From: a virus
Reading direction: 5' to 3' (one strand)
Length of the DNA stretch: 57,088 nucleotides
IMG/VR virus record: IMGVR_UViG_3300022200_000050
Coordinates: 1-57,088 of that record
Shown: positions 1-57,088 of the stretch, piece after piece
How positions within the stretch are numbered: position 1 is the stretch's first letter
Layout: each line of letters opens with the position of its first letter
Translations under genes and position numbers: made by a program
Notes under the pieces: generated by a model
The model's database searches: none
What the model saw: only the letters and a program-made list of their open reading frames with translations
Told to the model about the DNA's origin: nothing

Positions 1-289
1 AGAACCGTTCTACGGGGTCATCATTTTCATCCCACACTAACACTCTTTCACCTCTTTTTGGCTTCCATTCGCTTTGCTTCTTATCAAACATTTCAATAAA
101 TTTTTCAGTTGTTAAAATACGAAATTCACTATTTAAAATTGTTCCAAGATACACGAATTTTTCTTCCATTATTTCGTAGCAAACAGATTCTGGATTGAAA
201 TCAAATAAATTCGGATTCATTCCATTCTCGTCTGCAATTCTCTTTACAATTGCTTGGTTCTCTTCGGTTATTTTTATTTTATAATTCAT
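1..289 (-). CDS. Hypothetical phage protein, 3' end outside window
   Basis: The reading frame starts with ATG at 289 and runs off the left edge after about 96 codons, so its C-terminus is missing. The visible part begins MNYKIKITEENQAIVKRIAD and ends with a KPKRGERVLVWDEND-like stretch. I recognise that stretch from small uncharacterised proteins of Bacteroidota phages, but no function is known. The start overlaps the stop of the upstream gene in an ATGA arrangement, which implies translational coupling at the distal end of the left-arm operon. Confidence 0.75.
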   Translation of the reverse strand, partial: MNYKIKITEENQAIVKRIADENGMNPNLFDFNPESVCYEIMEEKFVYLGTILNSEFRILTTEKFIEMFDKKQSEWKPKRGERVLVWDENDDPVERF

Positions 290-519
290 AATTTATTTAT
301 TTCCTCTTTTACTTCTTGCCAATAATTTGGTGTTTGATATTTATTATTAACTCTAATAGGTTCAATAATCAAAGTATTAATAATTTCGTCAACTGTATTA
401 ATTGCGCATTGTTTTGCTCTGCTTTTAAAAAATTCAAGTTCATATTCAGCAGGATTGCTACACAAAACTTTTAAATTTGACTCTACTAATTCCGCTGCTT
501 TTTCTTTTGCTGTTTTCAT
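286..519 (-). CDS. Small hypothetical protein, KExAxELVE family
   Basis: A 77-aa protein starting MKTAKEKAAELVES. A longer frame begins at 561, but that extension would overlap the upstream gene and encodes unlikely sequence, so I use the ATG at 519. The layout is an N-terminal A-E-L-V-E helix, a central AKQCAINTVDEI helix and a C-terminal YWQEVKEEI helix. This is a common small family of Bacteroidota phages with no known role. The 67-aa product at 11135-11338 has the same layout, so the genome seems to carry two members. The stop overlaps the next start by 4 bases. Confidence 0.75.
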   Translation of the reverse strand: MKTAKEKAAELVESNLKVLCSNPAEYELEFFKSRAKQCAINTVDEIINTLIIEPIRVNNKYQTPNYWQEVKEEINKL

Positions 520-523
520 TTTA

Positions 524-907
524 TTATTTTTTAAAAGTTTCAAACCATTTATTAATATCAAAACTCCAATTTAAAGGAGATGTATTTCTTACAGCACTTC
601 TATAATCAGATTGATGTTTTAATAATATTTCTAAAACTTCTTCCTCACTATAACTTCTTTCTGTTTGCCATTTAATCCTTCCAACAATAGAATACTCTTT
701 ATCATCTTTATCAGTTCTAGGTATTTTTAAATCATTTAGATACATCCTAATACATTCTAAATCTTCCTCTAATAATTCTATTTTGTTATCTTTAATATCC
801 AGATGTGTTTCTTGCTGCCATTTCGCACATTTAGTAAAAAGTTTTCTTGGTATTGAAGATTTAGGATATAATCTTTCAGCAGCTTGTTCAAGTGTTTCTT
901 GGTTCAT
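524..907 (-). CDS. Hypothetical protein, EQAAE/AKxQQE family member 1
   Basis: A 127-aa protein that begins MNQETLEQAAERLYP and contains CAKWQQET. The same two landmarks (EQAAE near the start, AKxQQE about 25-30 residues later) occur in the products of 1160-1363 and 1391-1600. This copy is the longest, with an added charged C-terminal half containing YSEEEVLEILLKHQSDY, and it ends WFETFKK, much like WLETFNK in the next gene. The family is frequent in Bacteroidota phages and uncharacterised. Confidence 0.75.
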   Translation of the reverse strand: MNQETLEQAAERLYPKSSIPRKLFTKCAKWQQETHLDIKDNKIELLEEDLECIRMYLNDLKIPRTDKDDKEYSIVGRIKWQTERSYSEEEVLEILLKHQSDYRSAVRNTSPLNWSFDINKWFETFKK

Positions 908-911
908 AATT

Positions 912-1148
912 TTATTTCTTTTTATTAATGATATTATCTACATATTTAATTGCTGCTGTGATTGCTTCTATTTTCATTCTAGAAGTTTGAATAGAATCAT
1001 CTTTAAATGATACACTCTCTTCGTTTGCCGTACATAGTGTGTATTTATTTGTTTTGTGGTTAAAACTTAACTCAATAGTTACTGAGTTGTAACCTTTTTT
1101 TACTGCTTGGAAATACACTGTTTCCCATTCTCTGATTGTTCTTACCAT
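912..1148 (-). CDS. Hypothetical protein, 78 aa
   Basis: Begins MVRTIREWETVYFQAVKKGY and ends with the Lys-rich tail IINKKK. It is predicted soluble, alternating beta-like (SVTIELSFNHKTNKYTLCTA) and helical segments. It sits between two members of the EQAAE family in the same operon, with spacers of about 4 and 11 bases. I do not recognise a family. Confidence 0.65.
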   Translation of the reverse strand: MVRTIREWETVYFQAVKKGYNSVTIELSFNHKTNKYTLCTANEESVSFKDDSIQTSRMKIEAITAAIKYVDNIINKKK

Positions 1149-1159
1149 ATTATTTATTT

Positions 1160-1363
1160 TTATTTGTTAAAAGTTTCTAACCATTCTTTCGCTCGTAAAT
1201 TACAGCCACCCATAACATCTTCGGTAAATGCGTCCATAGTTTCAAGCATTCTTTCTTGTTGGAATTTAGCACCTGCAATAAATGAATTAATTCTTACAGG
1301 GTCGTTATCTGGAGTAGATTCTGCATATTTTTCAGCAGCTTGTTCAATTGTTTCTTTTTTCAT
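1160..1363 (-). CDS. Hypothetical protein, EQAAE/AKxQQE family member 2
   Basis: A 67-aa protein with TIEQAAEKYAE at the N-terminus, FIAGAKFQQE in the middle and EWLETFNK at the end. It is very close in layout to the product of 1391-1600, which points to a local duplication. It is probably a short helical protein. The family is known from Bacteroidota phages but its function is not. Confidence 0.75.
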   Translation of the reverse strand: MKKETIEQAAEKYAESTPDNDPVRINSFIAGAKFQQERMLETMDAFTEDVMGGCNLRAKEWLETFNK

Positions 1364-1390
1364 TTTATTTCTTCTTAATGTTGTTATAGG

Positions 1391-1600
1391 TTAATAATTA
1401 TTATATCCACAAATAGTACATTCAAAATGGACATCTGATGTGTGTTTCCTTTCTGTCATTGGATGGTAACATTTTTTATCTTGTTCTTGCTGGAATTTAG
1501 CACCTGCAATAAAACAACTGCTTAGCTTAAATTGATTTTCTAAATCATTCCATTTTTCTGCATAGTTTTCAGCAGCTTGTTCTAAATTTTCTGTTTTCAT
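1391..1600 (-). CDS. Hypothetical protein, EQAAE/AKxQQE family member 3 with Cys/His tail
   Basis: A 69-aa protein with NLEQAAENYAEKW and FIAGAKFQQEQ, like its neighbour at 1160-1363. The C-terminus differs: CYHP followed by ECTICGYNNY gives C...C-x2-C spacing that could bind zinc. It overlaps the start-distal end of the membrane-protein gene by 4 bases, so the two are probably co-translated. Confidence 0.72.
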   Translation of the reverse strand: MKTENLEQAAENYAEKWNDLENQFKLSSCFIAGAKFQQEQDKKCYHPMTERKHTSDVHFECTICGYNNY

Positions 1601-1755
1601 TTTTTTGTTATTAGTAAATATTGAATATTTGTTAAAATTGCTAAAATTGCATAGTTAAATACATCTTGATGATTCCCGTTAGCTAAGGAATCAGTGGCTA
1701 AAAATAAAAACCAAAGAATTGACAAGGTTACTATTACTTTTATTACTGTTTTCAT
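1597..1755 (-). CDS. Small membrane protein, two hydrophobic segments
   Basis: A 52-aa protein starting MKTVIKVIVTLSILWFLFL. The frame is open up to 1866 but that extension lies inside the recombinase gene, so the ATG at 1755 is preferred. Residues 5-19 and about 33-47 (FNYAILAILTNIQYLLI) are hydrophobic, suggesting two membrane spans joined by a short polar loop. It lies immediately after the serine recombinase. No family recognised. Confidence 0.6.
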   Translation of the reverse strand: MKTVIKVIVTLSILWFLFLATDSLANGNHQDVFNYAILAILTNIQYLLITKK

Positions 1756-1756
1756 T

Positions 1757-2464
1757 TTATTTTGCGTATTTGTATACTGTTTGTAATGATACGATGATAC
1801 CGTTATCGGCAAGTCTTTGTTTGATTTCTTTTTTAGGAATACCGTTTTGAGAAAGCGATTGGACAAGAGTAAACCCTATGTTTGATTTCTTTTCGTATAC
1901 CCTATGAGATGCTACGTAAGCCATTTGTTTTTTGGCGGTTTCTTTATTTTGTAATGTGCCATTACCTAGTGTAGATATTATTTTACCTGCTTTAGTAGTG
2001 TATTCGCCATCTGCTGCTATTCTAGCTTTTATTACTTGTAATGCTTTAGAGGTTCTTTCGGAAATCATTTCTCTTTCTCTCTGTGCCATAGCTGCAAATA
2101 AATTTATAGTGAAGCTATCACACTCTGGCATATCACTACAAATAAACTTAACCTTGCTTTCCATAAGTGTACTAATGAAGTGTACGTTACGAGATAACCT
2201 GTCTAATTTAGCAACAATAAGGGTAGCATTATTTGCTTTACACAAGGCAATAGCTTCTAGTAACTTAGGTCTATTTGCCTTTTTACCTGATTCTATTTCA
2301 GTAAAAGTAGATAGAACTATACCATTGTCGGTAATTCTTTTTACCATTTGTTCTTGAGCCTCAAGTCCTAGACCACTTCTTCCTTGTTCTTGGGTCGAAA
2401 CCCTAAAATAACTAACATACTTATTAGTATTTTGTGTTGTATTTTGTGTTGTATTCTGTGTCAT
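1757..2464 (-). CDS. Small serine recombinase (resolvase/invertase type)
   Basis: A 235-aa protein. The catalytic domain starts YVSYFRVSTQEQ, with Ser23 as the expected nucleophile. KLDRLSR (about 86-92) and the REREMISERT segment (about 129-138) are the conserved arginine-bearing motifs of the resolvase/invertase family. The C-terminus (SLSQNGIPKKEIKQRLADNGI...TVYKYAK) reads as the usual helix-turn-helix. It lacks the long C-terminal extension of large integrases, so resolution, inversion or site-specific integration are all possible. The N-terminus carries three tandem TQNT units encoded by 12-base repeats. It has its own promoter of the TTTAATTAG-N15 type. Confidence 0.9.
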   Translation of the reverse strand: MTQNTTQNTTQNTNKYVSYFRVSTQEQGRSGLGLEAQEQMVKRITDNGIVLSTFTEIESGKKANRPKLLEAIALCKANNATLIVAKLDRLSRNVHFISTLMESKVKFICSDMPECDSFTINLFAAMAQREREMISERTSKALQVIKARIAADGEYTTKAGKIISTLGNGTLQNKETAKKQMAYVASHRVYEKKSNIGFTLVQSLSQNGIPKKEIKQRLADNGIIVSLQTVYKYAK

Positions 2465-2485
2465 AATTTGTTCGTTTTGGTTTCA

Positions 2486-2521
2486 CAAAGTTAAAAATGC
2501 AAAGTAGAATAACTAATTAAA
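2486..2521 (-). promoter_or_regulatory. Upstream-box promoter of the serine recombinase
   Basis: On the minus strand, TTTAATTAGTTAT (2509-2521) lies exactly 15 bases before TAACTTTG (2486-2493), which matches the Bacteroidota -7 box TAnnTTTG. The same 13-base box with the same spacing occurs at 10484. The leader to the ATG at 2464 is about 20 bases. Confidence 0.7.
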
Positions 2522-2526
2522 TTTTA

Positions 2527-2715
2527 TTAATTCGGTATTTTTACTATTTTCTTATCTCTTAAAGCTTGTTCAAACTGTTCTCTGGTTCTGGAATATAGCT
2601 TTCCTCGTACTTCAAAGTCTATTCTTTCGTCTTTTCCGTACCATATTTCTGTTATAGTTAGGTCGTATCCATCGCTTGTTTCGTAGTTCCCTTGTTGGTG
2701 AATTGTTATTTTCAT
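2527..2715 (-). CDS. Hypothetical protein, 62 aa
   Basis: Begins MKITIHQQGNYETSDGYDLT and is mostly beta-like, ending EQALRDKKIVKIPN. It sits 5 bases downstream of the 2720-2944 gene and is the last gene before the recombinase promoter. No family recognised. A coding frame is supported by tight packing and normal composition. Confidence 0.6.
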   Translation of the reverse strand: MKITIHQQGNYETSDGYDLTITEIWYGKDERIDFEVRGKLYSRTREQFEQALRDKKIVKIPN

Positions 2716-2719
2716 ACTA

Positions 2720-2944
2720 CTAATCAGTTTGTTTGAAGTTTACTTCCATGCTTACTAATGCTCCTTTTACTGCTAGAATATATTCGTCAAAGAGTTCTAT
2801 TGCTTCAGCATTACTGCTTCTATATTCCTTGTGGGTTACTTTTCCGTTAGTTTCTTCTCGAAATTCGTAGTTAAATTCTTCTTTTTCAAGGAAATATTCG
2901 TACTTGTTGTCGTAGGTTTTTATTATTATGTGTCTAATGTTCAT
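2720..2944 (-). CDS. Hypothetical protein, 74 aa
   Basis: Begins MNIRHIIIKTYDNKYEYFLEKEEF, then has charged helical sequence with NAEAIELFDEYILAVKGAL. It is the first gene after a perfect 12-bp inverted repeat (2963-3006) and could be regulated by that structure. No family recognised. Confidence 0.6.
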   Translation of the reverse strand: MNIRHIIIKTYDNKYEYFLEKEEFNYEFREETNGKVTHKEYRSSNAEAIELFDEYILAVKGALVSMEVNFKQTD

Positions 2945-2962
2945 GTTTTTGTTGTTTTATTT

Positions 2963-3006
2963 AAGAATTGTGGCAGCTAAATTAGCATTTATCCGCCACA
3001 ATTCTT
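2963..3006. repeat. Perfect 12-bp inverted repeat with 20-nt loop
   Basis: AAGAATTGTGGC (2963-2974) is the exact reverse complement of GCCACAATTCTT (2995-3006). On the plus strand the hairpin is followed by TTGTTTTTTTT and looks like an intrinsic terminator, yet no plus-strand gene ends here. On the minus strand, where the genes are, it forms the 5' leader of 2720-2944 and lacks a U-run. It could be an antisense terminator, a leader structure or an operator. Confidence 0.7.
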
Positions 3007-3014
3007 TGTTTTTT

Positions 3015-3365
3015 TTATATGGTCGTAACTATATTTTTACCTTTTGTAATAAAAGCTACATAATTATGACAGGCTACAATGCTTTCAAAATACATCGTAG
3101 CAGTAACTCTATTGCCAAAATCTAACTTAACTCTTGGATTGTAATAAATATTTTCACCGTCAATAAAACAGTTTTCGGGCGCACCTTCGCTAATAAAATT
3201 ATGAGAAAGATAACGCCAATACACGCCTTCTTTTCGAAAAACTATTCCAAAAATCTTTATTTCTTTCTTTGAGCAATATAATCGCTCAACTTCTGCATCA
3301 CAGATAGTTACTTTTACTAATTTATCTAGTAAATATATATTATTTTGTTCTACGCTGCTTTTCAT
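3015..3365 (-). CDS. Hypothetical protein, 116 aa
   Basis: Begins MKSSVEQNNIYLLDKLVKV. Predicted largely beta-stranded, with aromatic-rich stretches (EGVYWRYLSHNF, NIYYNP). The start overlaps the upstream stop by one base (TAATG), showing membership of the same operon. No family recognised. Confidence 0.65.
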   Translation of the reverse strand: MKSSVEQNNIYLLDKLVKVTICDAEVERLYCSKKEIKIFGIVFRKEGVYWRYLSHNFISEGAPENCFIDGENIYYNPRVKLDFGNRVTATMYFESIVACHNYVAFITKGKNIVTTI

Positions 3366-3763
3366 TATCCAATTACCTCCTTTACAATTCTAAATCCCAT
3401 CTCATTTTGAAGGTACTCTTTACACTTTTCTTCAATAGATTCTAGTATTTCATAGCTAGCTTCTTGTTGATTTTCTTTGTGCTGAGCGTCTAAGTCTTTA
3501 CTTTCGTCAAATGCCTTGTCTAAAATTGTACACAAGTAATCTTGTTCAATAAAAGCATCTTTAATTAGCTTTACTGTTTTAGGATTAAGCATAAACCTAT
3601 GATACTCAATAAAATCCGCTAAATGTTTTGATGCCTTTAAGGTGGCATGGAAGCCTACTAAAGCTACTCTTACGTTCATTAGCATTTTTTCTTTTTCTTC
3701 TGCACTTAACTTACTAATTTCTAGTTTTGTAATTGGTGCTTCTCTTTTTACTTTATTTTTCAT
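3365..3763 (-). CDS. Hypothetical protein, 132 aa, helical
   Basis: Begins MKNKVKREAPITKLEISKLS. The sequence is almost entirely charged helix (EEKEKMLMNVRVALVGFHAT, ESIEEKCKEYLQNEM), consistent with a soluble helical protein. It belongs to the replication-side operon, just downstream of a second helical protein. Function unknown. Confidence 0.65.
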   Translation of the reverse strand: MKNKVKREAPITKLEISKLSAEEKEKMLMNVRVALVGFHATLKASKHLADFIEYHRFMLNPKTVKLIKDAFIEQDYLCTILDKAFDESKDLDAQHKENQQEASYEILESIEEKCKEYLQNEMGFRIVKEVIG

Positions 3764-3777
3764 GATTTTTGTTTGGT

Positions 3778-4182
3778 TTAAAAGTTTAATTGTTGTTTTA
3801 GTGTTGCATTTTCCTTTTGAAGTTCTTTTATTTTTTCAATAAACCTAAATTGATTTTTTTCAAGTGTAGTTACCTTTTCTCGGTAGATTATTGACTCGAA
3901 ATAAAATTTGCCATATTGTTGTTGAATTTCATAAAGCGTTTTAAGGTGTTTTAAGGCATTATCTTTTGACTTTCCTTCCGCTAGTATAGCTTTGTCTTCA
4001 AAGTTCTCTATAAACAAAGAAATAGCCCATAAATTAACCCAACAAGGTTCTGATTGTGTAGATAAATTTGTAAATCCACAATATTCGTCCATGATTTTAC
4101 GAAGTTTCTTGTAGTCTTCGGTTCTTATTTTGTTTATCTCAGCATCTTTCGCAAAAAATGCTTTTAATTCCTCGTCCATCAT
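3778..4182 (-). CDS. Hypothetical coiled-coil protein next to the ATPase
   Basis: A 134-aa protein starting MMDEELKAFFAKDAE. The C-terminal 45 residues (ALKHLKTLYEIQQQ..., KVTTLEKNQFRFIEKIKELQKENATLKQQ) have leucine heptads typical of a coiled coil. The ATG overlaps the ATPase stop by one base, so it is translationally coupled to that gene. A role as a small partner of the replication ATPase is only inference from position. Confidence 0.65.
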   Translation of the reverse strand: MMDEELKAFFAKDAEINKIRTEDYKKLRKIMDEYCGFTNLSTQSEPCWVNLWAISLFIENFEDKAILAEGKSKDNALKHLKTLYEIQQQYGKFYFESIIYREKVTTLEKNQFRFIEKIKELQKENATLKQQLNF

Positions 4183-5141
4183 TAAAAATCTAATTTATCT
4201 TCGTTTAGTTCAAATCTAAAACCTGTTTCTTTTTGCTCTCTATTTTGAGCTTCTCCTGCATAATACATTTGCCCTTCAATTGTTTCGTAAGTTCTGCTTC
4301 TTCGCCAATTAAACCCAAATTTACCTATTATAGGTTTTGCAGTACCGATTGTGTCTGGCTTAACTTTACTAAAGTACACATCAAAATCCTCGTATTCTTT
4401 ATTTGGTCGGTCAATTGTTATAATTGTTTTGCCATTTGCGAGCCAACCACCACCCTTAATATCATCAGCATCAGGGATTCTTCTTTTGCTTTTATCATCT
4501 TCTCCTGTTTTTTCTCTTTCTGTTTTAATAGCATGAGCAATAGTCATAAAATGTTTACAAGATGCTTCTGCTAATTCATTTCTAAAACTTAAAACATAAT
4601 CGTTATATTGGTCTTCTCTACCATAATCCCTAATTGGGTGATAAAGATTTTTCCAAGAATCAATAAAACATGTTTGAATACTTCCACTATCATCTTTATA
4701 TTCAGAAGCAAATTCCCAAATCATTTGAGGGGTAAGTGGTTTTTTGAAATCTTTTTTGCCAATTATTAAAAAATGGTGGTCAATCCAAGCTGATGCAGAT
4801 ATTAATTCGTGTTGTTGTATTGAATTAGAATATCCCCTAAAAGATTTTTTATAATGTTTAACCATTAGTTTTCTGCGAATTTCTTTATAACTTCCAATAT
4901 CAGGGACGTAAAGCAAATGCCTAAATCCAAACTTCTCGGATTGGTAAAATAAAAGCTCTAATGCGAACTCAGTTTTGCCCGAGCCACCCGCCCCCGTAAG
5001 GTCTGTAACCCCATCGTGAGCGAATTGGAATGTACCTACTAGGCTTTCAAAACCCGTATAATTTAATCCCGCCCCGCCCGTTTCGTGGTAATTTAAAAAC
5101 TCGTTGTTTTTTTCGTTATAGTTAATTACTGTTGCGTTCAT
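4182..5141 (-). CDS. RecA-fold ATPase, probable replication helicase or loader
   Basis: A 319-aa protein. The frame extends to 5159, but the ATG at 5141 gives a 4-base ATGA overlap with the upstream stop, so I chose it. TDLTGAGGSGKTEFALELL (about residues 46-64) is a clear Walker A motif. QTCFIDSW further on fits Walker B, and MTIAHAIKTERE fits the sensor position of RecA/DnaB-like ATPases. There is no primase or zinc-finger domain. Gene order, directly after a winged-helix replication-type protein, resembles phage replication modules in which such ATPases act as helicase or loader. A specific name would be a guess. Confidence 0.8.
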   Translation of the reverse strand: MNATVINYNEKNNEFLNYHETGGAGLNYTGFESLVGTFQFAHDGVTDLTGAGGSGKTEFALELLFYQSEKFGFRHLLYVPDIGSYKEIRRKLMVKHYKKSFRGYSNSIQQHELISASAWIDHHFLIIGKKDFKKPLTPQMIWEFASEYKDDSGSIQTCFIDSWKNLYHPIRDYGREDQYNDYVLSFRNELAEASCKHFMTIAHAIKTEREKTGEDDKSKRRIPDADDIKGGGWLANGKTIITIDRPNKEYEDFDVYFSKVKPDTIGTAKPIIGKFGFNWRRSRTYETIEGQMYYAGEAQNREQKETGFRFELNEDKLDF

Positions 5142-5971
5142 ATATTCCTTTTTTTCCAAGAGTCCTCTCGCTCTTTAATTTCCCTTGCTCTTTTTTCTGA
5201 TTCGGTTTCACCAGTAGTAATCTGTTTTACTAATCTTGAATTATCATCCATATCCAACCAATTTTTAAGGGTTAAAAAGCATGATTTATAGTCCTTTAAT
5301 AGTGATTTTTTGTTTTCCATAGCCCCTAGTTTTTTAGAAATAGATTCTCTTTTGTAGGTAGCAACCAACTCTTCTGCTTGCTTATTCGTCATTTGCGCCA
5401 ACCTCGCTACCGTTGGGTAATTAGATTTAATGTGAATTATCAGTTTATGTTCCGATTCCTCTCTTGGTGGTGCGGGTAGGGTAGTAGCTTCTAATTCTAA
5501 AGTTAGAGGTGGGAGGGCAGGTTCGATAGAACCGCCTATCTCCTTCTCCTTAGTTTCTTCTTCTTCTTCTTCTTCTTCTTGTGGATTATGTATTGATACT
5601 GTATCGCTACTGTATTTATACTGTATCAAGGCTTTGTCTTTTACTTTAGCAATCTCTTTGTTTACAAGTACTTGAACCTTTGATGATGGGTTTAAATTAT
5701 ACTTATCCCAATTTTTCACAGAAATTTCATTAGTGGTATTATTGTACTTGATTTTATTCCATTTTTCGAACTTTTTTATTAGCATAGATACTAAATCGAT
5801 ACTGTATGATAAGTCAAAGCAAATTTGTTTTTTACTTATTTCATATACTCCTAATTGGGTAGTTCTTTCATTGGTTAAAATGTATAAATAAAACAGCTTT
5901 TCCTTTTCTGTTAATTCAGAAACAAATGTGTCGCTCCAAAATGACGTATGTATTTTTCTAAATATAGCCAT
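5138..5971 (-). CDS. Putative phage replication protein with N-terminal winged helix
   Basis: A 277-aa protein. The N-terminus (MAIFRKIHTSFWSDTFVSEL...KEKLFYLYILTNERTTQLGVYEISKKQI) is the pattern seen in phage replication initiator or DnaD-like proteins, a winged-helix fold. The middle is a disordered linker that includes eight consecutive glutamates encoded by a GAA run. The C-terminus is charged and helical (SCFLTLKNWLDMDDN...). It overlaps the RecA-fold ATPase by 4 bases, which supports a replication role such as origin binding or helicase loading. Confidence 0.7.
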   Translation of the reverse strand: MAIFRKIHTSFWSDTFVSELTEKEKLFYLYILTNERTTQLGVYEISKKQICFDLSYSIDLVSMLIKKFEKWNKIKYNNTTNEISVKNWDKYNLNPSSKVQVLVNKEIAKVKDKALIQYKYSSDTVSIHNPQEEEEEEEETKEKEIGGSIEPALPPLTLELEATTLPAPPREESEHKLIIHIKSNYPTVARLAQMTNKQAEELVATYKRESISKKLGAMENKKSLLKDYKSCFLTLKNWLDMDDNSRLVKQITTGETESEKRAREIKEREDSWKKRNI

Positions 5972-5973
5972 AA

Positions 5974-6717
5974 TTATTTACCTAAATTTTTTAAATCAAT
6001 TCCTAATGATAATATAGCGTTAAAAGAGTGTGCTAAAGATTTATGTAAATTAGAATCTTTTATTTTTTCTAATCCAACTCCTTGTTTCCAAATATCCTCT
6101 ATAACAGCTTCCGTTGCTTCTAAATGCGGCAAATGTTTCCTAAGAACTTCTTTTGCAGATGTTTTACTTTGATATAAGTTCTTAATTCCTTTCGCATCTA
6201 ACCCTACAACCATTTTATGTAAGTCGTTCCAAAACTTAGAATACTCCTCTGTTGTTTTTCCTATTTGAGCGTTTACTGCCTTACTTAGTTCTAGTTGCTT
6301 TCCTCTTTCTGTAAATATAGCTAATGGGCTATTATTCGCTATTGAATAAACTCCCGTTTTTCTTATAGATGGCAAAACCTCACTTGCTAACCAATGTCTT
6401 GTTTTTACACCAACAGATTTTCTGCTTTGCATTAATAACTTCCAAAAACCACTTTCTGTTAGCATAATTATCTCAGAAGCTCTTTGACCGATTGATTTCA
6501 AATCAAACAGTTCTTTAAACAGAAAAGGGTCGTTTTTCTTAGTGAATTTTATGAAATCATGCCCATCTATTAATTCATAACTTCTTAAAGTATCTCCCAC
6601 TCCTTTATAGCCAAGTTCAAACATAATTTGCTTTGCTAAAAATAATCTTCCGTGTTTGCTTTCCCAATAAAAGTAAGCGTGTCCTAGTTCTTGATTTGTT
6701 ATTATTGAATGTTCCAT
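5974..6717 (-). CDS. BRO-N domain antirepressor-like protein 1
   Basis: A 247-aa protein. The N-terminal half (FYWESKHGRLFLAKQIMFELGY..., IIMLTESGFWKLLMQSRKSVGVKTRHWLASEVLPSIRKTGVYS) is a BRO-N domain, which binds DNA in phage antirepressors. The C-terminal half has GLDAKGIKNLYQ, TSAKEVLRKHLPHLEATEAV and a closing LGIDLKN, and is shared with the product of 24294-25046. It is the first gene of the left minus-strand operon, behind a TATATTTG promoter, as expected for a lysis/lysogeny or early switch gene. Confidence 0.88.
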   Translation of the reverse strand: MEHSIITNQELGHAYFYWESKHGRLFLAKQIMFELGYKGVGDTLRSYELIDGHDFIKFTKKNDPFLFKELFDLKSIGQRASEIIMLTESGFWKLLMQSRKSVGVKTRHWLASEVLPSIRKTGVYSIANNSPLAIFTERGKQLELSKAVNAQIGKTTEEYSKFWNDLHKMVVGLDAKGIKNLYQSKTSAKEVLRKHLPHLEATEAVIEDIWKQGVGLEKIKDSNLHKSLAHSFNAILSLGIDLKNLGK

Positions 6718-6743
6718 TTAAATAAATACGTTTAGTACGAGTG

Positions 6744-6780
6744 CAAATATATTAAACGGTTGTTATATGTGCAAGTTTTA
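6744..6780 (-). promoter_or_regulatory. Promoter of the left arm, upstream of the BRO gene
   Basis: On the minus strand TATATTTG (6744-6751) is preceded after 16 bases by TAAAACTTGCACA (6768-6780), a weaker copy of the TTTAAcTTG box found at 7130. The leader to the ATG at 6717 is about 25 bases. Confidence 0.55.
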
Positions 6781-6815
6781 TTTTATTTATTTTTCTACTT
6801 AACATAATGTTTTTA

Positions 6816-7033
6816 CTATCCCACCGCCAACTCATTAAACCCAACGCCATTCTCGAACATTATTTCCGACAGCCTATCCCTCACAACTTGCAGTTCATTC
6901 TTCTCGTGGTACTTAATTTGCTCCCTTAAATATTGGTCAAATTCCCATAAGCACATATATATACTATCAGCTTTTACGCAACGAAGGTGTTCTGTTGCTT
7001 CTTCGGCAGGTTAAATTTTAAAGTGGCTTCCAT
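6816..7033 (-). pseudogene. Frameshifted small phage gene (MEATLKFNLP family)
   Basis: The ATG at 7033 reads MEATLKFNLP and then continues into a short wrong frame that stops early. From 7004 another frame reads EEATEHLRCVKADS, then CLWEFDQYLREQIKYHEKNE and VVRDRLSEIMFENG, up to a TAG at 6816. Joined, the two parts match the layout of a small protein I know from many Bacteroidota phages, with a conserved FNLPEE start and a W-[ED]-[FL]-DQ-x-LR core. The 218-base span is one base short of a whole number of codons, so a single base is missing near 7004. This is either a broken gene or a sequence error. Confidence 0.7.
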
Positions 7034-7129
7034 AATTCTTCTTTTTGGTTACAGTAAACAAGGTATTGTCAATTATTATTTCCATACCACAAAGGTATAA
7101 TACCTAATAGTATAATTGTATTAAATTAA

Positions 7130-7165
7130 TTTAACTTGTTATTTAGCTAAATATCACTACTTTTG
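7130..7165 (+). promoter_or_regulatory. Upstream-box promoter starting the rightward early operon
   Basis: TTTAACTTGTTAT (7130-7142), exactly 15 bases, then TACTTTTG (7158-7165). The ATG at 7170 is only 4 bases after the box, so the mRNA is probably leaderless. The 450-base gap 6718-7169 otherwise holds the left-arm promoter and the frameshifted gene. Confidence 0.7.
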
Positions 7166-7169
7166 TATA

Positions 7170-7364
7170 ATGAAAGATTACATATTGCGCTTTGAATTTT
7201 ACGGAAGGAAAATGAGTACAAAAGTAAGAGCATATAGCATTGAAGATGCTAAACGTCAAATAAATGACAGGCTAAATTTCATTAGCATAGAAGATATTAC
7301 AGAGCCTGATTTCTCATCAGACGATATGCTAAACAATATTAAAAACCTATTTGGAATTAAATAA
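7170..7364 (+). CDS. Hypothetical protein, 64 aa
   Basis: Begins MKDYILRFEFYGRKMSTKVRAYSIEDAKRQI. It forms a short beta-beta-alpha unit of the kind seen in small phage proteins that process or bind other proteins, but no family is certain. It is the first gene of the rightward operon and probably the most highly expressed of it. The stop is directly followed by the next ATG. Confidence 0.7.
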   Translation: MKDYILRFEFYGRKMSTKVRAYSIEDAKRQINDRLNFISIEDITEPDFSSDDMLNNIKNLFGIK

Positions 7365-7577
7365 ATGGAAAACAAAGTCAATCACCCAGTACATTACGGA
7401 GGGGAAGATAACCCTTTTGAACCTATTAAGATAATAGAACATTACGACTTAAACTTTATGCTAGGTAATTGTACAAAATATGTGCTTAGAGCAGGCAAGA
7501 AAGGCGATAAACTTGAAGACTTAGAAAAAGCTTTATTTTACTTACAACGAGAAATTGATAATCTGAAAAACAAATAA
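7365..7577 (+). CDS. DUF3310 family protein
   Basis: A 70-aa protein reading NHPVHYGGEDNPFEPIKIIE, then LGNCTKYVLRAGKKGD and DLEKALFYLQREI. The NHPxHY start, the LGNxxKYxxRAGKK core and the LxKAxxYLQREI end define DUF3310, a small phage-enriched domain resembling a nucleotide-metabolism helper but without an established activity. It is the usual length for the family. It follows the previous gene without a spacer. Confidence 0.9.
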   Translation: MENKVNHPVHYGGEDNPFEPIKIIEHYDLNFMLGNCTKYVLRAGKKGDKLEDLEKALFYLQREIDNLKNK

Positions 7578-7578
7578 T

Positions 7579-8118
7579 ATGTCAAAATTTAAAGAATGGT
7601 TTGAAAAAAATTTAATAGTTGGAGGATTCCCTCACGAAGATAATAGAAGGTTTGATGTAAATGAATTTGACTATGTAATTAACGTTTCTGACGAATACTA
7701 CACAAGTCATCATTTATTACTAATTGCCAATAATATAAAGTCATTTTGGTTTCCAATGAACGAATGTAAAAGAGATATTGGCTTAAATTCAATTTATGGA
7801 GCGATGGTAGTTTTATTTGCAGCTGAAAAAAGTAATAGCAGGGTTTATTTGCATTGCCATGCGGGAGTTAATAGAAGTCAAACTGTTAGAGCTGCTTACT
7901 ATTACATGAGAACTGGACACCAGTATGAATCCGATTTAAAGCGAGGTTTTATAAACCAATTATATGCTAATTGTAGTCGTGGTTATTTGCCTCCAATGCC
8001 AGAAATGGAAAGTTTTTTAAACCAAATAAACATGAAACTAAATACCGATTTACAACAAAGACAATTGATGGGTGGTTTTTTAGATACTGCAAAAATTGAA
8101 TCAATAAATAATTTTTAA
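7579..8118 (+). CDS. Cys-dependent protein phosphatase-like protein
   Basis: A 179-aa protein with HCHAGVNRSQT at residues 92-102, matching the HC-x5-R-S/T loop of tyrosine and dual-specificity phosphatases (nucleophile Cys93, phosphate-binding Arg99). Upstream, NLIVGGFPHE and FDYVINVSDEYY fit the start of a dual-specificity phosphatase fold. A Rossmann-like helix precedes the loop. The substrate is unknown: it might be a host phosphoprotein, a phosphorylated RNA end or a nucleotide. The C-terminal 30 residues are extra and polar. It is co-transcribed with DUF3310. Confidence 0.85.
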   Translation: MSKFKEWFEKNLIVGGFPHEDNRRFDVNEFDYVINVSDEYYTSHHLLLIANNIKSFWFPMNECKRDIGLNSIYGAMVVLFAAEKSNSRVYLHCHAGVNRSQTVRAAYYYMRTGHQYESDLKRGFINQLYANCSRGYLPPMPEMESFLNQINMKLNTDLQQRQLMGGFLDTAKIESINNF

Positions 8119-8132
8119 TAAAAACAAATAAT

Positions 8133-8486
8133 ATGGAAATAACAACAAAATTATTAGAAACAATCTATAACAGAGTAGAACAAATTTATTTGGCCAAAAC
8201 CAATAGTACGCCAGACTCAATTGAATTAACTAGTAACGGTGATTTTTATTGTAACGAATCGTGGAGTACCTCATATGGAGGAATCGATTATAGAAGTGAA
8301 ATAGTTACTGCGGAAGATTTAACTACCGATTTAGACGAGCTAATTAAAATACGTAAAGATAAAGAAGAGGTAGAAAGACAAGAGCAAGAAAAACGCCAAA
8401 AGGAAAATAATGAACGATATAAACAAGAGGAAAAAATAAAAAGATTTGCGGAGTTTGAAAAATTAAAAAAAGAATTTGGTTGTTAA
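8133..8486 (+). CDS. Hypothetical protein with charged helical C-terminus
   Basis: A 117-aa protein starting MEITTKLLETIYNRVEQIYL. Residues 1-70 look like a small alpha/beta domain. Residues 70-117 are a highly charged helix (KEEVERQEQEKRQKENNERYKQEE) likely to form a coiled coil. Such proteins are common in Bacteroidota phages and uncharacterised. Confidence 0.68.
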   Translation: MEITTKLLETIYNRVEQIYLAKTNSTPDSIELTSNGDFYCNESWSTSYGGIDYRSEIVTAEDLTTDLDELIKIRKDKEEVERQEQEKRQKENNERYKQEEKIKRFAEFEKLKKEFGC

Positions 8487-8515
8487 ATTAATCCAAATAG
8501 TATAAAATAAAAATA

Positions 8516-8887
8516 ATGAATAAAGAATTTGTTAGCTATGAACAGGCATTAGCTCTTAAAGAATTAGGATTTGACGAACTTTGTTTTGGATATTGGAAAT
8601 CTAAAAACTGGCTAATCCAAGAAAAAACAAGAACTGATGGATATACACATGCTGACCAAGAATGTTCAGCACCACTATACCAACAAGCATTTAGATGGTT
8701 TAGAGAGAAGTATGGATTATATCATTCAATAGGATTAGATAATTCATTGGAAAATGATGTTAATTGTGATTATCAAATAATAAACCACAGCCAATCAATA
8801 TCAGAATTTGAAACAGATTTTAAAACCTACGAAGAAGCAGAACTTGAATGTCTTAAAAAATTAATAGAAATAGTAAAAAACAAATAA
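8516..8887 (+). CDS. Conserved phage hypothetical protein (QAFRWFREKYGL family)
   Basis: A 123-aa protein with SYEQALALKELGFDELCFGYW at the start, CSAPLYQQAFRWFREKYGLY in the middle and FKTYEEAELECLKKLIEIVK at the end. I recognise this layout as a very widespread but uncharacterised protein of Bacteroidota phages and prophages. It is a good marker that the host belongs to that phylum. Confidence 0.85.
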   Translation: MNKEFVSYEQALALKELGFDELCFGYWKSKNWLIQEKTRTDGYTHADQECSAPLYQQAFRWFREKYGLYHSIGLDNSLENDVNCDYQIINHSQSISEFETDFKTYEEAELECLKKLIEIVKNK

Positions 8888-8889
8888 AC

Positions 8890-10104
8890 ATGGCGAATAA
8901 CAAAAAATCTAGGTGGGCGATTTATGAGGAGGCAATAAAAGAAATTATTATTGAAAAGAATTTAGAATCAGACACCGAAATTGCAAGACAGGTTTGTCAA
9001 AAACTAAAACTTACACTTGAAAATAGTGAATTAAGAGAGTTTAGAAAGTATATTCTTAGAAATAAACGAAGAATACTAGACGACCACGAAGGCATTTACG
9101 ATGCAACGGAAGAATTGAACGTAGATTTTGGGAACGTTAAACACATGTGGCTTAAAAATAAAACCGCTAGTTTGTTTATTAAGAATCCTAATTTTATAGA
9201 AGAAGGCGAAACAGAACCTAAAGAAATAGACTTTCTATCAATATTTAAGGATAAAATAGAACCTATTAGCCTAGCATCTACTCCAACTAAAATGGATGGC
9301 TTTGATAGATTTATTTACACAGACGTTCACGTTGGAATGTGTGTAGATAAAGATGGCTTTGCATTGTACGAAGGCAAGTGGGATGAGGAAGAGTTAAATA
9401 ATAGGTTAGCAATATCCCTTAAATGGATATTAGAACATAAAAAGTTTAATACGTTGTATATCAGTGATTTAGGGGATTATATGGACGGTTGGGACGGCAT
9501 GACAATTCGTAGAGAACACCATTTACCGCAGAATATGGATAACCAAATGGCTTTTGATGTAGGATTAAGGTTTAAGATTAAAATGATTGACAGCCTAATT
9601 CCTTATTACGACAAGATTGTTTGTAATAATATTACCGATGATAACCATAGCGGTTCATTTGCCTATATAGTTAATTCAGCATTTAAAGCTTACATTGAAA
9701 TAAAATACCCTAATAAGGTTACAGTAAACATACAGCGTAAGTTTATGGACTACTATATGGTTATGGATAAATTCTGTATAATTGAGTGTCACGGGAAAGA
9801 TGGCGGCACAATGAAGTTTGGTCTTAAGCCGCAAATAAATGATAAAATTATAAAAACTATTTCTCATTTTATTGACGAGAACTTCTTATACAAAAAAAAT
9901 GTTATTATAGAGTTTGATAAAGGAGATAGTCATCAATCACTTATAGATAAATCTTGCAGTAAAAAGTTTCAGTACCATAACTTTCCAAGCTTTGCTCCTC
10001 CATCAAATTGGGTGAAAATCAACTTTAACAACAGTATGAGTGGCTTTACTTTTAGGAACTATTATTTAAACGGGCAAGTTAGTAATCACGATTATATTTT
10101 TTAA
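8890..10104 (+). CDS. Calcineurin-like metallophosphoesterase with N-terminal DNA-binding-like region
   Basis: A 404-aa protein. Residues 1-65 are helical and resemble a helix-turn-helix (EIARQVCQKLKLT...). The phosphoesterase motifs follow in order: TDVHVGM (Asp145, His147), SDLGDYMDG (GD at 195-196), ITDDNHSG in place of GNHD (Asn252, His253), ECHGKD (His301) and GDSHQS (His348). These supply the two-metal site of the family. The relation is to phage exonuclease- or nuclease-like members, not protein phosphatases, but the substrate cannot be read. The next gene starts 3 bases after its stop. Confidence 0.85.
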   Translation: MANNKKSRWAIYEEAIKEIIIEKNLESDTEIARQVCQKLKLTLENSELREFRKYILRNKRRILDDHEGIYDATEELNVDFGNVKHMWLKNKTASLFIKNPNFIEEGETEPKEIDFLSIFKDKIEPISLASTPTKMDGFDRFIYTDVHVGMCVDKDGFALYEGKWDEEELNNRLAISLKWILEHKKFNTLYISDLGDYMDGWDGMTIRREHHLPQNMDNQMAFDVGLRFKIKMIDSLIPYYDKIVCNNITDDNHSGSFAYIVNSAFKAYIEIKYPNKVTVNIQRKFMDYYMVMDKFCIIECHGKDGGTMKFGLKPQINDKIIKTISHFIDENFLYKKNVIIEFDKGDSHQSLIDKSCSKKFQYHNFPSFAPPSNWVKINFNNSMSGFTFRNYYLNGQVSNHDYIF

Positions 10105-10107
10105 CCT

Positions 10108-10413
10108 ATGATTATACCTTCTTCCTTCCAACTTCTAGGACAAACGATTGAGATTATTATTGATAACGAATACTGCCATAAGAATAAGTGTTACGGTCAG
10201 TTTATACCTTTCGAGAATAAGATAATAATTGCTAATAAATATAAGAGTAAAAAGGTTTGGGTTGATTATAAAACTGAAATTATTGATAGCACGTTTTTTC
10301 ATGAGATGATGCATTGCCTGTTATTCTACGCTGATAGTAAAAGTTGGCTTGATGAGAAGTTAGTAGATAAACTTGGTAATTTCCTTCATCAATATATGAT
10401 AAGTAAAAAATAG
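10108..10413 (+). CDS. Small putative zinc metallopeptidase (HExxH)
   Basis: A 101-aa protein with TFFHEMMHCLLFY; His65-Glu66-x2-His69 is the zinc-binding HExxH motif. The preceding strand NKIIIANKY and the compact size are typical of phage minigluzincin-like proteins. A third zinc ligand may be Glu or Asp in the following helix. Possible jobs include cleaving a host repressor or processing a phage protein; no substrate can be inferred. Confidence 0.75.
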   Translation: MIIPSSFQLLGQTIEIIIDNEYCHKNKCYGQFIPFENKIIIANKYKSKKVWVDYKTEIIDSTFFHEMMHCLLFYADSKSWLDEKLVDKLGNFLHQYMISKK

Positions 10414-10483
10414 GTATTATAGTAAGAAGATAAGGTTAAACATGACATTTAGAATATAAAACATAATTTGTTAATTAAAAAGA

Positions 10484-10519
10484 TTTAATTAGTTATTATG
10501 AATTAAATTAATACTTTTG
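10484..10519 (+). promoter_or_regulatory. Upstream-box promoter for 10541-10906
   Basis: TTTAATTAGTTAT (10484-10496), exactly 15 bases, then TACTTTTG (10512-10519). The box is identical to that of the recombinase promoter. A possible 5-codon leader peptide (MKYIK) begins at 10524. Confidence 0.7.
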
Positions 10520-10540
10520 TGATATGAAATACATTAAATA

Positions 10541-10906
10541 ATGACACGCAAAGAAACTATAATCACTTTAAATAACGAATATAATCGTATTTGCAACGCT
10601 TATGTAGACGAATTTGTAAAGAAACAAGGTTACGAATTTGATTACTGGGTATCAAGTGAAGTAGGTGGGATAGCAAGTTTTATTGAACAGTATTATTTTA
10701 ATATGGAGGATATAGCTTACGATATGAATAATAACAAACCTAAAGGGAAGATATTTAGTTGGCAAGATTATAACATAAAGAACGATACCCAATGGACTTA
10801 TTCTCAATACTGTAAAGGTTTAAGACGTAGACACAAAAAAATAGAAGATAAAGAAAATCCTTGTCAGGTAACGCTAACTCATAATGGAGTAGTAGTGAGT
10901 AGATAA
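10541..10906 (+). CDS. Hypothetical protein, 121 aa
   Basis: Begins MTRKETIITLNNEYNRICNAYVDEFVKKQGYEFDYWV. The features are an N-terminal helix, a GGIASFIEQYYFNMEDIAYDMNNNKPKGKIFSWQDY segment and a basic region (GLRRRHKKIEDK). I recall similar proteins in Bacteroidota phages but no function. It has its own promoter and is followed directly by the first tRNA-like element. Confidence 0.7.
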   Translation: MTRKETIITLNNEYNRICNAYVDEFVKKQGYEFDYWVSSEVGGIASFIEQYYFNMEDIAYDMNNNKPKGKIFSWQDYNIKNDTQWTYSQYCKGLRRRHKKIEDKENPCQVTLTHNGVVVSR

Positions 10907-10912
10907 ATAATT

Positions 10913-10998
10913 AGTCAGGTGGCGGAAGTGGTATACGTTATAGGGTTGAGGCGTGTTAACTACCTATATTTTTACATGTTCGAATCATGTTCTGACTG
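10913..10998 (+). tRNA. tRNA-like element with an overlong anticodon arm
   Basis: The acceptor strands AGTCAGG (10913-10919) and TCTGACT (10991-10997) pair over 7 positions with one G-T. T8 and G9 follow, then a Leu/Ser-like D-arm (GCG, loop with GG, CGT). The T-arm is textbook: ACATG, loop TTCGAAT, CATGT (10974-10990). The anticodon arm is abnormal. ATAGG (10940-10944) pairs with CCTAT (10963-10967), enclosing 18 bases that form a further GTTGA/TTAAC stem with loop GGCGTG. No standard 7-base anticodon loop is present. CCA is not encoded. It may be a degenerate tRNA, a tRNA-like RNA, or a class II tRNA that I have folded wrongly. Confidence 0.6.
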
Positions 10999-11045
10999 AC
11001 TTTGGGTTGGTTATCACTATACAACGAATAGAGGAAGTGTAAATA

Positions 11046-11118
11046 TCGGAATGTCGTATAATGGCAATTACACTACCTATGAGAGGTAGAAAATGAGGCT
11101 CAATTCCTTGCTTCCGAC
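11046..11118 (+). tRNA. Second tRNA-like element, imperfect
   Basis: Acceptor TCGGAA pairs with TTCCGA (11046-11051 and 11112-11117). The D region GTATAATGGCAATTAC has the familiar GTA/TAC stem with GG in the loop. CTACC and GGTAG form a perfect anticodon stem with loop TATGAGA, and TGAGG/CCTTG with loop CTCAATT forms a T-arm. Oddities are the position-7 mismatch, A instead of U at position 33, C54 in the T-loop and an extra base before the D-arm. The identity is therefore unclear, and it may be non-functional. Confidence 0.45.
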
Positions 11119-11134
11119 TAAATTAAATAAAACT

Positions 11135-11338
11135 ATGAACACGCCACAAGAAGAAGCAGATAATTTAATAGAATTATTCTCTCAAACATCGGAAAAAATA
11201 AGTGATTATAGTAGAATAGAATACCCAACAGCAGTATTACACGCAAAGTTATGTGTAAGTAAAATGCTTTCAAATACAGGCTCAGACAGGGCTTATTTAC
11301 ATTACAGTGAAGTACAAGAAATTTTAGAAAATATATAA
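11135..11338 (+). CDS. Small hypothetical protein, KExAxELVE family
   Basis: A 67-aa protein starting MNTPQEEADNLIELFSQTSE. The frame is open from 11093, but that part overlaps the tRNA-like element, so the ATG at 11135 is chosen. AVLHAKLCVSKML and YLHYSEVQEILENI match in position the AKxCAxxxVDEI and YWxEVKxEI segments of the product of 286-519. Function unknown. Confidence 0.68.
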   Translation: MNTPQEEADNLIELFSQTSEKISDYSRIEYPTAVLHAKLCVSKMLSNTGSDRAYLHYSEVQEILENI

Positions 11339-11339
11339 C

Positions 11340-11576
11340 ATGGTAAGAAAAATACTAGGGTACTTGCAAATTCTGCAAATAGTATCAAACGAAAAAAGAC
11401 ATAAGGAAGGCTTAAAAAGATTAGGTGAAGGATATTTTAACGCATATAGATTCAACCCTTACAATCCGCTTAGTTATGTAGCATTAACTATAATAATAAT
11501 AACAGCTATTTTAATGTTTGGATTTGTAGGAATGTGGAAAGAAATGGAAATAACCAACCCTTTTAAATGGCACTAA
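11340..11576 (+). CDS. Small single-span membrane protein
   Basis: A 78-aa protein with a basic N-terminal half (SNEKRHKEGLKRLGEG) and one hydrophobic segment, about residues 46-64 (YVALTIIIITAILMFGFVG). The basic half would remain cytoplasmic. It overlaps the next upstream-extended frame slightly. No family recognised; a holin is possible but the basic N-terminus is not typical. Confidence 0.62.
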   Translation: MVRKILGYLQILQIVSNEKRHKEGLKRLGEGYFNAYRFNPYNPLSYVALTIIIITAILMFGFVGMWKEMEITNPFKWH

Positions 11577-11587
11577 ATAATAATAAA

Positions 11588-12010
11588 ATGAAAAGTAAAA
11601 ACGATTTTAACACGCAAGAAGAATACAGACAGTATTTATTTACATACTACTGCCCAACATGCCTATTATCCGTTAGTCAAAGTGGCTTAGGAGGAACTAA
11701 TCAGTACGTTGCTGCTACTAACTTAGCTAAGGAATTAGTAGATGCAGTAGCACCCTTAGAAAAGGATATTCCACACCCAATGAAAGCCATAAAACCTACG
11801 GAACATTTACTAGAAGAAATAGCTTCTCAAAACAGTAGGAATAAAATAGAAGCTTTGCAAAGGATTTCTGACAGGTATATTCCTCAAAAAGAAGTAGATA
11901 AGTTAGTAGAAGCTAACAAAAGATGGTACGAAATGCATATAGAGATAAAAGGAACAGGAAGTAACAGAACAACCACTACTAACCCAGAAGTAGAAGGAGA
12001 TATGTCGTGA
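11588..12010 (+). CDS. Hypothetical protein, 140 aa
   Basis: Starts MKSKNDFNTQEEYRQYLFTYYCPTC (a longer frame begins at 11567 inside the previous gene). It has a single CPTC pair, a helical EEIASQNSRNKIEALQRISD region and a polar Thr-rich tail. The C-terminus overlaps the next gene by 4 bases. No family recognised. Confidence 0.62.
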   Translation: MKSKNDFNTQEEYRQYLFTYYCPTCLLSVSQSGLGGTNQYVAATNLAKELVDAVAPLEKDIPHPMKAIKPTEHLLEEIASQNSRNKIEALQRISDRYIPQKEVDKLVEANKRWYEMHIEIKGTGSNRTTTTNPEVEGDMS

Positions 12011-12219
12011 GGGACTGCTATAATTGCAAATTAAAGCTACCATTATTCTTATTTGGTAGCTCAAAAAGCCCGGTTAAATGGTGCTGTAATAAAGCCTATG
12101 TATGTAAAGTATGTAACTTTATATTAGCCAAAGATAGGGTAGTAAGAAGGCAAGATGGCAAATTCGTAGTAATAAAATTAAGTTTAAAAGAAAGAATACA
12201 AGAATTATGGAAGAACTAA
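12007..12219 (+). CDS. Small Cys-rich putative zinc-binding protein
   Basis: A 70-aa protein with a probable GTG start at 12007 that overlaps the upstream stop in a GTGA arrangement. DCYNCKLKLPLFLF and a later CCNKAYVCKVCNFI give two Cys pairs spaced as in a zinc ribbon. Similar small CYxC-KLPL proteins occur in Bacteroidota phages. The function is probably nucleic-acid or protein binding, but this is not shown. Confidence 0.68.
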   Translation: MRDCYNCKLKLPLFLFGSSKSPVKWCCNKAYVCKVCNFILAKDRVVRRQDGKFVVIKLSLKERIQELWKN

Positions 12220-12443
12220 CAGAAAAAGCAGAAATATTAAGTAAAAAACTTATTATAACAATCACTCAAGATAGCGATTGCGTAGAAGGTGGAGACTTAG
12301 GTCAATTCCTGAGTATAGAATCAGAAGAAGATGGAGGCGGAGGTGCTTTCTTTATTATGAAAACCGAAAGATGGTCTTTTAACGATTTTGAAGAACTTAT
12401 TGAAACCTTAAATTTGTATAAAAATAATTACGATAAACTATGA
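12207..12443 (+). CDS. Hypothetical protein, 78 aa, acidic
   Basis: Begins MEELTEKAEILSKKLIITIT. The core GGGGAFFIMKTERWSFNDFEELIETLN resembles a small phage protein family with a GGGG-F-I-x-TERW signature. It overlaps the previous gene by 13 bases and the next by 4. Function unknown. Confidence 0.68.
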   Translation: MEELTEKAEILSKKLIITITQDSDCVEGGDLGQFLSIESEEDGGGGAFFIMKTERWSFNDFEELIETLNLYKNNYDKL

Positions 12444-12598
12444 AAGTAAATATATTATGGGATTGGACAGACTTTGGAATTATGTTCAGAATAGTTAAAG
12501 GTATGGGATATTCAAATTATTATTCATTTGTTGACATCCAAATTGGTTGGTTAAATATTTGGATAGAAGTTTTTAAAAGAAAAATAAATAAAATATAA
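12440..12598 (+). CDS. Small hypothetical protein, Trp-rich, 52 aa
   Basis: Begins MKVNILWDWTDFGIMFRIVKG and ends IGWLNIWIEVFKRKINKI. The start overlaps the upstream stop by 4 bases, and the TAA overlaps the next ATG, so the coding call rests on tight packing at both ends. It is amphipathic rather than clearly membrane-spanning. Function unknown. Confidence 0.65.
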   Translation: MKVNILWDWTDFGIMFRIVKGMGYSNYYSFVDIQIGWLNIWIEVFKRKINKI

Positions 12599-12792
12599 TG
12601 GAAGAAGGAAAATTAAAAATATCATTCAAGGCACATGGAATTAAGCAAGTTGCTACAATGAGTGATGCGGCAGGACTAGAAGAAATATACAACGCAATAA
12701 ACGCAATGCTGATAGGTATGACATTTCATCAAGACCAAATAGACAATCATATTTTAGAATTAGCAGAAAACATAAGAATGAATGAAGACTAA
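12598..12792 (+). CDS. Hypothetical protein, 64 aa
   Basis: Begins MEEGKLKISFKAHGIKQVATMS and is followed by two helices with LEEIYNAINAMLIGM. Overlaps both neighbours (1 base upstream, 11 downstream). Soluble, small alpha/beta protein, no family recognised. Confidence 0.62.
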   Translation: MEEGKLKISFKAHGIKQVATMSDAAGLEEIYNAINAMLIGMTFHQDQIDNHILELAENIRMNED

Positions 12793-12997
12793 AACAGCAG
12801 TAGCGCAGCTAATAACCTACATGAAGGCTAACCAATACTTTATAGGTAATAACTTAAACACAGAGTTTCAGAGATTCCTTCTAATAGAAGAGCAGGACTT
12901 AAAGAACGCTTATGCACAGGGAACTTACGATGAGGGAGCAATAGCCACAGAAGAAGACTGTAATAACTATTTTAAAGAAAACTTTACACAAGAATAA
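12782..12997 (+). CDS. Hypothetical protein, 71 aa
   Basis: Begins MKTKTAVAQLITYMKANQYFIGN, mostly helical, ending DCNNYFKENFTQE. Small helical proteins of this layout are frequent in Bacteroidota phages. It overlaps the previous gene by 11 bases and is followed after one base by the next. Confidence 0.65.
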   Translation: MKTKTAVAQLITYMKANQYFIGNNLNTEFQRFLLIEEQDLKNAYAQGTYDEGAIATEEDCNNYFKENFTQE

Positions 12998-12998
12998 A

Positions 12999-13217
12999 AT
13001 GACACCAATATATTTCCAACCAAAAGGAATTAACCCGAAATACTGCGAAGTAGGTATGATTTCAGAGACAGACCCTGATTACATTTGGTACTTAGATGAA
13101 CCTTGTAAAATTTTAATAAGTGAAGTTAAGATTATAGACAAGGAGAATGTATTTTATAATAAAAAAAGTAGAAATTGCGAAATAATAAACAGAAAAAATG
13201 GAACTACCAATATTTAA
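12999..13217 (+). CDS. Hypothetical protein, 72 aa
   Basis: Begins MTPIYFQPKGINPKYCEVGMI; predicted beta-rich with PDYIWYLDEPCKILISEVKII. It overlaps the next gene by 20 bases. No family recognised. Confidence 0.6.
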   Translation: MTPIYFQPKGINPKYCEVGMISETDPDYIWYLDEPCKILISEVKIIDKENVFYNKKSRNCEIINRKNGTTNI

Positions 13218-13572
13218 ACAACTTCTTAGCAAAATTAAGAAAACAGACGATACTATTGACGTATTATACAAATATATTAACATAACTACCATTACAGAGG
13301 AGTACAATGCTATAATAGCACTTTTACTAGAGCATTACTATGGAGAAGATGCTAACGAATGGATAGGTTGGTATTTGTACGAGAAAAATGGAGATAAGGA
13401 CATGAAAGCTTTCGATAAATACGGCAAAGAGATATGTAGGAACGAGAAAGAGCTTTGGAAGTTATGCGAGGAAGCAAGAGCCGTAAAACTTGATTACAAA
13501 GAGAAAATACTAATGACAGATACTGAAAAAGAAGCTATGTTTGAATCAATGATTAAAAATATGGCGAATTAA
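13198..13572 (+). CDS. Hypothetical protein, 124 aa
   Basis: Begins MELPIFKQLLSKIKKTDD. The core EYNAIIALLLEHYYGEDANEWIGWYLYE followed by AFDKYGKEICRNEKELWKL resembles an uncharacterised Bacteroidota phage protein family. It ends the operon that starts at 11135; the next feature is a small-RNA promoter 6 bases after its stop. Confidence 0.68.
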   Translation: MELPIFKQLLSKIKKTDDTIDVLYKYINITTITEEYNAIIALLLEHYYGEDANEWIGWYLYEKNGDKDMKAFDKYGKEICRNEKELWKLCEEARAVKLDYKEKILMTDTEKEAMFESMIKNMAN

Positions 13573-13577
13573 AAAGA

Positions 13578-13613
13578 TTTAATTAGGAATTGATTTTAGA
13601 ATACCTATATTTG
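13578..13613 (+). promoter_or_regulatory. Upstream-box promoter of a putative small RNA
   Basis: TTTAATTAGGAAT (13578-13590), exactly 15 bases, then TATATTTG (13606-13613). There is no start codon in a useful position downstream before the terminator at 13672, so the product is probably an RNA of about 90 bases. Confidence 0.65.
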
Positions 13614-13703
13614 CTCTTGTGTTGAAGGAGTAGTTCTCATAATCTATTCCTGATAATTTGTTTTGTAATATAATCCCTCGATTTACTTCGAGGGATTTAT
13701 TTT
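13614..13703 (+). ncRNA. Putative small RNA with two hairpins
   Basis: This stretch lies between a promoter (13606-13613) and an intrinsic terminator, and has no convincing reading frame. Hairpin 1 pairs GGAGTAG (13627-13633) with CTATTCC (13644-13650), one G-T. Hairpin 2 is the terminator, AATCCCTCGA (13672-13681) with TCGAGGGATT (13688-13697), followed by TATTTT. TCTATTCC in the 3' arm of hairpin 1 is an exact complement of GGAATAGA (13756-13763) in the next leader, so it could act on that transcript. Expression is inferred only. Confidence 0.55.
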
Positions 13704-13707
13704 AAAA

Positions 13708-13743
13708 ATAAATTTGGATTCTAAAATAATTGTTTTATATTTG
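13708..13743 (+). promoter_or_regulatory. Promoter of the leader and DNA-binding protein gene
   Basis: TATATTTG (13736-13743) preceded after 15 bases by ATAAATTTGGATT (13708-13720), which matches 9 of 13 positions of the TTTAATTAGGAAT box. It lies just after the small-RNA terminator. Confidence 0.55.
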
Positions 13744-13845
13744 TAGAACAATTAGGGAATAGAGTCTTAATTTTAATTGAATTTTTTTTGTATATTTATA
13801 TTTAAAAAAAAAGCTCCGAGACTCTATTTCTTGGGGCTTTTTTTT
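13744..13845 (+). promoter_or_regulatory. Attenuator-like leader with alternative pairing
   Basis: A terminator hairpin (AAGCTCCGAG 13811-13820 with CTTGGGGCTT 13830-13839, then eight T) ends exactly at the ATG at 13846. Earlier in the leader, AATAGAGTCT (13758-13767) is the exact complement of AGACTCTATT (13819-13828), which covers the top of the terminator stem and its loop. Pairing of the two would compete with terminator formation, as in attenuators. What signal would decide the outcome cannot be read. No short leader peptide stands out. Confidence 0.55.
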
Positions 13846-14740
13846 ATGCAAAAAACTAAACTTAAAATACCAGTACAACTTATAGCTGAATTAAATTACA
13901 GCCCAAGTATGAAAACATATTTCAAGTTAAAGCTACACAATAAAAGTGGTCATTATAAGCATATTTCTACTAAGTACAAGCAAATAGCCATAGACTTAAA
14001 GATAAGCGAAAGCAGCCTACGCAAACACGTTAATTTACTACAAGAAAACGGTTTTGTAAGATTAGAAAAAAATAAATTAGTATTAGTATCTATTTGGCGT
14101 AACCCAATAATAAATAAAGATAGAAAACATACTGCTGCTCATTACCAACAAATAACCAAAGTTAAAATAGACCCTACTCAATTAAAGCTAGAAATGGCTA
14201 AAATAAAGTTATTAACACAATTAAAAAGACAAAAATATAAAGCTAAAAAATCAGCAAAGAAAATATTTAAAAAAGATTCAGTAAAGAATAAAGCTAAAGA
14301 ATTAGTTAGCGAACTAGCCCAAAACGGAGAATTTAAAAACATAAGAGAGAGAATCTACGCAGACGATAGTATAATCAATAAAGAACAAGAAATTGATAAT
14401 ATTATAGGTGGAATCAAATTAGTAAGCATAGCAGTAGCTGCTTACAAACAATCGCATGAGGGAAAAGCAATAGCAAAATCACAAAGTATCAGTCAAACAA
14501 GAATAGCAGAACTATTAGGAGTTAAATCAACTAATACTGTTAGAAAAAAGACTTAAATTACTAGAATCAAACGGAGTACTTTCTAAAGAGAGAGATGCAG
14601 TAAGAATGGTTAAATATAAAAAGTTCAACCCAAACAAGCATTTCTACGATAAATTTGGCAACCTCTATAATAAAGAGTGTTTCAGATACTCAGTCAACCT
14701 CAAACCTCTAAAGAAAGAAGCTGTTATATTTATGTTATAA
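13846..14740 (+). CDS. DNA-binding winged-helix protein interrupted by a +1-type frameshift
   Basis: The first frame (13846-14556, 236 aa) starts MQKTKLKIPVQLIAELNYSP and has a helix-turn-helix (YKQIAIDLKISESSLRKHVNLLQENGFVRLE). It is followed by a Lys-rich region and the start of a second DNA-binding domain (SQSISQTRIAELLGVKSTNTV) that stops at 14556. The other frame continues at once with KRLKLLESNGVLSKERDAVRM and runs to TAA at 14740. The break is in a run of six A (14544-14549); with five A the protein would be one chain of about 297 aa. This may be a real mutation, phase variation, recoding or a read error. The translation from 13777 is rejected because it runs through the terminator. 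The gene may be a replication or regulatory protein. Confidence 0.7.
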
Positions 14741-14775
14741 ATAGTACTCAAAAATTTACAAACCCAATAAAACCA

Positions 14776-15228
14776 ATGGACTACAAAGATTACGAAAAGC
14801 CAACTATTATAATTATAATGGAACAAGAAGGCTGCGAAATAGTTGAATACGAACACGCCTACCGAGTAAATGGAATAGTTGAGATTTATAGAAACAGCTT
14901 AAAACTAAGAAATTTAATCACAACTGAAATACTTGTATTTAAAAAAGAAGACGATAGAATAAATCATGCACTAACAATAGTAACTAGCAATCCAAAAAGA
15001 AGCGCACACTATACTTTAGAAAGAAAAAAGGTATCAAAGCCAAAAGCAAAACCTAAAAAGCAACCACCAATAAAAATAAACCGAGCATATAAAATACCTT
15101 TTGGGAAATACAAAGGAGATGCGATTGGAGAAGTGCCTCACAACTACCTTAAATGGGCTATGGAAAACATACCTACCCTCCCGAAACCATTCAAAAACTT
15201 CTGTGAAAGTGAAGTACGAGCCTATTAA
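14776..15228 (+). CDS. DUF3820-like protein with N-terminal extension
   Basis: I use the ATG at 14776 (MDYKDYEKPTIIIIMEQEG), which lies beyond the stop of the previous gene; 14818 is an alternative. The 150-aa product has a basic Pro/Lys linker (KVSKPKAKPKKQPPIK) and a C-terminal domain reading KIPFGKYKGDAIGEVPHNYL. The PFGKYKGxxxxEVPxxYLxW pattern defines DUF3820, found in phage and bacterial proteins related to exonuclease-associated domains. The activity is unknown. Confidence 0.72.
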   Translation: MDYKDYEKPTIIIIMEQEGCEIVEYEHAYRVNGIVEIYRNSLKLRNLITTEILVFKKEDDRINHALTIVTSNPKRSAHYTLERKKVSKPKAKPKKQPPIKINRAYKIPFGKYKGDAIGEVPHNYLKWAMENIPTLPKPFKNFCESEVRAY

Positions 15229-15233
15229 AAACA

Positions 15234-15270
15234 TTTAACTAGATAATTCGGTTCTAACTAAATACATTTG
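15234..15270 (+). promoter_or_regulatory. Upstream-box promoter for 15275-15457
   Basis: TTTAACTAGATAA (15234-15246), 16 bases, then TACATTTG (15263-15270). The ATG at 15275 follows after only 4 bases, so the transcript is probably leaderless. Confidence 0.6.
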
Positions 15271-15274
15271 TACT

Positions 15275-15457
15275 ATGGAAAATATAGAAGAATTAAAAAG
15301 AACATCACTAGAAATAGCTTTAAGAAGCAGAGAATTTACTCAACTAGCACTTGAAACAAAAGATGCTATAGAAGAAGCAGACTCATTAGAAACTTTAAAA
15401 GCATGGTTTAGAGGTACAGTAGGAGAATTAGGGCTAAACAAATATTTTGGATTTTAG
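15275..15457 (+). CDS. Hypothetical helical protein, 60 aa
   Basis: Begins MENIEELKRTSLEIALRSREF and is helical throughout (TKDAIEEADSLETLKAWFRG). It is expressed from its own promoter. The homing endonuclease gene follows after two bases. No family recognised. Confidence 0.6.
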   Translation: MENIEELKRTSLEIALRSREFTQLALETKDAIEEADSLETLKAWFRGTVGELGLNKYFGF

Positions 15458-15459
15458 TA

Positions 15460-16248
15460 ATGAACTTTGATGAATTAGATTTTATTGTAAATCAAACTCC
15501 AGTTGAAATGGAGTTTGATTTTAATGGTGAAACTTGGAAAAGATTTCCTTTAAATAATAATTATATAGTAAGTAAAAATGGTAATATTGTAAGAATAAAA
15601 GTAAAAGAAATTAACATAAATAGTATTGAAAGAATTTTACCAGCTAAAAAAATTAAAGGCAGTATTTTTGATACTGGTTATTTAAACACATCTATAAAAA
15701 TAGGGAATATTAAAAGAAATTTAACTTATCATCAAATTATAGCAATAACATATTTAGGTCATATTCCAAATAAATTTAAAATAGTTGTTGACCATATTGA
15801 TAACAATAAGCTAAATAATAAATTATCAAATTTGCAGTTAATATCTAACAGAGAAAACTCAAGCAAAGACAGAATTAATAACACAAGTAATTATACTGGT
15901 GTTACAATGGTTTGTAATAAAAATATAAAAAAATGGACTTCTCGAATTAAAAATGGAACTAAAAAACAAATATATTTAGGTACGTTTATTGACGAAAAAG
16001 AAGCTGGTCTTGCCTATAAAAAGGCTCTTAAATATATTCAAGAAGGGAAAGTTGAAGATATAGTTGCAAATCCGTATGTAGTTTCTTCTACTTACAAAGG
16101 AGTTCATAAAAGAAAAAATGGAAAATTTCAAGCTCAAATAGTTAAAAACAAAAAATATATGTTTTTAGGAACTTTTGAAAATGAAATAGATGCCCATTAC
16201 GCTTATCAATCAAAATACAATGAATTGAAGGGAATTTTAAACCATTAA
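15460..16248 (+). CDS. HNH homing endonuclease with NUMOD4-like and two AP2 domains
   Basis: A 262-aa protein. WKRFPLNNNYIVSKNGNIVR (about 25-44) is NUMOD4-like. VVDHIDNNKLNNKLSNLQLI (about 102-121) carries the HNH core with D-H and two N residues. SNYTGVTMV...WTSRI...IYLGTFIDEKEAGLAYKKA and STYKGVHKR...FQAQIV...MFLGTFENEIDAHYAY are two AP2 DNA-binding domains. Such genes are free-standing selfish elements that cut DNA and spread by repair. It sits between an early gene and the internal-virion operon, is very A+T rich, and shows no sign of being inside an intron. Confidence 0.9.
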   Translation: MNFDELDFIVNQTPVEMEFDFNGETWKRFPLNNNYIVSKNGNIVRIKVKEININSIERILPAKKIKGSIFDTGYLNTSIKIGNIKRNLTYHQIIAITYLGHIPNKFKIVVDHIDNNKLNNKLSNLQLISNRENSSKDRINNTSNYTGVTMVCNKNIKKWTSRIKNGTKKQIYLGTFIDEKEAGLAYKKALKYIQEGKVEDIVANPYVVSSTYKGVHKRKNGKFQAQIVKNKKYMFLGTFENEIDAHYAYQSKYNELKGILNH

Positions 16249-16274
16249 ATTAATGTAATTTAAAACTAATATGT

Positions 16275-16282
16275 TATATTTG
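16275..16282 (+). promoter_or_regulatory. Promoter of the internal-virion operon
   Basis: TATATTTG at 16275-16282, followed by TACC, shares TTATATTTGTACC with the tail-fibre promoters on the other strand. It overlaps a possible upstream extension of the coding frame, which is why the start is placed at 16307. Confidence 0.6.
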
Positions 16283-16306
16283 TACCTTAAAATTAGATTT
16301 AATATT

Positions 16307-17080
16307 ATGGCTTTACCATTAATTATACCGATAGCAGGAATGGCTATGCAAGGTTTATCAGCACTTGCGTCTTACCAACGCCAAAAGGAAGCCGAGTCAC
16401 AAGCTGCACAATTAGCAGGACAACCACTTCCTGAATATAAACCAACAGAGCAAACTAACGAACAATTTAGGATGGCAACTGCTGGAGTAGCTAGCCCACA
16501 AGGGTATAGTGGAGCAGAAACTTCTAAATTCCAAAATAGACTATCACAAATACTTGCTACTCAACAAGGCAACGCTCAAAACATGGGTGGAGGAGGAGTT
16601 TCAAGAGCAATTGGTGCAATGGGTAGTGCTAACGCTTTTAATTCTAACGCTGACTTTGCTGCATCTGATGCTAACTTAAACAGAGGGCAAAGAAATATTG
16701 CTCAAAGTAGATTAAGCAACATAGTAGGGCAAATTCAAGGCATGAAAAACCAAAATACTGCTTACTTACAAAATAGAAGACAACAAACCGAACAAGCATT
16801 AGGCAACGCTATAAAAAGTAATCGTGACCAATGGCAAGGCTCGATGATGAATATGGGCGGAGATTTACTAGGAGCAGGATTAACACCGAAATTACCTACG
16901 ACAACAACTGGTTTAGGTGGTAGCTTAGGCAAAACATATTTAAGTACAGGAAGCAGAATGAATTTACCTAATAGATTTAGAAATGCAACCTACACAGCCC
17001 CAATTCCTAATTACGGAACAGGTGGAAATATGGGTGATGAATACGGAGATTCAGACCTTATAAATAAATACGGAGGTTAA
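16307..17080 (+). CDS. Putative internal virion protein, 257 aa
   Basis: Begins MALPLIIPIAGMAMQGLSAL, a hydrophobic N-terminus followed by coiled-coil and Gln/Asn/Ala-rich helix. The C-terminus is Gly/Thr rich. This layout resembles the small internal (ejection) protein gp14 of T7-like podoviruses, though I see no direct sequence match. It heads an operon with two further coiled-coil proteins of rising size (449 and 1269 aa), as in podovirus ejection modules. The ATG at 16307 is used because the promoter lies within the upstream extension. Confidence 0.6.
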   Translation: MALPLIIPIAGMAMQGLSALASYQRQKEAESQAAQLAGQPLPEYKPTEQTNEQFRMATAGVASPQGYSGAETSKFQNRLSQILATQQGNAQNMGGGGVSRAIGAMGSANAFNSNADFAASDANLNRGQRNIAQSRLSNIVGQIQGMKNQNTAYLQNRRQQTEQALGNAIKSNRDQWQGSMMNMGGDLLGAGLTPKLPTTTTGLGGSLGKTYLSTGSRMNLPNRFRNATYTAPIPNYGTGGNMGDEYGDSDLINKYGG

Positions 17081-17087
17081 TTAAATT

Positions 17088-18437
17088 ATGGCAGAAGACG
17101 TAACACTAGGACTTGCAGGAATATTAGGCGAAAGCACTAACTTAAAACCTATAAGTGACAAACCTTTTACAAGGGCAGCACAACAAGAATTAACTTTAGG
17201 ATTAAAAGCTAAAGCTGATGAAGCTAAACTAGCTGCTGAAAAAGCTAAGGTAGAAAAAGAATATGCAAATATTATTAAACCTCCTGCAAATGTTGATAAA
17301 ATTGGAGCTGACAGAATACAAAAAATAACTATTGAAGGATTGCAATCAGGCGAATTTAAAACCCAAATGGGCGCAATGTTAGGGCAGCAAAAAATGAATA
17401 GGGAGGTGCAATATAGTAACGATTTTAATAAATTAAAAGAAAGTGCTGATAAGATACTTTTAACAGAAGAAGAAAGAACCGCATTAAAAAACGATGATTT
17501 TACTAAGTTAAAGAAATTAGCAGAAATACCTGATAGTAATATAACTTGGGATAAAGTATCTGACAGACCTGTTGTTAAGCACGTTGTTCCTGATGTTGAT
17601 TTAAATGCCGAGTACAAAAAGAATTTAGTATTTGGTAGTGATGTTAAGTTAGATAAAACTACAAGTAAATCATACAAAGATGAAAATGGACATTTGCATT
17701 CAGCATTAAGAATAGCCCCCGAAGTTGTTGATATGAAAATTAATTCATTATTTAACAATCCAGATTTTGCACAAAATTATTTACACAAAAACAAAGAAAA
17801 AGTAGCTGCCGAATTACCTGCCGAACTTGCAAAAGTAGATGCAAATAACCCTGATGCTGTTGTTGCTGCTCACTTACTTGCAATTAAAAATGCAGTAAAA
17901 AAAGAACTAGAGCCTACGTTTTGGAAGCAAGTAGACATTAAAGACGTACCTAAAGCAAGTGGTGACGAAAGTAAATATAGAGTAAATTCAAACGGAGATA
18001 TAATTCCAATAAAAGGAAGTGGATTCACAGGAATAAGACAAGCAGACGGAAGCTGGTTATTAAATACAGGTGCAACAAGCGGAATTACTGAACAAAATAT
18101 GACTATTATCCCTGACCTACAAGAGGCACTTTTAACAAGTGTTACAGGAGGTGATGCAGAAGGAAGCGGTAAATTTAGACAACCACCTCCTGAAGCTATT
18201 AGAATATTACCCACTAAAAGTAATTACTTGGGTGATGGAATGTGGGAAGTAGTTGGAGAAGACAAGGTGAAGCATAAAGCAGACACAAAATCAATGCAAT
18301 CATTTTTTGGGAATGAATTAGTGGATAAGATGTTAAAAACATCTGAAAACAAAAAATATGTATCAGGATTTCATCCTTATCAGAAACCAGAAACTACTAC
18401 TGAAAAGAAGGATTGGAGTAAAAACAAAAGGAAATAA
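17088..18437 (+). CDS. Putative internal virion protein, 449 aa
   Basis: Starts MAEDVTLGLAGILGESTNLK. Residues 30-130 are helical and Lys/Glu/Ala-rich. The C-terminal half has more beta-like sequence (SGFTGIRQADGSWLLNTGAT). No enzyme motif was found. Its position between the 257-aa and 1269-aa proteins, with spacers of 5-7 bases, suggests all three are virion components delivered with the DNA. Confidence 0.55.
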   Translation: MAEDVTLGLAGILGESTNLKPISDKPFTRAAQQELTLGLKAKADEAKLAAEKAKVEKEYANIIKPPANVDKIGADRIQKITIEGLQSGEFKTQMGAMLGQQKMNREVQYSNDFNKLKESADKILLTEEERTALKNDDFTKLKKLAEIPDSNITWDKVSDRPVVKHVVPDVDLNAEYKKNLVFGSDVKLDKTTSKSYKDENGHLHSALRIAPEVVDMKINSLFNNPDFAQNYLHKNKEKVAAELPAELAKVDANNPDAVVAAHLLAIKNAVKKELEPTFWKQVDIKDVPKASGDESKYRVNSNGDIIPIKGSGFTGIRQADGSWLLNTGATSGITEQNMTIIPDLQEALLTSVTGGDAEGSGKFRQPPPEAIRILPTKSNYLGDGMWEVVGEDKVKHKADTKSMQSFFGNELVDKMLKTSENKKYVSGFHPYQKPETTTEKKDWSKNKRK

Positions 18438-18442
18438 TTATT

Positions 18443-21400
18443 ATGCCAAAAAAAACATATAAAGTAGGTGAAGACCTTTACGACATAGAAGAAAATGAAG
18501 CAGGTTCTTTTTTAAAAGATATGCCAAAAGCTGTAGAGGTAAAATCTTTTGTTTTAGATAAAGATACTTTTGATATCCCCGTAAACGAAGTAAATGATTT
18601 TATAAAGGATATGCCAAATGCAAAACCTTTATATGGCGAAAAAAAAAAGAATGGTTCACAACCAACTTTTTCAACAAGTGTGGAAGACTATACAAAGCCA
18701 TTACCAAGTGGTGCAGAAGAAGTTTCGCAATCTCCATTAAAATCGAACTTAAAATCGGAGATACCGACAGTTAAGCCAATAATAGAGAAGAAACCAGTAG
18801 AAAGAATAGGACTTTATACCAACACTTTAAATAATATTCAAAAAAGAACTTCTGAAAATCTTTTGCTTGCAGACCAATTTAAACAACAAGGGGATGAGCA
18901 GGGTATGCGTAATATTCTAACGCAAATAGACCAAGACCAAAAGAAAATTGAGGTTTTAAACAAAGGTATAGATGCTCAAAAACAACAAGCGCAAATAGAC
19001 CAACCAAATACTATTTCAAATAACTTACTAATAGGTGGGCAACAAGCATTAGGAATGTTAGCAAGAAGTGCTACATCGCTAGATGAATCAATTAATATTA
19101 TTAAAAAAGATTTATGGGCATCTGTTGGATTAGCACCATCTAAAGAATCAGAAGCTGCTTATGCTAAATTTTTAGAAGAAAGTAAAGGCGGATTTAAACA
19201 GCCTTCAGATATTATCGCTCAAACAGGAAAAGATTTAATAAAAGCAGCAAACGAAAAATCTGAAATAAAAAATATTGGACTAGAAAATGGCGGTAGTGCA
19301 TGGGAGTCTTTAAAAGATGGCAAAATAGCACAAGCGGCAGATTATGGGTTCAAAGGGTTTATAGGTAGTATCCCAACAAGCGCATTATTTTTAAACCCAT
19401 ACACAGCAACAGCAATTTCTGGAGGTACAGTTGGCAGTCAACTAGACGAAGCAATAGCAGAAAAAGGCAGCGCAAATGCAAATGATTTGGCAGCAGGTGT
19501 TATAAAAGCAGGTTTAGAGGTTATAACAGAAAGAATGTTTGGAGCAGGTAAAGCCTCAAGGGAATTAATAGCTAAGTTTGGAAAGGAAACAGCCGAAAGA
19601 ATGGCTAAAGAAGCAATAGAAGCTGCTTTAAAGAAAACACTTACTAGTAAATTAGGTAAAAACACAGCAGAAGAAATTGGAGGAGAGGTAGTTAATCAAA
19701 TAGGTTCAAATGTAGTTGATAAATATATACTTGATAAAAAAAATGTTGGGTTATTTGATGGAGTTGGAGATGCTGCTATTATATCTTTATTTGCAGGAGG
19801 AGGTCAAGGAGGTGCAACAACAACTTTAAATCATTATATTGAAAAGAAACAAGCTGCAAAACATCAAGAACTAAAAACTAAGGCAGATGATTTAATGAAT
19901 CAATCATTAGACTCTCAAAGCCAAGTAGTGAGTAATGCTTTAGAAAAACAAGCAGAAAAGCTACATACAGAAGCGGATAAAATAGCTGAAGAACAAAATA
20001 AAATAGGCGAATTTGCAAACAAAGAAACAGTACAGCTAATAGAAGCCAAAAATAGCGAATTAGACGAACTAGAACAAGCAAAAAACGACCTATCTAGTGC
20101 AGATAATAGTGAAGCTATTATTGCGATAGATAGTCAAATAAAAGAAACAGAAAAAGAACATAAACTTTTAGTAGAACAAGCTAAACAAGAAGCTGACATA
20201 AATCAAGAAACAATAATTGAAACACCTGAAGAAACTAAAACCCCTCCTACACCAAGCAGCAATATTAGTAGTGAAGTACAGACACCTATTAACATAACAA
20301 ATAACGAACAACAAAATGAAGTCGGGAAAAGTAGTGAACAACTGCGTGAAGAAGAAGTAGCTTTAGAAAACAAAATAATAGTATCAGGACTTAGTGACGG
20401 ATGGACTGTAAGCAATAAAACACGAGCAGGAATAACCAAAGATTCTATTCAATATAAAGAGGCTTTTGACCCAAGAAATGAAAGTGGAGAAAATTCAGGC
20501 GAATCTTTTATTAAAATTATAGAAAAAAAAGGTAAAAAATACAGAGTTCTTGGATTAAGAATGAGTAATCCCGAAACAGTTCTTGACGGAAAATCAAACA
20601 GGTCTGGAATGAGTTATGCTACGATAGAGGATAACGGAAATCTTCCAGACAATATTGATGAATTGTTGATTAAAAAAGCTATTCAAGAAGGTAAAAATTT
20701 GTATGAAAATATTGTAAAATTGGAAGATTCTGATTTTATTTTACCAAAAGAATATAAGCCTAAAGAAACTACTAAACCAATAGAAGTAGTAGCAGAAAAC
20801 AAACCCACCACCTTACCAACAGAAGATAAAAGTAAAGAGATAGCTTTACAAAAGGAAAAGGGCTATACAGATTCTATATTATATAAAGGAGATAAAGACT
20901 TAAAAGGTAATCCTAAAGAAGATTGGATGAATTTACCTTCAAGAAGTTCAAATATTGCAAAGCAAAAAGCAATAATAGATAAAGCGGTTTCTAGCGGTAG
21001 CGTAATTAAAGCATATAATGAGGGTAGAATATCTGCTGAAGATATATGGATTTTAGCTATGAATAAAGATGTTTCGCCAAGTTTGTTAAAAAACATACCT
21101 ACTGAAATATTAGAAAAAGGGAGTAAAGAAGAACAAGCATTTAATGAATCTTTTGAACAAAAAACCGAAACCAACCTAACCGAGAAAGCACCCATAGGTG
21201 AAACCACCGAGAAGCCTACTGCCAAAGAAACACCGCCTAGCGAAAGTCCAGTTTTTAGTGATAAAAACGGGACAAAGGAGGAAGAGAAAAGCCCTTTTAA
21301 AAATAAAAGCAAGCAAGAATTTATAACCGAAAGGCTTGATAAAATACAAGAGATAAGAAAAAGAATAGAAGGCACTAGCGAAGAAAAGAAAAAAAGATAC

Positions 21401-22252
21401 GATAAGCTTTCGTTAGAACTAGGCGATGGGGAGAAAGCAATTGTTCAGATGATGAAAGAGGATTCTGACAATATTAAAGTGGAGATTGATAAACTTCCAA
21501 AGATACCTAGAACTAAGGTAGAGGAACAACAAGAGCAAGGCGAAAAACTTTACAATAAAGCAGTAGCCGACTTAGGGTTTAAAAGCAGCGAAAGACAATG
21601 GGGCGACAACGTAAATCCATTCGGAGATGAAATGGGCGATGTGCTTCAAAACAAAACAAAAGATGCTAGTATATTCATTAAGCCTAATGAAGTAGAAGTT
21701 GAGGACGAAGAGAATGATAATAGCATTGAAAATGTTACAAATGGCGTTAAGGTAGAATTATTATATACCGACCCAAAAGAAAGAGGCAAAGGGAAAGCGA
21801 AAGAATTATTAAGAAAAGTAACTAAGTGGGCTGACGAAAACAATGCTACTTTATTTTTGGATATTGCGCCTCAAGATGACGCAACAACAGAAGAAGGGCT
21901 TAAAAAACTGTACGAGGCAGAGGGTTTTGTTTTTGACCAAGATAATGGGCAAAGAAAGCCTAATTCGCAAAAATCATCAAAAAAAGCGACAGAAAAAGCC
22001 ACAAAAGCCTTGAATACCGCAGAAGTAGAAGCGGTAACTAAAGTTTTGGCTGCGGAAGAAAAGGAAAGGATAAAGCTAGGAGATGCTATTTCCAATAGAA
22101 AAAGGAAAAACGAAGCCGACAAAACAATTAAAGAAACTGAAAACGCTAATGCAATACTAGCTATAACCACCAACTTAGACAAAATAAGAGAGAAATTACT
22201 AGCTAGTGGAGATATAAAAGCGATTGATTGTAGTTGGGTTAAAAAAGTTTAA
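18443..22252 (+). CDS. Giant polyvalent internal virion protein with GNAT-like domain
   Basis: A 1269-aa protein. The first 60 residues hold two copies of a short unit (YDIEENEAGSFLKDMPKA and FDIPVNEVNDFIKDMPNA), which I recall from other large phage virion proteins. About 190-470 is rich in Gly/Ala helices (SALFLNPYTATAISGGTVG, FAGGGQGGATTT) that could insert in a membrane. A long coiled coil follows, then Pro/Thr-rich linkers. About 1095-1160, VELLYTDPKERGKGKAKELL and a later LYEAEGF form a GNAT acetyltransferase-like motif. Its design fits polyvalent injected proteins; whether it acetylates anything is unknown. Confidence 0.68.
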   Translation: MPKKTYKVGEDLYDIEENEAGSFLKDMPKAVEVKSFVLDKDTFDIPVNEVNDFIKDMPNAKPLYGEKKKNGSQPTFSTSVEDYTKPLPSGAEEVSQSPLKSNLKSEIPTVKPIIEKKPVERIGLYTNTLNNIQKRTSENLLLADQFKQQGDEQGMRNILTQIDQDQKKIEVLNKGIDAQKQQAQIDQPNTISNNLLIGGQQALGMLARSATSLDESINIIKKDLWASVGLAPSKESEAAYAKFLEESKGGFKQPSDIIAQTGKDLIKAANEKSEIKNIGLENGGSAWESLKDGKIAQAADYGFKGFIGSIPTSALFLNPYTATAISGGTVGSQLDEAIAEKGSANANDLAAGVIKAGLEVITERMFGAGKASRELIAKFGKETAERMAKEAIEAALKKTLTSKLGKNTAEEIGGEVVNQIGSNVVDKYILDKKNVGLFDGVGDAAIISLFAGGGQGGATTTLNHYIEKKQAAKHQELKTKADDLMNQSLDSQSQVVSNALEKQAEKLHTEADKIAEEQNKIGEFANKETVQLIEAKNSELDELEQAKNDLSSADNSEAIIAIDSQIKETEKEHKLLVEQAKQEADINQETIIETPEETKTPPTPSSNISSEVQTPINITNNEQQNEVGKSSEQLREEEVALENKIIVSGLSDGWTVSNKTRAGITKDSIQYKEAFDPRNESGENSGESFIKIIEKKGKKYRVLGLRMSNPETVLDGKSNRSGMSYATIEDNGNLPDNIDELLIKKAIQEGKNLYENIVKLEDSDFILPKEYKPKETTKPIEVVAENKPTTLPTEDKSKEIALQKEKGYTDSILYKGDKDLKGNPKEDWMNLPSRSSNIAKQKAIIDKAVSSGSVIKAYNEGRISAEDIWILAMNKDVSPSLLKNIPTEILEKGSKEEQAFNESFEQKTETNLTEKAPIGETTEKPTAKETPPSESPVFSDKNGTKEEEKSPFKNKSKQEFITERLDKIQEIRKRIEGTSEEKKKRYDKLSLELGDGEKAIVQMMKEDSDNIKVEIDKLPKIPRTKVEEQQEQGEKLYNKAVADLGFKSSERQWGDNVNPFGDEMGDVLQNKTKDASIFIKPNEVEVEDEENDNSIENVTNGVKVELLYTDPKERGKGKAKELLRKVTKWADENNATLFLDIAPQDDATTEEGLKKLYEAEGFVFDQDNGQRKPNSQKSSKKATEKATKALNTAEVEAVTKVLAAEEKERIKLGDAISNRKRKNEADKTIKETENANAILAITTNLDKIREKLLASGDIKAIDCSWVKKV

Positions 22253-22283
22253 TTAGGAATATTTGAGATTAGAAATACTTTTG
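22248..22283 (+). promoter_or_regulatory. Upstream-box promoter for 22300-22527
   Basis: TTTAATTAGGAAT (22248-22260), exactly 15 bases, then TACTTTTG (22276-22283). The box begins inside the stop-codon region of the 1269-aa gene. Confidence 0.7.
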
Positions 22284-22299
22284 TCAAAAAATAAAAACT

Positions 22300-22527
22300 A
22301 TGACAATGCAAGACGAAGCTTTTGAATATCTTTTAAAAAACGTAAATGACTTTGTTATTCCAATTAGAATAACATCAAGGCAAGCGCAAAAAGTATCAGA
22401 CATATTAGGATACGACTATGCTACAATGAGTAAACTACAAAGGAAGTTTTTTAAAATGGATTGTATTTGCTCTATCCAAAATGGATATTTTGCAACACCT
22501 CTTTTTAATGGATTAACAAATTTATAA
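22300..22527 (+). CDS. Hypothetical protein, 75 aa
   Basis: Begins MTMQDEAFEYLLKNVNDFVIPIRITSRQAQKVSDIL; small soluble alpha/beta protein ending in hydrophobic NGYFATPLFNGLTNL. It has its own promoter and short leader. No family recognised. Confidence 0.62.
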   Translation: MTMQDEAFEYLLKNVNDFVIPIRITSRQAQKVSDILGYDYATMSKLQRKFFKMDCICSIQNGYFATPLFNGLTNL

Positions 22528-22529
22528 AT

Positions 22530-22751
22530 ATGAAATGCGATAGGTCAATTGAAAGAACAAATTGTGGGTTACCTTATTGGGATGACTGCGAAAATGAAGC
22601 TAAATATAAGGTAACTTATAGAGAAGGCACAAGAGGGAATACGGTAAGTGAAAATGTATGTGGATTACATAAAAATTCAATAAAAAAACTTTGCGATAGA
22701 GCATTGAAAAAATACAATTTCAACACGAACTACGAAGAAGTGGCGATTTAG
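22530..22751 (+). CDS. Small Cys/His-rich putative zinc-binding protein
   Basis: A 73-aa protein with MKCDRSIERTNCGLPYWDDCENEA and later NVCGLHKNSIKKLC. The Cys and CxxH groups suggest one bound zinc. Tightly spaced after 22300-22527. Function unknown. Confidence 0.62.
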   Translation: MKCDRSIERTNCGLPYWDDCENEAKYKVTYREGTRGNTVSENVCGLHKNSIKKLCDRALKKYNFNTNYEEVAI

Positions 22752-22766
22752 CCATTAAAGATAAAA

Positions 22767-22843
22767 GCCCCACAGTATTCGTACAGGGCAAACAAACACC
22801 TTGCACTTACAGTAATCCATTTATACTGCAAGTGCGGGTGTTT
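22767..22843 (+). ncRNA. Double-hairpin intergenic structure
   Basis: Between 22751 and 22855 there is no gene, but two hairpins lie in sequence. The first pairs GCCC (22767-22770) with GGGC (22786-22789) around an inner GTA/TAC. The second pairs AAACACC-TTGCACTT-ACAGTA (22794-22814) with TACTG-CAAGTGC-GGGTGTTT (22824-22843), about 18 pairs with one bulge. The following TTTAATTT is a weak U-run. It may be a terminator, an mRNA leader structure for 22855-23004, or a processed RNA. Confidence 0.5.
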
Positions 22844-22854
22844 AATTTAAAAGT

Positions 22855-23004
22855 ATGGTAATAGAACTAAATGGGACTAGCGCAAAGGTATTTGAAGCCA
22901 AAGCAAAGAAAAATTTAGATTTTTATTTAAATAACCCTGAGTTAAGGGTAAAGATAGACAAGAAAAAACTTAGAACGATATTAGATAAAGCTAACTTAGA
23001 TTAA
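22855..23004 (+). CDS. Small hypothetical protein, 49 aa
   Basis: Reads MVIELNGTSAKVFEAKAKKN and ends RTILDKANLD; a compact beta-alpha protein. It starts 11 bases after the strong hairpin and is followed after two bases by the next ATG, so the two are probably translated together. No family recognised. Confidence 0.58.
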   Translation: MVIELNGTSAKVFEAKAKKNLDFYLNNPELRVKIDKKKLRTILDKANLD

Positions 23005-23006
23005 AA

Positions 23007-23321
23007 ATGGAAGCGCATAAAATAACAACAATACAAGAGATGTTCGATATAGTTACGGTAGAGAATTGGGAAAGATTTTCTGCTGACATTATGAAATTAC
23101 TTTACGATACAGCTACGTTAAAACAACAACTTAAAAAGGATTTTCCTGATTACAAAGGAGTTAAAGCCAAGTATATTTATTGGATAGACGATGGCTTAAA
23201 CAAGACAAATTTTACAATTGCCCCTAGCAATGAAGAGTGCGACCATAAGTGGTTCAGAACGACTAAAAACCACAAACCCGCTAAAAAGTGTACCGAGTGC
23301 AGAGAGGTAAGGATAATTTAA
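23007..23321 (+). CDS. Hypothetical protein with C-terminal zinc ribbon-like motif
   Basis: A 104-aa protein starting MEAHKITTIQEMFDIVTVEN. The N-terminal 75 residues are helical with an acidic and Trp-rich stretch. The C-terminus CDHKWFRTTKNHKPAKKCTEC has Cys-x-His and Cys-x2-Cys spaced like a small zinc finger. This layout is common in Bacteroidota phages. It is the last gene before the structured RNA. Confidence 0.66.
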   Translation: MEAHKITTIQEMFDIVTVENWERFSADIMKLLYDTATLKQQLKKDFPDYKGVKAKYIYWIDDGLNKTNFTIAPSNEECDHKWFRTTKNHKPAKKCTECREVRII

Positions 23322-23339
23322 AATATTAGTACAAACGAA

Positions 23340-23536
23340 GTAATGGGTTAATAGCGATTCCCACATTAAACAAAGACTGCTCGGCTACCTTTCTGAGCTG
23401 CCTACTAATTCCCATTACCGTAAAGCGGGTAAATCTTAAACGGTGAGAGTGTCTGACTAATACCTTCGGAACGGTTGTTTGTATCAGATAACAAACAAAA
23501 ATAGAAAGCTATGCTAATACAGCGTAGCTTTTTGTT
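23340..23536 (+). ncRNA. Structured RNA ending in an intrinsic terminator
   Basis: A non-coding stretch upstream of the ferritin-like gene. GTAATGGG (23340-23347) pairs with CCCATTAC (23411-23418), enclosing GCTCGG (23379-23384) with CTGAGC (23393-23398). ACCGT (23417-23421) pairs with ACGGT (23440-23444). GTTTGT (23477-23482) pairs with ACAAAC (23491-23496), and TCAGA in that loop complements TCTGA (23452-23456), a possible pseudoknot. AAGCTATGC (23506-23514) with GCGTAGCTT (23522-23530) and a T-run ends it. No TAnnTTTG lies directly upstream, so it may be cut from the preceding mRNA. It matches no RNA class I know. Confidence 0.65.
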
Positions 23537-23552
23537 TTTGTTGAAAAATCCC

Positions 23553-23560
23553 TATCTTTG
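23553..23560 (+). promoter_or_regulatory. Promoter of the ferritin-like gene
   Basis: TATCTTTG at 23553-23560, four bases before the ATG at 23565, with TTTTTGTTG around -33. It follows the terminator of the structured RNA directly. Confidence 0.75.
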
Positions 23561-23564
23561 CATC

Positions 23565-24053
23565 ATGAAATACGAAATACCAAAAAAAGCAATGAACATC
23601 ATAAATTCATTAGCTAAACTAGAACTAGGACAAACAAGCTTTTACAAAAGACTAGCCCAACAAGCCAACAAAAGCGGATTCCTATTAGCCGAGAAATATT
23701 TCATAGCCGAAAGCATAGAAGAGAATGAACACTTCTTAGGCTGGCAAAATTACGTTAATGGCAGAGGAAACGACTTCTGTGTGCCATCAACTGAAGAATA
23801 TGACATAGAAGCCAAAGACCTAACAGAACTTATAGAACTAAGCCTAGAAAAAGAAATAGAAGTAAGCATAGCCTACAACGAAGCATACAGCGAACTACTA
23901 AGCATAGACGTGCCTACTGCCATAAAAGCAATAGAATATATAGTAATTCAAACAGCAGCAGTAGCAATATACAAAGACTACGCAGCAACATTTGAAGGGC
24001 TAGATAAAAGCGGTCAATTAATAGCAGAACATAGCATTTTTGAGGAGAACTAA
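23565..24053 (+). CDS. Ferritin-like diiron protein
   Basis: A 162-aa protein. The frame is open from 23511, but that would start inside the terminator; the ATG at 23565 follows a promoter by 4 bases. The sequence is four helices with ferritin spacing: Glu20 (LAKLELG), Glu53 and His56 (ESIEENEHF) and Glu97 (LEKEIEVS) correspond to the ferroxidase ligands E17, E50, H53 and E94 of bacterial ferritin. Helix four (IVIQTAAVAIYK) lacks the last glutamate. The length suits the ferritin family. It may store or sequester iron or protect against peroxide during infection, but it could also have lost activity. Confidence 0.85.
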   Translation: MKYEIPKKAMNIINSLAKLELGQTSFYKRLAQQANKSGFLLAEKYFIAESIEENEHFLGWQNYVNGRGNDFCVPSTEEYDIEAKDLTELIELSLEKEIEVSIAYNEAYSELLSIDVPTAIKAIEYIVIQTAAVAIYKDYAATFEGLDKSGQLIAEHSIFEEN

Positions 24054-24055
24054 CT

Positions 24056-24157
24056 ATGGAAAGCGAATGCTGCGGAGCAGAAGAATGGATTCAAGATACA
24101 GGTATTTGCGGCACATGCCGAGAACACGCTGATTGGATGGACATGGAAGAAGAATAA
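24056..24157 (+). CDS. Tiny Cys-rich protein, 33 aa
   Basis: Reads MESECCGAEEWIQDTGICGT, then CREHADWMDMEEE. The CCGAE...GIC-x2-C-x2-H pattern is that of a very small zinc-binding protein common in Bacteroidota phages and usually missed by gene finders. It starts 2 bases after the ferritin-like stop, so it probably belongs to the same transcript. Function unknown. Confidence 0.72.
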   Translation: MESECCGAEEWIQDTGICGTCREHADWMDMEEE

Positions 24158-24182
24158 CACTAACACATTACAATTTTAAAAC

Positions 24183-24232
24183 GCCCTCCATGCCTATCAT
24201 TGCGATGCACACTTTGGAGGGCTTTCTATTTT
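24183..24232 (+). terminator. Intrinsic terminator after the ferritin-like operon
   Basis: GCCCTCCA (24183-24190) pairs with TGGAGGGC (24215-24222), followed by TTTCTATTTT. Confidence 0.8.
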
Positions 24233-24281
24233 GTGTGGATAAGTTTTAACTAAATATATTTTCGTAAATGGTTTAATTAAT

Positions 24282-24289
24282 TATCTTTG
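24282..24289 (+). promoter_or_regulatory. Promoter of BRO gene 2
   Basis: TATCTTTG at 24282-24289, followed by CCAC and then the ATG at 24294, giving a probably leaderless mRNA. Confidence 0.7.
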
Positions 24290-24293
24290 CCAC

Positions 24294-25046
24294 ATGAAAA
24301 TAAACATAGAAAAATTTACCAAAGAAAGTTTTGGCTCACTAACTACATTCACAAATAATAAAAGTGGGGTAACAATGTTCTTGGGAACTGAAATAGCAAA
24401 TATTTGGGGACACACAAATTTAACCCAAGCTATAAAAGCAGCAAGTTTAGATAGTACGGAATACAAAGTAATTAATCTTAAAGACTTTAAGGATTTTAAA
24501 AAACAACTGACTAATTCAAAATTAGTCGGTGGGAGAGCGTCTTCGGTAACATTATTAGCAGAAAGCGGAATGTATAAGTTATCACTTGCATCAAATTTAG
24601 AAACAGCGCAACCATTTAAAGATTGGGTTACAAAAGAAGTTTTACCTAATATTAGAAAATATGGTAGCTATAATTTAAAGATAAGCAAAGCGGTTCTACA
24701 CGCACAAACAGATAGATTAACTCAATTAAATAATAGTAAATTAATAAATACTGAAAACTACAATAAAGGCGGTAAATATTCTACTATTGACTATAATAGA
24801 AAGAATTGCAAACAAGTAACAGGGCTTGAGCCAAAAGAAATAAAAAACTTGTTTAATGCAAATAAAAGTAAATCAGCAAAAGAAGTATTAAGAGAAAATA
24901 AACCAGAAATGGCAGCAGTAATGAGTTTAAATGACCATTTAATTATTAACCACCATGTAGAATTAGAGCAATTAAGAGAACTTGATAAAGCCTTTTTACC
25001 AGCATTTAAAGAATTAAATAAACTAGGAATAGAAATAACGAATTAA
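24294..25046 (+). CDS. BRO-N domain antirepressor-like protein 2
   Basis: A 250-aa protein. The BRO-N domain reads TTFTNNKSGVTMFLGTEIAN, then VTLLAESGMYKLSLASNLETAQPFKDWVTKEVLPNIRKYGSY. The C-terminal domain has GLEPKEIKNLFN, KSAKEVLRENKPEMAAVMSL and ends LGIEITN, and so matches the protein at 5974-6717. The middle differs. It sits among virion genes on the opposite strand from copy 1, with its own promoter. It may regulate a later switch or be a moron. Confidence 0.88.
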   Translation: MKINIEKFTKESFGSLTTFTNNKSGVTMFLGTEIANIWGHTNLTQAIKAASLDSTEYKVINLKDFKDFKKQLTNSKLVGGRASSVTLLAESGMYKLSLASNLETAQPFKDWVTKEVLPNIRKYGSYNLKISKAVLHAQTDRLTQLNNSKLINTENYNKGGKYSTIDYNRKNCKQVTGLEPKEIKNLFNANKSKSAKEVLRENKPEMAAVMSLNDHLIINHHVELEQLRELDKAFLPAFKELNKLGIEITN

Positions 25047-25058
25047 ATAAACAAAAAC

Positions 25059-25268
25059 ATGATAACAGAAAAAGAAAGAATAGAATCTTTTGAAAAAGAT
25101 TTAAGCTTATTGCTTAAAAAGCATGGCGCAGAAGTAGTTTTAATTGACGAAAAAGAAAACGGTGTCGAAGAAATTTTCGTTATAATGGATATGGTTTACG
25201 AGCCGAATAGAGATAAGATAATCAAAGAGTACGCTGCCATTAATTATATGAGATACATAAAAGGTTAA
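25059..25268 (+). CDS. Small hypothetical protein, 69 aa
   Basis: Begins MITEKERIESFEKDLSLLLKKHGAEVVLIDEKENG; one helix followed by beta sequence and NRDKIIKEYAAINYMR. Small proteins of this type recur in Bacteroidota phages with no known role. It shares a transcript with the BRO gene and is followed by a terminator. Confidence 0.68.
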   Translation: MITEKERIESFEKDLSLLLKKHGAEVVLIDEKENGVEEIFVIMDMVYEPNRDKIIKEYAAINYMRYIKG

Positions 25269-25290
25269 GAAAACAACTTACAAAAAGAGT

Positions 25291-25322
25291 AAGCTGCCTT
25301 ATTTCAAGGTGGCTTTCTTTTT
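25291..25322 (+). terminator. Intrinsic terminator
   Basis: AAGCTGCCTT (25291-25300), loop ATTTC, then AAGGTGGCTT and a T-run. It closely resembles the terminator at 34262. Confidence 0.8.
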
Positions 25323-25337
25323 GTAACAAAAAAAGAC

Positions 25338-25345
25338 TAAATTTG
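25338..25345 (+). promoter_or_regulatory. Promoter of the 1382-aa virion protein gene
   Basis: TAAATTTG at 25338-25345 with TTTTTGTAAC about 20 bases earlier, overlapping the terminator tail. The leader to the ATG at 25368 is about 20 bases. Confidence 0.7.
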
Positions 25346-25367
25346 TTACTTTAAAAATACAAACACT

Positions 25368-28300
25368 ATGCCTTGTAATATAACTTTCACTCCTATTGGC
25401 GCAACAGAACCTATAACACTAACAGAAGCAGAATGGATAACATTTTTAGCAACACCTGATGAAAACGGCAAGACAGAATACGACAAGCTAACCGAAAAAC
25501 TAGCAGGAACAGATAACGCATTACCTCCAATAACCCCACCAAAAGCACCTAAAAAAGAAGCTGCCCCAAGTGAGGGAGGGAAGAAGCTAATGAGAGGTGT
25601 AACAAAACAATTCCTAAAAGAAAACCCTAGCTTAGCGGAAATACTTTCGGAAGATGCTATTTATTACGACCAAATGCCAAACAAACTTTCAGAGGCAGAA
25701 GCTAGAAAAATAATTGAAGTAACACCTATTGACTATTTAGAAAAAGGAATAAGAGATTTAAACAACGGAATGAACGGTGCTGTAAGAAATATTATTGCTC
25801 AACTAATAATTAAAGAATATGATAGACTAGGCAGAAGCCAAGACGCAATAGCCTTGAGAGAATGGTTAGCATTTGCTAGTACAGATTTCGGACAGTTTAA
25901 CCAAGCAAATTGGAAACTACCTACACTAAGCCCCGCAACAGAAGTATTTGCTGTAAGCCAAGCAATAAAAAAGATTAACCAAGAACGTGCTGAAAAAGAT
26001 GGCAAACCTAAAAAGATTGCCAAAGAATTTAAAAAAGCCAATAAGGAAGCGGCAAAAGAAGCAGTAGAAAAAGTACAAGGCAAAATAAACAAGATTACCC
26101 AATCCCCTAATAGAAAATCACCAACATACGGGTCTAAAAATAAATTAGTAACAAAAGAAAATTATGATAAGTTATTAAAAGACTTAAATAAAATGACTTT
26201 TGCTGCTGCGCTACCTGTTCAATTGATTCCAATAGGAGTTTACCATATAGAAGCAGGGACAAGAAATTTTATAGCATTTAGCGAAGCAATAATAGAAGCA
26301 GTAGGAGAAAAGGTAAAACCATTCTTAACCGACCTTTATAACGCAGCTATTGATAAAGTAGATACAGAAATTAATGAAGCAAGAGGCAAGAAATGGAAAG
26401 ACAAATTAGAAGCAGCATTAGCAAGAGCAGATAGAAAAGGAATCGAAAAAGCAATAGCTAACCTACAAAACATAGCAAAAGAAGATGGCTTATGGGGTAA
26501 ATATAGGGATATGGCTGCAAAAAGGTTAAAGAACATTAGCCTAGAACAAACAAGTACAGATATAAGAGAAAATGCTGCCTTAGAAGATTTTACTAATGGA
26601 TTAGTAAGAAATATGCAAGCAAAGATTATAGAGTCATTACCAGAAAGCGAAAGAATAAGTAAACCATTAAGAAGTTCAATTGAAGTTATTGGCGATGCTT
26701 ATAAAAACTTAGATAAATATGCAGACGTTTGGGAGAAAACTAAAGCAGAGTTTCAGGAGAAATACAAAGACAACGAACAAGCGTTAGAAGCTATTGATGC
26801 TTACTTTGGAGATATATTAGCAACGCCATTTAGTCAAAAAGAAATTACAAAAGCTGTAATAAAAGGGCTTAAAGACGAAGGCGAAACTATTGCAAAAGTA
26901 GCTCAACAGCATTATACTATTTACGATGCAACAAAAAGAAGCCTAATAGAAAAGTTAACAGAAGAAGCTGGCTTAACAGAAGAGCAAGCAAAAGAACTAG
27001 GAGACGCTATAAGCAAAGAATTTGATAGATTGGCTTTAGAGAAAAAACAACAAATACTAGCAACTATTTTTAGCAAAAAAGAACGTGGCAAAAATCAAAT
27101 AAAAAACCTAGAATCGGAGTTAATAAGACTAACTAACTTAGGCGCATTTAGCGATGATGCTTTAGTAAGTGCTTATGCAGAGAAAATGGGCTGGGCAACA
27201 TTAACTCCAGAAAACATTAAAGAAATTGAACGACTAGCAAACATAGTAGAAAGAACTGCCGATGGGTTAAAAAAAGCAAGTGCTATTGAGGATTTATTAG
27301 GATACCAAGCTAAACTTAAAGGAGTATCACTTATTGACGTAATGTTCTCTGTGTGGTATGCAAATTTACTAAGTGGGTATAATACACAAATAGTAAATGC
27401 CGCTTCGGGATTATATAATACTTTTGCGGTATTTGGTATAGCAACATTAAGAAGACCTAAATCAGTACCATTCCTTGTAAATGGTTGGCTGAATGGAATA
27501 AAACAAGGTATGCTTGAAGCTAAAAGCACATTAGTAACTGGATACAGCCCACTAAGAGGGAGAGTAGAAGTACCTTCAACATTAGAATTATATCCATTTA
27601 AAGGTGGGAGTATTAACCCTGCTAATTATTTGAAGTACGTAAGAAGAATAATGGCTGCTACCGATGTTTTTATTGCAGGTGGACTTAAAGAAATGAGAGC
27701 CTACCAATGGGCAAGAATGATGGCGGTAAATGATGGCAAGTTAGAACCTAGCGTAAATACAAGGCAGCGAGCTTTAGAATATTTAAGAAAAGACGATAAT
27801 TCAATAAATGAAACTAAACACCTAGCAGCACTTGAACTACAAAAAGAAATAGAGGAAATAAATAATGAGCCTATTAGCCAAAAAGAAAAAGATGCCAAAA
27901 TAAATAAGGCTAAAAACGATGAAGGAAGACGTGTATTTGAATTAATTGAAATGGGTAGAGGCTCTGAAATAATAGAAGAAAGTGCTAACTTTGCAGCAAG
28001 GTCAACTTTTAATTACAAAACAGAAGGGCTTTTAGGTGGGTTAGTAACAAGTATCAATAATTTCATAGAAAAAAATAATAAAACAAAACTATTGAAATTT
28101 GTAGTTCCTTTTACAACAATTGTAGCAAACGTAGCAAATGAAGCACTAAACTATACACCTGTTGGATATATAAGAGGAATGGGTAACGGCTCTATTTCAA
28201 ATATGCCTAGAAAGGATTTTGAAGATATGTCAGAAACAAGACAAGCAGAATTTAAGGCAGAACTTAAAACAAAAGCATTAATAGGGCTTGCGCTAACAAC

Positions 28301-29516
28301 GGCAGTGGCAATGCTAACAACACTTAAAGGAGATGATGACGATGAGCCTATACTACAAATTACTGCAAACGGAACAGGAGACTATCAAAAAAATGAATTA
28401 TTAAAGAAAGACGAAGGATGGCAACCATATTCACTTAGAGTATGGAATCCTATAACTAAAAAATATGGAGCATGGGTTTCTTATAGATATACCCCTTTAA
28501 TAGTAATGTTTTCTGCCATTGGTAATTTAAAGGATTACGAAGCATATAGGAGAGAAAAGCTAACTGATTCGCAATGGACAAAACTTGGCGTGGCAATGAC
28601 AGCTACTTCACGAGTATTTTTTGACGCAACTTTCTTGGCTTCTATTAATACGTTTTTAGGAACTTTATTTAGTGGCGCAGCAGCTTCGGAAGATAACGCA
28701 ACTAACTTATATAAATCAGCAGTAAAAACAACTAAATCAGTAGTTGTCCCCGCATTATACACCCAAGCTGCTAAGGAAGTAGAAGCAGCGTTTGATATTC
28801 CCGTAAAACAAACGAAACTAAACCCGCTAGGAATGATAGTTGAAGATATTCCTTACTTGAGAAACTACTTTGAGAATAAAATAGACGCACTAGGCAAAGA
28901 AGTAGTCCCTGATACCGATATATTAGTTTCTGCGGGAGAAGGCAATAAAATAGTTAAGCTATTGGCAGAAAAGAAATCATTAATAAAACCGCCCGACATA
29001 AGAAAAGAAGTTTACTTTGATACTGCCGAACAAAAGGATAAAGTAATGAACGGCAAACAATTTAAAATATACTCAGAAACTAGAGGTGCGGAAATATCTA
29101 AATTCCTAGAGGATAATTACGATGAACTAAAGAAAATGGACTTAGAAGATGCTCAAAAAGCTATTAGCAATGGAGTTTCAGAAGCAACAGTTATAGCTAA
29201 AGCTAAGGTTTCGTTTAGCGAAAATGACTTTAAGCAGTTTTTTGGAGAAAAAGAAAAAGAAAGTTTGGCTCAAAAAGAAAAGAAAGCAAAAGATACCGAA
29301 GACCAAATTGCCTTTGACGAGAAGCATGAAGTAACTGCCGAAGAAAAAGCGTTCAGAGAAAGAACTAAAGGGAAATCTTTTGACGACTTAAAATTCAAAG
29401 TTTACCTACCTACTTTAAAGAAATCAACCGACCCGTCAACCGACATAAAGAGATACAAAGAATTGAAGTGGATAACAGACGTTCAGCAAAAAGAACTAGA
29501 GAACGAACTGAAATAA
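25368..29516 (+). CDS. Giant internal virion protein (polyvalent type), 1382 aa
   Basis: A 1382-aa protein starting MPCNITFTPIGATEPITLTE. After a basic Pro-rich linker, residues about 90-660 are mostly charged helices. About 665-960 contains VWYANLLSGYNTQIVNAASG, YVRRIMAATDVFIAGGLKEM and KFVVPFTTIVANVANEALNY. The last resembles a PF-x-TP-x-N-I-x-K-E-like region of large polyvalent phage proteins. Hydrophobic helices follow (GLALTTAVAMLTTL, VMFSAIGNL). The C-terminus is charged. I infer an ejected, membrane-interacting virion protein; no catalytic motif was seen. Confidence 0.62.
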   Translation: MPCNITFTPIGATEPITLTEAEWITFLATPDENGKTEYDKLTEKLAGTDNALPPITPPKAPKKEAAPSEGGKKLMRGVTKQFLKENPSLAEILSEDAIYYDQMPNKLSEAEARKIIEVTPIDYLEKGIRDLNNGMNGAVRNIIAQLIIKEYDRLGRSQDAIALREWLAFASTDFGQFNQANWKLPTLSPATEVFAVSQAIKKINQERAEKDGKPKKIAKEFKKANKEAAKEAVEKVQGKINKITQSPNRKSPTYGSKNKLVTKENYDKLLKDLNKMTFAAALPVQLIPIGVYHIEAGTRNFIAFSEAIIEAVGEKVKPFLTDLYNAAIDKVDTEINEARGKKWKDKLEAALARADRKGIEKAIANLQNIAKEDGLWGKYRDMAAKRLKNISLEQTSTDIRENAALEDFTNGLVRNMQAKIIESLPESERISKPLRSSIEVIGDAYKNLDKYADVWEKTKAEFQEKYKDNEQALEAIDAYFGDILATPFSQKEITKAVIKGLKDEGETIAKVAQQHYTIYDATKRSLIEKLTEEAGLTEEQAKELGDAISKEFDRLALEKKQQILATIFSKKERGKNQIKNLESELIRLTNLGAFSDDALVSAYAEKMGWATLTPENIKEIERLANIVERTADGLKKASAIEDLLGYQAKLKGVSLIDVMFSVWYANLLSGYNTQIVNAASGLYNTFAVFGIATLRRPKSVPFLVNGWLNGIKQGMLEAKSTLVTGYSPLRGRVEVPSTLELYPFKGGSINPANYLKYVRRIMAATDVFIAGGLKEMRAYQWARMMAVNDGKLEPSVNTRQRALEYLRKDDNSINETKHLAALELQKEIEEINNEPISQKEKDAKINKAKNDEGRRVFELIEMGRGSEIIEESANFAARSTFNYKTEGLLGGLVTSINNFIEKNNKTKLLKFVVPFTTIVANVANEALNYTPVGYIRGMGNGSISNMPRKDFEDMSETRQAEFKAELKTKALIGLALTTAVAMLTTLKGDDDDEPILQITANGTGDYQKNELLKKDEGWQPYSLRVWNPITKKYGAWVSYRYTPLIVMFSAIGNLKDYEAYRREKLTDSQWTKLGVAMTATSRVFFDATFLASINTFLGTLFSGAAASEDNATNLYKSAVKTTKSVVVPALYTQAAKEVEAAFDIPVKQTKLNPLGMIVEDIPYLRNYFENKIDALGKEVVPDTDILVSAGEGNKIVKLLAEKKSLIKPPDIRKEVYFDTAEQKDKVMNGKQFKIYSETRGAEISKFLEDNYDELKKMDLEDAQKAISNGVSEATVIAKAKVSFSENDFKQFFGEKEKESLAQKEKKAKDTEDQIAFDEKHEVTAEEKAFRERTKGKSFDDLKFKVYLPTLKKSTDPSTDIKRYKELKWITDVQQKELENELK

Positions 29517-29530
29517 CAAACAAAAAATCA

Positions 29531-29562
29531 AGGCTATCTAATTTTCAGATAGCCTATTTTTT
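29531..29562 (+). terminator. Intrinsic terminator
   Basis: AGGCTATCT (29531-29539), loop AATTTTC, then AGATAGCCT (29547-29555) and ATTTTTTG. It is directly followed by a promoter. Confidence 0.85.
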
Positions 29563-29577
29563 GTTGCATAAAACTAC

Positions 29578-29585
29578 TATCTTTG
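29578..29585 (+). promoter_or_regulatory. Promoter for 29591-30214
   Basis: TATCTTTG at 29578-29585, ATG after 5 bases. The 31 bases ending in TTTGTA differ from those at the 34309 promoter at only 4 positions. Confidence 0.75.
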
Positions 29586-29590
29586 TACCC

Positions 29591-30214
29591 ATGACAGGTT
29601 CACAGATATACGGAATATTAAAAGCATTATACGACTTCCCGATTAACGGAATAGTACCAACTGCAAGCGTAAACAAACAACTCGAACAAATACAAGGAGA
29701 ATACTTCAAACCAATGTTCAAACTATTTGGCGAGAACGGTGAAATAAACGCAGAATTAGAACCACTAATGCAAACCTTTAGCGTAGCGACACCAACCAAT
29801 AACAAAGTATCAAAAACAACTGATATGACAAATTACTTTGGGCTAATAAACCTAGACGCAACCTTTGTAGTAAACGGCAATACTTACACAAATACTGCTT
29901 CGCCATTACCGCCAAACGCAATGAAAGGAAGTTTCAGCGATGGAACATTTTTATACCCCAAATACTTTATAGTAAATAACGATATAAATATTTCCCCAAG
30001 TACTGTGCAATGCACACTAGCAGAAGGAAACTATTTTAGAACACCATTTGCAATAGACGTAACAGACAGCACAACCCAATTAACTTACAACCTAAACACC
30101 ATAACAGGCATAGTACGTCAATTACTTTCTGCTTATGGATTAAGCCTCTCAGACCCACGCTACCAACAATGGGAGAGAGAAATTATGCAAACAAATAATA
30201 CTGTGTTAAGATAA
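29591..30214 (+). CDS. Putative virion protein, 207 aa
   Basis: Starts MTGSQIYGILKALYDFPING. The upstream frame extension is rejected because it spans the terminator and promoter. The N-terminal 60 residues are helical; the centre is beta-rich with Thr/Asn (TNTASPLPPNAMKGSFSDGT). The composition is like that of neck or tail proteins. I do not recognise a family. Confidence 0.55.
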   Translation: MTGSQIYGILKALYDFPINGIVPTASVNKQLEQIQGEYFKPMFKLFGENGEINAELEPLMQTFSVATPTNNKVSKTTDMTNYFGLINLDATFVVNGNTYTNTASPLPPNAMKGSFSDGTFLYPKYFIVNNDINISPSTVQCTLAEGNYFRTPFAIDVTDSTTQLTYNLNTITGIVRQLLSAYGLSLSDPRYQQWEREIMQTNNTVLR

Positions 30215-30250
30215 TTTAATTAGGAATAGCAGAAGTACTTCTTATTTTTG
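30215..30250 (+). promoter_or_regulatory. Upstream-box promoter for 30255-30563
   Basis: TTTAATTAGGAAT (30215-30227), exactly 15 bases, then TATTTTTG (30243-30250). The ATG follows after 4 bases. Confidence 0.7.
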
Positions 30251-30254
30251 AATT

Positions 30255-30563
30255 ATGAACCTACAAGAATTAAAATCAATTATCAATTCGGGGCTGCCTG
30301 ATGACGTAGTAAAAGCTGAAATTATTAACTCTCTTGCAAAGGATGAAAACGTAATCACTGTTGTAATGAAAATTCTAGAGCGTGAGAGGCAGTTTAAAAA
30401 AGAAATACACGAAGAAATGAACTTACTATTATCTAAAGCGCATATAGGGCTTGATGATAATAAATTTAATGACGGCAATTTTATGCAAAAAGAAATTGTG
30501 GCTTTCTACACTAAATACAAAGGATATATCGGGCATTGTTTTAAAAATTTGTTTGACAGTTAA
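30255..30563 (+). CDS. Hypothetical protein, 102 aa, helical
   Basis: Begins MNLQELKSIINSGLPDDVVKAEIINSLAKDENVI and is helical throughout, with a central charged helix (ERERQFKKEIHEEMNLLLSKA). Similar small helical proteins follow neck genes in Bacteroidota phages, but the role is unknown. Confidence 0.62.
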   Translation: MNLQELKSIINSGLPDDVVKAEIINSLAKDENVITVVMKILERERQFKKEIHEEMNLLLSKAHIGLDDNKFNDGNFMQKEIVAFYTKYKGYIGHCFKNLFDS

Positions 30564-30569
30564 AATCAT

Positions 30570-30577
30570 TATCTTTG
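30570..30577 (+). promoter_or_regulatory. Promoter for 30585-31463
   Basis: TATCTTTG at 30570-30577, with TTTGTTTG about 20 bases earlier as a host-like -33 element. ATG after 7 bases. Confidence 0.7.
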
Positions 30578-30584
30578 TACCACA

Positions 30585-31463
30585 ATGGCACTACTACCAA
30601 AAATAAACCTATACCAAAACAGCGAAGACAATTCCGTTGTAGAAATTTTAGACACAACGGGACTGTATTCAGCTAACAATAGCGGAGGCTATAACTCGCC
30701 AAATCTCCCTATTTCTGATAGTTTTGGCGTACTTAGAGTAGGAAACTACCTTAGCTTACAAAGCCTAAACTCCATTAGTAGCGGGGCTTTAACCCAATAC
30801 AAGGAGTATATAAAAACTGCGGGAACTATAAAAACCTACGACAATAAATTAATAGGAGTTGGAAGTATTTTTACGCCATTTATAGCGGGTATAACAGTTC
30901 AAAGCGGAGATACTTTTGAAGAAACGGGCTACTATTACACACCGATAGGGACATGGCGACCAAGCGTAACTACGCCAATATATTTGACAAGCGAAAACTT
31001 AGGGCTAGGAATTAACAATACAATTATAGACACAATACTTCCAATAGAATATAAAGTATTTGGGGCAAGCGTGGGCGACCCTTTAACGGTAGTAGGAATG
31101 GAATACTTAGTTCAAAGCGATGGCGCAACATACGAGAACGATACTTATAGGGCGGGGGAAACATTCACGGCTTATAGCGTTGCTAGTGCAAGCGGAGATT
31201 TTAGCCCATACGAAGGAGGTTACTACAATGTATTTCAAACCTCGTTCAATATTACTCAGCAATTAAAGGATTTAATTGTGAGTAATATTAACAATCCAAA
31301 GCCACAAAACGAACAGTACCAAACAATTATAGCAAGGTTATACTCAAGGATTCAAGCAATGACGTGGAATAACGGACTAGGAAACGTAAGTCAAACAAAC
31401 ACTTACGACAACATACAAGACATAGCCAACACTTGCACAGCTTTGGCAAATAATAATTACTAG
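30585..31463 (+). CDS. Putative virion protein, 292 aa
   Basis: Begins MALLPKINLYQNSEDNSVVE. It is rich in Gly, Thr, Ser, Tyr and Asn with many beta-like runs (NLGLGINNTIIDTIL, TYENDTYRAGETFTA), and ends with a helix (QTIIARLYSRIQAM). The layout resembles the protein at 42491-43354, which also has repeated TYxxGxTFTA-like units and a helical end. A tail or neck role is likely but unproved. Confidence 0.5.
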   Translation: MALLPKINLYQNSEDNSVVEILDTTGLYSANNSGGYNSPNLPISDSFGVLRVGNYLSLQSLNSISSGALTQYKEYIKTAGTIKTYDNKLIGVGSIFTPFIAGITVQSGDTFEETGYYYTPIGTWRPSVTTPIYLTSENLGLGINNTIIDTILPIEYKVFGASVGDPLTVVGMEYLVQSDGATYENDTYRAGETFTAYSVASASGDFSPYEGGYYNVFQTSFNITQQLKDLIVSNINNPKPQNEQYQTIIARLYSRIQAMTWNNGLGNVSQTNTYDNIQDIANTCTALANNNY

Positions 31464-31473
31464 GTTAAAGAAG

Positions 31474-31509
31474 TTTAATTAGGTTTAGCGTAAGTGAATA
31501 CTATTTTTG
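31474..31509 (+). promoter_or_regulatory. Upstream-box promoter of the accessory cluster
   Basis: TTTAATTAGGTTT (31474-31486), exactly 15 bases, then TATTTTTG (31502-31509), ATG at 31514 after 4 bases. Confidence 0.7.
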
Positions 31510-31513
31510 TGTT

Positions 31514-31687
31514 ATGGAAACGACCAACGAAAATATGATACAATTTGAGGTAATTGCAGACTATCCTAACGCCTTGTATAAAAAAGGCGAAATGATATAC
31601 ACTTTTAAAGAAGGAAATGCTTACGCTTTACAAAATTCAGAAGACGTATGCCTATTTGATTACCCACAAATATTTAAAAAGCTATAA
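31514..31687 (+). CDS. Small hypothetical protein, 57 aa
   Basis: Reads METTNENMIQFEVIADYPNA and ends DYPQIFKKL. A single beta-rich unit of the kind found in small phage regulators. It follows the promoter by 4 bases, so the coding call is well supported. No family recognised. Confidence 0.62.
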   Translation: METTNENMIQFEVIADYPNALYKKGEMIYTFKEGNAYALQNSEDVCLFDYPQIFKKL

Positions 31688-31713
31688 AATGAACGAACTA
31701 AAAGACTTTGATA

Positions 31714-31818
31714 ATGATGGCTTTAAAAGAGATAGATATTAGTATTTGGCTTGAATGGAAACTAATAAACGACAAAACAAAAAATTACGAATTAATAAAT
31801 AAAGATAAACAGAAATGA
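31714..31818 (+). CDS. Tiny hypothetical protein, 34 aa
   Basis: Two ATGs in a row begin MMALKEIDISIWLEWKLIND. The stop overlaps the next ATG by 4 bases (ATGA), which is the main argument that it is translated. Function unknown. Confidence 0.45.
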   Translation: MMALKEIDISIWLEWKLINDKTKNYELINKDKQK

Positions 31819-32042
31819 AAAGATTAAAATTAGCACTAAAACGTCTTCTTCGCAAAACCGATATTAGCGGTAATTATGAACAACCACAATATAATAACGG
31901 AGATTTAGTTCCGCTTATTTGGATGATTGAAGAACTGAGAAGAAGAGAAGGTGGTTGCACAATGAATGAACTTATTGCAGAAGCAAATCGGAACTTTAAA
32001 GGGGTTGAACAGATTAAACACCATACAATAAATTACCGCTAA
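31815..32042 (+). CDS. Hypothetical protein, 75 aa
   Basis: Begins MKRLKLALKRLLRKTDISGN, a strongly basic N-terminus, followed by a helix EELRRREGGCTMNELIAEA. It could bind nucleic acid or membrane. It overlaps the previous frame by 4 bases. No family recognised. Confidence 0.58.
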   Translation: MKRLKLALKRLLRKTDISGNYEQPQYNNGDLVPLIWMIEELRRREGGCTMNELIAEANRNFKGVEQIKHHTINYR

Positions 32043-32107
32043 AATTGGTTAATTCGAAGAAGCCGACTTTTAAAAACAAATGTTGAATTAATAACTAAAA
32101 GATAAAA

Positions 32108-32560
32108 ATGGAAAGACTGATGACAATGATAGATTACGTGTTGGAACAAGATAAACACAAAGAAGTAAGATATAAGCAAATAGTTGATTATGCTAATTTT
32201 TTAAAGCAACCACTTACACTAGGAATGTTTATACCTTGCGATAAAGATGGTAATATTTCAGTACCGCCTCAAAACAAATGGCAAAGTAACGAAGAAAGAT
32301 GGGGAACTTCGGTTAAAACAGAGTACTGGAAAGCATACGAAAAAGAAAAAGAATCAGTTTTATTTGAAGGTTGGGAGTTAAACCAAAAAGATATTTCTAA
32401 ACTTAAAAATGTAATTTGCATAACAAGAGGAAGGATTCAACTTTCATTCTTTAAAAAAGATAATCAAATATTTTTTGACCATTTACTTAATGGAACAACT
32501 AAGATAATCAAAACTATTGAAGATTTAGTGCCACAGCAACTAGAATTAACTAAAAAATAA
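32108..32560 (+). CDS. Conserved phage hypothetical protein, 150 aa
   Basis: Contains ANFLKQPLTLGMFIPCDKDG and VLFEGWEL, then a C-terminal TTKIIKTIEDLVPQQLELT. I recognise this arrangement from many Bacteroidota phage genomes, always without function. The stop overlaps the next start by one base. Confidence 0.78.
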   Translation: MERLMTMIDYVLEQDKHKEVRYKQIVDYANFLKQPLTLGMFIPCDKDGNISVPPQNKWQSNEERWGTSVKTEYWKAYEKEKESVLFEGWELNQKDISKLKNVICITRGRIQLSFFKKDNQIFFDHLLNGTTKIIKTIEDLVPQQLELTKK

Positions 32561-32772
32561 TGAGACTATCGCTTAGCACAGTTGCTTTAAGTAACGAAAA
32601 GATTGAGCTGCGCTCATTTGGTAATGACCCTATTCTATTCTTTACTAAAGACGAAAAAGGAGAAGTTAGGATTCAAATTCATAACGAAGATAAATACATA
32701 GTTGAAACTTGGATTCCAAACGACCAATTAAAAGAAGTAATTAAATTTTTACAAAAACAAATAATAGAATAA
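32560..32772 (+). CDS. Hypothetical protein, 70 aa
   Basis: Begins MRLSLSTVALSNEKIELRSFG, mostly beta-like, ending in a helix QLKEVIKFLQKQIIE. Overlaps both neighbours by one base, so it is translationally linked. No family recognised. Confidence 0.62.
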   Translation: MRLSLSTVALSNEKIELRSFGNDPILFFTKDEKGEVRIQIHNEDKYIVETWIPNDQLKEVIKFLQKQIIE

Positions 32773-32909
32773 TGTGGATAAAATTAGAGGTATATAATGG
32801 AGATTCCTTTCTAGGGTCTATTTATACAAACGAAACAACAGAAAGTGGTATTAAGCGAGATATTGACGAAGAATTTAAAGATTGGACTAAATACAATATA
32901 GGTAATTAA
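32772..32909 (+). CDS. Small hypothetical protein, 45 aa
   Basis: Reads MWIKLEVYNGDSFLGSIYTN and ends DWTKYNIGN. The start overlaps the previous stop by one base. Beta-rich, unrecognised. Confidence 0.5.
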   Translation: MWIKLEVYNGDSFLGSIYTNETTESGIKRDIDEEFKDWTKYNIGN

Positions 32910-32923
32910 ATTAAATAAAAAAC

Positions 32924-33136
32924 ATGGAAAAACATATTTTAGTAAAAGTACCAAAAGACAGCACTGATTATTTTATTAATAATGCAGGATGCTTAAGATT
33001 TTCTACTCAAGAAGGTCGTTTATCTTCTATTGTAGAGCCAATGGAAATTGGGGAGTATTTAGAGAATACCAAGCATGATTTAATTGGAGAATCGGTTTTA
33101 AATAACGAAAAAATAATAATCATAAAATACAAATAA
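32924..33136 (+). CDS. Hypothetical protein, 70 aa
   Basis: Begins MEKHILVKVPKDSTDYFINNAGCL, a small beta-alpha protein ending GESVLNNEKIIIIKYK. Likely in the same operon. No family recognised. Confidence 0.6.
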   Translation: MEKHILVKVPKDSTDYFINNAGCLRFSTQEGRLSSIVEPMEIGEYLENTKHDLIGESVLNNEKIIIIKYK

Positions 33137-33138
33137 AA

Positions 33139-33309
33139 ATGGGAACAACAATTGAAGAGTTAGTTAAAGCAATCGAATTAACTAACAACATTAAGACAGT
33201 AGAGTATAATACCGCAACGGGCTTGTGGTGTATAAAATATAAGCCAAATTTAAAGCCTGATATAGTTACAACAGATGAATTAATGAACTGCTTTATAACA
33301 AACGAATAA
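33139..33309 (+). CDS. Hypothetical protein, 56 aa
   Basis: Reads MGTTIEELVKAIELTNNIKT and ends DELMNCFITNE. Starts 2 bases after the previous stop, and the next ATG follows after one base. No family recognised. Confidence 0.55.
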   Translation: MGTTIEELVKAIELTNNIKTVEYNTATGLWCIKYKPNLKPDIVTTDELMNCFITNE

Positions 33310-33310
33310 T

Positions 33311-33523
33311 ATGAAAAGAATATATTTAGCCTTGATAATAATGATTATTGGTTGTAATTTTGACAATACAGAACCAATAATAGTTACAGCATTTAATTCC
33401 TACAATAATTATTGCGAATACACCGTTCAAACTAATGGAGTACCAAGATTTAGGCACTTTAACGATAGTTGCGGTAAATTTAATATTGGAGATACAGTAA
33501 AATTTATAAAAACAAACAAATAA
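33311..33523 (+). CDS. Small putative lipoprotein
   Basis: A 70-aa protein starting MKRIYLALIIMIIGCN. Positive residues, a hydrophobic stretch and Cys15 preceded by Ile-Ile-Gly give a lipobox-like signal, so the mature protein could be attached to the host membrane with a 55-residue periplasmic or surface domain containing two further Cys. Phage lipoproteins of this sort can block superinfection, but no evidence is visible for that. A plain single-span protein is the alternative. Confidence 0.65.
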   Translation: MKRIYLALIIMIIGCNFDNTEPIIVTAFNSYNNYCEYTVQTNGVPRFRHFNDSCGKFNIGDTVKFIKTNK

Positions 33524-33524
33524 T

Positions 33525-34067
33525 ATGAAAAATCAAATCAAAGAATTGCGTATTCAAATAGATGCGCTACACCAATTAACATTACTACTAATGCCCGTAA
33601 CAAAAGAGGTGCATTACAAATTTAGTAACTCACAAGAAATAGAAGATGCTGCACATAGCCTTATTTATGCAAAAGCATGGCTAGGGAAATGTATGGCAGA
33701 ACTTGGCGACAAAACACCTTACGCTAACGATGGTAAAAGAAAATCGGTAGAAGATATTGAATTACCTACTGATGTAGCAACGGGAGGTAGAGATACTTTT
33801 ACCCAAGTAATTGATTGGGATAGTACCAACCACGTTGAAAGAGTAGATTGGATAAGAACTGAAATCCAAGCAATATTCGATAAGCTAGAAAATATTGAAG
33901 GCGAAGTTGATGAAAGCGTAAATACTAAACCTAATTCTAAACTAGAACGATATACAAATATTTCTTTACAATATCTAGCAGAAGCACGTTTTGCATTAGG
34001 GTTTGAATTAGGTAGAGTGAAAGCATCTTTACTATCTACTCCCCCGCAATTGGTTCAAGTAGATTAG
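33525..34067 (+). CDS. Hypothetical protein, 180 aa, with possible Acb2/Tad1-like helical hairpin
   Basis: Begins MKNQIKELRIQIDALHQLTL. The segment EIEDAAHSLIYAKAWLGKCMAELGDKTPYANDG and a later YLAEARFALGFELGRVK both have the pattern L-x2-A-[KR]-x2-L-G-x2-[ML]-x2-[LV]. That resembles the short hairpin domain of phage cyclic-nucleotide sponges (Acb2, Tad1), but the match is from memory and weak. I know related uncharacterised proteins in Bacteroidota phages with the TPYxNDGxR phrase. The remainder is acidic. Confidence 0.6.
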   Translation: MKNQIKELRIQIDALHQLTLLLMPVTKEVHYKFSNSQEIEDAAHSLIYAKAWLGKCMAELGDKTPYANDGKRKSVEDIELPTDVATGGRDTFTQVIDWDSTNHVERVDWIRTEIQAIFDKLENIEGEVDESVNTKPNSKLERYTNISLQYLAEARFALGFELGRVKASLLSTPPQLVQVD

Positions 34068-34075
34068 TGCTGACT

Positions 34076-34249
34076 ATGAAAAATAAAACGCTAGGGGACT
34101 TTGACGTTTGGTATAAAAAATGTCAAAACTGTGGTTACGACACAGCAAAAAGTCATTTGCCTTTAAAAGACGAGAACAAAACGTGTTGGAAATGTGGGTA
34201 CTCAGTAAGTAGAGATTTTAGTGAGCGAGCATTGAAGCCTAAAAAATAA
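34076..34249 (+). CDS. Small zinc-ribbon-like protein, 57 aa
   Basis: KKCQNCGYDTAKSH and KTCWKCGYSVSRDF supply two CxxC pairs, about 20 residues apart, as in zinc ribbons. The frame also has a GTG at 34067 that overlaps the upstream stop; the ATG at 34076 is the simpler start. It ends the accessory cluster and precedes a terminator. Confidence 0.65.
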   Translation: MKNKTLGDFDVWYKKCQNCGYDTAKSHLPLKDENKTCWKCGYSVSRDFSERALKPKK

Positions 34250-34261
34250 ACAAAAAGGGAT

Positions 34262-34291
34262 AGCTGACTTACTTCAAGTCGGCTTTTCTTT
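34262..34291 (+). terminator. Intrinsic terminator
   Basis: AGCTGACTT (34262-34270), loop ACTTC, AAGTCGGCT (34276-34284) and TTTTCTTTTTG. It is close in sequence to the terminator at 25291. Confidence 0.85.
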
Positions 34292-34308
34292 TTGTTGCAT
34301 AAAACCCT

Positions 34309-34316
34309 TATCTTTG
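34309..34316 (+). promoter_or_regulatory. Promoter for 34324-34578
   Basis: TATCTTTG at 34309-34316 with TTTTTGTTG about 20 bases upstream. ATG after 7 bases. Confidence 0.75.
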
Positions 34317-34323
34317 TAATGAC

Positions 34324-34578
34324 ATGAACACTCATAAACTAAACGAAATAATACTAGAACAAATAGCCTTAGAACAAAAAGGACTACCAAACAACAACTA
34401 CCTAAACAAAATAATAATAGAAGCAACAAACCTACTAGCAGCCCAACAATTTATAGGCTGTACTGAAAGCGATACACTTTTAATAACTAATAGGCTAAAC
34501 CAACTTTTAGGATTTTGGCGAGCGACAACACGTTACACGCAAGGAATTTTTAACGGATATTTTCAAGTAATAGCTTAA
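34324..34578 (+). CDS. Hypothetical helical protein, 84 aa
   Basis: Begins MNTHKLNEIILEQIALEQKG, almost entirely helical, ending NRLNQLLGFWRATTRYTQGIFNG. It heads the short rightward unit with the 228-aa virion protein. Role unknown, perhaps virion assembly. Confidence 0.58.
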   Translation: MNTHKLNEIILEQIALEQKGLPNNNYLNKIIIEATNLLAAQQFIGCTESDTLLITNRLNQLLGFWRATTRYTQGIFNGYFQVIA

Positions 34579-34583
34579 CTTTG
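34576..34583 (+). promoter_or_regulatory. Promoter for the 228-aa virion protein
   Basis: TAACTTTG at 34576-34583 begins on the TAA of the preceding gene; the ATG at 34588 follows after 4 bases. Confidence 0.65.
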
Positions 34584-34587
34584 CAAC

Positions 34588-35274
34588 ATGAATACATTAA
34601 AACTCGTAGATGAATTAGTTAGAGCCGTAAATAGTGGCTATAACAGCAGCGATAAAAAAGTTGACGATAATTATATTTTTGAAATGCTGCCACAATGGAG
34701 AGCGCAAGTGATGATACTTACTTACAATGGCGGTAAATTACAAGGTAGTAATACTATTATAAAAGGTAACAAACTTATACCTGCAAGTTGGAAGCAAGAA
34801 GTAACCTATACGATTAATTTATTATCACAAGACCCAACATTAGACTATCTAACGGTAGAAGGATTACCCATAGTAAGCTTAAATGAATACAACGATGGAA
34901 TACAATACTTCGGAACTAAAAGCATAGCTAATGGATTCTTTTACGCAAGAAGCTTAAACGAAATTCAACAGTTTAAAGATTTACGCCTACTAGCTAAAAA
35001 ACCTGCTGTGCTAATAGTAGGAAACGAAAGAAGGATTTACGGAAATAAACTTTTAAAAGAAGTGTTAGAAGTAGGAATATACCAAAACCCTTACGCAGCT
35101 AAAGCTAATTTTAACTACGCTACGGACACTTTTCCGATTGGAGAAGGTGATATTCCTTTAATGAAAGAAATAGCAATAGCAGCGTTAAGAACAGAGTTTA
35201 GAGCCATAAAAGATGTAACTGCTGATGCTGGGAATGAACAGCAAGCAGCTTTAAAGAATAGTATTCTAGGATAA
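34588..35274 (+). CDS. Putative head-tail adaptor or neck protein, 228 aa
   Basis: Begins MNTLKLVDELVRAVNSGYNS. An N-terminal helix is followed by beta sequence (DYLTVEGLPIVSLNEYNDGI) and C-terminal helices (LMKEIAIAALRTEFRAIKD). Its size and secondary-structure order match the ring/adaptor proteins between portal and tail in crAss-like phages. It converges on the ring-like protein at 35323 encoded on the other strand. Function is inferred. Confidence 0.6.
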   Translation: MNTLKLVDELVRAVNSGYNSSDKKVDDNYIFEMLPQWRAQVMILTYNGGKLQGSNTIIKGNKLIPASWKQEVTYTINLLSQDPTLDYLTVEGLPIVSLNEYNDGIQYFGTKSIANGFFYARSLNEIQQFKDLRLLAKKPAVLIVGNERRIYGNKLLKEVLEVGIYQNPYAAKANFNYATDTFPIGEGDIPLMKEIAIAALRTEFRAIKDVTADAGNEQQAALKNSILG

Positions 35275-35289
35275 TAATTTTAACAAACA

Positions 35290-35322
35290 AAAAAGCCCTA
35301 ACTAAACATTAGGGCTTTTTTG
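35290..35322. terminator. Bidirectional terminator between converging operons
   Basis: AGCCCTAA (35294-35301) and TTAGGGCT (35309-35316), flanked by A-run and T-run, so it works in both directions. It lies between the stops at 35274 (plus) and 35323 (minus). Confidence 0.88.
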
Positions 35323-35988
35323 TTAATAAGTCTTGAAAGCAAAGTGATTGTTAATATCTGCAATTCGTTTGCCTTCTTGGCTATCGCTTTCAGCAGCCAA
35401 TCCTCGAATATATCTTTTCTCTACCTTGTATTCGTGCAAGTAGGTAGCATATTTAGCCATTTGCGAAGGGTCGCCACGCTCTAAACAGAAATCAGACATA
35501 ACTCCATAGGTTAAACACAAATCAGCTACTCTAGGCAAAGATAATTCGCCATTTTCATCTAAAGCAATACCAATATATGATATTTGGCAATAAGAATCTT
35601 CAATTTGCGTTCCAAACCACACATATCCGTCTTTAACCCTAGCAGAAGTATTATTATTAAAACTGCCCTTATAAAAACCGTTAGTTGGCATATAAGGAGC
35701 AGAAGAATTAAGACTACCAATAGAAGCAAAAGTTCTTATAGGATTATGACCTTCAAGAATAATAAATCCTTTCGGCAACGGTGCTGTAAACGTGGTTAAA
35801 TCAATAGGTATTTGCGCAACGTGAGAAGGAAACACAAAGAAGTTCCTTAATTGTCTTACCTTATCATTTAAACTATTGTAAAGGTACGCATCGTGTAAAG
35901 GCGTATCACTTATTCCTAGTTTTAATTTTACTCGTTGTATAATTTCATTTTCAGAAACCACATCGTAAATCCCGTTGTCGTTAGTCAT
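35323..35988 (-). CDS. Putative connector/ring protein, 221 aa
   Basis: Starts MTNDNGIYDVVSENEIIQRV. An N-terminal helix, a beta-rich middle (FVFPSHVAQIPIDLTTFTAP) and a C-terminal helical region (YATYLHEYKVEKRYIRGLAA) match the layout of T7 gp11/crAss-like ring proteins. It is the last gene of the portal operon and follows the 408-aa protein after two bases. Confidence 0.6.
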   Translation of the reverse strand: MTNDNGIYDVVSENEIIQRVKLKLGISDTPLHDAYLYNSLNDKVRQLRNFFVFPSHVAQIPIDLTTFTAPLPKGFIILEGHNPIRTFASIGSLNSSAPYMPTNGFYKGSFNNNTSARVKDGYVWFGTQIEDSYCQISYIGIALDENGELSLPRVADLCLTYGVMSDFCLERGDPSQMAKYATYLHEYKVEKRYIRGLAAESDSQEGKRIADINNHFAFKTY

Positions 35989-35990
35989 TA

Positions 35991-37217
35991 TTATTTAGTT
36001 TTAATTATGTATGGAGTTTTCTCAACTCTCACTCTTTCTATTTCAGTTGAATACCACTCTTGTAACTCTACGCTTGAAATACGAGGGTCTTGCGCTAATT
36101 CAGCAATACACTTAGCTTCACTTTTACCAGTATCTTTAAGGAATTGGTATCTATTAGAAATCATATCGGCAGTAACATCTTGTCCTTTACCCATGATTTG
36201 CATCAGTTTATTACTTATTTTAAGCTTAGTGCTTTCAATTTCTTTAAAATCTCTATCCTTTTCCATGCGTTCAAACACAGCAGGTTTAGTTTTTAATCCA
36301 TCACCAATAGGTTCAACAGTAGTTTCTGCTAATTGAATATCAGCACTAGGTTCTGAAATACCTAATTCAAGCTTCAATAAGTTATACTGTTGTTTGTTCT
36401 TTTTAAAGTAAGCCACAGCTTCATTAGCATCAGTACCTATATTTTCTTCGTTAAACATGAAGTAAGCACCAACCTTTTCAATAATAAACTTATCGTTCTT
36501 AATCAAAACAGTACCTTTAGTAACAGCTACTTGCATTGAATCTTCTAATTTCTTAGCAACAATGCTGTATTTGTTAATGTCAGAATTAACTAACGATACA
36601 CAATGGTTAAATAAACTTCTTTCTTCGTAACCACTAATATTCTTAACACCCCAAATGTAGGCGAAATCAATTAGCTTTTGCTTGTCATTTTCGAACCATG
36701 ATTTCAATTGAGAAGTAGCATCAATAACTAAGAAATTATTTTCAGTTACTTTTTCAATTTTAGCTACGTTATCAATGTAATCATACTTCACTAAGTTAAA
36801 GTTCACATTAGGGTTTAATTCAGCCCCTGCATCGTTTCTAAAAGATACTTCGTTATGAAGTTTAAGGAAAGCTAACAATACTTTAATATTATCATTATCC
36901 TCTGGCGATAGACCATTTTCTACTGCTTCTGTACTTGAATCAAAATAAGTAAAAGTAGTAAAGAATACTTTCTTATCGCCCTCTGTCATAAATCCATTTA
37001 ATTCAATTGAATGAATCTTATTTCTTTCAGCAGCTTGTATTGATTTCTCATCTAAGCCACTAGGCAAATAATCTAATTTACGCAATACATTTCCTTCAGA
37101 AATAAGGCAAGCCCAATCTCCTTTGTTTACGTTTGTTGTTCTAGCTTTCGTTTCGAACCTGATTTTGGGAGCAGCGCTTAGGGCTTGCTTCGTTTTGATT
37201 GTTACTTCTCTTTTCAT
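35991..37217 (-). CDS. Hypothetical protein between portal and ring genes, 408 aa
   Basis: Starts MKREVTIKTKQALSAAPKIR. Predicted alpha/beta with a beta-rich first half and helical C-terminus (LKISNKLMQIMGKGQDVTAD). It probably belongs to the head-tail module because of its position, but I cannot identify it. The upstream gap of 17 bases to the portal leaves no room for a promoter. Confidence 0.55.
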   Translation of the reverse strand: MKREVTIKTKQALSAAPKIRFETKARTTNVNKGDWACLISEGNVLRKLDYLPSGLDEKSIQAAERNKIHSIELNGFMTEGDKKVFFTTFTYFDSSTEAVENGLSPEDNDNIKVLLAFLKLHNEVSFRNDAGAELNPNVNFNLVKYDYIDNVAKIEKVTENNFLVIDATSQLKSWFENDKQKLIDFAYIWGVKNISGYEERSLFNHCVSLVNSDINKYSIVAKKLEDSMQVAVTKGTVLIKNDKFIIEKVGAYFMFNEENIGTDANEAVAYFKKNKQQYNLLKLELGISEPSADIQLAETTVEPIGDGLKTKPAVFERMEKDRDFKEIESTKLKISNKLMQIMGKGQDVTADMISNRYQFLKDTGKSEAKCIAELAQDPRISSVELQEWYSTEIERVRVEKTPYIIKTK

Positions 37218-37234
37218 TGTTTGTTTGTTTTCTT

Positions 37235-39397
37235 TTATTGTTTAATTTCTCCTTGTTGCATTTCTTTTTGGTGGTCTTGGTCAAGCATTTGTTGCATTAA
37301 CTTTTGGTCGCCTTCTTCTTCTTTGTTTTGCATACTTGTAGCAGCACCCGTAGCAGCTATATTCTGTTGGGCTTGTGCTTGCATTGCTGAATTAGCAGCA
37401 GCAGCATCTTGTTGTTGTTTAATAGCAGCTTGTTCAGCTTGTTGGCGTAATAAAGCCATATTATCAAGTATCTCTTCTACGTTATCTAAAGTTTCTGCTC
37501 TCATTATCTTAATAAACTCACGTTTAGCATCAGGGTTAACACCTGCTTCTTGAACAGTAATTTGAGATAATGTAGCTTTCACTTGTTCTGTTAATTGACT
37601 ATCAAAATCAAATCTAATCTCAAAGTCATCGTTAAGCATTTCTTGTACTGAATCCATTTTAAGTAATGTAGCAGCAGTATCACCTATTTGTAAGCTAAAT
37701 GCTCCTTCATCTTGGTCAGCAAGAACTAATCTAGTCTTATCAACACCTAACGATATTACATCTTGAAAGAAGGTAGTTAAACCACCGTATAGCCATTGTG
37801 TACCTGTTTCGGCACTAAGTATATTGTTCTGTAATTGAGCTTCACCAACGTAGTTAGAAGAACCTAAACGAGATTGTATAGGCATATTAAGTACATCAGC
37901 AAGTACGTTATCCCAATATTGTAATTGACCTAAGTATAATTGAACATTAGGGTCAACAGTCATATCAAGAATTTCAATCATCTTGTTAGTCTTTTCTTGT
38001 CCTGCTTCTACTTCTGTTCTATTCCCTACTAATATACCTTGCTGTTTCATCATAGCAAGCATATCGGGAGTTTTCATAAAGTCAGGTAGTTGAGATGTAT
38101 CTACGAAAGGAATTTTACCCATTGCCCTAGCTAACATACCTTGCATAGTAGTAGTTAAAGCATCTTTCATATCTTGAATTTTATGTACAAGCATTACTAC
38201 ACCCATGTTACTACCAAGTAATGTGAAAGGAGTAAAGGCACAAAAATCTAATCTACGTCTTGATTTATCTCTTTTATCAGAAACACTATTAGGCTTAATA
38301 CCACAGTTTCTTAAATATTTATTTCCAATTAATTGCCCTTGACGAATACATTCAACAGGAACTCCATCAATATAAGTAATAGAACGCCATTCAACGTCTG
38401 CTACCCACACTTTAGGAACGGTAGTCATGTTAGAGTACCAATTAATAAAATTCCAACCTTGAACGTAAGGGGCTTGTGCATTACCAGTATTCATAGCAAT
38501 TGCTTCTAAGTCCTCTACTTCTTCTGAAGTAAAGTCAAACCTAGCAACAATATCTGAAACAGAATAAGGCTTAAATTCACCCGCTAAAGCATCGTTAATA
38601 TGATGGTCTTCGTTACGAGTCATATCAATAATAGCATATTCAGGTTCTACAACCCTCATATAAACCCTACCTTTACTTTCGTAAATTCTAATTAAAGAAC
38701 GCCCACCAATAAAACAATACTGAGCAGCTTTAAGGAATAAATCAAAGTAGCGATTACGGTATAAGAAATCCTTACCTAAGTTTCTATAAGCAGATTCTAT
38801 GTCATCCATAAAAGTTTTAAAATACTTTTGGATATTCATTTCATCGTTAATATTTAACCCTTGAGGTATTTCTAATTCAATATTACCTAATTCTTTTTGG
38901 TCTAATAGAAACTCTTTAGCATCTACTACTGACTTTAATACGTTTAATTTTAAAGCTTTCCTACTTAATATACCTTCACTAATACCATTAGCTTGTAATA
39001 TTTTAGGTAAAGGCTTAAACTGTTGGCGGCACTTTCCATCAAAATAACGGAACATAGCAGATATTTCAAGTCCACGCCACATTGGTATTTGAGTAGCAGC
39101 ATTTGTCGCATCTTTAGAAGCCCATTCGTATTCAGTATTATACTGCAAACCGTAAATATAACGAGCAGCAAATACATATTGGTCTATAAACCTAGTGTTT
39201 ATTCTATCGTAAGGGTCGCCAATAGCACCTCTCATTTGAGTAGAAACAATTGGTTGGTTATAAGAAGTACCTACAATCCATCGAATGTTTTTAGCATAAT
39301 CAGAACCTTCCCATTCTTTCCTATCATTTGATTGATTAGGTTGTATTGAAGGAGAAGCTCCTCCTGATATAACTGAATTTATTAATTTCGATTTCAT
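37235..39397 (-). CDS. Portal protein
   Basis: A 720-aa protein. Contains AFTPFTLLGSNMGVVMLVHKIQDMKDALTTTMQGMLARAM, typical of the portal crown and stem, and MPIQSRLGSSNYVGEAQLQN, a segment found in portals of crAss-like and related phages. The C-terminus is a long Gln/Ala-rich tail (QQAEQAAIKQQQDAAAANSA). It forms the dodecameric ring through which DNA is packaged and ejected. It lies next to the large terminase, as usual. A TAAATTTG promoter box sits 7 bases before the start on the minus strand. Confidence 0.88.
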   Translation of the reverse strand: MKSKLINSVISGGASPSIQPNQSNDRKEWEGSDYAKNIRWIVGTSYNQPIVSTQMRGAIGDPYDRINTRFIDQYVFAARYIYGLQYNTEYEWASKDATNAATQIPMWRGLEISAMFRYFDGKCRQQFKPLPKILQANGISEGILSRKALKLNVLKSVVDAKEFLLDQKELGNIELEIPQGLNINDEMNIQKYFKTFMDDIESAYRNLGKDFLYRNRYFDLFLKAAQYCFIGGRSLIRIYESKGRVYMRVVEPEYAIIDMTRNEDHHINDALAGEFKPYSVSDIVARFDFTSEEVEDLEAIAMNTGNAQAPYVQGWNFINWYSNMTTVPKVWVADVEWRSITYIDGVPVECIRQGQLIGNKYLRNCGIKPNSVSDKRDKSRRRLDFCAFTPFTLLGSNMGVVMLVHKIQDMKDALTTTMQGMLARAMGKIPFVDTSQLPDFMKTPDMLAMMKQQGILVGNRTEVEAGQEKTNKMIEILDMTVDPNVQLYLGQLQYWDNVLADVLNMPIQSRLGSSNYVGEAQLQNNILSAETGTQWLYGGLTTFFQDVISLGVDKTRLVLADQDEGAFSLQIGDTAATLLKMDSVQEMLNDDFEIRFDFDSQLTEQVKATLSQITVQEAGVNPDAKREFIKIMRAETLDNVEEILDNMALLRQQAEQAAIKQQQDAAAANSAMQAQAQQNIAATGAATSMQNKEEEGDQKLMQQMLDQDHQKEMQQGEIKQ

Positions 39398-39404
39398 TTC
39401 ATTG

Positions 39405-39412
39405 CAAATTTA
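39405..39412 (-). promoter_or_regulatory. Promoter box of the portal operon
   Basis: TAAATTTG on the minus strand at 39405-39412, 7 bases from the portal ATG, so the mRNA is near-leaderless. Confidence 0.6.
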
Positions 39413-39437
39413 CGTTAAAACATTATAATTTCAAAAT

Positions 39438-41438
39438 CTATCCTTCTTTTAGTTCCCATTTAAACTCGCCATTGACATATTTGCTTGTCCACATTTGAGA
39501 TTTAACTTTTTCTTTGGCTATATTTTGAGTATCGGGGTCAAAGTTTCCACAAGCCATACAGCCTACACCGTAAGCATCGGACAAATCGGAGTTCTCACTA
39601 CCATAGATTAATAAATCTTGTACAATTCGTAAAGAGTTTATTTGATGCCCATATAGCCTTAAATACTTATTCATAACCGAAGTACGGTACTCTTTGTTGT
39701 TTGAGTCCAAATAGATTCCGTAAGCATTACCGCTTTTTTCAAGCAATTTATCAGTATTGTGCTTTACTAACTGCCTTATCAATAACTTTTGCTGACCTTC
39801 TGCTTCAAATAAATCGGTAATAGTACTTCCTGCACTAGCATTTCTCTCTATATAGGTTCTAAGCCCACCAAACTTATTGTAATACATACATAGCCATAAA
39901 GCAGCTTTCTCTACCATAGTTCTTTTATCGGGTCTAATGCAAATATTAGCTACATCTACATATTGATTATCGCCAGTTACTCTATGAATAACAAGAGCGT
40001 ACTTAGATTTAGTTTTACCTTTTTCAGAACCATCAGCATTTTTATTTGTACTGCTAATATCCGTACTTGTAGCATCTAACCCTACACGGTATAAATGGTG
40101 TTCTTGTGGCTGTTCAAATATTTCACAAGAAAATTCATTAGTATCTTCACCTTTCCCCATAGGGTTTAAAGATATTTCTTTAGTGGAAGGATTTCTATGA
40201 ACTTTATACATAGGAGCATTAATACCCCTTAATTGCTTTTCTCTTAACCTTAAAGTTTCAATAACATCAATTTCTAATCCGCCACTTCTATTTATATCAA
40301 AAATATCTTCAACTCTTTCGGGAAACTGTCTTTTAAGTAATGCCCTTTTAGAGTCAGAAAGTCCTTCACACATATTAGCAAAGTAAGCTTTAGCTTCTTC
40401 TACTTTAGGGTTTCCATGCTCGTCAATAAAAGAGGGGTCTGATAGATAGTAAGGAATAAGCATACGATATAAGCCACTTTGAGTTCTACCGTTTTTATTT
40501 CTCTTGTTAATATCACTTGCGTACCACAACTCTTTACTAAAAGGAACAGCTTTAGCTTTACCATTTTCAACAGTAGATACCATCCAAATCTTACCAATAA
40601 TATCTTTCGTACCTTGCGTTGCTTGTGCTATTAGTGTGCCAAACAACTGTTCCATATCCATAAGTTCTTGACTACTAAATTCATCTAAAAAATATTCTGT
40701 TATTTTTTCTCCTTGAATAGAGGTTATTTTACTAGGCAATGCTTCAATGCGAGTATAGTTACCGTCTTTAAAAGTTACTTTGTCTGAACTTCTTTTAATT
40801 GTTTGATTCTGGCGAAAGAATATAGTATCATTCTTATAGGTATGTTGATAAATATAAGGTAGGGAGTTTCCTAAAGAAAGGAACGCATTTAATGTTCTTT
40901 GGAATAAAGACTGTGCCTTGTCGTCTTTGGTTGCTTGTAAGAAATAACTTGCTTTAGGTCTTAATAAGCTATCAAAAAGCATACGAGAAGGAATCATTTC
41001 CGATTTTCCCCAACGTTTTTGAGTGTAAGCTACTAAACCATAACAATTGTCATCTTTTTTACAAATATCTTGAATATAAGCCAATTGAGCGTGACTCCAC
41101 CTATAACTAGGGTAAGTACTCCCGCCTAAATCCCAGTGCTTCAAGAACCCGTAATGAGAACCCGTAAGATAAACTAACTCACCATTGTTATAAAAGTGAA
41201 ATCCATTCTCTAACCTAAATAGTTCCTTTAACTGATAATTTTGTTTTTCTTCAACAGTCATGTGGCTAAAGTTAGGGTCTTTAGGTCTTTCCCACTTTTG
41301 TTGCTTCTTTGGTAAATCTTTGTTATATACGGGTTCAAAAGGCTCTGGGCATTCGTAGAACATATTTTTAGGCTCTATATCGCTTTCGCCTTTTTCGCCT
41401 TGCGTTCCAAATAATTCTACACTATGCTTTTTCGCCAT
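39438..41438 (-). CDS. Terminase large subunit
   Basis: A 666-aa protein. YTQKRWGKSEMI (about 138-149, Lys145) is the non-classical Walker A motif of terminases. EYFLDEFSSQ (Asp252-Glu253) is Walker B with its catalytic Glu. In the second half, RVGLDATSTDIS begins the RNase H-like nuclease domain, and YIERNASAGSTITDLFEAEG lies deeper in it. It cuts and pumps phage DNA into the procapsid. The length suits the crAss-like type. It overlaps the upstream gene by 17 bases. Confidence 0.92.
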   Translation of the reverse strand: MAKKHSVELFGTQGEKGESDIEPKNMFYECPEPFEPVYNKDLPKKQQKWERPKDPNFSHMTVEEKQNYQLKELFRLENGFHFYNNGELVYLTGSHYGFLKHWDLGGSTYPSYRWSHAQLAYIQDICKKDDNCYGLVAYTQKRWGKSEMIPSRMLFDSLLRPKASYFLQATKDDKAQSLFQRTLNAFLSLGNSLPYIYQHTYKNDTIFFRQNQTIKRSSDKVTFKDGNYTRIEALPSKITSIQGEKITEYFLDEFSSQELMDMEQLFGTLIAQATQGTKDIIGKIWMVSTVENGKAKAVPFSKELWYASDINKRNKNGRTQSGLYRMLIPYYLSDPSFIDEHGNPKVEEAKAYFANMCEGLSDSKRALLKRQFPERVEDIFDINRSGGLEIDVIETLRLREKQLRGINAPMYKVHRNPSTKEISLNPMGKGEDTNEFSCEIFEQPQEHHLYRVGLDATSTDISSTNKNADGSEKGKTKSKYALVIHRVTGDNQYVDVANICIRPDKRTMVEKAALWLCMYYNKFGGLRTYIERNASAGSTITDLFEAEGQQKLLIRQLVKHNTDKLLEKSGNAYGIYLDSNNKEYRTSVMNKYLRLYGHQINSLRIVQDLLIYGSENSDLSDAYGVGCMACGNFDPDTQNIAKEKVKSQMWTSKYVNGEFKWELKEG

Positions 41439-41811
41439 TTGCTTTTAAATGTAATGCTAAAATATTTTCTGCTTCTCCTGCCTTTACTCTTTCTACTTCT
41501 GTTTTTTCATCGGTAGTCATTTTGATATAAAGCTTTTCTAAATCAGTATCTAAATCAGGTAATAGTTTGATTATTTTTAAGCTAGTTTCGGACTGCGCTC
41601 GTGCATCTTCATCTTCATGTTTACTACGAATGGTAAAAGGCGACTTATCTATCTCATCTTGCCAAGACTTTTTTTGTTTATAAATAGTCATATAAGTGCT
41701 TAAAGAGTGGCTTTTTTTTACAATTGAGAATAGTCTATCCCATTCTTTAATTTTTATTTGAAAATCTAAGCTAAGTTTGGGTAATTCTTTTAATTCTTGT
41801 TCTGTAAGCAT
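41422..41811 (-). CDS. Hypothetical protein upstream of terminase, possible small terminase
   Basis: I use the ATG at 41811 (MLTEQELKELPKLSLDFQIK) because the region before it looks like a leader; an alternative begins at 41847. The 129-aa product is charged and helical with a coiled-coil like centre. Its position directly before the large terminase makes a small-terminase role possible, but no helix-turn-helix is clear. Confidence 0.5.
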   Translation of the reverse strand: MLTEQELKELPKLSLDFQIKIKEWDRLFSIVKKSHSLSTYMTIYKQKKSWQDEIDKSPFTIRSKHEDEDARAQSETSLKIIKLLPDLDTDLEKLYIKMTTDEKTEVERVKAGEAENILALHLKANGEKA

Positions 41812-41828
41812 AATGTTTGTTTTTATTA

Positions 41829-41859
41829 AGCTAGTACTAACTTCCAATTAGTACTAGCT
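41829..41859. repeat. Perfect 12-bp inverted repeat upstream of the terminase genes
   Basis: AGCTAGTACTAA (41829-41840) and TTAGTACTAGCT (41848-41859) are exact complements with a 7-base loop. On the minus strand it is followed by TAATAAAAAC, without a U-run, and lies between the gene ending at 41883 and the start at 41811. It may be a terminator with a poor tail, an RNA processing site or an operator. Confidence 0.7.
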
Positions 41860-41882
41860 GATAATTTAATGTTTGTTGTTGG

Positions 41883-42266
41883 TTATGGGTTTAATATTTG
41901 AAAATCAATTTCAATACTAGAGTCCGATACAGTACCTCCTAGCATTCCTATCCAAAAAACTATTGCTCCTGCTTGTACTTGATAGTAACAAGGCACAATT
42001 GCTTCGTCTGCTAGTGGAGAATAAATAAGACTCCACGAAACTTTGCTAGTAGATTTTACTTTGCTATTAGTTAAAGTATAGGCTTTAGGAATAGCAGTAG
42101 GAATAGCAGTAGTATAAACTACAACACCGCTATCAGTATTTAAAGTAGCAGAAGTAGTACCTGTGGCAGTATTATTTGCATCAAATTTTAAAGGTGAATT
42201 ATTAGCGATATAATCGCTAAGGGAATCCATTACGGATTGGGGTATTGGTGTTTTAAGTATAGTCAT
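41883..42266 (-). CDS. Putative virion-associated protein, 127 aa
   Basis: Begins MTILKTPIPQSVMDSLSDYI and is Thr/Ser/Ala-rich, ending in beta sequence (IVFWIGMLGGTVSDSSIEID). The composition is like the fibre and tail proteins around it. No family recognised. Confidence 0.5.
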   Translation of the reverse strand: MTILKTPIPQSVMDSLSDYIANNSPLKFDANNTATGTTSATLNTDSGVVVYTTAIPTAIPKAYTLTNSKVKSTSKVSWSLIYSPLADEAIVPCYYQVQAGAIVFWIGMLGGTVSDSSIEIDFQILNP

Positions 42267-42267
42267 A

Positions 42268-42498
42268 TTAATATTGCCATTGTGTTAGTAAAAAGTCTAA
42301 ATTATTATTCATCGAAACGGTATCGGTATCACTTGAAATAAGAGAATCCACAATAGATAAACTAATAAAAGGATAAAAAGAAATAAGGGTGCTAGGTTTA
42401 TTCTTTCCTCTTGTGTAGTCAGTTGTAGCCAAACCTTCGCTTGAAAGTATCTTGTTAGTAATAGTTTTAAAAGTGGTTGCATATCGTGGTCTAAGCAT
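42268..42498 (-). CDS. Hypothetical protein, 76 aa
   Basis: Begins MLRPRYATTFKTITNKILSS and ends DTVSMNNNLDFLLTQWQY. It overlaps the upstream gene by 8 bases. It lies within the tail cluster; role unknown. Confidence 0.55.
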   Translation of the reverse strand: MLRPRYATTFKTITNKILSSEGLATTDYTRGKNKPSTLISFYPFISLSIVDSLISSDTDTVSMNNNLDFLLTQWQY

Positions 42499-43354
42499 TG
42501 CGTATATTTTTATTATCGGTTAGTACTGAATTAATATAATCAAGGTTATTCTGAATATCACTTGCGCTATAAGTAGCACCTGTAAAAGATTGTATATAAG
42601 GCATTGATAAGCAAGTAACTGCTTTAATATAATTTGCTCTAAAATCTTCGCTTACATTATAAGTACTATTAGCTAGTGAATCGTTATAAGTTTTCATTAT
42701 ATCGGTAGCATTAGCGTCAGTCCAAAACGCAGAAGTAGATGTATCTAAAAAAGCTACTACATAAGCAGTACCTGTGGCAACAAAATCATCGTTAGCAACT
42801 GCTGTAAAGGTTTGCCCTACATAATAAGTAGCGGTAGAATTAACTATTATAGAACTACCTAAAGTACCTTGCACTAAGCAAACGCCATCTGAAAGTAAAT
42901 CGCCACTATTATAAACTGTATTAAAAATATCGTAACGAACATACCTAAAGTCATCTTGAAAGTAAACATCTGCTTCGCCAATAGTGCTAGGAGTATATAC
43001 GCTAGTAATTTGGCTGTAAGGAATAGTTAAGTTAGGCAAACAATAATAGCCAGTAGTATTAACTACAACACCACTTGTAGGTAGCGTAAAGTCAGCGTGT
43101 ACTACAAACATATCGTTAGCAACGTAAGTAGTTCCATTAAGAACAAAAGAACCGCTAACAACAATATATTCAGTATTAGCTAATAAAGAAGCAACTGCTG
43201 AAGCATTGAGAATACTATTATAAGTAGCAAATAAATACCTAATACCATTAATAGCGGAAATATTAACACCAAGTGTAGCATAGTCCGTACTATCAGAAAC
43301 GCTAATTGTTTCGTTTGTATTCTTGTCATAAGAAATAATTATATCTGTTGCCAT
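42491..43354 (-). CDS. Putative virion protein with repeated TYxxGxTFTA-like units
   Basis: A 287-aa protein with STATYYVGQTFTAVANDDFV and a Ser/Thr/Val/Tyr-rich beta profile, ending in helix (SASDIQNNLDYINSVLTDNK). The layout is like that of the 292-aa protein at 30585. Its place between a small gene and the 440-aa fibre suggests a tail or neck component. Confidence 0.5.
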   Translation of the reverse strand: MATDIIISYDKNTNETISVSDSTDYATLGVNISAINGIRYLFATYNSILNASAVASLLANTEYIVVSGSFVLNGTTYVANDMFVVHADFTLPTSGVVVNTTGYYCLPNLTIPYSQITSVYTPSTIGEADVYFQDDFRYVRYDIFNTVYNSGDLLSDGVCLVQGTLGSSIIVNSTATYYVGQTFTAVANDDFVATGTAYVVAFLDTSTSAFWTDANATDIMKTYNDSLANSTYNVSEDFRANYIKAVTCLSMPYIQSFTGATYSASDIQNNLDYINSVLTDNKNIRNA

Positions 43355-43356
43355 TA

Positions 43357-44679
43357 CTATCCTGTTGTTATTTTATTCATTATATACCATCTGTTTGAAC
43401 CACCAAATTTAACGGTAACACAGTTGTAGGCTAAGTTTAAACCAGCATAGGTAGCCGAACCATCTATTTCTTCAATACCAGCGTTAAATACTACCAACGA
43501 ATTATTTGTAGCTCCTGCTATGTTTTTAATTATAAATTCATCGCCAACTGATAGTGAAATACTACCTGTATCAGGTAATGTTATTGTTAAACTTGAGCCA
43601 TTTACTAAAACAGTTCCTTCTGTAATAGGTACACTATAATTAGCTGTAATAGTTTTTACTTTAGAAGTTCTAACAATTAGGTCAGTAGCACTCATTGCTA
43701 AGTTACCGCTAATTGCTATTTCTTCTGTGCTTCCTGCACCTGCGGTAATTCTTCCTAATAAACTTTTAGTAGCGCTTACTGCTTGCATTTTAGCATAAGT
43801 AACCGCATTAGCAGCTATTGTTAAAGCACCACTTCCCGTAACATCGCCTGTGTGAGTAGCGTTAGTAACCTTTGCTGTGTTTGCCGCCATTGCCGCTATT
43901 TCTGTTGCGGTATACCACTTATTAGTAGCGCCTGCTACAATATCGTCAGCTCCAATAGTTACCGAAGTTCCTGTTAATCCATTTAATGTTACAATTCCAA
44001 CCGACTGAGCAGCCCATGCAACCGCAGAGCCTACCTTAGTAAGAACATCTCCAATAGTAGCGCTCACTACTGCTGTTAAGGCATTTATAGCTAATTGTGC
44101 TGTTGCTGCTCCTGTTCCTCCTTTATTAATATCTAAAGGGGCAGTTGCTGCTAAAGTATTTATTTCTATTTTAGTTGGGTCAACATCTATTGTAAGTTTA
44201 TTAGGTGTACCACTACTTGGAGTTAAAGTAACTTTATTACTTCCTGCAACCATTGTAAACCATTCGTTTGCAGTAGCAGCACTATTTGCTCTAAGCATTT
44301 GATAAGCAGTCCCTAATGTAGTAAGTCCATTACCACCTTTACCGTAAGGTACTGTTGGTAAGTCTGCTGCTACCATTGCTCTCATTGTAGGCTTAGCAGA
44401 ACCCGAAGAAACTGCACTTGCATAAATAAGATTAGCAGCTGTAGCAACTTTAGTAAAAGTAATTACAGGAGCAGTAGTAGGATTAGCTATACTTACATTA
44501 AGAAAATCAGCATTAGTATCAGAATCAACTTCTGAAATAGAAGTTACACTTCCACTACTTGTAGAAGCATCTTGTAAGGCTCTGATAGCCGCTTGTATTT
44601 GTGCTTGGCTAGTGGCAAAGTCTATTATTGTTAGTTCCTTCCCTGCTTCTGGAGTAGGAAGTGTAAATGTGCTTGGCAT
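43357..44679 (-). CDS. Tail fibre-like protein, 440 aa
   Basis: The sequence is a series of Ala/Thr/Gly/Asn-rich repeats (YGKGGNGLTTLGTAYQML, INKGGTGAATAQLAINALT, THTGDVTGSGALTIAANAVTYAKM) that are typical of phage tail fibres. The C-terminus TVLVNGSSLTITLPDTGSIS resembles trimeric fibre tips. No enzyme motif is present. It is driven by the first of three near-identical promoters. Confidence 0.78.
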   Translation of the reverse strand: MPSTFTLPTPEAGKELTIIDFATSQAQIQAAIRALQDASTSSGSVTSISEVDSDTNADFLNVSIANPTTAPVITFTKVATAANLIYASAVSSGSAKPTMRAMVAADLPTVPYGKGGNGLTTLGTAYQMLRANSAATANEWFTMVAGSNKVTLTPSSGTPNKLTIDVDPTKIEINTLAATAPLDINKGGTGAATAQLAINALTAVVSATIGDVLTKVGSAVAWAAQSVGIVTLNGLTGTSVTIGADDIVAGATNKWYTATEIAAMAANTAKVTNATHTGDVTGSGALTIAANAVTYAKMQAVSATKSLLGRITAGAGSTEEIAISGNLAMSATDLIVRTSKVKTITANYSVPITEGTVLVNGSSLTITLPDTGSISLSVGDEFIIKNIAGATNNSLVVFNAGIEEIDGSATYAGLNLAYNCVTVKFGGSNRWYIMNKITTG

Positions 44680-44708
44680 GGTACAAATATAATATTATTT
44701 TAATCAAT
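44677..44708 (-). repeat. Fibre promoter repeat, copy 1
   Basis: These 32 bases are identical to those at 45827-45858. They include the TATATTTG box (44684-44691) and place the ATG 4 bases after it. See also the shorter copy at 47383-47406. Confidence 0.85.
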
Positions 44709-44721
44709 ATTCTTTTTTAAT

Positions 44722-44757
44722 TAAAAAGCCCCTCTAGTATTTGTAGAGAGGCTTTTT
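44722..44757 (-). terminator. Intrinsic terminator downstream of the 353-aa fibre gene
   Basis: On the minus strand AAAAGCCTCTCTA pairs with TAGAGGGGCTTTT (one G-T), followed by TAATT. Confidence 0.8.
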
Positions 44758-44767
44758 TATTATTTAA

Positions 44768-45829
44768 TTAGTTATATTCTATAAAAAATCTAATTCTAGT
44801 ATTTGCTCCGTCAATAGTAGCGTTTGGATTAAAAAGAAACTTTATATAGCCTACTTGCCAAGCGTCTCTAAGAGTTCCTGATACAGATATTTGCCCTAGA
44901 TATTTATCTCCAATAGTACCTTGAACGCCAGCAATAGGAGTAACTGAAATTTCTTTATATAAAGAGCCTTCGCTTCCTGCAAACGCAGAGCGGTCTGTTG
45001 TTACAGGAACAAACGTACCGCTAACAGAAGAGTTTATATCAGCGGTGGAAATTATATCACCAGCCAGACCTGCTCCGTTTCCTGTTACTGCACCTGTAGA
45101 TATGTTATAATATGTAATTTGCGAAGATATTTTTACATTTACAGTACTAATATTAACTGCGTTGTTTGTATAAACTTTAATTTTAGTAATATTATTCCAA
45201 AACGAACTAGGCTTAAACCATATCCCCTCGCTTGTAACTGCTAAAATAAGAGCTTTACCCTTCCCATTATCTGCAATGCTATTAGATGCGGAGTTAGCTG
45301 CGTTATATTCTATAAAAGAATTGTTAACTACACTTATTCTGCCAGCAGTACTTGCTTGTGTTAAAATTATTTCCCCACTGTCGTATTGTCCAGTTGCGGG
45401 CGGAGTCCAAGTCCAAGCCCCTGGGAGTGGGTTTTCGTAGCAGAAGAAAACATAAGGTTTTCCGTCAGCAGGTACTAAAGCACTTCCATTAACTACTCCA
45501 TTGATTGAACCTCCTGTAACACTAGGATATATTACGACTGGCACTCCACTCGTATTAACAATAGTAGTACTCATTCCTTTTTTAGGGGGGTTAGGCAATC
45601 TGCAAGCATAATTGGTTGCAGTAGCGTTTTTAATTACGTTATAACCAAAAACAAGGAATGTAGTGGTAGTGGCTGCTGTTGTGCCAGTCATTACTATAGT
45701 ATCATTTATGGTTTCCTGTAAAGGGGAAGTAGCAGTTGCAAGGGTAATTAAATCATTTAAGATTGGTCTTAAATAAGTATTTTCGGCATTGGTTACTAAC
45801 CTTTGCGTTTCTAGTGAGATTGGATTCAT
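44768..45829 (-). CDS. Tail fibre protein with MNPI-type anchor, 353 aa
   Basis: The N-terminus MNPISLETQRLVTNAENTYLRPILNDLITLAT matches MNPIELKSNKLITFADYTYLMPILLDLIKLAT of the 87-aa protein at 47118. The rest is beta-rich with many Thr, Asn and Ser, as in fibre shafts and tips. It begins with the second promoter repeat. The conserved N-terminus is probably the attachment to the tail, and the variable part the receptor-binding portion. Confidence 0.7.
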   Translation of the reverse strand: MNPISLETQRLVTNAENTYLRPILNDLITLATATSPLQETINDTIVMTGTTAATTTTFLVFGYNVIKNATATNYACRLPNPPKKGMSTTIVNTSGVPVVIYPSVTGGSINGVVNGSALVPADGKPYVFFCYENPLPGAWTWTPPATGQYDSGEIILTQASTAGRISVVNNSFIEYNAANSASNSIADNGKGKALILAVTSEGIWFKPSSFWNNITKIKVYTNNAVNISTVNVKISSQITYYNISTGAVTGNGAGLAGDIISTADINSSVSGTFVPVTTDRSAFAGSEGSLYKEISVTPIAGVQGTIGDKYLGQISVSGTLRDAWQVGYIKFLFNPNATIDGANTRIRFFIEYN

Positions 45830-45858
45830 GGTACAAATATAATATTATTTTAATCAAT
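45827..45858 (-). repeat. Fibre promoter repeat, copy 2
   Basis: Identical to copy 1 over 32 bases. The TATATTTG box is at 45834-45841. Confidence 0.85.
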
Positions 45859-45864
45859 TAAATA

Positions 45865-47106
45865 TTAAATATCTTCTACCCAATTAAACGAAGCAAAAGC
45901 TAAAGCTGAATTACTACAATAAATTGATACGGTAATAGTTTCTGTTGGCAATATAAAAATATTATAAGGGCTTAAATCAACTTGATACCCATTATTCATA
46001 TTAGCAGAAATAGAAAAATAAGGAACACCGCCTGTTATGGTAGTTCCTGCTATATCTATACTTGCTAATGATTGCCCATTAGTAATGGTTGCGCCATTAT
46101 TAGAAGTAGTTCCGCTTATAGGAGTAAAATTAGGAGTTCCGCCTAGCGTAACATCTTTCTTTATTTTTAATAAAGCATAACCACTAGGATTTACACCATT
46201 TACGTTACCACCAAAAGAAACTGATTCTAGCTTTACTACTCCTTTATTAGTAATGCCATTAAAAGTAGTAGCGTTCTTAATAGTTAAAATATTTGTTTCG
46301 GTTGTTACCCCTGATTTAGCTGAATCAGCAGAGAACCTACCATTAGTATATTCCCTAAGACCGTTCATAAAGAACCCAACAGAACCTACATATAAAGTAA
46401 CATTAGAAGTATTGCCTCCAGTATTAGCACATCTAACCCAAAACCCTAGAGTAGGATTAGACAATTGTACATTTGCCGAACTGTTAGCATATCTAATAGT
46501 ATGAACTAATATAAACCTGCCCGACAAAGAATCTTGTACAAAGAAGTTTACATCACCAAAACCTAAGAAAGCATATCTAATCATGCACACATTACCGAAA
46601 AATGGATTCCAATTAAAAAGACTAGCACCAGTACCATCGGCTTTATCGCCATTCCAATCTGTTTGAGGAATCCATGTTTCTACTAGGCTTCCTGAAGAAC
46701 TGTTCCTATAAAGAATACCGAAAGAAGTACCATTAAAACCATAGAAATATCCATTTTCAGTTGTACCTGCACCTATTTCTTGTACGTTACCAGCTTTAGG
46801 GCTACCAAATACAGTAGTAAACCTAGCAGTTATTCCTTCTCCTGCCTTATATCTTGCGGGTTTAACAGAAGTGAATAGAGCAGTTCCCGTTGTAGGAGTT
46901 ATGCCTGATTGTGCCCTTAGCCTAGCTAAGTTAGTATCGACTACTGCTCCCGTTCCCGTTGCTGCGGTATTGCCTGACTGATTTAATATTCCATAAACAA
47001 AGTCAAATTGAAGCAATGGTATTTGCTCACTTGTTACTAAATCCCCAAAAGGGCTTAAATTACTAGAATCAAATAGTCTAGGTGTTCTTTCTACGAATGT
47101 TGGCAT
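45865..47106 (-). CDS. Putative receptor-binding protein, 413 aa
   Basis: Begins MPTFVERTPRLFDSSNLSPFG. The segment ARYKAGEGITARFTTVFGSPK, then ENGYFYGFNGTSFGILYRN, is a beta-sandwich (lectin or LamG-like) pattern that I recall from viral and phage surface proteins. The rest is Thr/Asn/Gly-rich beta sequence. It follows the 87-aa anchor protein after 11 bases and is probably made from the same transcript. Substrate unknown. Confidence 0.65.
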   Translation of the reverse strand: MPTFVERTPRLFDSSNLSPFGDLVTSEQIPLLQFDFVYGILNQSGNTAATGTGAVVDTNLARLRAQSGITPTTGTALFTSVKPARYKAGEGITARFTTVFGSPKAGNVQEIGAGTTENGYFYGFNGTSFGILYRNSSSGSLVETWIPQTDWNGDKADGTGASLFNWNPFFGNVCMIRYAFLGFGDVNFFVQDSLSGRFILVHTIRYANSSANVQLSNPTLGFWVRCANTGGNTSNVTLYVGSVGFFMNGLREYTNGRFSADSAKSGVTTETNILTIKNATTFNGITNKGVVKLESVSFGGNVNGVNPSGYALLKIKKDVTLGGTPNFTPISGTTSNNGATITNGQSLASIDIAGTTITGGVPYFSISANMNNGYQVDLSPYNIFILPTETITVSIYCSNSALAFASFNWVEDI

Positions 47107-47117
47107 ATATTATATTA

Positions 47118-47381
47118 TTAAAATTGAATCCAATTAGTTTTATCCCAACCCCAGAATCCAACAGAAGTAAATATTGTACCACCTGCTGTTGAAACAAAAA
47201 TTATTAGAGGGTCGCTAGCGGCAGTTGTAGTAGCAGCTAAAGCTTGCGCTTGAATGTAAGTATATTGCGAAGGCGAATGACTATCTGTGGCTAGCTTAAT
47301 TAAGTCAAGCAAAATAGGCATTAAATACGTATAGTCCGCAAACGTAATTAGTTTATTTGATTTTAACTCTATCGGATTCAT
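47118..47381 (-). CDS. Short MNPI-anchor protein, 87 aa, likely truncated fibre
   Basis: Residues 1-32 match the anchor of the 353-aa fibre at 44768. After 87 residues it ends (GFWGWDKTNWIQF) without a shaft. Either it is a stand-alone adapter that carries the next protein (45865-47106), or it is a truncated fibre. The stop is clean with no obvious frame continuation. Confidence 0.7.
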   Translation of the reverse strand: MNPIELKSNKLITFADYTYLMPILLDLIKLATDSHSPSQYTYIQAQALAATTTAASDPLIIFVSTAGGTIFTSVGFWGWDKTNWIQF

Positions 47382-47382
47382 A

Positions 47383-47406
47383 GGTACAAATATAATATTA
47401 TTTTAA
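47383..47406 (-). repeat. Fibre promoter repeat, copy 3
   Basis: Shares 24 bases with the other two copies; the TATATTTG box is at 47387-47394 and the ATG of the 87-aa gene follows after 5 bases. Confidence 0.8.
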
Positions 47407-47640
47407 AATATTTTTATGCTTTTTAATGTATTCTGTTAAGGCAGCACAAATAATTGCACTTTCGCCTTTAAGCCCATTCATATCTATAATTTCGTACATA
47501 TCAATAAGTTGATTAACGCTAACCCTTGTTTGAATAATAGAACTAACATACATCCCTATCCCTATCTTTTTAACGCATTTTAGCCTAATATCCTCTGGCA
47601 GAGCGTCAATTCTCATCTTTTGATTATTACTTAATTCCAT
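47398..47640 (-). CDS. Hypothetical protein, 80 aa
   Basis: Begins MELSNNQKMRIDALPEDIRLKCVKKIGIGMYV; helical protein ending in Lys-rich IKKHKNILK. It has a TACCTTTG promoter box (47663-47670) and its 3' end overlaps the third fibre promoter. No family recognised. Confidence 0.6.
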   Translation of the reverse strand: MELSNNQKMRIDALPEDIRLKCVKKIGIGMYVSSIIQTRVSVNQLIDMYEIIDMNGLKGESAIICAALTEYIKKHKNILK

Positions 47641-47662
47641 ATATGTATGACAATAACATACG

Positions 47663-47670
47663 CAAAGGTA
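47663..47670 (-). promoter_or_regulatory. Leftward promoter box between divergent operons
   Basis: TACCTTTG on the minus strand. The rightward scaffold operon has a weaker ACATTTG box near 47704-47710 and no clear partner element. Confidence 0.55.
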
Positions 47671-47728
47671 TGAAAATAGTATTAAAAAACAATATTAATA
47701 CGACATTTGTAGCGAAAACAACCATATA

Positions 47729-48751
47729 ATGAGTACAGAAGCAGAAAGACTTGCAGCAGAGTACATGGAGGAAAACTCCAAAAATGCTGAACCAATTGTA
47801 GCAGAAACTCCAATTGAAGTAGAACCAATAGCAGTAGAACCTACAACAGTAGTAGCAGAAGAAGTGGTAACACTAAAGCCTGAAACAGAAGAAGTAGAAA
47901 AAATATCGCTCTTTGAAAATATTGATAACCTAGATAAAACTGTAATTGCAGAAGAAAAAGCTGCAACAGAATTACCCGAAAGTATTAAAGCACAATTAGC
48001 TGAATACGAAGCCTTAAAAGCTGAACGTGAATTAGAGGTTAATTCAGATATGTACAAGCTACTTAAAAGCGGTTTAACATTAGAACAAATTGCTAATGGA
48101 ATTACCAAAGTAGATTATACTAGCTTTACTACATCTGATTTGATTAAATTAGAATTAGAGAAAGCAGGATTAAGCGGTGATGATTTAGAAGCAGCAATTG
48201 AAGAAGAAGTAAGTGGGTATAACTCATTAACACCTTTGGCTAAAGCAAAGTACGACAACGAATTAAAAGCTAACTATAAAACAGAAGTTAAATACGATGA
48301 AGCTACTAAACTTTTAGAAGATACTTTAAAAGCAAATGCTACGAACCCTATAAGCCAAGAAGCATACGTTAAGCAACAAGAAGAACAAACTGCTGCTAAT
48401 ATTAAGGCTGATACCGAAAGTATAGATAAGTACTTAGGTATTTTAAAAGGCAAAGGGGAATTAGACGAAGCAACAGTAGAAGCAATTAAAAATAGCTATA
48501 ACTTTAATAAAAGTATTGGCTACTTAAATGGCGATAAATTCGATGCGTTATCATTTATTAAGAACGAATACAAGATACATAACTTTGAAAAAGCAGTAGC
48601 TGAAGCAGAGCAAAGAGGATTCGACAAAGCAGCTAAGAAATTCGGTAGTCCCGAACAACATGGTGGCGGAGGAGGAGTAGGAACGGATAGAACTCCAGAC
48701 CAAATTTATGAAGAATATTTAAACAATGCAACAAAACCAAAATATAACTAA
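47729..48751 (+). CDS. Putative capsid scaffold protein
   Basis: A 340-aa acidic protein starting MSTEAERLAAEYMEENSKNA, with long Glu/Ala helices (LAEYEALKAERELEVNSDMY) and a Gly-rich linker before the end (GGGGGVGTDRTPDQIYEEYL). It lies directly upstream of the major capsid gene. Acidic helical proteins in that position normally act as scaffolds that guide capsid assembly. Confidence 0.75.
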   Translation: MSTEAERLAAEYMEENSKNAEPIVAETPIEVEPIAVEPTTVVAEEVVTLKPETEEVEKISLFENIDNLDKTVIAEEKAATELPESIKAQLAEYEALKAERELEVNSDMYKLLKSGLTLEQIANGITKVDYTSFTTSDLIKLELEKAGLSGDDLEAAIEEEVSGYNSLTPLAKAKYDNELKANYKTEVKYDEATKLLEDTLKANATNPISQEAYVKQQEEQTAANIKADTESIDKYLGILKGKGELDEATVEAIKNSYNFNKSIGYLNGDKFDALSFIKNEYKIHNFEKAVAEAEQRGFDKAAKKFGSPEQHGGGGGVGTDRTPDQIYEEYLNNATKPKYN

Positions 48752-48778
48752 AAAAACTTTAAAAACCAAAAATAAAGA

Positions 48779-50095
48779 ATGAATACAATCCCAATAGGGC
48801 AAAACGCAGGTAGCATTTTTGATGCAGCGAACTTTACCCCGTTACAAGTTTATAACTTAGTAACTCAAACAAACAAGGCATTCAAAATGGGTCAAGCCAA
48901 TATGCCAAAAGTAATGCGTGAACTATCAAAATTGAATGGTTCTACGGGTTCAATCCTTAGTGGTACTAGAACTTACAAGTTCCCTCGTATCGGAAATCAA
49001 TTCCCTTATGCTGTAAGTGGTGCAGCTCCTGTATTATCAAATAGTAACAAGACTGTTACAATTACTTTGACTGACGCAAGTTACAAAGAAATTGGAGTAG
49101 GTTCTTACATTTCTGATACTTCAACAGGTGTATCATGTAAAGTATCAAGTATTTCAGCAGGTGTTATTACAGCAGACTTATCGTTTAGCCCTAGTGGTTC
49201 AACAGTATTAGCTGCAACCGATTTTGCTATTAACAACCAAATATCATTCATTGGATACAATGGTGGTACTAGAGTTTACAAAGCGCAAGAACAAGGAACT
49301 CCTTTACCTACTTATGACACTTACCAAATTGGTCAATTTACAGCAGATGCTTTTGTTAAAGCAGAAGATGCTAATCAAGCTACTTGGTTTAAATTGAACG
49401 GACAAAACTACTATGCGGCTAAAGAAGAAATGTATAAAATTGATTTAATGCACTCTGCAATGTACAACTATTACTTAGGTAATTATGGTGCAATTGGTGG
49501 CGAAAATCCTTTACCTGCATCTTTCTTAAACCAATTGAAACAATACGGTGCAATGACTCAATCAAAAGCAGCTAATTTATCATTGAATGATTTCGAAGAT
49601 ATTGCTACTGATTTTATGCGTCAAGGTGCGGTGAGTGATGGTACTGAAATGTTTGTTTTCTGTGGTTTAGACTACGCTAAGAACATATCAAGAGTATTAA
49701 GACCTTACGTTGCAACTGCTGGTACAAACAACATTTTAAAAGCTACAAGCGGTTTAGATATTCGTAGATTCGAAGTATCGGGCTTAGTATTAAACGTAGT
49801 TGTTGAAATGTACTTTGAAAACAAAAACCAAGTAGGTTCAGGTAAATCTGATTCAGCTTATTGGGTTTGTGCAGATGGTGCTTATTCAGAAGACGGAAAA
49901 TACATTCCACCAATTGTAGATGTGTATTACGGACAAGAAGGCTTACAAAGAAGCGTAATTTTAGGAAAGAAAGATTTAATGGGTAAACACGTTGCAAATC
50001 CTGTAAACGACCAACCATTCAGTCAAGTATCTTTTGAAATGAACTCTTGTAAAGTTATCACTGATGTTCAAAAATGTATGTATCACGGTAATTAA
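48779..50095 (+). CDS. Major capsid protein
   Basis: A 438-aa protein starting MNTIPIGQNAGSIFDAANFT. The order and composition fit an HK97-fold capsid: an N-terminal arm, a beta-rich region at about 85-155 (SKTVTITLTDASYKEIGVGS, TADLSFSPSG) that could be an inserted domain, then the core with MFVFCGLDYAKNISRVL. It directly follows the scaffold and precedes the auxiliary protein. No protease signature is seen. The call rests on context and fold pattern. Confidence 0.8.
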   Translation: MNTIPIGQNAGSIFDAANFTPLQVYNLVTQTNKAFKMGQANMPKVMRELSKLNGSTGSILSGTRTYKFPRIGNQFPYAVSGAAPVLSNSNKTVTITLTDASYKEIGVGSYISDTSTGVSCKVSSISAGVITADLSFSPSGSTVLAATDFAINNQISFIGYNGGTRVYKAQEQGTPLPTYDTYQIGQFTADAFVKAEDANQATWFKLNGQNYYAAKEEMYKIDLMHSAMYNYYLGNYGAIGGENPLPASFLNQLKQYGAMTQSKAANLSLNDFEDIATDFMRQGAVSDGTEMFVFCGLDYAKNISRVLRPYVATAGTNNILKATSGLDIRRFEVSGLVLNVVVEMYFENKNQVGSGKSDSAYWVCADGAYSEDGKYIPPIVDVYYGQEGLQRSVILGKKDLMGKHVANPVNDQPFSQVSFEMNSCKVITDVQKCMYHGN

Positions 50096-50122
50096 TTTTT
50101 AAACAACTAAATAAATAACGAA

Positions 50123-51091
50123 ATGACAATTTTAAGACAAACGATAATTTTAAACACATTGGCAGATAATGCTGCCGATGCGTATGTAGATTCTAACGGG
50201 AATTTACAGCTTACTGGTGCAGCTTATGGCGCACCTAAAGCTACTAGCTGTACTTTAGCAAGACAGAATGCAGTTTCAGAAAGTTTAGGTATTGTTACTA
50301 CTACTTTTGTAGCGGTAAGCGGTGCTACTTACATTTTGAAAGTATCTGGCGGTAACTCTATTAGAGGTGGTTATAACCCAACGGTTAAAACTTACACTTA
50401 CACTGCTACTGCTTCTGACACAGCAACTACTATTGGAGATGTATTTAGAGCATTTATTAATGCTGACGTAAATATTTTAAACATAGTAGCTACTGGTACT
50501 GCTACTTTAATATGTACTGCTAAAACAGGCTTTGCAGAAATATTTATTTCAACTACTACTGCTAACACTACTATTGTAGTAACTAATCAAGGTGTGCCTA
50601 GCAGAGGTCAAGGAACAGTATTAGCTACTAGCCCATTGTACTTAACAAGTAACACTTACGGTACATTTACAGCAGGTGCAACTTACACACGTTGGAGTAT
50701 TCTTTGGACTGCCGCTAACGTTTCTGCTGCTCCTTCTAGCAATTCAACTGCAATGAATGAGTATGTAGTGTTTATTAACGATGCAGCTACAGCAGCTTAT
50801 TTAGATTTGTTAATCAATACTTCTTACGGTACTTTAACTCAATTACAATTAGGTTACAGAGCAGTAGTTTCTGCTTCAACAGTAACAGTAGCAACAGCAA
50901 TAACAACAGGTATATTAACTTTTGGAGCAGCTACTTTAGGTGCAAAACCAAGTGATTATTTTGTTGTATCGCCAACTGTAAACGTATTGGTAACAGGTAT
51001 TGTAAACGCTACTACTGGTTGCGCTACACCTGCTAATATATCAACAGTAGCAACTACTTATAAGGTAGCTGTAAGTAACTTACCTCGCTAA
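50123..51091 (+). CDS. Putative auxiliary capsid protein, 322 aa
   Basis: Begins MTILRQTIILNTLADNAADA. It is Thr/Ala/Val-rich with regular beta-strands (SGATYILKVSGGNSIRGGYN) and almost no charged residues, like decoration or head-fibre proteins. It immediately follows the capsid gene. No specific family is certain. Confidence 0.62.
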   Translation: MTILRQTIILNTLADNAADAYVDSNGNLQLTGAAYGAPKATSCTLARQNAVSESLGIVTTTFVAVSGATYILKVSGGNSIRGGYNPTVKTYTYTATASDTATTIGDVFRAFINADVNILNIVATGTATLICTAKTGFAEIFISTTTANTTIVVTNQGVPSRGQGTVLATSPLYLTSNTYGTFTAGATYTRWSILWTAANVSAAPSSNSTAMNEYVVFINDAATAAYLDLLINTSYGTLTQLQLGYRAVVSASTVTVATAITTGILTFGAATLGAKPSDYFVVSPTVNVLVTGIVNATTGCATPANISTVATTYKVAVSNLPR

Positions 51092-51156
51092 TTAATAACT
51101 TCTATAAAAAACATACATTATTTGTTTCCATGCTTGTAATGTTTGTTTTCTTCCAA

Positions 51157-51190
51157 CACAATAGCTCCCAAACGGGGGCTTTTGTGTTTT
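51157..51190 (+). terminator. Intrinsic terminator after the capsid genes
   Basis: CACAATAGCTCCC (51157-51169), loop AAAC, GGGGGCTTTTGTG and TTTTATT, one T-T mismatch and one G-T pair. Confidence 0.8.
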
Positions 51191-51245
51191 ATTGCGTATT
51201 GTAATATGCGATATTAAAACTTTATAATATAAATTAAAAATTGGT

Positions 51246-51253
51246 TATCTTTG
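51246..51253 (+). promoter_or_regulatory. Promoter of the 1522-aa tail protein gene
   Basis: TATCTTTG at 51246-51253, four bases before the ATG at 51258. Confidence 0.7.
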
Positions 51254-51257
51254 CTGT

Positions 51258-54200
51258 ATGCAATCAAGCCAAATAAATGACCTTACTAAAGGGCTTAATC
51301 GAGATACGGATTATCCCTCAATGCCCGATAATTATTATCCTTATGCGAATGATTTAGAACAAATAAGTGATGAAGAATTTGCTTCAAACATTAAGAATAG
51401 CAAAGCAGGAACACTTCAGATAACAAAAGTACCTAGCGCAACCACTCAAACAAAAATGTTTAGAGTAAGAACTTACGCTGATATAGGACAAGCAATAAAC
51501 GGACAATACTATTTATCACAAGTATTTATTTTTAGAGATATAAATGGAGTTCAGCAAAATTATATATCAATAACAAATTCTAGCCCAACAGTTACTAACT
51601 CAGATTTTGCAACAGCATTACAAGCAGCAATAGGAGCAGGCGCAATAGTAGCAACACAAGCTAGCGCATTATTATACACAACAATAGAGTTTGCATTAGG
51701 TACTTTTTCTAATATTGTAAGCATAGACCAAATAGTAACTTTAAATTCAGTAACAGGAACACAGACAAATACTCTTACAGTTTTAAGAGATTACGTAGCT
51801 ACCGAAGCAGAACTAGAGCCACTAACATACGTTAATAGCCAAAACTTAGGGTTCGTGTTAAGTGTAAGCGCAGATAATACAATTACGGAACTAGGAGTAG
51901 TAGATGAAGATAATGATTGGGCTTATGTAAGATTACTAAGAACCAAAAACTTTATACTAAGCAAAACAGAACCTATTAAATTTATAGTAGAACAACAAAA
52001 CGATGGAGTATATGCCTTATACTTTACTGACAACACCATTAAGGACAAATGTATATACGTTCCACCAAGCTTAACACAAGACTGCTGCCTAACATACAAC
52101 CCTACCAACATTCAAACAGCAGGAAAAGGAATATACAACCTAGTTCAAACTGATTCCCAAACTAACAGCCAATTAATAAATAATATTGGATATGTCACTT
52201 ACAAAAATACGCTACAAAGCGGTGGTGGCTTGCTTACAGGAGGAAAAAGATATGCGTGTAGGTTTGGAATAAACGGTTCTAACATTACTACTCAATGGAG
52301 TATGCTAAGCAATATTGTACCCGTAATTCAGGCAAGTGCTGATAGCGGACTAGCTTGGGTAAGTACAGAAGGAACACCTAGCGGAACTGCTACAAGCAAA
52401 CAGAATATAGTTACAATAAATAACGCACAAGCCGATGTATTTAACTTTGTAGAACTAGCAGTTATAAACTATACTGCCGAAAATGCTAGTAGCGCAGAAT
52501 TAGTTGGAAGATATGATGTGTTAGGCGAAAGCTTTGATATTATTCATAGTGGGCTAGAACTTACTCAATTATTAGACGTAGTAAGCCTTATAGAAGCAGA
52601 ACCCGTAATGCTTAAAGTTAGAGATATTGAAACCAAAAAGAATAGAATAAACAGAGCAAACATAGAAACTGCTAACGAAGATGCTAAGTGGCAAACAATA
52701 GCTGAAAATGCAGTAGTTGGCACTCAAAGGTATGACATAGAGAATACTGGGACGCTCCCAGCAACAGCAAGTAACCAAAGATTCTACGGGTACGGGAATG
52801 GCATATCGATGGGTATTATGCCAAGTAGCGACACAAGAGGTATAGAGAGAAAAATAGAATATGTTTCACAAATATCAGTTCCCCCTATTGTAGCACCACC
52901 TAGCTACGTGTCAGGAGTTTATACTGTCTCTGCTACTGATAGCCCTTTATTGCAAATAAATTTATCGGGCAGGGTAGGGATAACTACTAGACCAACTGTA
53001 ATAAGCACGATACCCGCTATTTGGGCTTATTACGATACAACTTCTACTGTATCGTTTAAAATAAAAAGAACAAGAGCAGGCGTTACTACTGAAATTATTA
53101 ACGATATTATTGATACAAGGCTAAGTACTCATGAATTTTTTGCACGTGCAGATTTAAGTAGGACTTATAATATTGAGACAAATAATGGAGACTTTATAGA
53201 ATTTTGGTGGGGCGTTTATATGGGTAGTAATGAGATTTCTGTTATAGATGATTCATATATAAATATAGTGCAAGCAGCAACCGCTTCTTCTACTCAATTC
53301 GTAGGAACACAAGTAGGCGAATATCAAATACCATTTAACGTAGCTAACAGAGCAGGGTATATGTTATACGAATATTATATGACTTATGTTAGATTTCATT
53401 TAAAGAACGGCTACATAACAGCACCTTACCCTTTAGGAAAATACTACATAGACAATGTTAATTATAGACGAGGATTAGTACAAATACTACCAATAGAACC
53501 GTTAAACCCTTTTACTGATACAAGTTCAATAACAGCAAGCAGAAAAGTATATAACTATGCTTTAAGCGTAGCTAACCTAGACCTTACTTACGTTAAAGAC
53601 GAACTATTAGGAGTAAGCTTTGAAAGAAGCGACCCTTTGAATACAGTTATTGGAAGTGGTATATACCATAATGCTAGAGTAATAGATGGCGATACTTATA
53701 CTTCTGGGTATGGAAATTTAAACGGTAACTTAGGAGCAGTAGCACAAAGAAACTTTGGATTATTCGTTAGTAATGATTTAGATAATCAAGTAATAAAATA
53801 TAGCAATGGTGATTACCTGAAACTTATTGGTATTCCTAGAGGATTAGGTTCTAATACTAATTATAAAAGCGGAAATAATAATATAGGAGCTATAGTAGAA
53901 TTACTAGGAAGCGCATCAAATACGGTTAACGATGCCATACTTAATAACGGAATTTATACAATAGAAGATAGTACTAGCATTGGGTTTGATTCAGTAGGGG
54001 ATATTGTTTATAATACAGTTAATAATTCGTATTATAAACCAAGCACTAGCACGTTAAACAATGCTTACACTAATGCTAAAGGAGTAGCAGTAGCAACCAC
54101 TTCTAAAGTAGGCGTTTATAATAATAGTACAGTAAACGATGTAAATACTTTTATAGCATTTTATATTAGACCTATTGATTTAAACATAATAGATTATAAA

Positions 54201-55826
54201 AATTATAGACCCGTTCCAACAGGAGAAATAGTAAGAATTACATCATCAACTCCAGACGTATTACCTACCGAAACGGTATATGGTGGAGATACTTATACCC
54301 AAAAAGTAATAAGGAAAGAAGCTGATTGGTATGTAGAGCCAACCCCTTCAACTAAGATAGCAAGTAGCGTAATTACGTTTTATGCACAAAACAGATTAAA
54401 TAGTCAATTGTTTTATACAGATACCACTGCACCAAAAGCAACTTGGAACTTACAAGGGAGTAAAAGCTTATATCAATACTTATTCCCATTTGCAACAGCA
54501 GCAGAAATAGTAGATGAACAACATAACTTTGACAAGAGTTACATAGGCGCAAATCAAATAAATAGAATTAGCCCTTATAACCCTAGACTACCATACCCTA
54601 CAAGTAACCCAACTAGAATATACTACTCTGAAGAGAAAGCAGTAGGTAGCCTTTATGATGCTTACAGAAAAGTAAAGCCATTAAACTTTGTAGATTTAGA
54701 ACTTCAAAACGGTGCTATTACAGCAATATTTGATATTAGAGATGTAATGATGGTTATACAGCCAAACTTTGTAGGGGCAATTCCTTACGCTGCCGATACG
54801 TTAATTCAAAGCGATAACACCGCTAAACTATTAGTAGGAAGTGGAAGCGTATATAGCAATAGAGTTTATCCACTATCAAGCTTTGGAACAGAGTTAAGAA
54901 CAGCTACTTTAAAAGGATATAACGTAAACGGAAACCCTCAAGTATATTGGTTAAGCAAAGACTTTACTAACATTAACCGTTACGATTATAGTGGAGTAAA
55001 AATACTTACAGACCAAAATAGTATGAGAACATTTATTAAAAACAATGTAGCACATATTAAGAACGAGTTTGATGTAAACCTATACTACGATGTTAATAAA
55101 AGTGATGTAACGGTAACTGCTAGAGCAAGTAAATACTACCCTAATTGGGTGAGTGGACAAGCTTATGTAGTAGGCGATACAGTATCATTTGGTGCAGAAG
55201 GATATTACCCTGAAGGTGATTTTGAGAAGATTAATGCAACTTATGTTTGTAAGGCTGATATTACAGGCGCATTAAATCCATTTTTAGACCTTACTCATTG
55301 GACTTTAAAAGACTTTACAGATAACGCTTATTATAACCATTGGAGTTTAATATTTAACGAAGTGGATAATATGTTCTTAACTTTTTTAAGCGCACTTCAA
55401 AAGAGATACTTCACTCATAACAAACGAATATTCTCACCGAGAGGAATAAGTGAATATGGTAGAATTTACGAAATAAACGTAGGTGAGCCATTGAAATTCT
55501 TTGAACAGAACGGTGTATGGAAGCAAGGACAGTTTTGCTTAGACGTACTTATTAATAAAGGTGGCGCATTTAAAAGGTTTTTAACATTAACTTTTGAGAA
55601 TGGTACGTATGCAATAATAGATGCTGACGTAACAGTAGAAACAGATACTAATTCAAGCACATGTACAGAGCATGAAACTAGAGCAAACATTACCTACTAC
55701 CCTATACAGCCTGATGGCGATGAAGGACTATTTGGAACGTATTTGTTAGTGAAAATTAGGAGTTATGACTTAGTAAAAATAAGAAGTATTAGCGGAATAT
55801 TTAATAGTATTCCATTAAGACGATAA
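51258..55826 (+). CDS. Very large tail protein, possible hub or stabilisation protein
   Basis: A 1522-aa protein starting MQSSQINDLTKGLNRDTDYP, a KGLNxDTDY-type N-terminus I know from large tail proteins of crAss-like phages. Many beta-rich segments follow, such as NIGYVTYKNTLQSGGGLLTG, with repeated Asn/Thr/Tyr. It has no clear enzyme motif. It is one of the largest genes and has its own terminator and promoter upstream. It probably forms part of the tail hub or its surface. Confidence 0.68.
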   Translation: MQSSQINDLTKGLNRDTDYPSMPDNYYPYANDLEQISDEEFASNIKNSKAGTLQITKVPSATTQTKMFRVRTYADIGQAINGQYYLSQVFIFRDINGVQQNYISITNSSPTVTNSDFATALQAAIGAGAIVATQASALLYTTIEFALGTFSNIVSIDQIVTLNSVTGTQTNTLTVLRDYVATEAELEPLTYVNSQNLGFVLSVSADNTITELGVVDEDNDWAYVRLLRTKNFILSKTEPIKFIVEQQNDGVYALYFTDNTIKDKCIYVPPSLTQDCCLTYNPTNIQTAGKGIYNLVQTDSQTNSQLINNIGYVTYKNTLQSGGGLLTGGKRYACRFGINGSNITTQWSMLSNIVPVIQASADSGLAWVSTEGTPSGTATSKQNIVTINNAQADVFNFVELAVINYTAENASSAELVGRYDVLGESFDIIHSGLELTQLLDVVSLIEAEPVMLKVRDIETKKNRINRANIETANEDAKWQTIAENAVVGTQRYDIENTGTLPATASNQRFYGYGNGISMGIMPSSDTRGIERKIEYVSQISVPPIVAPPSYVSGVYTVSATDSPLLQINLSGRVGITTRPTVISTIPAIWAYYDTTSTVSFKIKRTRAGVTTEIINDIIDTRLSTHEFFARADLSRTYNIETNNGDFIEFWWGVYMGSNEISVIDDSYINIVQAATASSTQFVGTQVGEYQIPFNVANRAGYMLYEYYMTYVRFHLKNGYITAPYPLGKYYIDNVNYRRGLVQILPIEPLNPFTDTSSITASRKVYNYALSVANLDLTYVKDELLGVSFERSDPLNTVIGSGIYHNARVIDGDTYTSGYGNLNGNLGAVAQRNFGLFVSNDLDNQVIKYSNGDYLKLIGIPRGLGSNTNYKSGNNNIGAIVELLGSASNTVNDAILNNGIYTIEDSTSIGFDSVGDIVYNTVNNSYYKPSTSTLNNAYTNAKGVAVATTSKVGVYNNSTVNDVNTFIAFYIRPIDLNIIDYKNYRPVPTGEIVRITSSTPDVLPTETVYGGDTYTQKVIRKEADWYVEPTPSTKIASSVITFYAQNRLNSQLFYTDTTAPKATWNLQGSKSLYQYLFPFATAAEIVDEQHNFDKSYIGANQINRISPYNPRLPYPTSNPTRIYYSEEKAVGSLYDAYRKVKPLNFVDLELQNGAITAIFDIRDVMMVIQPNFVGAIPYAADTLIQSDNTAKLLVGSGSVYSNRVYPLSSFGTELRTATLKGYNVNGNPQVYWLSKDFTNINRYDYSGVKILTDQNSMRTFIKNNVAHIKNEFDVNLYYDVNKSDVTVTARASKYYPNWVSGQAYVVGDTVSFGAEGYYPEGDFEKINATYVCKADITGALNPFLDLTHWTLKDFTDNAYYNHWSLIFNEVDNMFLTFLSALQKRYFTHNKRIFSPRGISEYGRIYEINVGEPLKFFEQNGVWKQGQFCLDVLINKGGAFKRFLTLTFENGTYAIIDADVTVETDTNSSTCTEHETRANITYYPIQPDGDEGLFGTYLLVKIRSYDLVKIRSISGIFNSIPLRR

Positions 55827-55884
55827 TAATCTTGTTTTAATGAGAAAAAAATCGCAAATTTGTAGTAATAAATAATTTATAAAA

Positions 55885-56268
55885 ATGGCAGCACCAGTAA
55901 AGATACCAAACATAAAAGCTAATTTCAATGCTTCGGCACTCGTTAATAATAACGAAGCAGCTTTAAGAGCAACAAACGAAGAAGGATTAAGCCACAAAAT
56001 AAGTTCTGAAAACTTAGATAAAATGAGTGGAAGTGGCGGATTTAAATATATTCCCGTTACGACTGCCCAAACAGGGTTATTATACAAAGGTATTGTTATT
56101 AATACTGATGCCGTAATAGCTGCTATAAGCATAGATGGAGTAAATTCATTAACTGCATTAGGATTAAGCGGTGTAACTATTAGCGCAGGCATATACTTAC
56201 CAGCACCTTTAGGCTCTGTATTTACAGCAGTAACTTTAACAAGTGGTACAGCAATAGGATATAACTAA
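55885..56268 (+). CDS. Putative small tail or decoration protein, 127 aa
   Basis: Begins MAAPVKIPNIKANFNASALV and ends GSVFTAVTLTSGTAIGYN. It is rich in Ala, Thr and Ser, with an acidic centre. It is translationally coupled to the next gene (TAATG). Its composition matches the auxiliary virion proteins in this window. Confidence 0.58.
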   Translation: MAAPVKIPNIKANFNASALVNNNEAALRATNEEGLSHKISSENLDKMSGSGGFKYIPVTTAQTGLLYKGIVINTDAVIAAISIDGVNSLTALGLSGVTISAGIYLPAPLGSVFTAVTLTSGTAIGYN

Positions 56269-57088
56269 TGTTAGGAATTAGTGTAAGTAACCTCTGCGTA
56301 AATGGATTTCGTGGTGGTATAGACGCAGACGCAAAAGCAATTTACAACCGAATTATTGCCATACCAAATGGCTTTAGTAATTTATCGCGTTTGAACTATT
56401 TTGTGAAAGGCTTAAAGGCTATTTACGGCACACTTAGTAACGTGCCAGTGTGTTACGATGCGCATTGGATTGGTGGCGTGTTAGGCAGTGGCGTAGGTGC
56501 AACAGCTGGACAAGCTTGTGCAAGGTTATGCTCACTAACAGTGGCGGGCGATGCAGTACAAGCAACAGCAAGTGCGCAGCCATTGTTATTAATGCACGGT
56601 GGCGCTGCTAGTGATAATTATTGGTATTCGCCAAGAGTAACAGGTAATTTTGTAAGTAGTCCAAATGCAACAGTTAATCAAATTAGCGGTAATATTGAGA
56701 TTATAGTTAGATATCAATCCAATACAATCGGAATTATACAAACATTACTAATGAAAGGAAATACAACTGCTTATAATTATGCTGTTGATATTTCAACTAC
56801 TAATAATTTACGTTTTATTTATGGAGGATTTAATGTTATAACAAGTAGTCAAACTATTAATCCTTTAATTTTACAATACTATAAGGTTACAAGAAATTCA
56901 ACTACTGGAGATGTTCAATTTTTCACATCAATTGATGGTGTAACATATACGCAATTAGGAACAACTCAATCAAGTACAGTTGGTAATTTACCTACAAATA
57001 CTGTGCAATTAGTTGTAGGTGATAATACAGCATTTACAGGTAATGCAAGTCAAGGAAATATTTACAGAGTAACAATATCAAACTCAAT
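56268..57088 (+). CDS. Receptor-binding or tail fibre protein, truncated by the window end
   Basis: The frame starts with ATG at 56268 and stays open to the last base. The first part is Gly/Ala/Val-rich (VLGSGVGATAGQACARLCSL). From about codon 140 the sequence becomes beta-rich and LamG/lectin-like (YYKVTRNSTTGDVQFFTSID, QLVVGDNTAFTGNASQGNIY). The DNA of the first 350 bases is visibly richer in G+C than the rest, suggesting mosaic origin. The C-terminus is missing. Confidence 0.7.
   Translation, partial: MLGISVSNLCVNGFRGGIDADAKAIYNRIIAIPNGFSNLSRLNYFVKGLKAIYGTLSNVPVCYDAHWIGGVLGSGVGATAGQACARLCSLTVAGDAVQATASAQPLLLMHGGAASDNYWYSPRVTGNFVSSPNATVNQISGNIEIIVRYQSNTIGIIQTLLMKGNTTAYNYAVDISTTNNLRFIYGGFNVITSSQTINPLILQYYKVTRNSTTGDVQFFTSIDGVTYTQLGTTQSSTVGNLPTNTVQLVVGDNTAFTGNASQGNIYRVTISNS

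Follow-up and report, generated by a model that had tools for sequence, protein, structure and literature searches.

The window, the whole stretch of DNA analysed here, is a virus record of 57,088 bases whose sequence at the leader locus is identical to that of a 77.9-kb record. A direct DNA search of phage records gave no match. We assign the window phage to the flavophages because its phosphoesterase gene finds matches in Cellulophaga phages and its promoters have the Bacteroidota form. At the locus, two predicted transcripts, RNA1 and RNA2, precede a protein gene, and the second contains a 5′ loop segment (K) and its complement in the terminator loop (K′). The features are as follows:

13573–13613, plus strand: RNA1 promoter, with the phage-wide upstream element AAAGATTTAATTAGGAA and the −7 box TATATTTG (13606–13613)
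13618–13703, plus strand: RNA1, candidate small RNA with a hairpin, a U-rich linker, and a terminator; start predicted from the −7 box position
13672–13697, plus strand: RNA1 intrinsic terminator, 10 pairs, with a covarying stem
13713–13743, plus strand: RNA2 promoter, TTTG (13713–13716), a 19-base spacer, and TATATTTG (13736–13743)
13748–13845, plus strand: RNA2, a leader of ~98 nt with complementary hairpin loops; start predicted
13749–13779, plus strand: 5′ hairpin CAAUUAGGG/UUUUAAUUG (13749–13757 with 13771–13779), whose 13-nt loop holds K
13758–13767, plus strand: K, AATAGAGTCT, in the 5′ hairpin loop, exact complement of K′
13805–13845, plus strand: RNA2 intrinsic terminator, 17 pairs (13805–13821/13829–13845), loop 13822–13828, ending at the ATG at 13846
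13819–13828, plus strand: K′, AGACTCTATT, the entire terminator loop plus three closing pairs
13846–14556, plus strand: gene for a winged-helix-like protein of 236 aa with weak HTH matches

The original prediction had placed two promoters with related boxes at 13606 and 13736; both boxes prove to be the same sequence, which fits the Bacteroidota sigma-A box TAnnTTTG (PMC9723704). Since this −7 box lies at −12 to −5 (PMC9723704), the predicted starts of RNA1 and RNA2 fall near 13618 and 13748. The RNA1 promoter motif also stands ahead of several protein genes in three related phages. In the window, this promoter family, TTAAAAAGATTTAATTAG-N19-20-TAnnTTTG, occurs at 13573, 10479, 22243, and 30210, is common to RNA1 and several protein genes, and recurs in the phages A (L013/G001) and B (L026/G002) described below.

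No homologs of the 236-aa gene were found in the other phages or plasmids searched, beyond the same phage. Its stop is at 14556, and the +1 frame past a six-A run near 14543 runs on as an HTH-like stretch to 14740. A frameshift, an assembly error, and decay are the candidates for 14540–14740, where the 77.9-kb record is identical and hence gives no independent check. Further along the window, a gene for an HNH + AP2 homing-type endonuclease (15460–16248) abuts its upstream gene and has no leader of its own, and a 1382-aa protein (25368–29516) has a DarB-like antirestriction match (phrog_10089, E 1.3e-9).

Phages A and B share with the window the upstream gene, RNA1, and the position of RNA2. 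The mean column identity of RNA1 across the three is 90%, compensatory pairs occur in both its hairpin (13626–13633/13644–13651, with the invariant loop UUCUCAUAAU) and its terminator, and its fold has a z of −4.4. Because it is 90% conserved, with compensatory changes, in three phages, the small RNA with a terminator that had been proposed upstream of the leader is probably real as a conserved structured RNA and a separate element. A covariance model of RNA1 matched only in the three phages, searches of other phages and cellular genomes turned up no further copy, and the leader class described below is found without RNA1 too. A target search in the three phages gave no target gene conserved across all of them; the invariant loop UAGUUCUCAUAAU (window 13626–13651) is antisense to AUUAUGAGAACUA, a start codon context, again with no conserved target found.

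RNA1 had also been proposed to pair through TCTATTCC (13643–13650) with GGAATAGA (13756–13763) in the antiterminator segment, driving RNA2 to terminate. The 8-base exact complement exists in the window, but at chance level, since it arises in 20–35% of shuffles. Neither A nor B contains the 8-mer, in all three phages the interaction energy does not surpass that of shuffled RNA, and TCTATTCC is buried as the 3′ arm of RNA1's own hairpin. We therefore regard such crosstalk as highly improbable.

The other complement fared differently. K and K′ match exactly as reverse complements, with one copy of each in the 57 kb, and folding of the region gave a 5′ hairpin with K in its loop and a 17-pair terminator with K′ in its loop. 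A 10-base inverted repeat arises in the shuffled leader with a probability of 0.03, and one landing on the terminator loop with a probability of 0.0016; the match is real and selected. With wobbles included, the K:K′ helix grows to 17 contiguous pairs (13752–13768 with 13818–13834). The two G-U pairs of the RNA2 terminator would become mismatches in the opposite-strand RNA. The proposed disruption of the terminator needs one correction: K′ is the whole loop plus three closing pairs and not a stem arm.

In A and B the letters of RNA2 are completely different, and each leader again carries, close to its 5′ end, an exact complement of the terminator loop. At the shared locus, K/K′ is AATAGAGTCT/AGACTCTATT in the window leader (W; 10 bases), GTGAGAG/CTCTCAC in A (7 bases), and GCGTGCGGC/GCCGCACGC in B (9 bases). 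Given each loop, the shuffled-leader p is 0.0016 for W, 0.021 for A, and 0.0009 for B (Fisher 5e-6), and the comparison with related phages for compensatory changes, proposed as a check in the original prediction, finds the complementarity kept. The RNA2 at the syntenic site in B (B1) has no intact gene behind it; it would act alone or be a remnant, as may be the case for some other copies.

We searched 4.6 Mb of redundant sequence on both strands with a thermodynamic finder that combines the promoter, K, and a terminator loop K′, with direct, reversed, and complemented K as controls. The finder was used instead of an earlier terminator-loop scan, whose stricter stem rule missed hairpins with internal loops. 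Under a strict filter (hairpin energy of at most −12 kcal/mol, with an ORF beginning no more than 45 bases away), 12 distinct leaders were found versus 0, 1, and 0 in the direct, reversed, and complemented controls, respectively; at −12 kcal/mol before the ORF filter, the counts were 14 versus 1, 4, and 3. FCL-2 contributes one further leader beyond the 12. The genes behind the leaders are as follows:

A, L164, elemo: endonuclease-VII-like (phrog_1035)/HNH
B, second copy (B2): HNH
A, second copy: HNH-AP2
FCV-1: HNH
L016: GIY-YIG
Window: winged-helix-like
P12002L: replication protein
elemo: 75-aa gene
L027 and Nekkels_1 (portal gene, K in a stem): less certain, may be chance matches

Seven of the 12 leaders lie ahead of HNH, endonuclease-VII-like, or GIY-YIG endonuclease genes, a share that is biased upwards because the loci were fetched as relatives or via homology to the genes behind leaders and form a non-random set. 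The L164/L165 leader precedes a homolog of A's endonuclease gene. Upstream of the Flavobacterium elemo HNH gene, a gap of ~100 bases consists of TATATTTG, CCGCCAAG, a terminator with CTTGGCGG in its loop, a T-tract, and the ATG. The class has a common anatomy: a sigma-A-type promoter, a 5′ hairpin with a 7–10 base loop K, an optional second hairpin, and a terminator with loop K′, which ends 0–30 bases upstream of the start codon. The 5′ hairpin around K has a combined p of 3e-5 and is individually significant in part of the set only. In the Tannerella contigs (276 kb, both strands), no leader was found, but this control is of limited size and comes from another order, and it cannot show that hosts lack the leader. 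On the minus strand of the window, at ~22890–22780, a promoter, a K (CCATTTA), and a hairpin with K′ in its loop occur with no clear gene behind. In L216, L217 (~1250–1285), and L218 (~1375–1420), endonuclease-VII-type genes start at or just behind a terminator-like hairpin that has no K partner; terminators ahead of such phage genes may be common.

Homologous leaders show compensatory change within the loops, as in GTGAGAG/CTCTCAC of A versus GTAAGAG/CTCTTAC of L164 and CCGCCAAG/CTTGGCGG of elemo versus CCTCCAAG/CTTGGAGG of L016. The leaders of FCV-1 (L222:1880–1980) and FCL-2 (L246:37475–37590) have the 5′ stem TGTAG/CTACA in common and unrelated K loops (GTAGTGC and CATCCAC), each matched by its own terminator loop. 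An attenuator-like leader ahead of the ATG at 13846, as first suggested, is thus one instance of an anatomy that stands before other flavophage genes, with K/K′ completely changed yet complementary. These changes also bear on a DNA-level explanation, in which K and K′ would serve as inverted sites for an operator function or for endonuclease binding, in the manner of I-TevI autorepression, which acts at an operator (PMC2988022). Inverted repeats suit protein sites, and many of the genes behind encode DNA-binding proteins or endonucleases. However, K′ is always in a terminator loop, K follows the −7 box, the sites are wholly changed between leaders while their complementarity is kept, and the genes behind come from several unrelated families, which makes sites of this kind very unlikely.

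We consider it rather likely that RNA2 is the leader of an RNA-only attenuator class in phages of Flavobacteriia, in which K:K′ would compete with the terminator. Every functional step in this scheme is read from the sequence. On the nascent RNA, K would pair with K′ before the 3′ arm of the terminator emerges, either as a loop–loop kiss or as a full antiterminator helix, and the outcome of the competition with the terminator would set the read-through of RNA polymerase into the gene. The hairpin beside the AUG may limit translation as well. With such a leader, the expression of genes such as those for mobile endonucleases would stay low or come late, and they would be shielded from transcription arriving from upstream.

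In W, the forced K:K′ helix has −21.3 kcal/mol versus −22.8 kcal/mol for the terminator, a cost of only 1.5; the corresponding values are −29.1 versus −27.3 kcal/mol in B1 and −17.1 versus −27.2 kcal/mol in A. In prefix folding of W, the probability of K:K′ is near 1 until the terminator 3′ arm is made and 0.03 at full length. It reaches 0.7–1.0 ahead of the complete terminator in 10 of the 13 leaders tested and is at most 0.26 at full length in all tested leaders except B1. Because the K:K′ helix is a predicted intermediate in those 10 leaders, we lean towards antitermination over a kissing contact that holds the terminator; either way, the leader would be an RNA-only attenuator. In L164, FCV-1, and Nekkels_1, the nested K:K′ helix is never favoured, and these leaders would therefore need a loop–loop contact, which is beyond the folding program's model.

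The kiss might instead lock the off state: with K:K′ fixing the 5′ hairpin on the terminator hairpin, termination would be stabilised and the start codon hidden, and breaking the kiss would turn the gene on. Natural kissing complexes are typically 7–9 nt long, and the loops here are fully complementary over 7–9 nt. In L164, B2, and FCV-1, the predicted fold contains the two hairpins together, each of them stable, which suggests a kissing contact holding the terminator, and the start codons lie 9–29 nt past the T-tract. In W and B1, however, the K:K′ helix reaches into the terminator stem or takes its place, which argues for antitermination, and we judge the lock rather unlikely overall.

The preferred attenuator reading can be set beside known systems. 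The promoter, leader, intrinsic terminator, and gene run in one direction, and an upstream segment could pair exclusively with terminator sequences, with the nested helix unfavoured in L164, FCV-1, and Nekkels_1. The pT181-type and, broadly, T-box-like attenuators likewise combine a promoter and a leader with a terminator ahead of the start codon, and a segment further upstream can pair with the terminator region, but here the partner is the terminator loop, itself matched by another hairpin loop, and the sequence is hypervariable. In a check for a pT181-type countertranscript, the closest minus-strand promoter-like match lay ~400 bp downstream of the leader, inside the gene. No conserved ligand-binding core was found in the class, and Rfam 15 gave no match at the gathering score. 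Leader-peptide attenuation was rejected, as there is no conserved short ORF: W has no ATG, A has ATG TGA, and B1 has four codons only. ColE1 RNAI/RNAII and R1 CopA/CopT are plasmid kissing-loop control RNAs that likewise have fully complementary loops of 7–9 bases differing between relatives, but here a single strand of one transcript carries both loops, the terminator loop being one of the pair. In P4/P1-type immunity RNA (CI RNA, c4) and the prophage RNA IsrK (PMC4825925), a phage RNA is complementary to its own transcript and coupled to termination, as here; unlike these, the leader has no processed antisense RNA with two flanking targets and is not in an immunity region. Since two flanking target sites are required and the window has only one K and one K′, this type was set aside. 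In the T4-type homing endonuclease genes I-TevI, segB, and mobE, early transcripts carry a hairpin that masks the ribosome binding site, and a late promoter escapes it (PMC2988022). The present proposal shares with them a 5′ RNA structure that restricts the expression of a mobile phage endonuclease, but the structure here lies behind a promoter of its own and is a terminator whose loop has a partner. A hairpin hiding a Shine-Dalgarno sequence does not apply, as there is none between the terminator and the ATG; the Bacteroidota phylum naturally lacks such sequences (PMC6847099). We found no description of this leader layout in the literature searched, which is not proof of its absence.

In the elemo phages, an HNH insert occupies one site in 5 records, and the other 55 have the flanks only, among the matches listed. 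Compared with the empty site L224, the insert (L213:1219–2040) begins just upstream of the −7 box, covers the leader, and ends after the HNH gene; by this comparison, the −7 box came in together with the leader and the HNH gene as a single unit. FCL-2 lacks the unit carried by FCV-1. Joint insertion of the leader and the gene speaks against RNA2 as a stand-alone small RNA whose self-complementary loops would serve dimerisation or pairing in trans, gene adjacency being incidental. Such a role would suit the orphan copy B1, as well as the fact that RNA2 has its own promoter and terminator, with RNA1 as a candidate small RNA alongside. However, a gene starts right behind the T-tract, 9–29 nt past it, in all 12 strict leaders; the ORF start is a criterion of that filter, and before it was applied, one was present in 12 of the 14 energy-filtered matches versus 1 of 8 in the controls. 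We consider a stand-alone role quite unlikely. The leader half of the original prediction is, as judged from these sequences, right and more general than stated, and the half on small-RNA crosstalk is not supported.

Most of what is known about the low expression of free-standing homing endonucleases that have entered a new phage comes from T4-like phages, where it relies on ribosome-site hairpins and late promoters. On insertion, the unit described here seems to supply a promoter box together with a terminator whose loop has a matching partner, and it does so in a phylum where Shine-Dalgarno sequences are not used. The leader is carried by isolated phages, Flavobacterium elemo, FCV-1, FCL-2, and Polaribacter P12002L, and is thus directly testable. 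It is plausible, at a still tentative level, that it represents an RNA-only switch widespread among Bacteroidota phages, with the loop of a 5′ hairpin kissing the terminator loop on the nascent transcript. The loops would diversify freely yet stay self-matched, so that neighbouring copies would not cross-react, and the switch would be a built-in expression limiter carried by mobile endonuclease genes.
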